A stretch of 43,845 nucleotides of DNA from positions 1-43,845 of the forward strand of contig JAAUTZ010000021.1 of the NCBI GenBank assembly GCA_012031225.1, given 5' to 3'. The stretch's first letter is position 1. Each line of letters opens with the position of its first letter. Below, in pieces: positions 1 to 43,845 of the stretch. The notes under the pieces were generated by a model. The model saw nothing but the letters and a program-made list of their open reading frames with translations. It did no database searches and was not told where the DNA came from. Source of the DNA: Chloroflexaceae bacterium (GTDB taxonomy: Bacteria; Chloroflexota; Chloroflexia; Chloroflexales; Chloroflexaceae). The position numbers were made by a program, and so were the translations under genes.

Positions 1-104
1 TCCGTCGCGGCCCGTTGCTCAGCTGCGGTGCGGGCTACCTGCTCCGTCGCGGCCCGTTGCTCGGCTGCGGTGCGGGCTACCTGCTCCGCCGCCGCCCGTT
101 GCTC
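1..104. repeat. 42-bp tandem repeat, 2.5 copies
   Basis: Two full copies (1-42 and 43-84) differ at one base (position 21 versus 63), and a diverged partial copy follows at 85-104. The unit is 14 codons long. Read on the minus strand in the frame described for the Uma2 tail, it encodes a 14-residue Glu/Gln/Arg/Ala-rich unit, as expected for a helical or coiled-coil tail. The array continues past the left edge, so the copy number is unknown. Confidence 0.85.
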
Positions 105-137
105 GGCGGCAAGCAGCCACTCCTCGCGCTCAATCGA
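1..137 (-). other. Out-of-frame C-terminal tail of the Uma2 gene
   Basis: On the minus strand the Uma2 frame stops at 130-132. Dropping one T from the TTTT run at about 136-139 lets translation continue as ...DGRAFLSSIEREEWLL and then into repeated AAEQRAATEQVART units to the window edge. A C-terminal stretch of this kind, often Glu/Ala/Arg-rich, is what I expect on Chloroflexota and cyanobacterial Uma2 proteins. The tail therefore looks like real coding sequence separated from its gene by a one-base insertion, a sequencing error or a slippage site. The left end is open. Confidence 0.7.
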
Positions 138-798
138 GGAGAGAAAACGCCCGCCCATCGGGATGGTACAAACCCATCGGACTACTACTCACATCGAAGC
201 GGATGCCTAAGCGCGGGCTGACCCACTCGCGCAGGATCGGGAGCGGGCGCAAAATCGCACCAGCGCGTAGCCACCCATCCAACGTGTCTGTATCGGGATC
301 GTAGAGGTAGTATTCTTCTACACCGAACTGATCGTAGAAGTGCAGCTTGTCGGACATCTCTTGGGCGCGGTTGCCCGGCGAGCGAACCTCGAACACCACC
401 TGCGGCGGTAGCCCGTCTTCCCCCCACTGCATGTACGAGCCGCGCCGCCCTTTCGGCCGCCCAAACACCACCATCGTATCGGGCGCAAAACACAGGCGGT
501 TGTTGCCCTTGATCGGATACCACAACAAATCCCCCGCGACAAACACCAGTGGGTTGTCGCGGAACAGGATCTCAAGGTTTTCCTTGATCAGGACAATCCA
601 CGCAAACTGTTCGGTATTCTCAGCCATCAAGTTACCATCACTCTCTGGATAGTCGAGTTCACCTTCCACTGGTTCTAGGGCCAGCAATTCGGCGAGCGGG
701 GTATAGGGAACCCGTGGCTCTACTTCGTCTGCCTCACTCGCCAGCCCCTCCGTTGGTGGGAGGGCGAGCAGCTCCCGGAGGGTGCGCGGGGTTGTCAT
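130..798 (-). CDS. Uma2-family (DUF820) PD-(D/E)XK-like endonuclease, frameshifted near its 3' end
   Basis: The 222-residue product matches the Uma2/DUF820 family, a restriction-endonuclease-like fold of unknown cellular role that is expanded in Cyanobacteria and Chloroflexota. The family hallmarks are visible: PDTMVVFG supplies the first acidic residue, VVFEVRSPGN is the E-x-x-SP element, then comes a conserved DKLHFYDQFGVEEYYLYDP segment. I chose the ATG at 798 because AAGGAG lies 8-10 bases upstream; an in-frame ATG at 852 lacks such a site. The frame ends just after the nuclease domain in PDGRAFSLLD, while the usual continuation lies in another frame (see the tail entry). Nuclease activity is inferred from the family. 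Confidence 0.8.
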   Translation of the reverse strand: MTTPRTLRELLALPPTEGLASEADEVEPRVPYTPLAELLALEPVEGELDYPESDGNLMAENTEQFAWIVLIKENLEILFRDNPLVFVAGDLLWYPIKGNNRLCFAPDTMVVFGRPKGRRGSYMQWGEDGLPPQVVFEVRSPGNRAQEMSDKLHFYDQFGVEEYYLYDPDTDTLDGWLRAGAILRPLPILREWVSPRLGIRFDVSSSPMGLYHPDGRAFSLLD

Positions 799-864
799 TG
801 GGTTCGCTCCTTTCGCATGATGGCGATCAGGTGATCGGAATGGAATAGACAATATTTACCCTGT

Positions 865-873
865 ATTGTACCA
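865..873 (-). promoter_or_regulatory. Probable extended -10 promoter for the Uma2 gene
   Basis: On the minus strand the sequence reads TGGTACAAT, an extended -10 (TGN plus TACAAT). It would start transcription near 858, leaving a leader of about 60 bases before the ATG at 798. No convincing -35 element is seen. Confidence 0.4.
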
Positions 874-924
874 TGTATCCTCGTCATAAGCATGTTTGTG
901 TTGCTCGGTGCTGCTGCCCGTAGA

Positions 925-1599
925 CTAAATTCTCCCAAAGACCGGCGTAAGCGCACGGCTCAGGCGTGCGAGGGCATGGGCGGCGGGGGGCACGAGCAGC
1001 AACGGGCGACCGATCCGCAGCCCATCGTAAGCCAACTCAAGCAACTCGTAGGTGGCCCGGTAGCCGGGCGTTTCATCGTAGAGCCAGAAAAGCACGAGAC
1101 ACATATGCGCGGCATACAACACCTGCCCCACCTCTAGCACTTGGGCCGCATTGGGTGCGTCGCTTGCGCCCTGTGCCACCTGCACAAAAAGATGCTGCGC
1201 TGCCGCCCGTAATTCTTGCGTCTGCTCACCGAGCACACCGAGTTCGTTTTGGGGCGAAAGGGCTGAGCCGAGAATAGCTTGGTAGATTTTGCGGTACGGT
1301 TCGACTTGCCGGAAGCGCAGCAGCATAATCCGCTGAAAGCGTTCGGCAAGCGGCATTCGTGGCAGTGTCGCAACATGTGCTTCAAATTCGGTAGCAAGCC
1401 GTTCGTAGAGGGCGAGCACAAGGTCTTCTTTACTATTGAAGTAGCGATAGGTTAAGCCCGGCGAGCACCCGGCAGCGGCGGCTATATCACGCATCGTGGT
1501 TTCGTGGTAGCCATGTGTGGCAAACAGGGTGAGGGCCGTATTCAGGAGTGTCTCGCGCATGCGTTCACCCCGCGGCGTAAGGGATGCAGGCATTGTCAT
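925..1599 (-). CDS. TetR/AcrR-family transcriptional regulator
   Basis: This 224-residue protein has the N-terminal helix-turn-helix of the TetR family at roughly residues 12-60, with the signature TTMRDIAAAAGCSPGLTYRYF followed by SKEDL. The C-terminal all-helical domain would bind ligand and dimerise. The start at 1599 is favoured over 1593 because GAGG lies 9 bases upstream. The open frame extends upstream to 1788, but that part resembles no TetR protein. Two palindromes immediately upstream (1615-1645) suggest autoregulation. The neighbours give no clear target; the divergent NYN gene starts about 265 bases away. Confidence 0.9.
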   Translation of the reverse strand: MTMPASLTPRGERMRETLLNTALTLFATHGYHETTMRDIAAAAGCSPGLTYRYFNSKEDLVLALYERLATEFEAHVATLPRMPLAERFQRIMLLRFRQVEPYRKIYQAILGSALSPQNELGVLGEQTQELRAAAQHLFVQVAQGASDAPNAAQVLEVGQVLYAAHMCLVLFWLYDETPGYRATYELLELAYDGLRIGRPLLLVPPAAHALARLSRALTPVFGRI

Positions 1600-1614
1600 A
1601 AGCAGGTACCTCAA

Positions 1615-1645
1615 GTGAACATTGTTTACTTTGTGATTCAAAGTA
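1615..1645. promoter_or_regulatory. Two overlapping palindromes, probable TetR operator
   Basis: GTGAACA-T-TGTTTAC (1615-1629) is an imperfect palindrome with 6 of 7 arm positions matching. It overlaps a second one with perfect 7-bp arms, TACTTTG at 1627-1633 and CAAAGTA at 1639-1645, around a 5-bp spacer. Both lie 16-46 bases upstream of the tetR start, the usual place for an autoregulatory operator. Assignment to this repressor is inference. Confidence 0.55.
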
Positions 1646-1722
1646 CCAGAACGAGGGCGTTCTGTCAAGGGCATGCGGGCGGCACGCGCGGCCTGCTTGC
1701 CGGCGGATCCTGCTGTGCAAAG

Positions 1723-1751
1723 TTGCACGAAGCGCAAGCTAATGCTATAGT
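1723..1751 (+). promoter_or_regulatory. Promoter of the NYN-trpF pair
   Basis: TTGCAC (1723-1728) and TATAGT (1746-1751) are separated by 17 bases, and TGC precedes the -10 as an extended element. Transcription from near 1758 gives a leader of about 107 bases before the ATG at 1865. Confidence 0.6.
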
Positions 1752-1864
1752 ACAAACGGTATGAAATCCGACTGGCATGGAGCGGCATAATAGTCGGTTT
1801 TTATCCGTTTTACTGAAGGAAGAGTTATTGAACCTCCCAACGATAGGAGCTATACACACGCACG

Positions 1865-3895
1865 ATGCTTTACGAACACCGAAGACCTGATGTAGCGGTC
1901 TTTATTGATTTCGAAAACGTGTACGTCAGTGTCCGCGATAAGCTGGACGAAAACCCGAATTTCGAAACTATTATGGATCGCTGCCACGATCTAGGGCGGG
2001 TGATTATTGCGCGTGCTTATGCAGATTGGTATCGCTACCCGCGCATCACAAGTGCCTTGTATGCGAATAGTATTGAGCCGATGTACGTGCCGACATACTA
2101 TTACGATAAGGATGTGGGGCGCACCGGGCGAGCGATCAAAAACAGCGTTGATATGAACATTTGTATTGATGCGATGAAAACGCTGTTTATGCATCAGAAC
2201 GTCGAAAAATTCGTCCTCGTGACTGGCGACCGTGACTTCATTCCGCTGGTTCACAGTATCCGCCAACAAGGGAAAGAAGTCGTCATTATTGGCATCGGCG
2301 GGGCAGCCTCAACCCATCTTGCCCAAAGCGCCGATGAGTTTCTGTTTTACGAACAATTGCAGGGCAAGCCTGCGCCCGCCGCGTTGCCCAAGCAACGCTT
2401 CGAGCCGGAACCACCGGCTCCACCCGCCGCCGCGCCACACCCGCTGGAGCCAACCCCGCCTGCTCCCAAAGCCCCCGACATCTACGATACGCTGGTGGCA
2501 GCGGTGCGGCTGGTACGCGAACGCGGCTATGTCTCCACGCTTGGCTCGATCAAGCTGGTGATGAAAGAGCTGATGGGGGGCGATTTCAAAGAGAATCGCT
2601 ACAAGGATATGAATGGGCGTGCATTTACCAAATTCAAGGATTTCGTGCAGGATGCCGAACGGCGCGGACATGTGCAAATCTTTACCAGTGGCACCGTCAA
2701 CGAAGTCTTTTTGCCCGGTGAAGATCCGCTCAAGCTCTCGCAGTTTGCAGGCGATCTGCGGGAGGAAGTCCCGCTTGCCGAAGCTCCCGAAGTGGAGCTA
2801 CCCGTTAGCAACAATGGGCAGGCGAAAGGATCCAGCCCCGCATCCACCGCGGCAACAGCAGGCCCGTCCTCGAACCGCAGCCGCCGCCGTCGCCGTCGCA
2901 AGCCCTCCAGCGAGCGCACCGGGACGAGTGCCACCACTGCCGGCGTGACGGCTGATGCCTATGATGATAACGATGATGATAGCGAGACCGATAGCCCAAC
3001 CGCGCTGGGGATTGAGGAGTTGGCCTTGCTAGCTGGTGAAGCGGTAGTGGGTTTTGCGGATCTCGAACTGCCTGATTTGAGCGAGGATGACTTCTCCGTT
3101 CTGGCCCCTGATGCCGACCTCGCTGATCAGTCTGGTACATTTGAAACGAGCCAACAGCTTACCGCAGATGCGACAGCCCTCCTTGAAGCAGTGCGGGCAG
3201 ATTTGGCAAACGATACAGCTACGACACCCCCTGCGGCTACCCCGACATTGGCTGATCTGATTGATGAGATTGACGTGCCGGGTGTGCCCCAAGCTACCAC
3301 AACAGATGCACCCCTAGCCGAACCCGCCGAAACAGGCGCGGCGGAAATCATTGCGGCGACAGATACGCCCCCCGCTGAAGCCCCGCCTGCGACGGCTGAA
3401 GCCGAGCTTAGCTTTAGCGATGAGGAATGGCAGGCGTTCCAGAATATGATGAGTGCTTTTGGTCGTCCGGTCTCCTTCACCCAAATCCTTGATGGGTTGC
3501 GCGAATTGCGTAATCAGCAAGTCATCAACCGTACCAACGAGCAGATGCGCACGTTTGCCAAGCAGGCAATCAATGGGGGCATGTTGGACAAGATTGGGCG
3601 TGGGCGGCATACATACTACCAACTCAAGGTTGAGGAAGAAACCGATGCCGTCAGCGAAGCCGAAGCCGCTGCGCCGACCAACGCGGAAGCCAGTGCAGAG
3701 GCGGTAGGTGAAGCCGAAGCCGCTGCGCCGACCAACGCTGATATGCCTGCCAACGCGGAAGCGGAAGCCGGTGCAGAGATGGCCGGCGATGCAGCCATGA
3801 GTGCCGAAGCTGCTGTGCCTGCTAGCGTGGAGAGCGACGCATCCGCTCCGGCTGAGGTTGCCGAAACGCCAGAGGAATACCCCACAGCGGTATGA
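1865..3895 (+). CDS. NYN-domain ribonuclease-like protein with LOTUS/OST-HTH and winged-helix segments
   Basis: This 676-residue protein begins with a NYN (PIN-like, LabA/DUF88) domain at about residues 8-165. The expected metal-binding acidic residues are present: D15 with N18 in FIDFENV, D96 in NSVDMNI, and D122 and D124 in VTGDRDF. A LOTUS/OST-HTH-like domain follows at about 205-290, then an arginine run (340-345) suited to nucleic-acid contact, a long acidic low-complexity linker, a second winged-helix-like segment at about 510-590 and an Ala/Glu-rich tail with DNA repeats. By family it probably cleaves or binds RNA; its substrate is unknown. AGGAG lies about 15 bases upstream, longer than ideal, but the NYN fold begins at residue 9, so the start is plausible. 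Its stop overlaps the trpF start (ATGA). Confidence 0.85.
   Translation: MLYEHRRPDVAVFIDFENVYVSVRDKLDENPNFETIMDRCHDLGRVIIARAYADWYRYPRITSALYANSIEPMYVPTYYYDKDVGRTGRAIKNSVDMNICIDAMKTLFMHQNVEKFVLVTGDRDFIPLVHSIRQQGKEVVIIGIGGAASTHLAQSADEFLFYEQLQGKPAPAALPKQRFEPEPPAPPAAAPHPLEPTPPAPKAPDIYDTLVAAVRLVRERGYVSTLGSIKLVMKELMGGDFKENRYKDMNGRAFTKFKDFVQDAERRGHVQIFTSGTVNEVFLPGEDPLKLSQFAGDLREEVPLAEAPEVELPVSNNGQAKGSSPASTAATAGPSSNRSRRRRRRKPSSERTGTSATTAGVTADAYDDNDDDSETDSPTALGIEELALLAGEAVVGFADLELPDLSEDDFSVLAPDADLADQSGTFETSQQLTADATALLEAVRADLANDTATTPPAATPTLADLIDEIDVPGVPQATTTDAPLAEPAETGAAEIIAATDTPPAEAPPATAEAELSFSDEEWQAFQNMMSAFGRPVSFTQILDGLRELRNQQVINRTNEQMRTFAKQAINGGMLDKIGRGRHTYYQLKVEEETDAVSEAEAAAPTNAEASAEAVGEAEAAAPTNADMPANAEAEAGAEMAGDAAMSAEAAVPASVESDASAPAEVAETPEEYPTAV
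3656..3738 (+). repeat. 29-bp direct repeat in the NYN gene tail
   Basis: An identical 29-bp sequence occurs at 3656-3684 and 3710-3738, 54 bp (18 codons) apart. It encodes a repeated EAEAAAPTN segment. This indicates recent in-frame duplication within the acidic disordered tail. Confidence 0.8.
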
Positions 3896-4572
3896 CTGCC
3901 GTCAAGATCTGCGGAGTAATGACCGCCGAACACGCCCTAGCTGCCGCTACAGCTGGGGCGGATTTGGTGGGCTTGGTGTTTGCGCCGAGCCGCCGCCAGA
4001 TCACCCTCGCCCAAGCCCTGCCCATTGTTGCTGCGCTGCGCCGGTATCCGCGCCGGATCCGCATTGTCGGGCTGTTTGTCAATGCGGCTCCGGAGCTGAT
4101 TAACACGCTTGCGACGCAGTGCGATCTCGATTATGTGCAGCTTAGTGGAGATGAGTTGCCCGCACAGGCAGCCACCATTCAGCTCCCGCTCCTCAAGTCA
4201 GTGCGCCTCAATGCTAGCCCGCATGATCAGGCGTGGCTTGCCCATACGCTGCGCCAGTGTACCAGCCCCAGCCTGCTGCCTAATACGCTCCCCGCCGAGC
4301 TACGTCCGGCCGTGTTTCGCCTGCTGGTAGATGCCCACGTCGCCGGACAGTACGGCGGCACAGGCACACTTGCCGATTGGGAACAGGCAGCGAGCCTCGC
4401 CCAGCAAGTGCCGATTGTGTTGGCAGGCGGGCTTACGCCAGAAAATGTCGCCGCTGCCATTCAGCGGGTGCGTCCGTGGGGCGTAGACGTGAGCAGTGGT
4501 GTAGAACGGGATGGCGTGAAAGACCCGCACCGCATTGCGGCCTTTGTCCACGCTGCCCACCAAGCCGGATAG
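3892..4572 (+). CDS. trpF: Phosphoribosylanthranilate isomerase
   Basis: TrpF converts N-(5'-phosphoribosyl)anthranilate to CdRP in tryptophan synthesis, in the cytosol. The 226-residue protein is a standard single-domain (beta/alpha)8 barrel. It opens with KICGVM, where C7 is the catalytic base; D147 in LLVDA is the catalytic acid; and GVDVSSGVE near the C-terminus forms the phosphate-binding end. The family VQLHGDE motif reads VQLSGDE here. The ATG lies inside the stop of the NYN gene (ATGA overlap), so translation is probably coupled to an RNA-metabolism gene and not to other trp genes, none of which are in the window. It converges on the FAD oxidoreductase gene with only 6 bases between stop codons. 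Confidence 0.95.
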   Translation: MTAVKICGVMTAEHALAAATAGADLVGLVFAPSRRQITLAQALPIVAALRRYPRRIRIVGLFVNAAPELINTLATQCDLDYVQLSGDELPAQAATIQLPLLKSVRLNASPHDQAWLAHTLRQCTSPSLLPNTLPAELRPAVFRLLVDAHVAGQYGGTGTLADWEQAASLAQQVPIVLAGGLTPENVAAAIQRVRPWGVDVSSGVERDGVKDPHRIAAFVHAAHQAG

Positions 4573-4578
4573 TTCCTG

Positions 4579-5973
4579 TCACAGCTGCCACGCAGCCTGC
4601 CAGTTCTGCAACTGCTGCTGGTACACCGGATCGGCGTAGCGTTGCGGCGCAAAGGCATCGGCGTAGCTGGGCAGTGCGCCGCCCGTGATGTGGGCGGTGA
4701 GCAGTTCGCCTGCACCCAAGCAGCCCATCAAGCCGAAGCCAGACAGCGCACCCAACACATACGCGCCCTCGATGGGGAGCCGCCCAATCAAGGGGCGGTT
4801 TTCTTGGGTGCGGTTGTAGTAGCCGCCGTCATACTCCAGCCCAACCGGATTGCCGATGTAGGCTTCGGCTGCGGGCAGAATGCTGGCTAACCCGCGCAGC
4901 ACGAGTTCTGGGTAGCGCGGCTCAATCGCAAAAGGGAAGCTCGGCGGTTCGGGTGCGGTGCGGTACGTCCACGCCACAATCACCGTATCATCCTGCCAGA
5001 TGTCGGGCCCGGCTGGCCGCCAGTGCATCTCGGCGGGTAGCTCACCGAGTAGCCAATGCTGGGCGGGGTCGGCTTCGAGGGCCGCCCGCTCGTCGTCGCG
5101 CCACACCAGCCGGATCGGGTCAAACCAGATCACGAGCGGCGCATCACGCGGCACGATGCGCTTGACATCGCGGAACGCGATTTTGTAGTGCGGCTCGGTG
5201 TACATCGGCAGGGCGGCTAGCCCCAGCAAGCCAGCGACGTGGTTGAGAAAGGGCCCCGCCGCATTCACAAAGGTGCGGGTCTGGATCAGGTGCGAGCCAT
5301 CAGCCGTCGTCACCTGCACCCCTCCGACGCGCCCGCCCGCCACCTGCACCCCGCTCACGCTGCCTGCAATCAGGTGTGCGCCGTGGGCTTGGGCTTGGGC
5401 TAGCAGATAGCCGCCCGTGCTACTGGCACTAAACCAGCCACACCGCCGCGCATGCAGCAGAACGCGGGTGTTATCGGGGAGATAGCCAAACTGGGTGCGG
5501 ATCAGGGCCGGGTCGCTAATCAGGTCTGCGCCGCGCAGGGGGGTAGCATAGCGATCATCGGCGGGCGGCGGAGTATACGCAGGATGCGGGCGGTTGCCCG
5601 TGTGGTGGCGGATCGCGCCTACGCCCAACGCCGCAAACTCGGCGGACACGCGCTCAAAGAAGGCGTAGCTCTCTGGCTGGGCACTGGCAAACAGGTAGCC
5701 GCGCCGCGACATGCGCGGGATGTTGTTGGTCGCATCGGCCAGCTGTTCGAGCAAGTCGAGGCTGTGGTTCATAAATTGCACCATCGCTCCATCGCCCCAC
5801 CAGTTGCGGTAGCCCTCGACCGGTTTGGCACTGGTCAGCATCATGGGTGCGCCCGGCTCAATCAGCACCACATCCCGCACGCCATGCACGGCGGTCAGGT
5901 AGTAGGCAGTGGCAATGCCTGCGATACCCGCACCAGCAATCACCACATCGGCGGAGGCAGGCAAGGCCCTCAT
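4579..5973 (-). CDS. FAD-dependent oxidoreductase of the DAO (sarcosine/glycine oxidase-like) family
   Basis: The 464-residue protein starts with a Rossmann dinucleotide-binding motif, VVIAGAGIAGIATAYYL (glycines at 14, 16, 19), followed by the acidic end of beta-2 in VVLIEPG. The C-terminal NRPLIGRLP...YVLGALSGFGLMG pattern is the FAD-contacting end typical of DadA/SoxB-like enzymes. These oxidise secondary or D-amines with FAD; the substrate cannot be told from sequence. The ATG at 5973 has GGAG 8 bases upstream and overlaps the stop of the metallo-beta-lactamase gene as ATGA, so the two are probably translated together. The open frame extends upstream to 6312 but that part lies inside the preceding gene. 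Confidence 0.88.
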   Translation of the reverse strand: MRALPASADVVIAGAGIAGIATAYYLTAVHGVRDVVLIEPGAPMMLTSAKPVEGYRNWWGDGAMVQFMNHSLDLLEQLADATNNIPRMSRRGYLFASAQPESYAFFERVSAEFAALGVGAIRHHTGNRPHPAYTPPPADDRYATPLRGADLISDPALIRTQFGYLPDNTRVLLHARRCGWFSASSTGGYLLAQAQAHGAHLIAGSVSGVQVAGGRVGGVQVTTADGSHLIQTRTFVNAAGPFLNHVAGLLGLAALPMYTEPHYKIAFRDVKRIVPRDAPLVIWFDPIRLVWRDDERAALEADPAQHWLLGELPAEMHWRPAGPDIWQDDTVIVAWTYRTAPEPPSFPFAIEPRYPELVLRGLASILPAAEAYIGNPVGLEYDGGYYNRTQENRPLIGRLPIEGAYVLGALSGFGLMGCLGAGELLTAHITGGALPSYADAFAPQRYADPVYQQQLQNWQAAWQL

Positions 5974-6941
5974 ACGGTGGCTCCTGTGCGCTGCCAAAGC
6001 AGTTGCCGTTCGGCTAGCACCACTTCGACCACGCCTTGCTGTTCGAGATAGCTGAGGTGGGCCACCACTGCGCTCGCAAAGATCGCATACTGCGGAATAG
6101 TCTGCGCGGGCAGGCTCGTCTCGCCTGCGGTAGCGGCGATCTCCTGCTCGAATGCTTGCAGCACCCGCGCCGTGATTGCCGTTGTATCGCCCGGCTGGGC
6201 AACTGCCGCCAGCACCAAGGCGGTGGCGTGTTCGGCGGCGACCCGATTGGCGGCGAGTACGGCCTGTATCGCGCTGGTAGGGGTGAGGTCGCCGTGACCG
6301 GGCAGATACCACGCCTCGCTGCGCTGCATCAAGCGATCAAACGTGGCGAGTTGCAGGGCAATGTCGTGCGCGTAGAGGATGCCGTGCTTGCTGATGATGC
6401 TTTCACCGAAGAAGCCATCGGCGGCAAAACAGACCCCCTCGTAGACTACGCCAATCTGGGCGCGGCTGTGGCCCGGCAGCCCGATGATTTCCAGCGTCAT
6501 ACCTTCGATCTCGTAGGCAAAGCTCTGCCCCGCGATGATCGCTTCAGTCTCACCGATGATCTGATTGACGGGCGTGCCCTTAGCCATCAGCCAGCGCGTG
6601 CGGAGCGGCTTGATCGGGCTTGCGCCGTAGTTTAAGTAGGTTGGTTCGAGCAAGGGATACTCGATGAAGGTGGCTTCGAGCGGCGGTGCATGCAGGCGCA
6701 CGTCGGGCACGTTGCGGAGCAGGTAATCGTTGCCGCCAATGTGGTCGGCGTGGTGGTGGGTGCTGATGATAGCGCGGAGGGTTAGCCCCGCCTCGTCAAT
6801 CGCCTTGCGGAAGCGGCGGGCAGTGTCCTTGTCCAAGCCGGTATCAATCGCAATGGCTCCACCATTGCTCGTGGCAATCACGCCGAGATTGTTGGCTCCG
6901 GGCATGTAGTAGGTGTGTTCGGTGATCTGGGTTAGTGTCAT
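5970..6941 (-). CDS. Metallo-beta-lactamase-fold hydrolase
   Basis: The protein (323 residues from this start) carries the MBL metal-binding motif STHHHADHIGG at about residue 60, a downstream GLPGHSRAQIG histidine motif, a D in FAADGFFGE and a terminal histidine in YLPGHGD, so the dinuclear zinc site looks complete. The C-terminal 80 residues form a helical region like that of other MBL-fold thioesterase/glyoxalase-II-like hydrolases. The substrate is unknown. I prefer the ATG at 6941 over 6950 because TATAAT ends one base before the latter, leaving only the inner ATG inside a transcript; that transcript would be almost leaderless. It is coupled to the FAD oxidoreductase by an ATGA overlap. 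Confidence 0.88.
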   Translation of the reverse strand: MTLTQITEHTYYMPGANNLGVIATSNGGAIAIDTGLDKDTARRFRKAIDEAGLTLRAIISTHHHADHIGGNDYLLRNVPDVRLHAPPLEATFIEYPLLEPTYLNYGASPIKPLRTRWLMAKGTPVNQIIGETEAIIAGQSFAYEIEGMTLEIIGLPGHSRAQIGVVYEGVCFAADGFFGESIISKHGILYAHDIALQLATFDRLMQRSEAWYLPGHGDLTPTSAIQAVLAANRVAAEHATALVLAAVAQPGDTTAITARVLQAFEQEIAATAGETSLPAQTIPQYAIFASAVVAHLSYLEQQGVVEVVLAERQLLWQRTGATV

Positions 6942-6950
6942 AATGGGCAT

Positions 6951-6956
6951 ATTATA
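6951..6956 (-). promoter_or_regulatory. -10 box for the MBL-FAD oxidoreductase pair (near-leaderless)
   Basis: A perfect TATAAT on the minus strand lies 9 bases upstream of the ATG at 6941. CTGACA sits 15 bases further upstream as a possible -35, but that sequence belongs to the heptamer repeat family. The start site would be within a few bases of the ATG. Confidence 0.45.
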
Positions 6957-6968
6957 CCGCAGACTGGG

Positions 6969-7143
6969 AGGTGTCAGGTACTTGGTGGCAAAGAGGGATA
7001 CGTGTGAGGCGATGGGTGCTAGGGGTCAGGAGACAGGAACCACGCACGACGAAGAACGCAACGTTGGATCGCCCTACCCCCTGACCCCTGACCTCTGACC
7101 CCTGAAACCTGACCCCTGAAACCTACCCCCTATCACCTGCTCC
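6969..7143. repeat. Heptamer-repeat locus downstream of the wecG-like gene
   Basis: Forward-type heptamers (AGGTGTC AGGTACT, then GGGTGCT AGGGGTC AGGAGAC) at 6969-6990 and 7012-7040 face a run of about ten reverse-type heptamers (CCCTGAC, ACCTGAC and variants) at 7071-7143. GGGGTCAGG at 7022-7030 is the exact reverse complement of 7080-7088, so a hairpin with a 9-bp stem can form around the WecG stop codon and may act as a terminator. The last 17 codons of the WecG gene are made from this tract. Confidence 0.75.
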
Positions 7144-7880
7144 CCGCTGCCCGCCCGCACCACCGCCCACGCAAAGAGCGGCACGGCGGTGATGATCCGC
7201 CGCCAGCGGTGCGGCTGCACGATCAGGCGGAACAGCCACTCTAGCCCTAGTTGGCGCATCCAGCGTGGCGCAAGCGGTACGTGCCCGGCGAGGTAATCGA
7301 ACACGCCGCCCACGCCCATCGCAAGCGGGATCTTTAGCACTGGCTGGTGGCGGGCAATCCAGAGATCCTGCGCGGGGTGGCCATAGGCCACGAGCAGGAT
7401 GTGGGGCTGGGCGGCGGCGATGATCTGCTGGATGAAGGGGGCATGGCGCGGGTGCGGCGAGCCAGCCAAGCAGCCCGCAATCTGGAGGGTGGGGTGGCGC
7501 TGCTGCAACACGGCGGCGGCTTGCTCGGCTACGCCGGGTGCCGCCCCTAGCAGAAAGATGCGGTAGCCCCGCTCGGCGGCCAGTGCCGCCAGTTGCTGCA
7601 CGAGGGCCACGCCGGTTGCCCGCCCGCGCAGGGGCGTGCCCTGCCAGCGCGCCGCCAGCAGTAGCCCGAAGCCATCCGGCGTAGCCAGATCAGCGGCGCA
7701 CAGCACCTCCCGAAAGGCGGCGTTGTGCTGCGCCTCCATCACGAATTCGGGATTGACGGTGACGACTTGATGCCCGCGCCCGTGTGCGCTGCCGCGCTCG
7801 ATCAAAGCGGCGACGTGCGTCAAGGCTTCGGCTTGGGTCACGTCATCAATACGTATGCCTAAGATGTGGATCTGGTGCAT
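7074..7880 (-). CDS. WecG/TagA/CpsF-family glycosyltransferase (GT26)
   Basis: This 268-residue protein is a WecG/TagA-type enzyme, which moves an N-acetyl-hexosamine(uronic acid) from a UDP-sugar to a polyprenyl-diphosphate-linked acceptor at the inner membrane face during polysaccharide assembly. Family landmarks are VVTVNPEFVMEAQ, the catalytic-region TPDGFGLL, RATGVALVQQL, FLLGAAPGVAEQAA and VGGVFDYLAGHVPLAPRWM. It could feed the surface-glycan work of the GT39/GT4 genes further along, though those are 25 kb away. The last 17 residues (Gly/Arg/Ser-rich) are translated from a heptamer-repeat tract and are unlikely to be ancestral. No Shine-Dalgarno is seen: the sequence before the ATG is also repeat. 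Confidence 0.9.
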   Translation of the reverse strand: MHQIHILGIRIDDVTQAEALTHVAALIERGSAHGRGHQVVTVNPEFVMEAQHNAAFREVLCAADLATPDGFGLLLAARWQGTPLRGRATGVALVQQLAALAAERGYRIFLLGAAPGVAEQAAAVLQQRHPTLQIAGCLAGSPHPRHAPFIQQIIAAAQPHILLVAYGHPAQDLWIARHQPVLKIPLAMGVGGVFDYLAGHVPLAPRWMRQLGLEWLFRLIVQPHRWRRIITAVPLFAWAVVRAGSGEQVIGGRFQGSGFRGQRSGVRG

Positions 7881-7931
7881 AGGTGACAGGTTTCAGGTGA
7901 CAGGTTTCAGGTGACCGGGTTCGGGTGACAG
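7881..7931. repeat. Heptamer-repeat tract between the wecG-like gene and aspS
   Basis: Seven consecutive 7-bp units are AGGTGAC, AGGTTTC, AGGTGAC, AGGTTTC, AGGTGAC, CGGGTTC, GGGTGAC. The tract starts directly at the WecG ATG, replacing a normal ribosome-binding site. Only the forward orientation is present here. Confidence 0.85.
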
Positions 7932-7956
7932 TCCTGAGCATTGTGACTTCTTGCGC

Positions 7957-7962
7957 TATAAT
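7957..7962 (+). promoter_or_regulatory. -10 box of the aspS promoter
   Basis: A perfect TATAAT, 63 bases upstream of the aspS ATG. The best -35 at 17 bases spacing is CTGAGC (7934-7939), a weak match. The start would be near 7969. Confidence 0.5.
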
Positions 7963-8025
7963 ACCATGAGGTTACACAAGGTCAGACATACGTCAGATGG
8001 GGAAGAGTGAGGAGAACGCAAACTA

Positions 8026-9804
8026 ATGTATCGAACTGTTACCTGTGGCGCACTGCGCGAAGCTGACGCGGGGCAGCCCGCCACCCTTGCGGGGTGGGTG
8101 CATAGCCGCCGTGATCATGGTTCGCTGATCTTTCTCGATATACGGGATCGCTACGGGATTACGCAAGTGGTGATAGATGTTGCCAAGCAACCCGAAGCGC
8201 ACGCGCTTGCGGCACAGGTGCGCGGCGAGTATGTGGTGCAGGTGCAGGGTGTGGTGGTGCAGCGTGCGCCCGAAGCCGTCAACCCAGAGTTGCCGACGGG
8301 CACGATTGAGTTGCACGCGCAGGCGTTGACGATCCTCAATGCCGCCCGCACGCCGCCGCTGTATATCGCCAAAGAGGGCAACGAAGATGAGGCGTTGCGG
8401 CTCAAGTATCGTTACCTCGATCTGCGCCGCGAACGCATGCAGCGCAACCTGATCTTGCGCCATCAGGTGGTCAAGTTTATCCGCGATTATCTTGATCAGG
8501 AAGGCTTCATCGAAGTCGAAACGCCGATCCTGTTCAAGTCTACGCCGGAAGGCGCACGCGATTACCTTGTGCCCAGCCGCGTTCATCCCGGGATGTTCTA
8601 TGCCTTGCCGCAAAGCCCGCAACAGCTGAAGCAACTGCTGATGGTGGCGGGCATGGATCGTTACTTCCAGATTGCCCGTTGCTTCCGGGATGAGGATCTG
8701 CGGGCTGACCGCCAGCCCGAATTTACCCAGCTGGATATGGAACTGAGCTTTGTTGAGCAGGAGGACGTGCTCCAACTGATCGAGCGGCTCTTCACGGCAC
8801 TGGTGCAAGCTGTTGCGCCGCACAAGCAGGTGGTTACGCCCTTCCCACGCCTGACCTATGCCCAAGCCCTGCGCGACTACGGCAGCGATAAGCCCGACTT
8901 GCGCTACGACCTCACGTTGGTTGACCTCTCCGATCTGCTCGCCGAAACCGAGTTTCAGGTCTTTCGCGGGGCAATCGCCTATGGCGGGCAAGTCAAGGCG
9001 TTGCGCGTGCCCGGCTGCGGGGGCTACAGCCGCAAGCAACTTGATGAGTTGGTCGAATTGGCGAAAGCGGGCGGTGCGAAGGGCTTGGCGTGGGCGGCTA
9101 TGCCGGATGCGCCGGATGCGGCGATCCGTTCGTCGTTTAGCAAGTTCCTGCGCGAGGATGAGCTACAGGCGATCCTCAGCCGCACGCAGGCGCAGGCGGG
9201 CGATCTGCTGTTGGTAGTGGCCGATACGGCCACGATGGTTGCGGCGGTGCTAGATAAGCTGCGCCGCGAATTTGCCCAACGGCTCAATTTGGCTGACCCA
9301 AACGTCGTGCAGTTTGCGTGGATTACCGATTTCCCGTTGCTCGAATGGAATCCCGACGAGCGGCGGTGGGATGCTGTTCACCACCCCTTCACCGCGCCCC
9401 ACGATGACGATCTGCCCAAGCTGAAGGATGCCCCCGCAGCGGTGCGGGCAAAGGCTTACGACCTTGTGATGAATGGCTATGAGGCGGGCGGCGGCAGCAT
9501 TCGGATCCACCGGCGCGAGGTGCAGCAGCAGCTGTTTGATCTGCTCGGCATCGCCCCCGATCACGCGCAAGAGCAGTTTGGGCATATGCTCGAAGCCTTT
9601 GAATATGGCGCACCGCCGCATGGCGGGGTTGCCTTCGGGATTGACCGGATTGTCATGATCCTTGCCGATGAAAGCTCAATCCGTGAGGTGATGGCGTTCC
9701 CCAAGACGCAGCAAGCCGCCGACCTGATGACGGGTGCGCCCTCGCCGGTGGAAGAACGGCAACTGCGCGAGCTGTTCCTGTCGTTGCGTACCCGCCCTAG
9801 CTAG
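8026..9804 (+). CDS. aspS: Aspartyl-tRNA synthetase (bacterial type, probably non-discriminating)
   Basis: This full-length 592-residue class IIb synthetase charges tRNA-Asp. In order it has an N-terminal OB-fold anticodon domain ([11 protein letters not shown]...FLDIRDR), motif 2 in the [16 protein letters not shown] region, a GAD insertion domain, and motif 3 in [16 protein letters not shown]31 in RRDHG and a small residue (no Lys) at the position equivalent to 82 match the pattern described for enzymes that also charge tRNA-Asn; discriminating enzymes tend to have Leu and Lys. Asp-tRNA-Asn would then need GatCAB amidotransferase, not in this window. AGGAG lies 11 bases before the ATG. Transcription probably starts at the TATAAT at 7957. 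Confidence 0.97.
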
Positions 9805-9920
9805 CAGGTGCCGAAGGGGTCAGGTGTCGGGTGGCAGGGGTCAGGTATTAGGTATCAGGGGTCAGGGGGGAGCGTGCGGGAAGGCATACCACCCCCTGAC
9901 CCTCTGCGTGCCCTTGCCCC
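9805..9920. terminator. Bidirectional hairpin in a heptamer-repeat locus between convergent genes
   Basis: Forward heptamers (GTCAGGT, GTCGGGT, GGCAGGG, ATTAGGT and others) run from about 9811 to 9875, and reverse-type sequence resumes at 9888. GGGTCAGGGGG (9859-9869) pairs exactly with CCCCCTGACCC (9892-9902), giving an 11-bp GC-rich stem with a 22-base loop. It sits between the stops of aspS and the convergent secreted-protein gene. There is no U-tract, so terminator function is inferred from position. Confidence 0.5.
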
Positions 9921-10637
9921 CTACTCCACCACCACCACAAAGCCGATCACCCGCGTCACGCCGCTATCTGCGCCGCGTGCCACCATTTGCCACTCGCCCG
10001 CTACGGCATTGCGCGGCACACTCCATGTCCAATCGGCCCGCCCATCATTATTGGCAATCACCGAGTGATCTTGGCGCACGGTACTCCCATTTGGGCGCAC
10101 CGCCCAGAATGCTACCCGCTCGCGCCGCTTGAAGCCCGTCGCAAAGAAATACACCGTCTCACGCGGAGCCACCACCGCCGGACTCACGCCCACCGTATCA
10201 TCGGGCGGTGCTTCGGGGTTGGTGGTATGAGCGGCGGGCGTGATCGTAAACTCCAGTGTATGTGTCACGCGGCTCTCTAGCCCATGCACCACAATCTGCC
10301 ACGTACCCGCCGGGGCGGCGAGCGGCGCAAGCCACGCGAAATCCACGCGCCCGCTGCGGGCCGCCCGTGCCCGATACGCCTGATCGTTGCTCAGGATCAG
10401 TCCATCCGGTTGGTTGAACCAATACGCCACACGCTCGTCGCGGTTGAAGCCGAGCGCAAAGAAGGCAAAGCGCGAGCCGGGCGGCGCGGCCTGCGGCTCC
10501 ACCGCAACTTGGGGCTGCTCGGTGGGCGATCCAGATTGGGCCTGTGCTGCACCGAGCGGCAGCAGCCCGACAAGCCCTACCACGATCAGGGCCAGTGCCA
10601 GTAGCCCTATACCGGTGTATGATGTGCGTTTTCGCAT
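9921..10637 (-). CDS. Secreted protein of two tandem Ig-like repeats, function unknown
   Basis: The 238-residue protein starts with a signal peptide (MRKR, hydrophobic core to about residue 30, probable cleavage in AQAQ-S). The rest is an internal duplication: residues 44-133 and 148-238 share the spaced pattern GF-x-R-x-ERVA-x-W, then P-x-G, GR-x-D, AG-x-WQ-x-V and VT near the end. Each copy looks like an all-beta, Ig-like sandwich. I recognise no named family. AGGAGG lies 9 bases upstream of the ATG. It is divergent from the DUF4129 protein, with overlapping -10 boxes at 10696-10703, so the two may be co-regulated. It is likely exported and cell-surface or free. Confidence 0.85.
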   Translation of the reverse strand: MRKRTSYTGIGLLALALIVVGLVGLLPLGAAQAQSGSPTEQPQVAVEPQAAPPGSRFAFFALGFNRDERVAYWFNQPDGLILSNDQAYRARAARSGRVDFAWLAPLAAPAGTWQIVVHGLESRVTHTLEFTITPAAHTTNPEAPPDDTVGVSPAVVAPRETVYFFATGFKRRERVAFWAVRPNGSTVRQDHSVIANNDGRADWTWSVPRNAVAGEWQMVARGADSGVTRVIGFVVVVE

Positions 10638-10695
10638 TGCCGAAATCCTCCTGTGTTGTTGTGTCGGTTGCGCCTGTCACGAATTGGTGCAAGCG

Positions 10696-10703
10696 AGTAT
10701 AAT
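10696..10703. promoter_or_regulatory. Overlapping divergent -10 boxes
   Basis: AGTATAAT contains TATAAT for the plus strand (10698-10703) and TATACT for the minus strand (10696-10701). It lies 59 bases from the minus-strand ATG (10637) and 45 bases from the plus-strand GTG (10748). RNA polymerase could use only one direction at a time. No clear -35 is visible on either side. Confidence 0.4.
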
Positions 10704-10747
10704 ATCAAACGGGAAGTCGTGCCCAATTATGCCGATGCGAGGAGCGA

Positions 10748-11767
10748 GTGCCACACCGATTGCACGATAGCTACAGTGTACCATTGCTGCGCCGGATTAG
10801 CCGGATTAGCCGGATTGGGCGGTGCTTGCCGCTGCTCCTGCTATTCAGCGTGCTATTCGGTGCGGCGCAGGCTGCCGCGCAATCGCCGCCGCCCGATCCG
10901 CGCACCTACGAGATCTGGATCCGTGAGGCGTTGATTGCCGCCCAGCGCGGCGATCTGCTTGGCTTGGAGAGTGCCGCAGATCGGCTGACGGCGACGGATG
11001 CGGTGCAGCTTGCCGATGGCACGACCGTGCCCGTAGATAATGCGTGGCTGGCGCAGGCGATGGATACCTCTACTCCCGATACCGTTGAGATTACGGCGCG
11101 GCTGCAAGCGATCCTCGATATGCTGGCGCGGCCCCGTGCGGCAGCCCCCGCCGATGCCCAGCAACAACTGGCAGATCTGCTCAGCCGCCCGCCGTTTGCC
11201 GAGTCGGAACGCCCCGATATTGATTTGTCGTGGTTGGATCAGCTCTTAAGCCCCCTGCTCGAATGGCTCGAAGCCATGTTCCAGCCCGCCACCGAAGTGG
11301 GGCAGGCGGCATCACCCCTGTTCAATGTGATCGTGACGGGCGTATCGCTGCTGCTCTTGGTGGTGGTGCTGGTGGTGCTGGTGCGGAGCCTGCGCCGTAG
11401 CACCGTATCGGTGGCCCGCACCGCCCCCGATCCCGATGATCCCGATGCCCGCCTGACCCCGTCCGAAGCGGTGAGCCACGCCCAGAGCCTTGCCCACGCC
11501 GGCGATTTCCGCACCGCTGTGCGCTACATGTACCTTGCGCTGCTGCTCCGCCTCGATGCCGCCAATCTGCTGCGCTACGACCGCGCTCTAACCAACTACG
11601 AGTACCTTGAGCAACTGCGCGGCAACCCGCAACTCCGCGCCGAGATCACGCCGATCATCCAGACCTTTGACCGCGTGTGGTACGGCAACGAGCCACTCGA
11701 TGCGGCGGGCTTTCAGGCCTACGCGCAGCAGGTGGCCGCCCTGCCGAGCGAGGGCGGGCGCGGGTAA
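10748..11767 (+). CDS. DUF4129 domain membrane protein
   Basis: The 339-residue protein has an N-terminal signal or anchor (hydrophobic run LPLLLLFSVLF, then AQAAAQS), an extracytoplasmic helical region, one strong transmembrane helix at about 190-212 (VIVTGVSLLLLVVVLVVLV) and a C-terminal cytoplasmic DUF4129 domain (HAGDFRTAVRYMYLALLLRL...NYEYLEQL). DUF4129 proteins usually sit beside MoxR ATPase, DUF58 and transglutaminase-like genes; none is here, so this one is an orphan. The start is GTG, with AGGAG only 3 bases upstream, closer than normal, so a later TTG start is possible. Three tandem 9-bp units (CCGGATTAG, 10792-10816) encode RIS-RIS-RIG near the N-terminus. Confidence 0.82.
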   Translation: MPHRLHDSYSVPLLRRISRISRIGRCLPLLLLFSVLFGAAQAAAQSPPPDPRTYEIWIREALIAAQRGDLLGLESAADRLTATDAVQLADGTTVPVDNAWLAQAMDTSTPDTVEITARLQAILDMLARPRAAAPADAQQQLADLLSRPPFAESERPDIDLSWLDQLLSPLLEWLEAMFQPATEVGQAASPLFNVIVTGVSLLLLVVVLVVLVRSLRRSTVSVARTAPDPDDPDARLTPSEAVSHAQSLAHAGDFRTAVRYMYLALLLRLDAANLLRYDRALTNYEYLEQLRGNPQLRAEITPIIQTFDRVWYGNEPLDAAGFQAYAQQVAALPSEGGRG

Positions 11768-11794
11768 GGGGCGTGCCCGCGGCTGCAAGCTGCC

Positions 11795-13774
11795 CTAGAT
11801 TACCCGCTCGTTGCCGCCGTCTATCGGGATCTGTGCGCCGGTTGTGCGGGCGAACAACGGGCTACACAGAGCCGCCGCCAAGGCTCCTACTTCGGCACTC
11901 GCCACTTCGGTCTGCAACACGTTGCGGCGTTTATACTGGGCCACGCTTATGCCGTAGCTTGCCGCCCGCGCCTCCAGCACGGCATCACTCCAGATGCCAG
12001 TATCGAAGACCGCATCAGGGTGCAACATATTCACGCGGATATTGTCGCGCCCCCACTCCAGCGCAGCGATCCGTGCTAGCTGGGTCAGAGCCGCTTTGGA
12101 TGCCGAATACGCCGCCGCACCCACGCCCGGCGCAGGGACATTGCGCGTGCCAATCACCACCACCCGCCCGCCCCGCAGGGCGAGCTTGAGCAGGGGGTAG
12201 GCTTCCCGCAGCAGCACCACATTTGCCTCAAGGTTGACCTGCTGCACCCGTTGCCACGTCGCCAGATCAAGCTCGGCAATGCGCTGGCTCTGCGGGAAGA
12301 TGCCCGCATTCAGGATCAGGATGTCCAGCCCTCCGAAGTGCTGCACGGCTGTTTCGAGGGCCGCCTCGATTGCAGCCGCATCCGTCACATCCCCCACCAC
12401 GCCCAACCAATCGGGCTGGCTGAAGCACGCTTGAATCGCTGGGTCTACATCTAGCCCCACCACCGCCGCGCCCTGTGCTAGCAGGGCGGCCGCGCACGCC
12501 TTGCCAATTCCCGATGCCGCGCCCGTCACCAGTGCAACCTCGCCCGCGAAAGGGGGTGGGGAGCCTTGCCGCTTCAGCTTGGCTTGCTCCAAATCCCAAT
12601 ACTCGACGCGGAACAGATCGGCTTGCGGTAGGGCTTGCCAGCGTTCAAGCCGGGTTGCCCGCATGATGCTGTCTATCGTATGGCGGTAAATGTCGGCGAC
12701 AATCGCTACCTCGCTTGCTCGCCGCCCCAACGTACACAGCCCCAATTCGGGATCAAGCACCACTCGCGGCGCAGCATCCAGCATGGTGAGTGGCTGCGCC
12801 ACAAGCGGAGCGTGGGTCTCGAAGTAGCGGGTGTAGGCTTCAGCATAGGCTTGCACATCGCGCCCGATCAAGGGCACCCGCTTGGTGCGGATGATATGAT
12901 CGGGGGTGAGGGGGCCTTGCCCCGCGAGCATGCCCACATCCGCTAGCCGTGCAAAGCCGAGGCCCTGTACATCGCGGTGGCTCCGCAGGAGCAGGGGAAA
13001 GCCCGCCACGTCCGCCACAGCACGGCGCAGCGTGGCAAGCTCGGTGCGGAGCGGGCGTTCTGGCGCGACATCGGCGGCGGTAGCCCATGTGATCTGCCAC
13101 GCGCCGTGCTGTTGCAAGAACTCCTCCGCCCGACTGACCAGATCAAGCATGCGCTCGTAGGCGGTGCGAGCCGTATCGCCAAAGCTGAACATGCCGTGAT
13201 TCATCAACAGCATGCCAATCGTCTGCTGGCTCGCCCGTTGCGGGAACACCTCCGCGCAGTAGCGGGCTAGCTCGAAGCCGGGCATAATGTAGGGGATATA
13301 CACCACTGCATCACCATACACCTCGCGAGCATATTCCAAGCCGTGCGGCGTGTTGGTGAGCGTCACCACCGCATCGGCGTGGGTGTGATCTACAAATTTG
13401 TAGGGCAGCAGCGCGTGGAGGATTGCCTCGACGGATGGCGCAGGTGCCGCCGGATCAAGCGTTGCCGTGCGGAGTTCACGCGCCATCGCCGCATCGCTAA
13501 GCTGCTCAAGCTGGGCGAGGCGCAGCAGGTAGGGCAACTGCACCGGCGCAAAGCCGGCGGCGGCGATGGTTGCCAAATCCCAGCCACTCCCTTTTACATA
13601 GAGCACATCTTCGGTTTCCCCGAAGATATTGGCCAGTGTGGATTTGACCGAGGTGTTGCCCCCGCCGTGCATCACCAGTGCCGGATCGCTGCCGAGTAGC
13701 CGCGAGGTGTACACCCGTTGCGCCAGATCATCCGTGAACTGGGCGGCTTCAGTGTCATTCCAAAGACTTTGCAT
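11795..13774 (-). CDS. rhaEW: Bifunctional rhamnulose-1-phosphate aldolase / short-chain dehydrogenase (RhaEW/YuxG type)
   Basis: This 659-residue fusion has an N-terminal class II aldolase domain (about 1-400) with metal-ligand histidines in VDHTHADAVVTLTN and LMNHGMFSFG, and a C-terminal SDR (about 410-659) with the NAD motif VTGAASGIGKA, the NAG motif in LILNAGIFP and the catalytic Y-x-x-x-K in AYSASKAAL. The family, described in Bacillus (YuxG) and Chloroflexus, splits L-rhamnulose-1-phosphate into DHAP and L-lactaldehyde and then oxidises lactaldehyde to lactate. No rhaA, rhaB, transporter or regulator gene is nearby, so the pathway must be completed elsewhere or the substrate may differ. 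GAGG lies 6 bases before the ATG. Confidence 0.9.
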   Translation of the reverse strand: MQSLWNDTEAAQFTDDLAQRVYTSRLLGSDPALVMHGGGNTSVKSTLANIFGETEDVLYVKGSGWDLATIAAAGFAPVQLPYLLRLAQLEQLSDAAMARELRTATLDPAAPAPSVEAILHALLPYKFVDHTHADAVVTLTNTPHGLEYAREVYGDAVVYIPYIMPGFELARYCAEVFPQRASQQTIGMLLMNHGMFSFGDTARTAYERMLDLVSRAEEFLQQHGAWQITWATAADVAPERPLRTELATLRRAVADVAGFPLLLRSHRDVQGLGFARLADVGMLAGQGPLTPDHIIRTKRVPLIGRDVQAYAEAYTRYFETHAPLVAQPLTMLDAAPRVVLDPELGLCTLGRRASEVAIVADIYRHTIDSIMRATRLERWQALPQADLFRVEYWDLEQAKLKRQGSPPPFAGEVALVTGAASGIGKACAAALLAQGAAVVGLDVDPAIQACFSQPDWLGVVGDVTDAAAIEAALETAVQHFGGLDILILNAGIFPQSQRIAELDLATWQRVQQVNLEANVVLLREAYPLLKLALRGGRVVVIGTRNVPAPGVGAAAYSASKAALTQLARIAALEWGRDNIRVNMLHPDAVFDTGIWSDAVLEARAASYGISVAQYKRRNVLQTEVASAEVGALAAALCSPLFARTTGAQIPIDGGNERVI

Positions 13775-13941
13775 GGTAGACCTCGTTCATTGTAAACAGG
13801 ATTCGTTTGTGCAGTATATCTACCTAACAAGCTAAACTGTAGCAGGTGTGCGCCAAGTCAGTTCGAAATCCGTACCATTAGGCGGTAGTCAGGATATACG
13901 CTGCATGGTACACTATACAACGTATACGAAAGGGTAGGTGC
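13775..13941. promoter_or_regulatory. Divergent intergenic region between the rhaEW-like gene and the phosphatase gene
   Basis: A TATACT -10 candidate for the rhaEW-like gene lies on the minus strand at 13813-13818. TATACA at 13914-13919 is a -10 candidate for the phosphatase gene, giving a leader of about 15 bases. CGTATACG at 13921-13928 is an 8-bp palindrome at that expected start. No -35 is convincing in either direction. Confidence 0.3.
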
Positions 13942-15477
13942 ATGGATCTCGAACAACTAAAAACCGCATTGGCTCTCTGTCAGGAGCAGGTGGCTGCCCT
14001 CGCTGATGCGTGGCTCGCCGCGAGTGCCAGTGCGGTGAGTGTCTGGCAACACCACGATCTGGTGTGGCAGCACCCCCTGCACGCCGAACTCAGCACGATC
14101 TACCTCTCCGCCCCGATCCAATATCACGGCACCATCTCCGGCGAACTACGCCTGCACGACGCACCCGAAGTCTCGACGGTGCGCCTCACCGCCGATGCAA
14201 TGACGATCTCGCGCCTGCTCCACCAAGAAGGCGAATTGGAAGCGATGACGGCGGAACTCGTCGAGACCCAAGATCAGTTGCTCGCCCTCTATGAACTGAC
14301 CCGCTCGACGCGGCGGCATCTCGATATGTACCAACTGATTCAGACGGTTGCCCGCCAGACCTGCGAACTCACCCACATTCGCAGCAGCTTTGCGGCTTTG
14401 ATCGAGGGCAATACGGTGCAGATTGCATGGGAGCCGGAGCCGCTTCTGCCGGATGCCGACCTGAGCAATCTGCTGCGCCATATGCAGCAGGCTGGCTTGA
14501 CCACCCTGCGCCTCTCGCCTAGCTCGCCCTTGCTGTCCCTGCCGGTGGGCGTGCAAGGCATGCTCGTCGAGTTGACCCCTATTCTTGACCACGCGGGCGT
14601 AGCGATTGGCGCACTGAAGCGCGAACCCACGTTCAATTCACCAGAGATCAAACTCATTCGCGGCATCACCGAGCAAGCTGGCACGCACGTCGAAACCATG
14701 CTGCTCTATCAGCAAACTATCGCCCAGACGCGCCTGAAAACGGAGATGGAGCTGGCTCGCCAAGCCCAACGCCTGCTGCTGCCGCAGCACCCGCCGCAGC
14801 TTGCCGAGCTAGATATACACGCCGAGAACCGCCCCGTGTTTCAAGTCAGCGGCGATTTCTATGATTTCTATACCCCCGACTCCGGTGGACTCCTGTTTAC
14901 CATCGGGGATGTGGCGGGCAAGGGCTTCGCCGCCGCCATGCTCATGACGATGATCCGCACCTCGTTGCGGAGCAAAGCCATGTTCGCGCCGGATGTCACC
15001 CCACTGACGATCATTCAGCGCACGGTGCGCGATATGCTCGGCGATTTCCGCAAGCTGAGTACCTTTGCTACCGTCGTGGTGGGCCAGTTTGATCGGCACT
15101 CCCAGCAGATCCGCTACGTGAATGCCGGGCACGCCCCCGTGATCTATTGCCCGCAGCACGCCGCCGCGCTGCTGCTCGATGCAACGGGCCCCGCCATCGG
15201 GGTCCCGGTGTTAGGCCTGCCCTACCAAACGGAGGTGATCCCATTTGAGGTGGGCGACACGCTGATCCTCGCAACGGACGGGATGAGCGAAGCGCGTGCC
15301 CCCAATGGCGATATTTTCGGCTTTGAGCGGCTGCTCGCCCTCTGTACGCAGGTGTGTCGGCAATTCCACACTGCGCCTGAAATCGCCGCTGCTCTCCTCC
15401 ACGCGATTGAGCAATTCACTGTCGGCCATGTTCAAGATGATGACCAGACGCTGTTGGTGATCTGTCACCGCGCCTGA
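13942..15477 (+). CDS. PP2C-type SpoIIE/RsbU-like serine phosphatase with GAF domain
   Basis: The 511-residue protein has a helical N-terminal region, a GAF-like sensory domain at about 115-250, a short helical linker (ELARQAQRLLLPQHPP, the usual lead-in) and a C-terminal SpoIIE phosphatase domain. The metal-binding motifs are intact: SGDFYDF near 302, IGDVAGKGFAAAMLMT near 322, VNAGHAP near 393, and ATDGMSEARAPNGDIFG near 444. By family it dephosphorylates an anti-anti-sigma (STAS) protein in a partner-switching stress or development pathway; no STAS or anti-sigma gene is adjacent. It is followed 16 bases later by the HAD gene and probably forms an operon with it. Confidence 0.92.
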   Translation: MDLEQLKTALALCQEQVAALADAWLAASASAVSVWQHHDLVWQHPLHAELSTIYLSAPIQYHGTISGELRLHDAPEVSTVRLTADAMTISRLLHQEGELEAMTAELVETQDQLLALYELTRSTRRHLDMYQLIQTVARQTCELTHIRSSFAALIEGNTVQIAWEPEPLLPDADLSNLLRHMQQAGLTTLRLSPSSPLLSLPVGVQGMLVELTPILDHAGVAIGALKREPTFNSPEIKLIRGITEQAGTHVETMLLYQQTIAQTRLKTEMELARQAQRLLLPQHPPQLAELDIHAENRPVFQVSGDFYDFYTPDSGGLLFTIGDVAGKGFAAAMLMTMIRTSLRSKAMFAPDVTPLTIIQRTVRDMLGDFRKLSTFATVVVGQFDRHSQQIRYVNAGHAPVIYCPQHAAALLLDATGPAIGVPVLGLPYQTEVIPFEVGDTLILATDGMSEARAPNGDIFGFERLLALCTQVCRQFHTAPEIAAALLHAIEQFTVGHVQDDDQTLLVICHRA

Positions 15478-15493
15478 ACTGAGGACTGCGCCC

Positions 15494-16195
15494 ATGCCCT
15501 ACACGGCGATCTTGTTTGATCTTGATAATACCCTCTACGACTACACCGCCTATTGGCGGGCGCGGCTGGGGTGGTCGCTGGCAGAGGTGCAAGCCGCCTA
15601 CCCCGCCCTCGATCCGTGCCAGATCGCCCAGCACGCAATTGCGCAGCGCATCTATGCGGCTGATTTCGATGCGTACCTTGCGGCGTGCGGGGTCGCGGAT
15701 GCTAGCGTGCGGGCCCAAGCCGTTGCTCGCTATCGGGTCAACTGGTACGATCAGTTGGTGCTGTTCGCTGGGGCAGCCGAGTTGCTAGAGCGGCTCGCGG
15801 TGCGCTACCGCTTGGGCTTAATCACCAACGGCCCAGCCCATAGCCAACGCCCCAAGATCGCCTGCTTTGGGCTAGCCCAGTGGATGCAGTGCTGCATCGT
15901 CTCCGGCGAGGTGGGCGTGGCCAAGCCCGACCCGCAGATCTTTGCCTTCGCATTGCAGCAGCTTGGTGTATCGCCGCAGCAGGCGGTGTATGTCGGTGAT
16001 TCGCTGGAGTTTGATCTGCATGGAGCCTACGCCGCAGGCATAGATTTTGTGTGGCTGAATCGGCAGGCTACGCCGCTGCCGCCGGATGTGCCCGCGCCGC
16101 ACGCAATCATCAGCGACTTAACCCAATTAACACAGGTGTCAGGGATCAGGTGCGAGGTGTCCGGTCAATCGCCCCAAGCCCGTCCTGACACCTAG
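15494..16195 (+). CDS. HAD-IA hydrolase (YjjG/HDHD-like phosphatase)
   Basis: The 233-residue protein carries all four HAD motifs: FDLDNTLYD with nucleophile D9 and acid D11, LITNGP (motif II), KPDPQIF (motif III lysine) and VGDSLEFD (motif IV). A helical cap lies between motifs I and II. Related enzymes remove phosphate from nucleotides or sugar phosphates; the substrate here is unknown. GAGGA lies 8 bases upstream of the ATG. The last 20 or so residues (from about QVSGIRCEVSG) are encoded by a heptamer-repeat tract, so the original stop was probably earlier and the tail is likely dispensable. Confidence 0.9.
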   Translation: MPYTAILFDLDNTLYDYTAYWRARLGWSLAEVQAAYPALDPCQIAQHAIAQRIYAADFDAYLAACGVADASVRAQAVARYRVNWYDQLVLFAGAAELLERLAVRYRLGLITNGPAHSQRPKIACFGLAQWMQCCIVSGEVGVAKPDPQIFAFALQQLGVSPQQAVYVGDSLEFDLHGAYAAGIDFVWLNRQATPLPPDVPAPHAIISDLTQLTQVSGIRCEVSGQSPQARPDT

Positions 16196-16208
16196 CACCT
16201 CGCACCTG
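16133..16208. repeat. Opposed heptamer tracts with interleaved inverted repeats between the HAD gene and hisF
   Basis: A forward tract (AGGTGTC AGGGATC AGGTGCG AGGTGTC, 16134-16161) faces a reverse tract (CCTGACA CCTAGCA CCTCGCA CCTG, 16184-16208). AGGTGTCAGG (16134-16143) is complementary to 16184-16193, and the 13-mer at 16147-16159 to 16196-16208. The order is A-B-A'-B', so the two stems can form only alternately or as a pseudoknot. The HAD stop codon lies inside the second tract. Confidence 0.8.
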
Positions 16209-16228
16209 TTCTGAGAGAGGAGTGCAGC

Positions 16229-17059
16229 ATGTTAACGCGCCGAATTATCCCGTGTCTTGATGTCAAAGCGGGGCGTGTTGTGAAGGGTGTATCGTTTGTG
16301 AACCACCGCGACGCAGGCGATCCCGTTGTGCTCGCGGCGGCCTACAATGAAGCTGGCGCAGATGAATTGGTCTTTTACGATATTACCGCCAGTAGCGACG
16401 AGCGGGCGATTATGGTGGAGGTGGTAGAGCGCACGGCCCGCGAGGTGTTTATCCCGCTCACAGTGGGGGGCGGGATTCGGACCACCGCCGATATGTACCG
16501 GATGCTGCGGGCAGGGGCGGATAAGGTTTCGATCAACACGGCGGCGGTCATCAATCCGACCCTGATCGAGGAGGGCGCGGTGCGCTTCGGTAGCCAGTGC
16601 ATCGTCCTCTCGATAGATGCCCGCCGCAGCGATCCAGCGACTGCCGCCGAAACGGGCGCAACGTGGCTGGTGTATACCCACACCGGCGGGCAGCCGCGCC
16701 ACACCGGACTGGATGCGGTGGCGTGGGCGCGGCGTGGTGTAGAACTCGGTGCGGGCGAGATTGTGATTAACAGTATGGATGCCGATGGGCAGCGCACCGG
16801 CTACGATCTGGAGTTGCTGCGGGCGATCAGTGCGGCGGTGCATGTGCCAGTGATCGCATCGGGGGGGGCTGGGTCGCCCGAAGATATGTATCGCGGCTTG
16901 GCGGATGGCAACGCCGATGCCGTGCTAGCCGCCTCGATCTTCCACTTCGGCGAGTATACGATTGGCGCAGTGAAGGATTACCTCCGCGAGCGCGGCGTGC
17001 CCGTGCGCCAGCCCGCCCCGCCAGATGTCCTGCGGGGGGCGGCGCAATCCCCGCTATAA
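16229..17059 (+). CDS. hisF: Imidazole glycerol phosphate synthase, cyclase subunit
   Basis: HisF, with HisH glutaminase, makes imidazole glycerol phosphate and AICAR in histidine synthesis. The 276-residue protein is a complete (beta/alpha)8 barrel with catalytic D11 ([13 protein letters not shown]) and D130 (LSIDARR), and phosphate-binding loops in VGGGIRT and [11 protein letters not shown]. It is about 20 residues longer than usual at the C-terminus (after [10 protein letters not shown]), with a Pro/Ala-rich ending. GAGGAG precedes the ATG. No other his gene is present, so the pathway genes are dispersed. A -10 box for gltX overlaps its stop codon. Confidence 0.97.
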
Positions 17060-17060
17060 T
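17055..17060 (+). promoter_or_regulatory. -10 box for gltX overlapping the hisF stop
   Basis: A perfect TATAAT in which TAA (17057-17059) is also the hisF stop codon. The start would be near 17067, 36 bases before the gltX ATG. No -35 match is seen. Confidence 0.4.
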
Positions 17061-17102
17061 ACAGCGAGGGAGAAATTCGAGTGGAGAGTGAGAGAAACAG
17101 CA

Positions 17103-18602
17103 ATGACCAGCGCGACAACCGAACCAGTGCGGGTGCGCTTTGCGCCTAGCCCGACCGGCTCGTTGCATATCGGCGGGGTTCGCACCGCCCTGTTCAATTG
17201 GCTCTTTGCGCGGCATCACGGTGGGCAGTTCCTGCTTCGCATTGAGGATACCGACGAAACCCGCTACGTCGAAGGAGCCGAAGCCCAGATTCTGGCGGCC
17301 CTGCGCTGGATGGGCTTGGATTGGGATGAGGGCCCTGATATTGGCGGGCCTCACGCGCCCTATGTGCAATCGCAACGCCACGCATTGGGCATCTACCAAG
17401 GCTATGCCGATGCGCTGCTTGAGCGCGGGTTGGCGTACAAATCGTTTGTCACCCCAGAAGAGCTAGAGCAGCAGAAAGCTGCCGCCCTCGCACGCGGGAT
17501 CAAGAGCTTTCGCTATCGCGGAGCCGAGCGCGATTGGGATGCGGCCCAAGTCGCGGCGGCTGAAGCGAGCGGCAAGCCCTACACCGTCCGCTTGAAAGTG
17601 CCCCTGACGGGTGTGACCGAGTTTAGCGACCTGATTCGGGGCGGCGATGAGATTAGCATCGAGAATAACCAACTCTACGATATTGTGCTGCTCAAATCTA
17701 CGGGCATGCCCGTGTACCACTTCGCCCACCTGATTGACGATTACCTGATGGGTATCACGCATGTCATTCGGGGTGAGGAGTGGGTTCCTAGCACGCCCTA
17801 CCATGTGCAGCTCTACAAGGCGTTTGCGTGGGATCTGCCGCAGTTCGCGCATGTGCCCAACATCCTGCGCCAAGATGGGCGCGGCAAGCTCTCCAAGCGC
17901 AAAGATGATGTTGGGGCGAATCGCTTCTGGGAGCGCGGCTACCTGCCCGAATCCTTGACGAACTACCTTGCGCTACAGGGCTGGAGCTACGATGACCACA
18001 CCGAGATTATGAGTCGGGCCGAGTTGATCGAACGCTTCACGCTGGAGCGGGTACAGGCTTCGCCCGCCCGCTGGAACCCAGATAAGCTGCTTGATATGAA
18101 TGGCATCTACATCCGTGCCCTTGATCCCGATGACCTGACCCTCCGCCTGTTGCCCTTCCTGAGCGCGGCGGGCTTGATTGATACGCCGCCCACCGCCGCG
18201 CAGCAGGCGTATGTGCGCGAGCTGGTGCCGTTGATCCACGAGCGGCTGAAGGAGCTTGGCGAAGCTCCCGAATTGCTGGCATTCTTCTTGCAAGAGATTA
18301 ACCCGCCACCCGCCGAGCTGCTGATCCAAAAGAAGATGGATCCCGCCAGCACGCGCACTGCCCTTGCTGCCGCCCTCGAACGCCTTACCCCTGTCGAGAT
18401 GTGGGAACCCGCCACGCTCGAAGCGACCCTCCGCCCACTGGCCGAGGAGCTAGGGCTGAAGCCGGGGCAACTCTTTGGCACACTGCGGGTGGCAGCAACG
18501 GGCAGTAGCGTCGCGCCGCCCCTGTTTGAGACGCTGGCGGCAATCGGGCGCGAGCGGGTGCTGCAACGGGTGCAGATGGCACTGGCCCAACTGCCAGCGT
18601 AG
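17103..18602 (+). CDS. gltX: Glutamyl-tRNA synthetase
   Basis: The 499-residue class I synthetase charges tRNA-Glu. The HIGH-type motif appears as SLHIGGVRTALFNW (H22-G25) and the KMSKS-type motif as GKLSKRKDD near 262, with IEDTDETRY after the first. The C-terminal helical anticodon-binding domain is complete. The frame is open upstream to 17025 inside hisF, but the ATG at 17103 places the protein start where the family starts. Many bacteria that use an indirect route have a GluRS that also charges tRNA-Gln; I cannot decide that from the sequence. Confidence 0.97.
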   Translation: MTSATTEPVRVRFAPSPTGSLHIGGVRTALFNWLFARHHGGQFLLRIEDTDETRYVEGAEAQILAALRWMGLDWDEGPDIGGPHAPYVQSQRHALGIYQGYADALLERGLAYKSFVTPEELEQQKAAALARGIKSFRYRGAERDWDAAQVAAAEASGKPYTVRLKVPLTGVTEFSDLIRGGDEISIENNQLYDIVLLKSTGMPVYHFAHLIDDYLMGITHVIRGEEWVPSTPYHVQLYKAFAWDLPQFAHVPNILRQDGRGKLSKRKDDVGANRFWERGYLPESLTNYLALQGWSYDDHTEIMSRAELIERFTLERVQASPARWNPDKLLDMNGIYIRALDPDDLTLRLLPFLSAAGLIDTPPTAAQQAYVRELVPLIHERLKELGEAPELLAFFLQEINPPPAELLIQKKMDPASTRTALAAALERLTPVEMWEPATLEATLRPLAEELGLKPGQLFGTLRVAATGSSVAPPLFETLAAIGRERVLQRVQMALAQLPA

Positions 18603-18643
18603 GGCGGTGTGCGTGGCGCAGCGGCGCAGGCCCCCGGCGCTAG

Positions 18644-18673
18644 TTGCCGTATAGGGCATCGCTATGCTACAAT
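18644..18673 (+). promoter_or_regulatory. Promoter of the cmk operon
   Basis: TTGCCG (18644-18649) and TACAAT (18668-18673) are 18 bases apart in the 159-base gap after gltX. The start would be near 18680, about 82 bases before cmk. The rest of the gap shows nothing I can assign apart from a direct repeat of TCGTGTGTA just before the cmk Shine-Dalgarno. Confidence 0.55.
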
Positions 18674-18761
18674 ACCTGCGATAGCAACGAGGTGCTACCG
18701 AAATATTGATGATTCGTGTGTATCGTGTGTATGCGGAGCGATAGCCTAGTAAGGAAGATTC

Positions 18762-19484
18762 ATGCAGCATCCGGCAGTGATCGCAATAGATGGCCCCGCT
18801 GGTTCTGGCAAAAGCACGCTGGGCGCATTGCTGGCGCGGCAGCTAGGCTACGTTTACTTCGATACGGGCGTGATGTACCGCGCCCTCACGGTGGTGGCGT
18901 TGCAGCAGCAGCTTGATCTGCACGATGCCGCCGCGCTCGCCACGCTGGCCCAGCGCACCCAGATCGAGGTGCTGCACCCCACGATTGCCGATGGGCGACA
19001 GTATACCGTGCTTGCCAATGGGCAAGACATTACCCCAGAGCTACGCCAGCCTGTGGTAGATCAGCACGTTTCGTTCGTGGCCATCCAGCCTGCCGTGCGG
19101 AGCGAACTAGTGCGCCAGCAACGAGCGATTGGCACCCGCGGGCAGGTGGTGATGGTGGGGCGTGATATTGGCACGGTGGTCATGCCGGATGCGCCGCTCA
19201 AAATCTACCTCTCGGCTTCATTGCCAGAGCGGGCCCGCCGCCGCCACGCCCAACACACGCAGCAGCATCCTGATGCGCTGGAGCGGGTAGCGAGCGAGCT
19301 TGCCCGTCGCGATCAGCTTGATGCCCATGTGCTCCAACCCGCCAGCGATGCGATCTTGATCAATACCGATCACCTCTCGCCGGAAGAAGAAGTTGAGCGC
19401 GTGCTTGCCCTCTGGCGGCAGGAATATACCGCCGCCGCGTGTCCTACAACGGGCAGCCCTGCCCAACCCCACCCACCTGAGTAA
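18762..19484 (+). CDS. cmk: Cytidylate kinase
   Basis: Cmk phosphorylates CMP/dCMP in pyrimidine nucleotide recycling. The 240-residue protein has the P-loop IDGPAGSGKST (11-19), the DTGVMYRAL CMP-binding segment, GRDIGTVVMPDAPLKIYL and the LID-like ARRRHAQ segment. The C-terminal 12 residues are Pro/Gly-rich and probably disordered. AAGGA lies 6 bases upstream of the ATG. It heads a likely operon: the PH-domain gene begins 17 bases after its stop. Confidence 0.96.
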   Translation: MQHPAVIAIDGPAGSGKSTLGALLARQLGYVYFDTGVMYRALTVVALQQQLDLHDAAALATLAQRTQIEVLHPTIADGRQYTVLANGQDITPELRQPVVDQHVSFVAIQPAVRSELVRQQRAIGTRGQVVMVGRDIGTVVMPDAPLKIYLSASLPERARRRHAQHTQQHPDALERVASELARRDQLDAHVLQPASDAILINTDHLSPEEEVERVLALWRQEYTAAACPTTGSPAQPHPPE

Positions 19485-19501
19485 CGACAGGAGCGACCGC
19501 A

Positions 19502-21628
19502 ATGCCTGCCAAAGCTACCCCCAACGAAAACTCCCCGGTGATCCGTGCCCAGCTTGATGTGCCCGGCACCCATCTCGATCACATCATCTGGATGGATGGG
19601 GAAGAGATTATCAATGTCACTTCCGATCACTGGATTTCGTTTCTCTCGCATATGCTCATTCCCGGCGCGATCTTGATCGTCGCCTCCACGATGGCGATCT
19701 TACGCGGGTTGGGCTTGCAGTTTTTTGTCACCACTGGCATCCCCGCTACCGAGTTTGGGCTAGTCAATGCGATTTTGGTGGCAGTCGTGGCAATGCTCAT
19801 GTTGGCGGCGTTCATCTTTCCGGGCCACGATAAATCCAAGCCCGGCACCAGCAAAACTGCTGCGCCGCTGCGGGCGTTCCTGCTGACACTGGCGTTAATT
19901 GTCGTGGCGATGATCGCCTATCGCTTCTTTCTTGGGGGGCGGGTGATCTACTTCGACTCAACAACGCAACCTTCACTCCAAACTTTTCTCGATCTGCCCA
20001 ACTTCTTCTTGCTGGCGATTGCCGCCTTGATGATCCCGATCATTTACCTGATCTATGTCGAGTGTGAGAACGATCACCTGATCTTGACCAACCGCCGCGT
20101 GATCCTCTCTGACCGCACGATCATGGGGCGCTACTCGACTGATGAGATTAGCATTGAGAGCATCCAAGATGTGTCGGTCAAATCCGATAGCTACCTTGCC
20201 CACTGGCTCCGTTACGGCACAATCCGGCTTCAATCGGCAAGCCAATCGCGGCGCGGGCCCCTGATGTTTCCGGCTGCGGAACACGCGCAGGATATGCTGA
20301 AGAAGATCATGGATCAGGTGAACGCCAAGCGGGGCGAAACGAGTGAGCGCGAGTTCCGCGATATGATTGATGAGAAGGTGTATAAGAAAAAGGTGCCCCA
20401 CCCACCGCCCCCGAAAGAGGTACACATCCAAACGGCACCGCCGCTCTTGCGCCGCCTGATCGCTGAGAACCCTGAAATCAATGAGGAAACCGGGACGATT
20501 ACATGGCGGCGGCATTGGCTGTATATGCTCTACGCCTTGATCCGCCCATTCGGATTCTTTTTCGTGGCGTTGCTGGGGCTGTTTCTGGTGATGCAGTTTG
20601 GCCTTGCCCCCAACTTTGTGTTGTGGGTTGCCTTGATTGCCATTCTGGTTTTCTTCGCTGCGTGGGTTGCCTACGAGATCGAAGACTACCGCAATGATAT
20701 GTACATCCTCTCACCTTCCAACATCACCGATATTGAGCAGAAGCCGTGGGGCCCCAGCAATCGCCGCAATGCCGGCTTGGGCGCGATCCAGAATGTGAAT
20801 AGCAACACGACCCTGATTAGCCGGATGCTCGGCTATGGTGATGTGATTCTGGAGACGGCGGGTGCGAGTGGGCAATTCACCTTCTTTGCGGTGCCCGATC
20901 CGGTGCATGTGGTGGCCACGATCAACAACTACCGCGACGAGTTCAAGCGCGGCGACAAAGCGCGGGCACTGGACGATGCGCTGAAGATGCTGCGCTTCTA
21001 CCACGAGTCAAGCGATGTGACGGCACAAGGGCGCACGCAGGAGCTACGCTTCGAGATTCAGCAGCTACACCGTGAGCTAGGCCTCCTGCGCGAACAGCAG
21101 CTTCATGGCATTGGGGGCAATGGCGGCATTGGCGGCACGCTCGGCGCAGGTGCGGAAGCAGCCGAACCATACAATATCCCCGCCCCTGCCACCACCCTCC
21201 TGCCGACGATCATCGAGGGCGAAACGGTGCCAGTTGATGCCCCCGCCGCTCCCGCCCCACCCGCGCCGGACAAGGCTGCTCCGCGGGGTGTGCCCAGCTA
21301 TGCCGACTCTCGCCCAGTGCCCAGCTATGCCGAGCTACACCCAGAGCATCCCTACGGCGATGCCACTGCGCCGGAGCCGCCACCCAGAACAACCCCCGCC
21401 AATCTGCCGGTGTATGACCCCGATCAGGATACGCCGATCTATACGGTGCGTTCGGACATGATGCCCAACGATCCTGATTTCTTGAACCGCCTGCTCAAGC
21501 GCACGCCAGCTACCGCTCCACCCGCAGCCGCACCTAGCCCGCCCAATCTGCCCCGCTACGAGGATGCTTCCGGCGCGGCGCGCAGTGCCAGTAGCCCCAG
21601 CCCTAGCAAGGGAGACACGCATCTATGA
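19502..21628 (+). CDS. Membrane protein with two bacterial PH-like domains
   Basis: The 708-residue protein has four predicted transmembrane helices (about 47-67, 87-106, 124-144, 166-186), a bPH_2-like (DUF304) domain at 187-275 (YVECENDHLILTNRRVIL...), a second helix pair (about 345-365, 369-391), a second PH-like domain at 392-475 and a Pro/Ala-rich tail of about 200 residues. The tail contains two near-identical VPSYA repeats. Such proteins are found in envelope operons; their ligand is unknown. AGGAG lies 8 bases before the ATG. Its stop overlaps the next start (ATGA), so it is translationally coupled to the large envelope protein. Confidence 0.85.
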   Translation: MPAKATPNENSPVIRAQLDVPGTHLDHIIWMDGEEIINVTSDHWISFLSHMLIPGAILIVASTMAILRGLGLQFFVTTGIPATEFGLVNAILVAVVAMLMLAAFIFPGHDKSKPGTSKTAAPLRAFLLTLALIVVAMIAYRFFLGGRVIYFDSTTQPSLQTFLDLPNFFLLAIAALMIPIIYLIYVECENDHLILTNRRVILSDRTIMGRYSTDEISIESIQDVSVKSDSYLAHWLRYGTIRLQSASQSRRGPLMFPAAEHAQDMLKKIMDQVNAKRGETSEREFRDMIDEKVYKKKVPHPPPPKEVHIQTAPPLLRRLIAENPEINEETGTITWRRHWLYMLYALIRPFGFFFVALLGLFLVMQFGLAPNFVLWVALIAILVFFAAWVAYEIEDYRNDMYILSPSNITDIEQKPWGPSNRRNAGLGAIQNVNSNTTLISRMLGYGDVILETAGASGQFTFFAVPDPVHVVATINNYRDEFKRGDKARALDDALKMLRFYHESSDVTAQGRTQELRFEIQQLHRELGLLREQQLHGIGGNGGIGGTLGAGAEAAEPYNIPAPATTLLPTIIEGETVPVDAPAAPAPPAPDKAAPRGVPSYADSRPVPSYAELHPEHPYGDATAPEPPPRTTPANLPVYDPDQDTPIYTVRSDMMPNDPDFLNRLLKRTPATAPPAAAPSPPNLPRYEDASGAARSASSPSPSKGDTHL

Positions 21629-23700
21629 GCCACCGCTTGGGGTGGCTCGGGCTGCTGCTGTGCTTGCTGTGTGCGCCCTCCATGGCTGCCGCGCAACAGC
21701 CGCCCGCCGCCGATCCTGCCCCTGATCCCGTCACCATCACGGCACAGGCTGGCTTCGATGATAGCTTTCGAGTTGGGGTGTGGTATCCCGTGCAGGTCAC
21801 GATCAGCAATGATGGGCCTGATCTGCAAGGCGTGCTGGAAGTGCAGCACAGTGGCAGTGCGGCTCCGTATCAACAGGTGCTCGACTTGCCGCGTGGGGCC
21901 CGCAAGCAGATTGAGTTGTACGGCTACTCCGATAGCTTTACGCGCTCGGCAGAGGTGCGCCTGCTGGTGGCAGACCAAATTGTCAGCCGCACCCGCTTAC
22001 GGCTGGAACCAATCAGTGGCGAGACATTTGTGATTGGCGTGGTTGGCAGCGACATTACCCTGCTGAATAGCCTTTCCAGTATGCCGGTAGACTCAACCAA
22101 TGCCAGTGTCAGCGATGTGCGTGTGCTGCATTTCAGCCCTGAGCAGCTACCGGAACAGGTGGGCTTGCTGGATGGGATCAATGCGCTGGTGCTGCACGAT
22201 GTGCCCGCCGCGCAACTGACCGAGCCGCGCCTGCGGGCGTTGTCGGTCTGGCTTCGCACGGGCGGGCAGTTGGTCGTGGGGGGCGGCGCAGTTGCCGATG
22301 AGCAGAGCTTGGTGCTGCTTGCGCCGCTGCTGCCGGTGCAGGTGGGTGCGCTCGAAGCCAATCGCCCGCTTGCCCCACTTGCGGCGCAAGTGCCGGATGG
22401 GGCCGCGCTCCCCCGCGCTAGCACCAGTGCCTTTGCCGTGTCACTCAAGCCGGATGCCCGCGCCGTTGATGCGGCTGAACTGGTGAGTGTGTGGCCGGTT
22501 GGCTCTGGCTTGGTCACGTTTGTCGCCTTCGATCTCGCGACGTTGCGCGGCTGGCCTAGCGAGCCATCCCTGTGGGCTGAGCTATTGGTGATCCTGCCGC
22601 GTTTTATGCCCGCCGCGCTGCTGCGCTGGAATAATGAGAACCTGATCCGCAATACGCTGCAACTGCCCGAACTAGCCCTGCCGCCAATTGGCATCTTGCT
22701 AGGGTATATTCTCGTCTATATTCTTGTGGTGGGCCCGCTGAACTTCCTGCTGCTGCGGCGCATGCGCCGGGCAGATTGGGCGTGGCTCACCATTCCCGCC
22801 ACGATCATGCTCTTCGTGGGGGGCACCTACATCACTAGCCTGTTTATTCGTGGGGTGCGCCCGCAGCTGCTCCAGATCAATATTGTGCAGATGTTTGAGG
22901 GCGAAACACACGCCCCCACGACAGCCAATATCGGCATCTTTTCGCCCCGCCGCGAGAGCTTCACCCTGAGCATGCCCGTGCAGACCCTTGCGAATGGCGA
23001 ACGGCCAGACTTTGGGGGCCAGCCTAGCGATACCCCCCTGCTGTGGACCCCTGCCGACAGCCGCTTTGCCGATGTGCTGGTGGATGTGTCATCGCTGCGC
23101 CTGTTTCAAGCCGAGCAAATGATCGTACCAGAGCTACGCCTTGCGAGTACGCTGCAACGCAGTGCCGCGCAAACGTCCTATACCTCATCGCAGGGGGGCG
23201 TACCTTCTGGGAGCAATCCCCTCGCAGGAGATGTTCGCCTCTTGCTGCGCCCGCGCCCGATTGAGGAGGTTGCCGAAACGGTGAGCGGGCGGATCGAGAA
23301 TACCGGCCCACTCGCGCTGCAAGAGGCCGTGCTCGTCTATGGCAACTCCGCCTCCTATCTCGGCGATCTGGCGGCAGGTGCGGGGCAGGATGTCACGATC
23401 AATGCGAATAGCTTCAACTTCCCGCCCAACGGAACCTTCACCGACGCAAGCCGTGATGGGCTGTTCAATCGGCAGGTGCTCATTGAACGGCTGTTTGGCG
23501 GGCGCAATTTCGGTATTGCTGCGCCAATCCCCACCCCTTTTGATACGGCAATGCTCGATCCGCAAGCCGTGTATCTGCTGGGCTGGGGCGAACAGTCCGT
23601 CCTGCCCACGATGCTACTGGAACAATCGCCCCAAGTTAGCGTCCTCACCCTGTATATCATTCAACTGGATGTACCCAACCCGAATGGGCCCACCCGATAA
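21625..23700 (+). CDS. Large exported membrane protein with central helix pair, function unknown
   Basis: The 691-residue protein has a signal peptide (to about residue 23, MAAAQQ), an extracytoplasmic beta-rich region (VGVWYPVQVTISNDGPD, like a CARDB/Ig-type domain), a segment around 130-330 resembling a glutamine-amidotransferase-like fold (LRTGGQLVVGGG), two transmembrane helices at about 354-378 and 386-408, and a C-terminal extracytoplasmic domain. I do not recognise a named family. Its position between a PH-domain membrane protein and an ABC ATPase suggests an envelope or transport complex. It starts inside the previous stop (ATGA) and ends 12 bases before the ATPase gene. Confidence 0.8.
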   Translation: MSHRLGWLGLLLCLLCAPSMAAAQQPPAADPAPDPVTITAQAGFDDSFRVGVWYPVQVTISNDGPDLQGVLEVQHSGSAAPYQQVLDLPRGARKQIELYGYSDSFTRSAEVRLLVADQIVSRTRLRLEPISGETFVIGVVGSDITLLNSLSSMPVDSTNASVSDVRVLHFSPEQLPEQVGLLDGINALVLHDVPAAQLTEPRLRALSVWLRTGGQLVVGGGAVADEQSLVLLAPLLPVQVGALEANRPLAPLAAQVPDGAALPRASTSAFAVSLKPDARAVDAAELVSVWPVGSGLVTFVAFDLATLRGWPSEPSLWAELLVILPRFMPAALLRWNNENLIRNTLQLPELALPPIGILLGYILVYILVVGPLNFLLLRRMRRADWAWLTIPATIMLFVGGTYITSLFIRGVRPQLLQINIVQMFEGETHAPTTANIGIFSPRRESFTLSMPVQTLANGERPDFGGQPSDTPLLWTPADSRFADVLVDVSSLRLFQAEQMIVPELRLASTLQRSAAQTSYTSSQGGVPSGSNPLAGDVRLLLRPRPIEEVAETVSGRIENTGPLALQEAVLVYGNSASYLGDLAAGAGQDVTINANSFNFPPNGTFTDASRDGLFNRQVLIERLFGGRNFGIAAPIPTPFDTAMLDPQAVYLLGWGEQSVLPTMLLEQSPQVSVLTLYIIQLDVPNPNGPTR

Positions 23701-23712
23701 GGATCACCACCT

Positions 23713-24723
23713 ATGTCTGCCGAAGCTGTGCCAGTCGTTGCGCCTGATGCCGCTCTAGAACCCGCCCCCGCTAGCGCACTCGTCGAAACCCGTGACTTGA
23801 CGCGCCGCTACGGAACGAGCATCGCCCTCAATAGCCTAACCCTCACCATCCCACAGGGGGCGATCTTTGGGTTCATCGGGCCCAATGGTGCAGGCAAAAC
23901 CACCACCATGCGGATCCTCACCACCCTGCTGCTCCCAACCAGTGGGCAGGCGTGGGTTGCGGGGCATTCGGTGGTGCGCGAGCCACAGGCCGTGCGGCGC
24001 ATGGTTGGCTTTATGCCCGACTTCTTCGGTGTGTACGATAACCTCAAGGCGTGGGAGTATCTGGATTTCTTTGCGGCGGCATATGGTGTCCCCGCTAGCC
24101 GGCGGACGGCCATGATTGACGAACTGCTTGATCTGGTTGATTTGAGCCACAAGCGCGATGCCTACGTGATGGATCTCTCACGCGGGATGAAACAACGCCT
24201 GAGCCTTGCCCGCACGATGGCCCACAATCCTGAACTGCTGATCCTTGATGAGCCGGCAAGTGGCCTTGACCCGCGGGCCCGCGTGGAGTTGCGCGAGCTA
24301 CTGCGCGAGCTTCAGCTACTCGGCAAGACGATCATGATCAGCTCGCACATCCTCACTGAATTGGCTGAGATGTGTACCCACATCGGGATTATCGAGCAGG
24401 GCACGCTACTCGCGGCGGGTGATGTCCAGACGATGATGCACTCCTTGCAGCCGCACCGGATCTACGAGGTGCATGTGCTGAGTGATCTGCCCACCGCTGC
24501 CGATCTCGTGCGCGAGGTGCCGGGCGTACTCTCGGTGCGCGAGCTACCCAACGAGTCGCCGCCGATGCTCCAGATTGACCACGAGGGCGATGAGCAGCAG
24601 GTGGGCGCATTGCTCACCCGCCTGATTAGCGGCGGCGCAATCGTGACCCATTTTGCGGGGCAGGTCAGCGATCTAGAGGAAGTTTTCCTGCGGATCACGG
24701 CAGGCACGGTTGCGTCAGAGTAG
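23713..24723 (+). CDS. ABC transporter ATP-binding protein (ABC-2/exporter type)
   Basis: The 336-residue ATPase has Walker A GPNGAGKT (about 56-63), a Q-loop in FMPDFFG, signature LSRGMKQR near 154 (Gly replaced by Arg at its third position, a substitution I recall from this subfamily), Walker [13 protein letters not shown] and the switch histidine in ISSHI. The C-terminal 90 residues match the extension found in CcmA/NatA-type ATPases. AAGGA in the 12-base gap serves as ribosome-binding site. No ABC-2 permease follows: the next gene, ruvB, is convergent and its stop overlaps this one by 9 bp. The partner may be the upstream membrane protein or be encoded elsewhere. Confidence 0.92.
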
Positions 24724-25782
24724 CCGCGCTTGCTCGGCATCGGTATCGGGCGGGTGGTCTTTGGCGGCGTGGCTCTCGCTATAGGGGATGCCGAGATGCC
24801 CATAGGCGCGGTGTGTGGCAATTCGCCCGCGTGGGGTGCGCTGCACAAAGCCAAGCTGGATCAGGAACGGCTCATACACATCCTCAATCGCGTCTACTTC
24901 TTCCGCCGTTGCCGCCGCCAGCGTGGATAGCCCGACGGGGCCACCATCAAAGAGCGTGATGATGGCATGCAGCAGGCGGCGGTCATTCTCATCTAGCCCC
25001 AGTTCATCCACTTCCAGCGTGTGCAGGGCCGTGCGGGCAACCTCCAGTGAAATCACACCATCCGCCACCACCTGCGCGTAGTCACGCACACGGCGCAGCA
25101 GGCGGTTGCCGATGCGCGGGGTGCCGCGTGCGCGTCGCCCGATTTCATACGCACCGTCTGGCTCAATCGCCACATTGAGGATGCGAGCCGAGCGTTCGAT
25201 AATCTCGCGCATGGCTTCATCCGCGTAGAATTCAAGGCGATGAATTGAGCCGAAGCGATCCCGCAGGGGCGAAGTCAGCAAGGCAACCCGGGTCGTTGCG
25301 CCGATGGCAGTGAAGCGCGGTAGCTTCAGGCGTAGGTTGCGTGCGCCGGGGCCTTTGCCGACAATCAAGTCCAGCGCAAAATCCTCCATCGCAGGGTACA
25401 GCACCTCTTCAACAGCGCGATTGAGGCGATGCACCTCATCAATAAAGAGCAGGTCATCCTTCTGGAGATTGGTCAAGATTGCGGCCAGATCCCCCGCCCG
25501 CTCAATCGCAGGCCCGCTGGTGATCTTCAGATTGACCCCCATCTCATTGGCCAGCACGCCCGCCAGCGACGTTTTGCCCAAGCCGGGTGGCCCATAGAAC
25601 AAGGTGTGATCGAGTGGCTCTTTGCGCCCGCGTGCCGCCGCAATTGCAATCCGCAGCTGCTGCACCACTTTCTCTTGTCCGATGAACTCGGAGAGCATTC
25701 GCGGGCGCAGGCTCTTTTCCGTTTGGGCTTCTTCGGTTTGGACTTGCGGATCAAGCAGGCGTTCTTCATCGTTCATGGGCAT
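24715..25782 (-). CDS. ruvB: Holliday junction branch-migration ATPase RuvB
   Basis: RuvB is the hexameric motor that, with RuvA, drives Holliday-junction branch migration. The 355-residue protein shows Walker [11 protein letters not shown], Walker [11 protein letters not shown], sensor 1 in IGATTR, the arginine-finger region SPLRDRFG, and a C-terminal winged helix ([17 protein letters not shown]). ATGs at 25782 and 25776 are both possible and neither has a strong Shine-Dalgarno. The stop overlaps the convergent ABC ATPase gene (24715-24723 shared). ruvA and ruvC are not in the window. Confidence 0.97.
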
Positions 25783-25845
25783 TGCTCGTGATTAGTGGCG
25801 GCGCGCTCTGAATTGGCACACGCTAGAGCGCACAGGTGTAGCACA

Positions 25846-25876
25846 AGTATAGCACAGTTCGCAGGGTGTGGCGCAA
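25846..25876 (-). promoter_or_regulatory. Possible ruvB promoter
   Basis: On the minus strand TTGCGC (25871-25876) and TATACT (25846-25851) are 19 bases apart. Transcription would begin near 25839, about 57 bases before the ruvB start. Between here and the plus-strand promoter at 26023 I see no gene. Confidence 0.35.
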
Positions 25877-26022
25877 CGCTGATCGGCTCCAGTATTCTGC
25901 ATTATACGCGATCCGCGCTTTGGCAGGGGTGCGGGCCACGCCCGCCCAGTACGTGCAGGGGTTGCCCGCACGATGGCAGGACAGGAGCCGATTAAGGAAA
26001 GCGCGGGGTGCTGCCGGAAACC

Positions 26023-26051
26023 TTGACAGTTGCCCCATCCTCTACTATACT
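26023..26051 (+). promoter_or_regulatory. Near-consensus promoter of the BMP-type ABC operon
   Basis: TTGACA (26023-26028), a 17-base spacer and TATACT (26046-26051) form the best sigma-70-type promoter in the window. It predicts transcription from about 26058 and a leader of about 214 bases before the ATG at 26272, long enough for a regulatory RNA. Confidence 0.75.
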
Positions 26052-26057
26052 TTTCGT

Positions 26058-26271
26058 TAACCTCACTTGCCTGAGACGAATGCAACACCCAACTCAAGAC
26101 GTGAGATCAATCCTCAAGCGGCAATGTAAGCCCGGTATGTGCCTGATCACAGGAACCACCCTGCGGTGTTTATGCTGTCCCGAAGCCTGCGTCGTGCCCT
26201 GCGGCAATAGTGGCCACGGTGATGCAGCCGGGTTATAGATTCGCGTTTTACCGATTTGAGGGAGAAACCAA
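26058..26271 (+). ncRNA. Candidate structured 5' leader of the BMP-type ABC operon
   Basis: By eye a closing stem pairs TAA(G)CCCGG (26127-26135) with CCGGGTTA (26228-26235). Inside it are a CCTG-atca-CAGG hairpin (26142-26153), CACC-ctgc-GGTG (26157-26168), TGCC-ctgc-GGCA (26195-26206) and the self-complementary GTGGCCAC (26210-26217). Two hairpins have the same stem and loop sizes and the same loop sequence. A further pairing, CTCAC (26062-26066) with GTGAG (26101-26105), lies upstream. It matches no riboswitch class I know. A regulatory role is inference; the internal stems are short and could be chance. Confidence 0.3.
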
Positions 26272-27507
26272 ATGCAACAGACCATGTTCCTGCGAGCGCA
26301 GCTGCTCGTTATGCTGCTATTACTTGGCAGCATCCTGCTCAGTGCGTGTGGCGGCTCTGCGCCCGAAGCCCCCGCCGCGCCCGAAGCCCCCGCCGCCGAT
26401 ACATCCACTGAACCGTTTGTGTTCGGGATGGTACTGGTAGGCCCGATCAACGACGGCGGCTGGAGCCAAGCCCATTATGAGGGCGCACTGTATGCCGAAG
26501 AGCGGCTGCCCGACAGCAAGTTCATCTACATTGATAAGGTCAATCCGGCCGACAAGCCGAATGTACAGGTGGAGCAGGTGGTAGATGAACTGGTGGATCA
26601 GGGCGCAAAGCTGATCATCACCAACTCGGATGATTTCAAGGATGGAACCCGCGAAGCCGCCAAAGCCCACCCCGACGTGATCTTCATTCACGCCTCTGGC
26701 GATGATGTCCTGACGGGGCTGGCTCCCGCCAATCTCGGCAACCTTATGGGCAAGATGGAGTATGGCAAAATGATCGCAGGCTGTGCCGCCGCACTCGCCA
26801 CCGAGTCGGGGCGCATCAGCTACCTTGGCCCACTGATTAACGACGAGACCCGCCGCCTTGTCAATTCCGCCTTTCTCGGCGCACGCCACTGCTGGACGGA
26901 ACTGCGCGGCAACGATCCCGCCGAGCTTTCCTTTGAGGTGACGTGGATCGGCTTCTGGTTCAACATTCCCGGCGTGACCCTTGACCCGACGCAGGTGGCC
27001 AATGACTTCATCAACTCTGGCACAGATGTGATCATCTCCGGCATTGACACCACCGAAGCCCTGATCGAAGCGAACAAAGCCACCCAAGCCGGCACGCCCA
27101 TCTTTGCCGTGCCCTACGACTTCGAGGGGGCCTGCGCCCAAGCCGAAGAGGTGTGTCTAGGGGTGCCCTACTTCCACTGGGGCCCGTCCTATCTGGAGAC
27201 GATCACGGCGGCTGAACGGGGTACGTGGGAGCCTTCGTGGCAGTGGCTCGATCCGGATTGGGACGACATCAACAATAAGGATACCAGCGCGATTGGCTTC
27301 ATCAAGGGCGCAGGCCTGAGCGATGAAATCGGGGCCCAGTTGGATGAGTTCATCGCTGGGCTTGCGGATGGCAGCATCAGCCTGTTCACGGGCCCGCTCA
27401 ATTTTCAAGATGGCACGGTCTTTCTTGCCGAAGGTGAAGTTGCCACCGATGAGCAGATCTGGTACATGCCGCAACTGCTCGAAGGGATTACCGGACGTAG
27501 CGAGTAA
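26272..27507 (+). CDS. BMP-family substrate-binding lipoprotein of an ABC importer
   Basis: The 411-residue protein has a lipoprotein signal (hydrophobic run, lipobox LLSAC with C26), an Ala/Pro/Glu-rich linker and a BmpA/PnrA-type binding domain (FGMVLVGPINDGGWSQAHYEG, then IITNSDD, IFIHASGDD, GKMEYGKMIAG, VISGIDTTEALIEA). It captures solute outside the membrane for the importer encoded just downstream. Characterised BMP proteins mostly bind nucleosides, so purine or pyrimidine nucleosides are the likeliest ligands, but the binding residues cannot be assigned with confidence. A GAGGGAG ribosome-binding site precedes the ATG. Confidence 0.92.
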   Translation: MQQTMFLRAQLLVMLLLLGSILLSACGGSAPEAPAAPEAPAADTSTEPFVFGMVLVGPINDGGWSQAHYEGALYAEERLPDSKFIYIDKVNPADKPNVQVEQVVDELVDQGAKLIITNSDDFKDGTREAAKAHPDVIFIHASGDDVLTGLAPANLGNLMGKMEYGKMIAGCAAALATESGRISYLGPLINDETRRLVNSAFLGARHCWTELRGNDPAELSFEVTWIGFWFNIPGVTLDPTQVANDFINSGTDVIISGIDTTEALIEANKATQAGTPIFAVPYDFEGACAQAEEVCLGVPYFHWGPSYLETITAAERGTWEPSWQWLDPDWDDINNKDTSAIGFIKGAGLSDEIGAQLDEFIAGLADGSISLFTGPLNFQDGTVFLAEGEVATDEQIWYMPQLLEGITGRSE

Positions 27508-27525
27508 CCATAGCTGGCACAGGAT

Positions 27526-27552
27526 GCAAGCGGGGGCACGGCTTCCGCTTGC
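27526..27552 (+). other. Intercistronic hairpin after the binding-protein gene
   Basis: GCAAGCGG (27526-27533) and CCGCTTGC (27545-27552) form a perfect 8-bp stem with an 11-base loop in the 93-base gap before the ATPase gene, followed by further GCTTGCC repeats. There is no U-run. Such hairpins often protect the binding-protein mRNA or partly terminate transcription, so that binding protein exceeds transporter; that role is inferred. Confidence 0.5.
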
Positions 27553-27600
27553 CGCTTGCCGCTTGCCGCCACACCTAGCGCACCCACACGGTATCGCCTA

Positions 27601-29109
27601 ATGGATGTTCAGATCCGCAATTTGACGAAAACGTTTGGCAGCTTGCGAGCCAATGATGCGATTAGCCTGAGCTTTGCGGCGGGCAACATTCACGGCATTC
27701 TGGGCGAGAATGGGGCAGGCAAAAGCACCCTGATGAAGCTGCTCGCGGGCTTCCTCCAGCGTGACAGTGGCGAGGTGCTGCTCGATGGGCAACCCGCCAG
27801 CCTGCACAATCCGGCGGCATCGCTGGCGGCTGGGGTGGGTATGGTGCATCAAGACCCGATGGACGTGCCGGCCTTCAGTGCGCTTGAGAACTTCTTCTGC
27901 GCTAGCCCCCGCAGTGCCCTGCCGAGCCTTGCCGTCGCCCGCCAGCGTCTCACCCAGCTCAATCAGCAGTTCGGCTTCACCGTCGCACCCGATCAGCCGC
28001 TCGCCCGCCTGACCGTTGGGCAACGCCAGCAGCTCGAAATTATGCGCCTGCTCGCGTGTGGCGTGAAGGTGCTGATCCTCGATGAGCCAACCACCGGTAT
28101 TACCGCCGCCCAGAAAACGGCTCTGTTTGCCGCGCTACGCCGCCTCACGGCGCAAGGCGAGACGGTGCTGTTTGTCTCGCACAAGCTCGATGAAGTTGCG
28201 GATCTCTGCCAAACGGTGAGCATCCTCCGCAGCGGGCGGGTTGTTGGCGCACAGTTGCCGATGCCGCAGCCGCAAGCCGAACTGCTCAAGCTGATGTTTG
28301 GGCAAGCGGGCGCACCCGCCCCGCCGCGCCAAGCAGCCGCGCCGCCTGCCCCAGCGTCGGCAGTCCCCGTCTGGCAACTGCACCAGATCACGGTGCGCGA
28401 GGGTGCGCTGTCTGTGCCCAACCTGACGCTGAGCCTGCCGCGTGGCTGTGTGGTTGGCTTGTGCGGGCTGGATGGCAGTGGCCAGCAACTGTTGCTGCGC
28501 CTGCTCGCAGGCCGCTTGCACCCCGAACGTGGGCGGCTGCTCCTCCACGGCACGGATGTGACCCGCGCCCCGTACCGCGCATTTCGGGCGGCTGGCGTGG
28601 AGTATCTGCCGGCTGACCGGATGCACGATGGCGTGATCGGCGCGATGACCCTGACTGAGCATCTGCTCTTGACGAGTGAGCAGCACGGGCTAATCATCAA
28701 TCGTGCGGATGCCCGCACCCAAGCCGAAACTGCGATTGCCGCTTATAACATCAAAGCCACGCCCGATACGCCGCTTGTGTCGCTATCAGGGGGCAATCAG
28801 CAACGGGCGATGTTGGCTCTTTTGTCGGCGGAATGCACGGGGCTGCTGTTCGATCAGCCGACCCGCAGCCTCGATGTGGTCTCGGCGCGGGCGATCTGGC
28901 AACGCCTGCTACACCGCCGCGCAGCAGGCACAACGATTGTGTTTGCCTCGGCCGATTTCGATGAACTGCTCGCCTACAGCGATCTGCTACTGGTCTTCTT
29001 TGCGGGCCGCGTCTCGCGCCTGTTGCCGTGCCCCACGATGACCGCCGCTCGGCTGGCCGAGTTGATCGGTGGGGTGGGCTTTGCTGAGGTAGCCGCCCAT
29101 GGCGGATAA
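27601..29109 (+). CDS. ABC importer ATPase, two fused nucleotide-binding domains (RbsA/YufO type)
   Basis: The 502-residue protein contains two ATPase domains, as in sugar- and nucleoside-type importers. The first has Walker A GENGAGKST (35-43), signature LTVGQRQQ near 138 and Walker B LILDEPTTG. The second has a degenerate Walker A, GLDGSGQQ near 288 lacking the P-loop Lys, signature LSGGNQQRAM near 394 and Walker B LLFDQPTRSLD. This asymmetry is normal for the class. I start at the ATG at 27601 because the first domain begins at residue 3; the frame extends to a TTG at 27556 through GCTTGCC repeats. No Shine-Dalgarno is obvious. It overlaps the first permease gene by 11 bases. Confidence 0.93.
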   Translation: MDVQIRNLTKTFGSLRANDAISLSFAAGNIHGILGENGAGKSTLMKLLAGFLQRDSGEVLLDGQPASLHNPAASLAAGVGMVHQDPMDVPAFSALENFFCASPRSALPSLAVARQRLTQLNQQFGFTVAPDQPLARLTVGQRQQLEIMRLLACGVKVLILDEPTTGITAAQKTALFAALRRLTAQGETVLFVSHKLDEVADLCQTVSILRSGRVVGAQLPMPQPQAELLKLMFGQAGAPAPPRQAAAPPAPASAVPVWQLHQITVREGALSVPNLTLSLPRGCVVGLCGLDGSGQQLLLRLLAGRLHPERGRLLLHGTDVTRAPYRAFRAAGVEYLPADRMHDGVIGAMTLTEHLLLTSEQHGLIINRADARTQAETAIAAYNIKATPDTPLVSLSGGNQQRAMLALLSAECTGLLFDQPTRSLDVVSARAIWQRLLHRRAAGTTIVFASADFDELLAYSDLLLVFFAGRVSRLLPCPTMTAARLAELIGGVGFAEVAAHGG

Positions 29110-30184
29110 ACCAACCACCGAAGCCGTGCCCGAAGCCCTGCCCGCCCCAGCCGCCCTGCGTGCGCTCGCCCTGCCTGCCGCGCACCTGCTTACATCGGCG
29201 GGGATCATCATCGGCGGGACGCTGCTATTCACCACGCTCGTGTTGTTGGCATCGGGTACATCCCCGCTCGAAGCCTACCGCCTGATCCTGTCGGGTGCGT
29301 TTCGCAACCCGCGCACCATCGCTGATCTGATTATGCTGACCGCCCCGCTCCTGCTCTGTTCAGCAGGCTTAACGCTGACCTTCTCGGCTGGCCTGTACAA
29401 TCTTGGCATCGAGGGGCAGATCGTGATTGGCGCAGTGCTAGCGATGGTTCCCCTGCGGCTGCTGCCCGATCTGCCGCCGCCGATGCTGTGGCTGCTCGCC
29501 CTCAGTGCGGGGGCAATCGGCGGTATGCTGTGGGCGTTGCTGGTCGGCGTACTGCGCCTATCCACCAACGTCAATGAGATTTTCGCGGGCTTAGGCTTAA
29601 ACTTCATCGCCATCGGGATCACCCTGTATCTCGTCTTCGGGCCTTGGAAGCGGCCCGGCGTAGCCTCCATGTCAGGTACCGAACCGCTCCCTGAAGCTCT
29701 GTGGCTGCCCACGCTCGCAGGGATCCGGCTTGCGCCACTTGCGCCGATCATTGCCCTGATTGGCATGGGCGTAGTTTGGTTTGCGTTGACCCGCACGCAC
29801 TGGGGCTTGGAAATCCGCGCCGCCGGATTGAACCTTGCTGCCGCCGAACGGCTCGGTGTCCCCGCTCACGCCCGGCTGTTCCAATCGCTGGCGGGGTGTG
29901 GCGCACTGGCGGGGCTAGCCGGAGCCTTGCAGATCCTCGCTGTCTATCACGCCCTGATCCCCAACATTTCGAGCGGGATTGGCTTTCTCGCGTTGCTAGT
30001 AGTGCTGCTGGTGCGCTCCAATCCGGTCTGGGTGTTGCCCGTCGCAATCCTCTTTGCGAGCTTCTCGATTGGCAGTATCCAGCTCCCGTTGCAGCTTGGG
30101 ATAGATAGCAGCATCGCTGGCGTGTTGCAGGGCACGCTGGTACTCTTTGCCCTGATCGCGCAGGGCGTGCGTGGGCGCGGCTGA
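29099..30184 (+). CDS. BMP-type ABC importer permease, first subunit (NupP/YufP-like)
   Basis: The 361-residue membrane protein belongs to the BPD_transp_2 permeases. It has a cytoplasmic Ala/Pro-rich N-terminus, about eight to ten hydrophobic helices, the family segment SAGLYNLGIEGQIVIGA, and the coupling loop RAAGLNLAAAERLGVPAHA that contacts the ATPase. Its ATG lies 11 bases inside the ATPase gene, implying translational coupling. It pairs with the second permease downstream to form the channel. A heptamer-repeat tract starts just after its stop. Confidence 0.93.
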   Translation: MADKPTTEAVPEALPAPAALRALALPAAHLLTSAGIIIGGTLLFTTLVLLASGTSPLEAYRLILSGAFRNPRTIADLIMLTAPLLLCSAGLTLTFSAGLYNLGIEGQIVIGAVLAMVPLRLLPDLPPPMLWLLALSAGAIGGMLWALLVGVLRLSTNVNEIFAGLGLNFIAIGITLYLVFGPWKRPGVASMSGTEPLPEALWLPTLAGIRLAPLAPIIALIGMGVVWFALTRTHWGLEIRAAGLNLAAAERLGVPAHARLFQSLAGCGALAGLAGALQILAVYHALIPNISSGIGFLALLVVLLVRSNPVWVLPVAILFASFSIGSIQLPLQLGIDSSIAGVLQGTLVLFALIAQGVRGRG

Positions 30185-30238
30185 TACCTGACACCTGACA
30201 CCCGACACCTGTTACCTGACACCTGACACCTGACACCT
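30185..30238. repeat. Heptamer-repeat tract inside the ABC operon
   Basis: Seven 7-bp units in a row are ACCTGAC, ACCTGAC, ACCCGAC, ACCTGTT, ACCTGAC, ACCTGAC, ACCTGAC, followed by ACCTAA. This is the most regular tract in the window and lies between two cotranscribed permease genes, ending directly before the AAGGA ribosome-binding site of the second. Only the reverse orientation is present. Confidence 0.9.
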
Positions 30239-30250
30239 AAAGGACAGCCA

Positions 30251-31243
30251 ATGGACACCCAGCAAATCCTGATTAACCTTGCTGCGATTCTCGCGGGAGC
30301 CGCACCGCTAATCTTTGCCACAATGGGCGAAACGATCACCGAGCGGGCGGGCGTGGTCAACCTCTCACTTGATGGCAAGATGCTGCTCTCTGCCATGACG
30401 GGCTTTGCCGTCGGGGTGCATACCCAGAATGTGCTGCTCGGCTTTGTGGCGGCGGCAGGCGTGGGCATGCTCGTGGCACTGGTGCTATGTTTTGTCAGTC
30501 TCGGTTTGCGCCTCTCGCAGACGGCGGTAGGCTTTGTGCTTGCGCTGCTCTGCACCGATCTGTCCTCGTTTCTGGGCAACTCCTACGTGCGTGTGCCGGG
30601 CGTAGCTGTGCCAGCGATGCCGATCCCCGTGCTGCAAGATCTACCGATCTTGGGGAAGATCTTGTTCCAACACGATCTGCTGATTTACGCGAGCTTCCTG
30701 CTGGTGCCGTTGGTGTGGTGGTTTCTGTTCCGCACCCGCGCCGGGCTGACGCTCCGAGCACTCGGCGAACGCCCAACCACCGCCTATGCGCGGGGTGTGC
30801 CGGTGTTGCCGTTGCAGCTGTTTTATGTGCTGCTGGGTGGGGCGTTGGTGGGCATTGCGGGGGCAGCCTACACGCTCGATCTGAAGCAGGGCTGGAGCTA
30901 CCGCCACATTGCAGGCACGGGCTGGATTGCTTTGGCGATTGTGATCTTTGGGGGCTGGAACCCGTGGCGCGTCGCTTTTGGCTGCTACCTGTTTGGCGCA
31001 TTGCAGATCTTTGCCACACGCTCGCAGAATCTGCTCCCGAACATCCCCACCCAGATTTTCCAAGTTGCGCCCTTTGCGCTGATGATCCTGATCCTCGTGC
31101 TGGTGAATGCGGGCAGCAACCCCACCCTGCAACGCTGGATCGAGCAACTGCCCGCGCCGCTCAGCAAGCCCGTGCAACAGGTGCTAGCGCGGCTGAATAC
31201 GGCTGCACCGGCCGCACTAGGGCAGCCCTTCCGCCGCCCGTGA
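30251..31243 (+). CDS. BMP-type ABC importer permease, second subunit (NupQ/YufQ-like)
   Basis: The 330-residue protein is the second BPD_transp_2 permease. It opens with a hydrophobic helix and the family motif ITERAGVVNLSLDGKMLLSA, has about eight to nine helices and a coupling loop, RALGERPTTAYARGVPV. AAGGA lies 6 bases upstream of the ATG. It is the last gene of the importer operon, in the order binding protein, ATPase, permease, permease that is standard for this family. Confidence 0.93.
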   Translation: MDTQQILINLAAILAGAAPLIFATMGETITERAGVVNLSLDGKMLLSAMTGFAVGVHTQNVLLGFVAAAGVGMLVALVLCFVSLGLRLSQTAVGFVLALLCTDLSSFLGNSYVRVPGVAVPAMPIPVLQDLPILGKILFQHDLLIYASFLLVPLVWWFLFRTRAGLTLRALGERPTTAYARGVPVLPLQLFYVLLGGALVGIAGAAYTLDLKQGWSYRHIAGTGWIALAIVIFGGWNPWRVAFGCYLFGALQIFATRSQNLLPNIPTQIFQVAPFALMILILVLVNAGSNPTLQRWIEQLPAPLSKPVQQVLARLNTAAPAALGQPFRRP

Positions 31244-31263
31244 GGGGGGGTAAGCTAGGGATA

Positions 31264-31272
31264 TGCTATACT
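31264..31272 (+). promoter_or_regulatory. Extended -10 promoter of the DUF262-HEPN pair
   Basis: TGCTATACT is an extended -10 (TGC plus TATACT at 31267-31272). No -35 is needed or visible. The predicted start near 31279 leaves about 39 bases before the ATG at 31318. Confidence 0.5.
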
Positions 31273-31317
31273 ACCCATATTGTTTAGGCAATCCTCTCGA
31301 TGAAAGGAACGATGCGT

Positions 31318-32487
31318 ATGCACGACCTAGAACGCACTTCAGTTCTCCCAACCGATCCATCTGACACCGATCTCCTTGACTATGAACAGCAAGTTCTAGC
31401 TGATGTCGAACAGCGCAAAGACATCGAAGACCCGGCTGCGGATCAAGAACAACCCTTTACCTACGCCATCTCGAGCTATGGCGCAGATTATGATGTGCGT
31501 GGGTTGGTGCAACGTATTCGTGATGCAGACATCATTGTACCGGAGTTTCAGCGCAAGTATGTCTGGACCCAAGCGCGGGCTTCCCGCTTCATCGAATCGT
31601 TGCTGTTGGGTTTGCCAGTGCCCGGTATCTTTCTTGCGGTTGATCCCAAGACGCGCGAACTGCTCGTGATAGATGGCCAGCAACGCTTACGCAGCCTGCG
31701 CCATTTCTATGATGGGAAGTTCCCTAGAGGTGAAGGCACAGTCCCATTTATCCTAAAAGGCGAGCGCAACAAACCGCTCAACCCTGAATTCGAGGGTAAA
31801 GCCTACGCCGATCTCGAACCGCGTGATCGGCGAGACTTGGACAATGCGATTATCCATGCTACAGTAATCAAACAGGATAAGCCTGAAGAAGAGGACAGCA
31901 GTAGCATCTACTACATCTTTGAACGGCTCAATACGGGCGGTGTATCGCTTCAGCCACAGGAGATACGGGCAAGTATCTATCAGGGCAAGCTGCTCAGGCT
32001 CTTGCAAGACCTCAATACGTATACCAACTGGCGCAGTATATTTGGGCCGGTCAATCAACGGATGAAAGACCAAGAATTGATTCTGCGCTTCTTTGCGTTG
32101 TACTATAATGTGGAGCAATACGAAAAGCCGTTACTTACGTTTCTGAATAAGTATATGCGCGATAACCGCGAACTAGGGAAACAGTCAGAAACCGAGTTGG
32201 TGCGGGTTTTTACGAATACGATTGACACGGTGCATCGCTGCCTAGGCGAGCGGCCTTTTCGTCCAAAGGGGGCCATCAATGCGCCCGTCTACGATGCCGT
32301 GATGTACGGGATTGCGAAACGGCTGGAGCGCGGCAGCATCACCGATTGCGAGCAACTACAGGTTGCCTATGATACGCTGTTCAAAGATACCGATTTTGTG
32401 CGTTTCTACACGGCAGGCACAACTGATCCGGCAAATATTCGAGGCCGCTTGAGACTAGCAGCAGAAGCCTTTGCAGGTATCGCGTGA
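31318..32487 (+). CDS. DUF262 (GmrSD N-terminal, ParB-like NTPase) protein without an HNH domain
   Basis: The 389-residue protein is a DUF262 member: IIVPEFQRKYVW (about 73-83), LLLGLPVPGIFL, the hallmark DGQQR (119-123) and IFERLNTGGVSLQPQEIR. In GmrS and SspE-like proteins this domain hydrolyses nucleotides and gates a C-terminal nuclease. Here the usual DUF1524 HNH nuclease is absent and the protein ends in a helical region. I chose the ATG at 31318, with AAGGA 9 bases upstream, over ATGs at 31300 and 31312. It overlaps the HEPN gene as GTGA. The pair is markedly AT-richer (37-48% G+C in sampled lines versus 65% in the neighbouring gene), suggesting horizontal transfer. A defence or toxin-antitoxin role is inferred. 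Confidence 0.88.
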   Translation: MHDLERTSVLPTDPSDTDLLDYEQQVLADVEQRKDIEDPAADQEQPFTYAISSYGADYDVRGLVQRIRDADIIVPEFQRKYVWTQARASRFIESLLLGLPVPGIFLAVDPKTRELLVIDGQQRLRSLRHFYDGKFPRGEGTVPFILKGERNKPLNPEFEGKAYADLEPRDRRDLDNAIIHATVIKQDKPEEEDSSSIYYIFERLNTGGVSLQPQEIRASIYQGKLLRLLQDLNTYTNWRSIFGPVNQRMKDQELILRFFALYYNVEQYEKPLLTFLNKYMRDNRELGKQSETELVRVFTNTIDTVHRCLGERPFRPKGAINAPVYDAVMYGIAKRLERGSITDCEQLQVAYDTLFKDTDFVRFYTAGTTDPANIRGRLRLAAEAFAGIA

Positions 32488-32942
32488 GGGAACTGGAACG
32501 CCAACGCGACAAACTCGATGCACTCTTTAAGCGGGTAGAACGTCTCGACCACGACCCCGAACTTCAGGCCCATTTTGCGCGCTATCTCTGTGTGCTGGTA
32601 TCGGGCTACCTTGAAAATGCACTCGAAGAGATTTTTGGTGCGTATGCCGAGCAACAAGCATCCCGCCCAGTTGCAAATTATGTTAAACGTCAATTGGGCA
32701 ACATTCACAATCCAAACATGGATCGTATTCTCGATCTGAGTGGTGCGTTTAATGATACGTGGCGTGAAGAGCTTGAAACCACTATCTCCCCTGAAGTTAA
32801 GGCTGCGGTAAATAGTGTCGTCAATACCCGCAACCAGATTGCCCATGGTAAGCCAACCGGCATCTCGTATGTCACGATGCAAGCCTACTACCAGCGCATT
32901 AAGCAGCTCATCGAGATACTCCGCACGCAGTGTGGTGTCTAG
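32484..32942 (+). CDS. HEPN-domain protein, putative RNase toxin or effector
   Basis: The 152-residue all-helical protein carries the HEPN active-site motif R-N-x3-H as RNQIAHG (R116, N117, H121) near its C-terminus, with helices before and after as expected. It resembles the RiboL-PSP/MAE_28990 group of short HEPN proteins, many of which are metal-independent RNases in toxin-antitoxin or phage-defence modules. The start is GTG at 32484, inside the DUF262 stop (GTGA overlap), so the two products are made together. Composition is low-GC like its partner. No separate antitoxin gene is seen; the DUF262 protein may control it. The family assignment is firm, the function inferred. Confidence 0.85.
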   Translation: MRELERQRDKLDALFKRVERLDHDPELQAHFARYLCVLVSGYLENALEEIFGAYAEQQASRPVANYVKRQLGNIHNPNMDRILDLSGAFNDTWREELETTISPEVKAAVNSVVNTRNQIAHGKPTGISYVTMQAYYQRIKQLIEILRTQCGV

Positions 32943-32960
32943 GCTCCCCACCGCCGCTGC

Positions 32961-32977
32961 GCGGGGGGCATCCCCGC
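32961..32977 (+). terminator. GC-rich hairpin after the HEPN gene
   Basis: GCGGGG (32961-32966) pairs with CCCCGC (32972-32977) around a 5-base loop, 19 bases after the HEPN stop. No U-run follows, so termination is only suggested by position. A direct repeat CGCTGCGC flanks it (32955 and 32975). Confidence 0.35.
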
Positions 32978-33040
32978 TGCGCTTGCCCCCTCTCAGCACC
33001 GCATCAGCCTGCTATTGGAAGTGACAGAGCAAAAGCACAG

Positions 33041-33046
33041 TATAAT
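33041..33046 (+). promoter_or_regulatory. -10 box giving a near-leaderless GT39 transcript
   Basis: A perfect TATAAT ends 9 bases before the ATG at 33056, so the transcript would start within a few bases of the start codon. TTGGAA (33015-33020) is 20 bases upstream and GTGACA (33021-33026) is 14; neither spacing is ideal. Confidence 0.45.
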
Positions 33047-33055
33047 AGCAGTGGC

Positions 33056-36028
33056 ATGAAAACGGTGCTTCACAACTCACGCGCCCAAACGCCTGTCGCC
33101 GCCCGTCGCCCTGATCGGTTCGCGGCAGTCCTGCTGCGCCCCGTTTATCTCACCGTAGGCGTGGTGCTGGTGCTGGCGGCCCTCGTCGGCAGCCTTGCGT
33201 ATCAGGCTCCGCCGCACGGCACAGTCCAGATTGGCTGGCTCGGCGATCAGCTGTTCCTGCATACCAGTGCTGGCTTGGGCGGCGATGCGATCACACAAGG
33301 TGCGTGGTATCCCGATGACCTGACCCCCGATTCGCCCACGCAGCGCAGCCGCTGGAGCCGTGAACACGCGGTGATCACGCTGCCCAATCTGGGGCGCGGG
33401 CACGATCTCGCCCTAACGCTAGTGGTGCAAGGCTTCCCCGCCGATCTGCGCGACCCACCCCAGCGCGGCGTAGTGGCTGCTAGCGATGGCACGCTCCAGC
33501 CGATTGTGACGCTCAAGGTGGGCGATACCCAACTCGCCGAGTTTCGCCCCACCGCTACGTGGCAGAGCTACACCTTCGTCATCCCCGCTGCCCTGCAAAC
33601 ATCGCCCGATCTCGTGCTAAATCTCTCCACTAGTGCCACCTTCCAGCACACCCTGCGTGGCGACGACCTGCGCCCAAAAGGGGTGCGCCTTGCGACTGTT
33701 GCCATTGCGCCGCATGCTAGCCCGCCACCCGGCCTGTTGCCCCCCGCGTGGCGAGCCGTCGGCTTGCTGATGCTGGTGGCATTGCTGCTCTACCTTGTGC
33801 TGCTGCGGGTGTTTGGCTCTTATCCGCTCGCATTTGTGGCGGCAATCTTGGCGACTGGTGCAGGCGCGGCGGGATTGGCTCTCGCCCGCATCTGGATGGG
33901 CGCAGTGCTAGAGGTTGCGCTGTGGGGCCTGTTGGGCTTGCTGCTGGGGGCGTGGGCTGGGCCCATGCTCGGTTGGCTGCATCGCCTGCTGCAACGCTAC
34001 ACCCACGGGCACGCGCTGCACTACGGCGTGGCCGTGGCGGCGGGGCTATGGCTTGCGCTGCTCAGTGGCGCAGCCGTGCAACGCTGGGCTAGCCCAACCG
34101 TTGGGCTGTGGCATGCGATGTTCCCCGACTCGCTGCTCATCGGAATAGTGCTGGTGGGCAGCGTGATGCTGCTGATCGTATCGGGCCGAGCTGGGCTGCC
34201 GCACACCACCGAGCGGATCGCCGCGAGTATGGATCACCCGCGCCAAGCCCGCTGGTGGCTGCTGCTGCTCGGTGGGGCATGGCTGGCTTATGTGTTTGCG
34301 GTGATCCTGCGCCTGCCCTATGTCGGGCACGCCGATTATGCCGATAATGCCGTCGTCGCCCGTAACCTGATCGCCGGGCGCGGGTGGGTCGTAGATTACG
34401 TCAGCCAGTTCTATTACATCATCCCCAGCACCACCCGCCCGCAAGAGACATGGCCCCTGCTCCAGCCCGTCTGGATTGCGCCCTTCTTCGCCCTATTCGG
34501 GGCGCAAGCGTGGGCCGCCAAGCTGCCCAATCTGCTGTTCACGCTGGCCCTCTTGCTGCTCGTCTACCACATCGGGGCGCGGCTCTGGTCGCCGCGGGTG
34601 GGCTTGCTGGCCGCCCTGATCACCGTGACCAACCACCTGTTCTTCACGCTGGTCATCTATGCCACCAGCGATCTTGCCTTCGTCGTCTTTAGCACCGCCG
34701 CGATCTATCTAATCTACCGTGCCGAAGCAGCGCACCGCACCGCGGCCCCCGCCCGTCACGTCTATCGCTGGCTGGGCGCGGCAGGTGTGCTGACCGGCTT
34801 GATGATGCTGCAAAAGCCGAGCGGCGCACTCATTGCCGTTGGCTTGGGGCTGTGGCTCGCCAGCAGTCGCCTGCATACCCTGTTCCAGCAGCACCCGCAC
34901 CCCACGTTCGCGCAGGCGCGGCAGGCGGTGCGGGGCTTGCTCGTGGGCGGCATCCTCTGGACGACAGTTGCCCTGCTGGTTCTCTCGCCGTATATGGCGC
35001 GCAACATGGCCTTATTCGGTGCGCCCGTCTATTCCACCGAGAAGTACGATGCGTGGGTTCTCGGCTATCGCGGCGATAGCGGCGATGCATGGCACGACAT
35101 CTACCGTGTCTTTGCACCAGAAGTCGGCGGGCTAGGTGTGCCGGATCGGAGTTGGGTGCTGCGCTGGGGCTTCGATTATACCTACGCCAAATTCCGCACG
35201 CAGCTGCTTGCCCTGCGCGATTACCTGATGCCCGCGTGGGTGGGTCCACCCGGCCCCCCCGATGCGGCGTGGCATAGCCTCTTTAGCCGCAACGAGGTAC
35301 GCAACATCATGTCGCCGGCGGGGGCGTGGCTCTCCTTGCTCGCCGTGATTGCAGCGGTACGCTTCCGGCGACGCTTGCTCAGTTTGCTGCTGTTTGCGTT
35401 TGGGCCCTACACGATTTTTTTGCTGACCTACTGGCGCACCAATGAAGAACGCTACTTTCTGATGGTGATGCCGTGGCTGGCGCTGCTGATCGCGTGGCTG
35501 ATCTGGTCGCTGTATACGGCCCTCGCCCAACTCGGTGCTGGCCGCTGGCAACCGCTCGGCTTGCTCGTGGTGCTGCTCACCACTGGCACAATGATGCAGC
35601 ACTCGTGGGGACCGATTGCCACGAAGGTGCAGACCGAACCGGCTCTGTGGCAGCCCGATCTGCTGGCCTACGAGTGGCTGCGGGCCAATACCGCCCCCGA
35701 TGCGGTGATCATGACCCGCAACCCATGGCAGCTGAACTGGCACAGCACACGTCCGGCCGTAATGATCCCTAACACCAACGATGCCGAGCTATTCTGGCAA
35801 CTGGCCCAACACTACCAGTCCGAGTATCTGGTCTTCGAGACGCTGCAACGGGTGAAAGGCGATGGAGCCGAACTGCTCGCGCCGCTCTTGCGGGCGGGCG
35901 AGGCCCAAGTCGGCGATGTTATTCACGGCTTTACGGTGGTGTATGCTAGCCCCACGCCCGACAACCGCGTGCTGATCTACCGCTTTCCAGAGCAACTGCC
36001 TGCACAGTTTGCGGAGCATAAGGAGTGA
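33056..36028 (+). CDS. GT39-type (ArnT/PMT-like) membrane glycosyltransferase with N-terminal beta-sandwich module
   Basis: The 990-residue protein has an N-terminal helix (about 25-45), an extracytoplasmic beta-rich module (about 50-225), a hydrophobic region with several helices, then a GT39 core with around ten helices. The acidic motif of the first periplasmic loop is HADYADNAVVARNLI. Such enzymes take a sugar from a polyprenyl-phosphate donor and add it to a lipid or protein outside the membrane. The N-terminal module matches the C-termini of the GT39 proteins at 39584 and 41938 (GVRLATVAIAP against GVRLDWVELRP). The ATG at 33056 is chosen because the TATAAT at 33041 implies a near-leaderless start; no Shine-Dalgarno precedes it. 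Confidence 0.88.
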   Translation: MKTVLHNSRAQTPVAARRPDRFAAVLLRPVYLTVGVVLVLAALVGSLAYQAPPHGTVQIGWLGDQLFLHTSAGLGGDAITQGAWYPDDLTPDSPTQRSRWSREHAVITLPNLGRGHDLALTLVVQGFPADLRDPPQRGVVAASDGTLQPIVTLKVGDTQLAEFRPTATWQSYTFVIPAALQTSPDLVLNLSTSATFQHTLRGDDLRPKGVRLATVAIAPHASPPPGLLPPAWRAVGLLMLVALLLYLVLLRVFGSYPLAFVAAILATGAGAAGLALARIWMGAVLEVALWGLLGLLLGAWAGPMLGWLHRLLQRYTHGHALHYGVAVAAGLWLALLSGAAVQRWASPTVGLWHAMFPDSLLIGIVLVGSVMLLIVSGRAGLPHTTERIAASMDHPRQARWWLLLLGGAWLAYVFAVILRLPYVGHADYADNAVVARNLIAGRGWVVDYVSQFYYIIPSTTRPQETWPLLQPVWIAPFFALFGAQAWAAKLPNLLFTLALLLLVYHIGARLWSPRVGLLAALITVTNHLFFTLVIYATSDLAFVVFSTAAIYLIYRAEAAHRTAAPARHVYRWLGAAGVLTGLMMLQKPSGALIAVGLGLWLASSRLHTLFQQHPHPTFAQARQAVRGLLVGGILWTTVALLVLSPYMARNMALFGAPVYSTEKYDAWVLGYRGDSGDAWHDIYRVFAPEVGGLGVPDRSWVLRWGFDYTYAKFRTQLLALRDYLMPAWVGPPGPPDAAWHSLFSRNEVRNIMSPAGAWLSLLAVIAAVRFRRRLLSLLLFAFGPYTIFLLTYWRTNEERYFLMVMPWLALLIAWLIWSLYTALAQLGAGRWQPLGLLVVLLTTGTMMQHSWGPIATKVQTEPALWQPDLLAYEWLRANTAPDAVIMTRNPWQLNWHSTRPAVMIPNTNDAELFWQLAQHYQSEYLVFETLQRVKGDGAELLAPLLRAGEAQVGDVIHGFTVVYASPTPDNRVLIYRFPEQLPAQFAEHKE

Positions 36029-36038
36029 GCCGAAGCAG

Positions 36039-37281
36039 ATGCGGATTCTGATGCTGACCACCTCCTACCCCAAATATTCTGGCGAGGCTACCGCGCCCTT
36101 CATTGAGGAGATTGCGGCGGGCATTGCGGCCCGCGGGCATGAAGTCCACGTCCTCGCCCCGGCCCACCCCGACGTGCGCCGCCAACGCATTGAGCGCGGC
36201 GTGCAGCTGCACTTCTTGCGTATGCGCCGCACCCCGCCCTGAATGTGTGGGGCTACGCCCAATCGCTGTTCGGCGATACGCTGGTGCGCTGGCAGACCCT
36301 TGCCGTTACGCCGTTTGCGCTGTGGGCCAGTGCCCAAGCCGTCGCTCATACGCTGCACACGCACGCCCCCTTCGACTTGCTGCACGCGCATTGGGTGTTG
36401 CCCAATGGCGTGCCCGCCGCCGTGATCGCCCGCCAACACGGAATCCCACTGGTGATTAGCCTGCACGGGAGCGACATCTACATGGCTGAACGCTACTGGC
36501 AAACCACGCCCCCCGCCGGTGGAGCATTTCGGGCAGCGGTAGCTATTACCGCGTGCAGTAGCGATCTGTTGCAGCGAGCGGTACGGCTTGGCGCACCCCC
36601 GCGCACATCCGCGTGATCCCCTATGGCGTGGATGTGCAGGCGTTTCAGCCGAACCCCGCCGCCGCCGCACAGGTGCGTGCTGAGCTAGGGCTGCACACAG
36701 AAACGCAACTTGTGGTAGGCTTAGGGCGGTTGGTATACAAGAAGGGCTTTGGCGGATTGCTCGATGCATGGGCAACGGTGGTGCAGCAGCACCCGCACGC
36801 ACATCTGGTGCTGGTGGGCTACGGCGACCTGCGAGCCGCGCTAGAGCAGCAGTCCCAGCAGCTTGGCATCCACGAGCGGGTGCATTTCACGGGGCAGCTG
36901 GAGCGCGAACGGGCTGCGCTGTACCTCGCCGCCGCCGATCTGTTTGCCCTGCCGATTGTGCGCGATCAGGGCACCGATGGACTGCCGAATGTGTTGCTCG
37001 AAGCGATGGCCGCCGCTCGCCCGATTGTCGCCTCGCGGGTGGCGGGTGTGCCGGATGTGATTGTGGATGGCCAGCATGGGCTGCTTGTGCCAGACCGTGA
37101 CCCGCCCGCCCTTGCCGCCGCCATTGGGCGGATGCTAGCCGAGCCGGAATGGGCCGCCCGGATGGGCGTAGCGGCCCGCCAGCGGGTGCTGCACGAATTG
37201 ACGTGGGCCCACACTGCCGCCCGTTTTGAACAGGTGTACAACGATGCGTGTCTTACCGCGTCCCTCAACCAAACCATCTAA
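36039..37281 (+). pseudogene. GT4-family glycosyltransferase broken by two single-base deletions
   Basis: Three frames carry one GT-B glycosyltransferase. Piece 1 (36039 to about 36220) has ILMLTTSYPKYSGE. Piece 2 (about 36221-36600) has LLHAHWVLPNGV and LVISLHGSDIY. Piece 3 (about 36601-37281) has VIPYGVDVQAF, VGLGRLVYKKGF, the donor-binding GTDGLPNVLLEAMAAARP and VAGVPDVI. Adding one base at 36220/36221 and one C to the C5 run at 36596-36600 restores a continuous frame of 415 codons, a normal length for GT4. It follows the GT39 gene by 10 bases. Either the gene is decaying or the assembly has indel errors; the conserved sequence of all pieces favours recent loss or error. Confidence 0.85.
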
Positions 37282-39385
37282 AGCCCGCCGTGCCGGGCGA
37301 ATTCCGCCGCCTATGGCGAGCGCACCAACCTTGCCCATGCTGGGTGGGGCCCTCGCTTTGCCTAAGCTCGGACTGATGCTGGCGGTAGCGGTAGGGCTAG
37401 GTGCGGGTGCGCTCCTGTTGCGCCTGTATCGCCTTGCCGCGCAGAGCCTGTGGCTCGATGAGGGCAGTACGTGGGCATTGATCCAATCGAGTTGGGCCAC
37501 CTTGTTTGCCGATCTGTTCAGCCCGGCTGCCGCCTACCCGCTCTATCACCTGCTCCTCAAGGCGTGGGTGGCACTTGCGGGCGACAGCGAATGGGCATTA
37601 CGCCTGCCGTCGGCGGTGGCGGGAGCGGTGGCCGTAGGACTCCTCTTCGGGGTAGCCCGCCAATTCGCGCACATGCGCCAGAGCGATAGCCGCGCCACCT
37701 TCGCTTTTAGCCTCGCCGCCGCCGTGCTGATGAGTACCGCGCCGTTTGCAATCTGGTACGCCCAAGAAGCCAAAGTCTACAGCCTGCTGCTCGTGGCAAG
37801 CATCCTGTTGCTGTGGGCAACCTTGCGGGTGGTGCAGCACCCTACCCGTAGGGCATGGCTAACGCTGCTCGGCATTGCCCTGCTGAGCATCTTTCTGCAC
37901 CGCCTCGCCATCCTCTTAGTCTTAGCTATTGCGGTGGTGTGGCTGTGGCTCGCCCCTGTCGCGCAAACATGGCGGGTGCGGCTGCTCGGTGGCGCGGCGG
38001 TGCTGACTACGAGCGTGGGCTTGGTGGTGTTGATGGCCCGCGGGCTAGGCAGCGACATTGCCGAGACGGGGGCCTACATTCCGGCCACCCCGCCGCTCGC
38101 CCTCAAGCTGACGCTGCTCCGCTTTAGCCTTGACCGGGGCCCCGGCGAGTTTCCGCTGGGGTGGATCGTGCCGTTTCTGATCCTCGGCACAGTGGGATTG
38201 TACCTGCTCCTCAGAGATGCCCGGCAACCCCGCCCCCAGAGCCATGCAGCGCGGGTGTTGCTGTGCTTCCTCTGTGTGCCGGCGGGCCTGTTTCTGGCCC
38301 AGCTCGGAGCCACGCGCCTGTTTGAAGCGCGGTATCTCCTGCTGATCTATCCGGCGTGGCTCCTGTTGCTGGTTTACCCCCTGCTCCATCCGGCGCGGGT
38401 GGTACGCGGGCTGAGTGGCGCACTGTTGGCGGGGGTGTTGCTCGTGCATGGGCTAGCCCTGACCCAAGCCCAATACGGCATCTTTTCGGGCGATCCGGTC
38501 AAAGAGCAGTACCGCGAAGCCATCGCCGAAGTTGCCACGCGCATGCACCCCGATGACCTGATTGTGCTCCATCCGGCGTATATTCGCCCCTTGTACGATT
38601 ACTATATGGTGCGGCACACCAGCGACACCCCGCCCGAGCCAGTCACCTTTGAGGCGTTTAAGCATGGTCAGCACGAATTTAACATGCGTGATTGGTATGC
38701 GGCACGGCGCGAAGCGTTTGCGGGCTACTACCGCAGCTTCCTGATCATTGCCCCCGCCCACGCCCGCACCGTAGATCAGCCCTTGCTCGAAACCGATGAG
38801 TACGGCTTGGTGGGTATCTACTACCAATACAGCTGGGAGCAGCGCAAGTGGCCGTGTGGGATCTGGCGCACGCACGGTGTCCACGTCTTCTGCCAAGATT
38901 CGCCCGAAGCCTACGAGACGGGCGCACTGCACCCGCCCGGCACGCCCTACGCCGCGCAGTTCGGGGCAGATATATTGCTCAAGGAAGTTATGCTCAAGGC
39001 GACCTTGCCGCAGGGGGCAGGCGTGTATCAGGCGGGTGGCAACCTCCCGCTCACGCTGTTCTGGGATGTCGTCCGCCAGCCCCAGCACGAGTACATCACC
39101 TTTCTGCACCTGTGTCAGCAATGCGATCTGCCACCGCCCGCAGGCAGCGATGGGCCGCCGCTCGAGGGCTACCTCCCTACCACAATCTGGCTGCCCGGCA
39201 AGCCGGTGCATGATGAGCAGACGATCCCACTGCCCGCCGATCTGCCGCCGGGCGAGTATCAGCTCTATCTGGGGCTGTACCCTTCTGGCGAGGCAGACGA
39301 AGCGGCCCGCTTGCCGATCCAAGCCACCCATCCAGTAGATCGCAACCGCCTGTGGCTCGGCACGGTGCAGATCGTGGCCCGCTGA
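37244..39385 (+). CDS. GT39-type membrane glycosyltransferase with C-terminal soluble domain
   Basis: The 713-residue protein has a basic cytoplasmic N-terminus, a GT39 core whose first periplasmic loop carries SLWLDEGSTWAL (catalytic-type DE), YPLYHLLLKAW, and FAIWYAQEAKVYSLLL, about eleven helices to residue 420, and a C-terminal extracytoplasmic domain of about 270 residues ending in a beta-rich segment (LPLTLFWDV, LPADLPPGEYQLYLGLY). That segment differs from the module shared by the other three GT39 proteins. The ATG at 37244 has AGG 9 bases upstream and overlaps the GT4 gene by 38 bases; an ATG at 37313 is also possible. The sugar and acceptor are unknown. Confidence 0.88.
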   Translation: MRVLPRPSTKPSKARRAGRIPPPMASAPTLPMLGGALALPKLGLMLAVAVGLGAGALLLRLYRLAAQSLWLDEGSTWALIQSSWATLFADLFSPAAAYPLYHLLLKAWVALAGDSEWALRLPSAVAGAVAVGLLFGVARQFAHMRQSDSRATFAFSLAAAVLMSTAPFAIWYAQEAKVYSLLLVASILLLWATLRVVQHPTRRAWLTLLGIALLSIFLHRLAILLVLAIAVVWLWLAPVAQTWRVRLLGGAAVLTTSVGLVVLMARGLGSDIAETGAYIPATPPLALKLTLLRFSLDRGPGEFPLGWIVPFLILGTVGLYLLLRDARQPRPQSHAARVLLCFLCVPAGLFLAQLGATRLFEARYLLLIYPAWLLLLVYPLLHPARVVRGLSGALLAGVLLVHGLALTQAQYGIFSGDPVKEQYREAIAEVATRMHPDDLIVLHPAYIRPLYDYYMVRHTSDTPPEPVTFEAFKHGQHEFNMRDWYAARREAFAGYYRSFLIIAPAHARTVDQPLLETDEYGLVGIYYQYSWEQRKWPCGIWRTHGVHVFCQDSPEAYETGALHPPGTPYAAQFGADILLKEVMLKATLPQGAGVYQAGGNLPLTLFWDVVRQPQHEYITFLHLCQQCDLPPPAGSDGPPLEGYLPTTIWLPGKPVHDEQTIPLPADLPPGEYQLYLGLYPSGEADEAARLPIQATHPVDRNRLWLGTVQIVAR

Positions 39386-39583
39386 GCAACGGCTGGCAAG
39401 TAAGGTTTCAGGTGCGAGGTATCAGGGGCGAGTGACAACACGGTCGAGACATGCTTGTACGAAGCAGTGCGAATCATAGCTACCAAATAGTGAGGCCCCC
39501 TTGTTACAATCCTTCCGCTTTGCCCCCTGTAACCTGACACCTGACACCGATCACCGATCACCCTGTTACGTAAGGCAATTGCT
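39386..39583 (+). repeat. Intergenic region with opposed heptamer tracts and a probable promoter
   Basis: A forward tract (AGGTTTC AGGTGCG AGGTATC AGGGGCG) lies at about 39402-39432 and a reverse tract (ACCTGAC ACCTGAC ACCGATC ACCGATC ACCCTGT) at 39530-39564. Between them TGTTACAAT is an extended -10 (TACAAT at 39505-39510) that could start transcription near 39517, placing the reverse tract inside the leader of the next gene. Nothing else is recognised. Confidence 0.7.
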
Positions 39584-41941
39584 ATGCGGCGCGGGTTGAT
39601 GCTGGTGCTGGTGCTGGCGGTACTGGTGCGGCTGGCATTGTGGGAGCAGCTGCCGCGTCAAGGCTGGATCAGCGACGAAGCCGAATACCTCGCCGCCGCC
39701 GATTGGCTCGCGCACGGGCGCGGCTTTGCGTGGTATCAGGGCTGGCTCTGGACGCGCGCTCCGATCTATCCGCTGTTCCTTGCCTCCCACATCGCCCTCT
39801 TCGGCTTCAATCTCACCCCGATCTACCTCTCCCAGCTTGTCCTGAGCCTCATCAACGTGCTGCTCGTTGCGGCGTTGGCGGGGCTGGTTGTGCGCCACGA
39901 AGCCCGCCCCACACCACCGAACGGCTGGCGGGGGCTACCCGCCGTACCCATCGTAGCCGCAGGCTTGGCCGCGGTGTACCTCCCGTTTGCCAGCTACCCG
40001 CAGATCATCTTGAGCGAAACGCTGTACCTGACATTCCTGCTGAGTGGCTTTGTTGCGCTTGGCTGGCACGCCCTGCGAGGGCGCGGGCATTGGCTGGCCC
40101 TGCTGGGCGCAGGCGGGTTGCTGGGCATGGCCACCCTCACACGCGGCTTGACGTTGGGCATGCTGCCGCTGATTGTGATCTGGCTGGTATGGCTGCACCG
40201 GCGCGAACAGCGCACGCTCCGCACTGCCGCGCTCGCCGCGCTGCTATTTGCGGGGGTGAGCGGTGGCATCATCGCTACGTGGAGCAGCTACGCGAGCCGC
40301 ACCTTTGGCGGGCTGATTCTGGTGGATACGACTGGCGCGTACAACCTGCTCCTTGGCGCACGCACCGCCCACGATGGCACGCGCGGCGATACGCCTACGC
40401 GCAACTTTGTGCAGGCGTTGCTCAATCCGAACCTAAGCCAGAATGAACGCCAAAGCCTCCTGTCCGACAGTTGCGGCTACCAGCGCAACGATCCGCAATT
40501 GCTCGCAGCACTTGGGCAGCCTGCCGCCGAGATTACCCCTGCCCAACGCCAACGCCTGATGACCAGCGAGGGGCTATGCCTGTTGCAAGCGGCTCCGGCG
40601 GCTTTCATCCGCAAGAGTAGCAGCGAACTGGTAGACCTGTTCCAGATCAACTACACTGGCGCAGAACGCATGACCAGTGGCTTCTCGTTGGGGCGGCTGC
40701 CTGTCGGCTATACGCTTGCGCTGTTCCTCGCTGAGGATACGCTGTATGTCGTTGGGCTAGGGCTAGCGGTGGCGGGCTTTGGGCTGTGGTGGGTGCGCCA
40801 ATCTGCGCCGCCGCTCACCACCCTGATCGGGCTGTGGTGGCTTTACAATCTGCTCACTGCACCAATCCTCTTTGCGATCAATCGCTTCCGTATCCCGCTC
40901 ATGCCCTTCGCCTGCATCTATGCGGCACTGCTCCTCGTCTGGCTTTGGCAACGGGCGGGCGGGTCGTTCCCGCTACGGGGTATCCCCCGCCCCGCCCTAC
41001 TCACGGCGGCGGTGCTGTTCGTGATCGCGAGTACGCCATATGCCTATCTCCAACAAGCACCGGCAGCGTGGGCCTCTTACTTTGGGCCCTATCCGGGCAG
41101 CCTTGCCAATACCCAGATCGCCCTTGCCCAACGTAGCACCTACCTGCACGAACAGCAGATCACGGCTGCGCTAGGGCGCGGCGATGCTGCTACCGCCCGC
41201 CGCCTGATCGAGCAGCAGCCGGGGCTAGACCTGTGGCGCATCGCCGCCGAGCCGTTGCTGTTGGGGCTAGAGGGGCAACCCGCGCAGGGGCTAGCACGCC
41301 TGCCCGATCCGGCTGAGCTGGATGCAACCCGCAATTGGCGGGCGAGTGTGGTGCGCGGCGACTTGCTGCGCCAGACGGGGGATTTGGCGGGGGCGCGGGC
41401 GGCGTTTACGCCCGGCTTCGTGGATGATGCGAACCCCGTTGAATGGGCGTGGCAGTGGCTCTATCCCCCGCCTACGACCCGCGTTGATTTGGGCGGCAAC
41501 CTTGATCTGGGCTACATCTCCGGCTTCTATCTCGGTGAAGGTGATCCGAGTGGCGGGGGCACGTTTCGCTGGACCGCAGCACATGCGCGGGTGCTGTTTC
41601 CGCAACAGGGCGGTGCAATGCAGCAGGTGTGCCTGCGCTACGATGGGCGCGGCTTGCCCGCCGATCTGCCGTTGCCCACGCTCACTCTCGCCTATGCCGC
41701 CGGAAACGCGGTGAAAGCCGCCCCCGCGATACCCTTTGGCACGGTGCCCCTGCGCCGCACAGTAGATGAGGCGTGCCTGCCACTGCCCGCTACCCCGCTT
41801 GGGGCCGATCTGGTGCTGGAACTGACAACCCCTGCCTTCACGCCCGCTGCTACCGATCTGCTGGCCCAACAAGGCATCCAAGCGGGACAGCTCCGCCGCT
41901 TGGGGGTGCGCCTCGATTGGGTTGAGCTACGCCCGCAATGA
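39584..41941 (+). CDS. GT39-type membrane glycosyltransferase with TPR-like and C-terminal beta module
   Basis: The 785-residue protein has a GT39 core with about eleven helices. The first periplasmic loop carries QGWISDEAEYLAAADWL with the DE pair, followed by RAPIYPLFLA and SETLYLTFLL. A helical, TPR-like segment (about 520-635) follows, then the beta-sandwich-like module (about 640-785, VDLGGNLDLGYISGF to GVRLDWVELRP). The same order, including the LVDTTGAYNL motif, is found in the next gene, so the two are paralogues. TAAGG lies upstream of the ATG. Its stop overlaps the next start (ATGA). It probably modifies a surface glycan, lipid or protein outside the membrane. Confidence 0.88.
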   Translation: MRRGLMLVLVLAVLVRLALWEQLPRQGWISDEAEYLAAADWLAHGRGFAWYQGWLWTRAPIYPLFLASHIALFGFNLTPIYLSQLVLSLINVLLVAALAGLVVRHEARPTPPNGWRGLPAVPIVAAGLAAVYLPFASYPQIILSETLYLTFLLSGFVALGWHALRGRGHWLALLGAGGLLGMATLTRGLTLGMLPLIVIWLVWLHRREQRTLRTAALAALLFAGVSGGIIATWSSYASRTFGGLILVDTTGAYNLLLGARTAHDGTRGDTPTRNFVQALLNPNLSQNERQSLLSDSCGYQRNDPQLLAALGQPAAEITPAQRQRLMTSEGLCLLQAAPAAFIRKSSSELVDLFQINYTGAERMTSGFSLGRLPVGYTLALFLAEDTLYVVGLGLAVAGFGLWWVRQSAPPLTTLIGLWWLYNLLTAPILFAINRFRIPLMPFACIYAALLLVWLWQRAGGSFPLRGIPRPALLTAAVLFVIASTPYAYLQQAPAAWASYFGPYPGSLANTQIALAQRSTYLHEQQITAALGRGDAATARRLIEQQPGLDLWRIAAEPLLLGLEGQPAQGLARLPDPAELDATRNWRASVVRGDLLRQTGDLAGARAAFTPGFVDDANPVEWAWQWLYPPPTTRVDLGGNLDLGYISGFYLGEGDPSGGGTFRWTAAHARVLFPQQGGAMQQVCLRYDGRGLPADLPLPTLTLAYAAGNAVKAAPAIPFGTVPLRRTVDEACLPLPATPLGADLVLELTTPAFTPAATDLLAQQGIQAGQLRRLGVRLDWVELRPQ

Positions 41942-43845
41942 GCCACACCATTCCGCTACCGCCGCCTGCGCCCGCCCCGCCCGCCCCGACGCGGCGCGAA
42001 TGGCTCTGGCTCGCACTGGCGGTTGGGCTTGCGCTGGTGCTGCGCTTGCAGGTCTGGCACTGGCGTGAGTTCTACCCGCTGGGCGGCGATGAGCAGGAAT
42101 ACTTCGCGCAAGCTCTGACCTTGCTGCGCGAACGCCGCTACACCGAATTGCAGTTTATGCGCCCGCCGCTCTATGGGGTGTTTCTGGCGAGCGTGATCTA
42201 CCTGTTCGATTCGCTCGTGCAGCAGTTGCGGCTGGTGCAGGCGAGCATCAGTGCCTTGACGGTGATCCCGATCTGGCTGCTCACACGCCGCCTCGTGCCG
42301 TATTATCAGCCCAGTCCGGCCCCGCTCGCCCGATCTGCCGCCCCAACTATCGCCGCGTTGCTCACCGCCCTGAACTATACGCTCGCCATGCGGGCTACCG
42401 AACTGCTCACCGAAACGCTGTTCCTGTTCCTCCTCAGCATTGTGCTGTGGCTCCTTGTCGGAGCAGCCCGCACGCATTGGGTGGCGGCTGGGGGGGCGGG
42501 CGTGGTGCTGGCATTGCTGTGCCTCACGCGCTCCGTCGGCTTGGTGTTGCTGCCGCTAGGGGGGCTGTGGCTGCTAGCGGCGGGGCTACCCCTGCTGCGG
42601 GCATCGCTCCAAGCAAGAGCGGGGCGGGGGGTGGTGCAGGCCCTGCTGCCCGCCGTGCTGTTTGGCGTGGCGACGCTCGCCGTGCTAGCCCCATGGACAG
42701 TCCGCAACTATCTCCATTATGGCGGGCTGATTTTGATTGATACCACCGGCGCAGAGAACTTGTGGCTCGATAATGACCCACAGGGGCGCGAGGTGGTCAA
42801 GCAGCAGCTGTACGCGCTCGGCGCGGATCGCCGGTTGCGGCAGCAGCTTGGCAGCCAGAACGGGATCACCGCCATCCGTGAGCATCCGGCGTGGTTCTGG
42901 GCGAAGGTGCAGCGCGAGGCGTTGCTGGTGTTCGCCCTCGAATATACCGACGATATGCGCGAACGACAGGCGATCTGGGTTCCTCCGGCTGAAGTTTGGG
43001 TGCGCCTGCTGCTCGGCGATGCGCTATGGCTGGGGTTGTTACTCGGCGGGCTAGCCGCCCTCTTTGCGCCGCACCCGTGGGCCCGCCCGCGCCCACCTGA
43101 TCCGCGCTGGCTGCTAGGGCTGTGGGTCGGGTACATTGTGCTGACCACACTGGTGTTCCATGTCGAGTTGCGCTACCGCTTGCCGCTGCTGCCGGTGCTG
43201 ACCGCCTACACCGCGCTGTTGCTGGCTCGCATCGTGCAGCCGCGCTACCGCAGTGCGGTTGCGGTGGGGCTAGTGCTGATCGTGCTGCTGCTGCATCGCC
43301 CCTACCCACTGCTGGCATGGCAGCTTGGCCGCAAGCACGCCCACCTCGCGCAGGCTCACGCCGCGCTTGCAACCGATCCGGCACGGGCGTATACGGCCGC
43401 CACTGCCGCCCGCCGCGCCGATCCTGACTCGGCATTGGCCCGCGTGGCGCAGGCCCAAGCACAGCTTGCACTGGGCGATCTGGCGCAGGCCGAGTCATAT
43501 CTGATCGAGGCTCGCACGCGGTTGCCCGCGCACCCCTACGCGCACTTGCTGCTCGGTGATCTGTGGCGGGCCCGCGCCGATGCCGATGCAGAGGTGGCGA
43601 TCCGCACCGCCTTCAGCTACGAAATCGCCGCCTTGCAGGATTTGCAGGCGTGGCTGTGGGAGCGCACGATCAGCCCCCCGCCCGCCGCGCTCGATGTTGG
43701 CAGTGGGCAGGATTTGGGGTTTGTGCGGGGCTTCCACCCCGCTGAAGCGGACACGCAGCCGCCCTCACGCTGGACACGCGGTGCAGCACAGGTGCGCCTG
43801 AGCGGGCCTGACTCCCCGCCGCCAGAGCCGCGCTGCCTTGCGCTG
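41938..43845 (+). CDS. GT39-type membrane glycosyltransferase, cut by the right edge
   Basis: An uninterrupted frame of 636 codons runs from the ATG overlapping the previous stop to the window edge without a stop codon. After a Pro-rich N-terminus it shows a first helix, the acidic loop YPLGGDEQEYFAQAL, RPPLYGVFLAS and TELLTETLFLFLL, then IDTTGAENLWLDN, about ten helices, a TPR-like helical repeat (AHLAQAHAAL...LGDLAQAESYLIEA) and the start of the shared beta module (DLGFVRGFHPAEAD...RWTRGAAQVRL). It is a tandem paralogue of the gene at 39584. By comparison with that paralogue about 100 residues are probably missing at the C-terminus. Confidence 0.85.
   Translation, partial: MSHTIPLPPPAPAPPAPTRREWLWLALAVGLALVLRLQVWHWREFYPLGGDEQEYFAQALTLLRERRYTELQFMRPPLYGVFLASVIYLFDSLVQQLRLVQASISALTVIPIWLLTRRLVPYYQPSPAPLARSAAPTIAALLTALNYTLAMRATELLTETLFLFLLSIVLWLLVGAARTHWVAAGGAGVVLALLCLTRSVGLVLLPLGGLWLLAAGLPLLRASLQARAGRGVVQALLPAVLFGVATLAVLAPWTVRNYLHYGGLILIDTTGAENLWLDNDPQGREVVKQQLYALGADRRLRQQLGSQNGITAIREHPAWFWAKVQREALLVFALEYTDDMRERQAIWVPPAEVWVRLLLGDALWLGLLLGGLAALFAPHPWARPRPPDPRWLLGLWVGYIVLTTLVFHVELRYRLPLLPVLTAYTALLLARIVQPRYRSAVAVGLVLIVLLLHRPYPLLAWQLGRKHAHLAQAHAALATDPARAYTAATAARRADPDSALARVAQAQAQLALGDLAQAESYLIEARTRLPAHPYAHLLLGDLWRARADADAEVAIRTAFSYEIAALQDLQAWLWERTISPPPAALDVGSGQDLGFVRGFHPAEADTQPPSRWTRGAAQVRLSGPDSPPPEPRCLAL

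Follow-up and report, generated by a model that had tools for sequence, protein, structure and literature searches.

The transcript leader of the BMP-type importer operon of Chloroflexales is, on balance, probably an attenuator of a probable purine-base importer operon, which would be relieved by a REC-ANTAR protein; a switch read by a protein is the best reading of the data and fits better than a metabolite-sensing RNA. The leader found in the window, i.e., the whole 43,845-nucleotide stretch of DNA from a Chloroflexaceae bacterium analyzed here, appears from its sequence to belong, as a diverged copy, to a leader family which looks built as an ANTAR attenuator in the relatives. It is not itself filed as an ANTAR RNA, because its loop consists of seven bases and its U-tract is unclean.

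The operon is preceded by the promoter TTGACA-17-TATACT at positions 26023 to 26051, scoring 11/12 against the consensus (the leader elements and the operon genes lie on the forward strand). The start deduced from this promoter gives a leader of approximately 214 nt, 26058 to 26271, which contains the ribosome-binding site GAGGGAG (26258 to 26264; the same in the sister genome) and is followed by the ATG at 26272. A near-consensus promoter giving a 214-base leader had been proposed in an earlier sequence-only reading and is borne out, promoter and spacing recurring in the relatives: 41 of 45 orthologous BMP loci have a promoter of at least 10/12, compared with 20/900 shuffled upstream regions, the exact TTGACA-17-TATACT is found at 33 of the 45, and the spacing from the -10 element to the ATG is 76 to 221 nt. 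BMP relatives were present in 49 of the 100 genomes searched, three of them distant with about 32% identity. The upstream set comprised one locus from each of 45 genomes, the three distant relatives and the G030 fragment being left out and the distant paralogs L048 and L049 being excluded. These 45 loci yielded 42 leaders after L013 and L018 (promoter below 10/12 to TTGACA/TATACT) and L029 (contig end) had been dropped; L042 and L043 were retained on TATACT alone. As a separate observation, a direct repeat TTAA-N7-TTAA with an 11-nt period is located just 3' of the promoter in 18 of the 42 leaders, from eight genera (L005, L017, L019-L023, L026, L027, L031, L032, L036-L039, L041, L045, and L047), starting 11 to 16 nt past the -10 element. 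The repeat, which we take to resemble Pho-box-like operators, may be bound, as DNA, by a second regulator.

The leader is followed by the genes for a BMP-type substrate-binding lipoprotein (26272 to 27507), an ABC transporter ATPase (27556 to 29109; PF00005), and two permeases (29099 to 30184 and 30251 to 31243; both PF02653), with ruvB as the divergent neighbour upstream of the operon. With a PF02608 score of 48.6 bits against a cut-off of 24.1, the lipoprotein is a member of the BMP/PnrA-type substrate-binding proteins. Its closest solved relatives are AtzT (6pi5; E 1.7e-24) and the Brucella BMP lipoprotein 3s99 (E 1.9e-24). According to PMC6834077, guanine was found in AtzT (KD 0.11 uM) and adenine was modelled in the 3s99 structure. 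Because these two are its best solved relatives, a purine base is the likely cargo of the importer. In an alignment read by eye, the guanine-pocket glutamate and a tryptophan of AtzT described in the same paper align with identical residues of the BMP protein, whereas the asparagines named there are apparently not kept. The sequence-only reading had guessed at a nucleoside ligand, which comes close as far as the cargo is concerned, the nearest relatives binding, or being modelled with, guanine and adenine; for a nucleoside-sensing riboswitch nothing specific speaks, and it is neither supported nor excluded. Directly behind the operon, a GmrSD_N-domain protein and a HEPN (RiboL-PSP) protein are encoded in tandem (31300 to 32942), which suggests a defence or toxin-antitoxin-like module. 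Among the BMP homologs of Anaerolineae (L093, L100, L102, L127, L129, and others), a strong AAAGGAGGTG-like stretch occurs well upstream of the start, separate from the gene's own ribosome-binding site, and is perhaps another leader type.

The features conserved by the relatives' leaders are best seen in alignment A1, which contains 27 leaders from eight Chloroflexaceae genera, with the window and its sister held out. The underlying selection pattern (a purine and a G in the first and fourth positions of the loop, GC/GC flanking it, and a restricted choice of letters at the pair after that) fits 28 of the 42 leaders, among them the held-out sister leader L004; invariance of the pattern-selected columns proves nothing, and the pattern did not touch P2, the terminator hairpin, or the outermost pair of P1. 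Three covarying helices are present, namely P1 with 4 pairs (88.9% of cells paired), P2 with 5 pairs (85.3%), and a hairpin of 13 pairs (82.5%). The covariation of 0.431 compares with 0.226 (sd 0.015) for shuffled alignments and was reached by 0/500 shuffles, slid strands giving at most 0.293. On both sides, 15 of the 22 pairs have changed; further pair types are not above the shuffles (37 vs 34.8; 105/500). P2 is not a second hexaloop, since its pair (28,33) covaries and closes the loop to four bases. Behind the 13-pair hairpin comes U-rich sequence, with the ribosome-binding site next, in the manner of an intrinsic terminator, and the strands of this hairpin fit far better within a species, cross-species pairings being as good in 9/553 cases. 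RNAalifold alone recovers P1 and the terminator hairpin and does not recover P2. Two long-range helices which, in our own impression, had looked convincing by eye in several species were rejected: both the helix a:b, formed by the P1 strand with the stretch before the terminator, and the antiterminator helix b:c form about equally well when strands of different species are paired (231/601 and 256/492, resp.). A separate feature of the 27 leaders is a near-invariant CAGAT some 20 nt 5' of the start codon. It falls in the interval from the terminator-like hairpin to the ribosome-binding site, and no pairing partner was found for it; its equivalent in the window is CGAT at 26252 to 26255.

The covariance model R1, run over 82 genomes with stricter filters and with 37 candidates per genome scored, gave 28 strong matches (E at most 9.4e-19), of which 27 are the model's own source sequences and match by construction. 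The new one is in G030, where the contig ends soon after the leader and the gene behind it is unconfirmed. Strong sites occur once per genome, all at the BMP operon wherever the gene is checkable; no convincing second site per genome was found, nine of the many weaker matches being read and judged by eye as coding or unrelated. R1 scores L005, L006, and L044 only weakly (E 0.086 to 1.5) and gives no match to six leaders supplied from genus g21 (L024, L025, L028, L030, L034, and L040). Another short leader, with a strong hairpin and a U-run, was noticed in two related genomes (L190, L191) before a gene that presumably resembles that of ribosomal protein bL25.

The most telling feature shared by these otherwise very different leaders is a small loop. 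PMC3369931 and PMC8934654 describe ANTAR target RNAs with six-base loops that conserve A at position 1 and G at position 4; in the crystal, G4 made the sole contact specific to a base, and one hexaloop was the minimal site. P1 of the core group has a six-base loop with A or G at position 1. Counted per genus in all 42 leaders, i.e., without hexaloop selection, although the idea of the hexaloop itself came from viewing some of the leaders, A1/G4 hexaloop hairpins are found in 10.0 of 16 genera as against 1.71 (sd 0.94) after shuffling, which 0/300 shuffles reach. With a C-G closing pair the values are 7.67 vs 0.57 (sd 0.54) genera, again reached by 0/300 shuffles, and outside the core group 7.0 of 8 genera vs 0.30. 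When 1280 loop features (length, positions, letters) were scanned in the 42 leaders, the six-base A1/G4 loop came first with a z of 8.2, the shuffle maximum being 5.17. No A1/G4 excess is seen in the sequence preceding the promoter, within the gene, or ahead of 46 BMP genes from outside Chloroflexales; the antisense strand has a small one (2.00 vs 0.67; 14/300), and C1/G4 loops are likewise in excess (6.17 vs 2.34; 0/300).

The position of the loop varies. In the 27 core-group leaders it stands apart from the terminator, at some distance 5' of it. In L005 and L006, and by eye also in L044, it belongs to the terminator hairpin itself, on the 5' arm, which is the canonical ANTAR layout. The six leaders of g21 have four different loops, in which only A1 and G4 are kept. 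Most leaders have one loop; tandem loops were noted by eye in L042, L043, L020, and L038, with stems from three pairs upwards. The core loop hairpin of L046, AGCAACGCAGCUU, agrees in 12 of 13 letters with the eut consensus AGCAANGRRGCUY as given in PMC3369931. A combined promoter-plus-hexaloop pattern was also run over 81 genomes, with a backwards control that is not a promoter, so that an excess over it means little; of eight loci read among the matches listed, one is a BMP leader and the other seven looked unrelated.

A protein suited to read such a loop would be at hand. PF03861 was detected in 61/61 genomes searched, the window's own included, and in 0/14 controls; being in every genome searched, the gene is useless as a discriminator. 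ANTAR genes are present also in genomes without a detected BMP gene and must therefore do other work too. The genome of the window encodes two ANTAR proteins, both REC-ANTAR according to Pfam. One of them, L134, has counterparts with 76-100% identity in 8 of the 10 other genomes with a fetched ANTAR region; in G015 and G034 the single fetched region held another paralog. In the g21 genomes G043 and G062 the L134 counterpart is the only ANTAR gene found. Judged from these comparisons, L134 would be the natural candidate regulator.

In the relatives, RNA polymerase would start at the strong promoter and transcribe the 5' part of the leader with the small hexaloop hairpin. It would then meet the intrinsic-terminator-like hairpin ahead of the ribosome-binding site. 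Binding of an activated REC-ANTAR response regulator to the hexaloop would allow the polymerase to pass. We infer ANTAR binding, termination at the hairpin, the signal, and the cargo.

The leader of the window and its sister is real and under purifying selection in their genus, because the leaders have few differences while fourfold sites of the BMP gene agree at only 135 of 195 positions. Between 26020, just 5' of the -35 element, and the ATG there are 22 differences in 255 columns, or 21 in 205 for the leader alone, and in the 20 columns just before 26020 there are 11. The sequence-only description as a structured regulatory leader therefore stands, supported by this selection and by the covarying helices and terminator-like end hairpin of 27 relatives. 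Within the window, the counterpart of the relatives' hexaloop hairpin in alignment A2 is GGC-AATGTAA-GCC at 26120 to 26132, with a seven-base loop and three pairs; the sister has GGC-AATGTA-GCC, a six-base loop with three pairs, scoring 2.3 bits for P1 of R1. No six-base A1/G4 loop hairpin was found in the window leader (L003). A possible but weak counterpart of P2 is GGTATGTGCC at 26134 to 26143 (-1.7 bits to P2 of R1). The relatives' terminator place is occupied by the hairpin CCCG..CTGCGTC / GATGCAG..CGGG (26179 to 26232), a homology by position only; its stem bases are the same in the sister, and it is present in the consensus fold of 26175 to 26249. No clean U-tract follows it, and the window has no clear terminator. 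R1 finds neither of the two leaders (best 3.6 and 3.9 bits for window and sister, resp.), and their link to the family is built on the orthologous gene, the promoter, the leader position, and a shared CAAGCGGC stretch. The window leader would descend from the relatives' arrangement but have drifted, and control in this genome is extrapolated from the relatives and could act on translation instead.

For the window, a 109-nt domain closed by an 8-bp stem had been proposed. The closing stem, TAA(G)CCCGG (26127 to 26135) with CCGGGTTA (26228 to 26235), and both CTGC-loop hairpins, CACC-CTGC-GGTG (26157 to 26168) and TGCC-CTGC-GGCA (26195 to 26206), are indeed present in the sequence. The consensus fold of window and sister retains the closing stem, the CTGATCACAG hairpin, the first CTGC hairpin, which is the same in the sister, and CTGCGTC/GATGCAG. 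It does not retain the second CTGC hairpin, in which a change of T to G at 26195 undoes the outermost pair in the sister. The stability of the domain is not above chance (MFE -63.8; shuffles average -61.6 with sd 4.47, giving z -0.49; 62/200 shuffles as stable or more), nor is it shared by the relatives: the covariation-aware alignment did bring out covarying helices in the 27 relatives, which form a structure different from this domain. By sequence comparison, the 109-nt structure is not the part conserved by the relatives, and two sequences are too few to prove its fold.

These data bear on a rather unlikely alternative, according to which attenuation has been lost in the window's genus and the 109-nt domain together with the ribosome-binding-site stretch controls translation or mRNA stability. 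Such control is consistent with the conservation of the entire leader between window and sister, with the overlap of the closing-stem 5' strand and the hairpin 26120 to 26132, which makes the closing stem and the hexaloop remnant mutually exclusive, with the unclean U-tract, and with the pairing, in the MFE structure, of the ribosome-binding-site region with 26112 to 26122. It is weakened by a fold no more stable than shuffled sequences, by the small sample of two sequences, and by the ribosome-binding-site pairing itself, which, read by eye, gains one pair and loses one in the sister.

Unlikely is also a metabolite riboswitch, in which P1, P2, and about 40 nt thereafter, acting as the aptamer, would bind a purine base or a compound related to it and set the terminator directly. 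The covarying structure in A1, the occurrence of a single strong R1 site per genome at the BMP operon, and the probable cargo would all suit such an RNA, as would the missing Rfam match. That no recognised riboswitch class applies, as stated in the sequence-only reading, agrees with the search of RNA family models: gathering and E-value searches of Rfam were empty for the window and, across 20 loci taken from relatives, yielded a tRNA alone; a freshwater-2 match to the window at E 3.4 was read as chance. Purine-sensing riboswitches such as the NMT1 motif (xanthine, urate; PMC7373994) would likewise precede purine-related transport genes, but no Rfam family matches the window or the 20 loci. 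A ligand pocket leaves unexplained why the top shared feature is an A1/G4 hexaloop, and the long-range helices expected for a closed aptamer are unsupported. Leader-peptide attenuation is highly improbable and was rejected, for the cysteine-rich frame of 52 codons noticed by eye (26080 to 26238, ATG at 26080) is probably a chance frame because the sister has ACG for its ATG and a one-base deletion within it, and 0/42 leaders have an upstream frame that is 6 codons or longer and preceded by a ribosome-binding site sharing at least 5/6 letters with AGGAGG.

If relief of attenuation by a REC-ANTAR protein holds, a probable purine-base importer of Chloroflexota would be under ANTAR control, with one conserved regulator protein and one loop named as candidates. 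No link of ANTAR proteins to such an importer or to Chloroflexota leaders was found in the open-licence literature among the matches listed, absence from print being unproven thereby. Only tentatively can it be put forward that REC-ANTAR control of purine-base uptake by antitermination is Chloroflexales-wide and exerted by a conserved regulator, that it relies on a new leader architecture whose one hexaloop, bearing a purine in its first position, works from afar on a terminator of its own, and that the window's genus has rebuilt its leader into the 109-nt domain. The leaders would then constitute a natural series from a loop inside the terminator (L005, L006, and, by eye, L044) via the distant hexaloop of the core group to the rebuilt leader of the window's genus, which lets one ask how much of the ANTAR motif is needed.

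Compared with the known ANTAR-target leaders, i.e., eut of Enterococcus faecalis with EutV, nasF of Klebsiella with NasR, and amiE of Pseudomonas with AmiR, the relatives' leaders share a small hairpin with the A1/G4 hexaloop (R1/G4 for the core group), which precedes a terminator-like hairpin or forms part of it, and REC-ANTAR genes are present in the same genomes. They differ in that a single hexaloop usually stands where the known leaders have two joined by a short linker, in the position of the core-group hexaloop well upstream of the terminator, and, in the window, in a loop of seven bases. The operon served here encodes a BMP importer, and binding of an ANTAR protein to its leader is deduced from the likeness to these systems.
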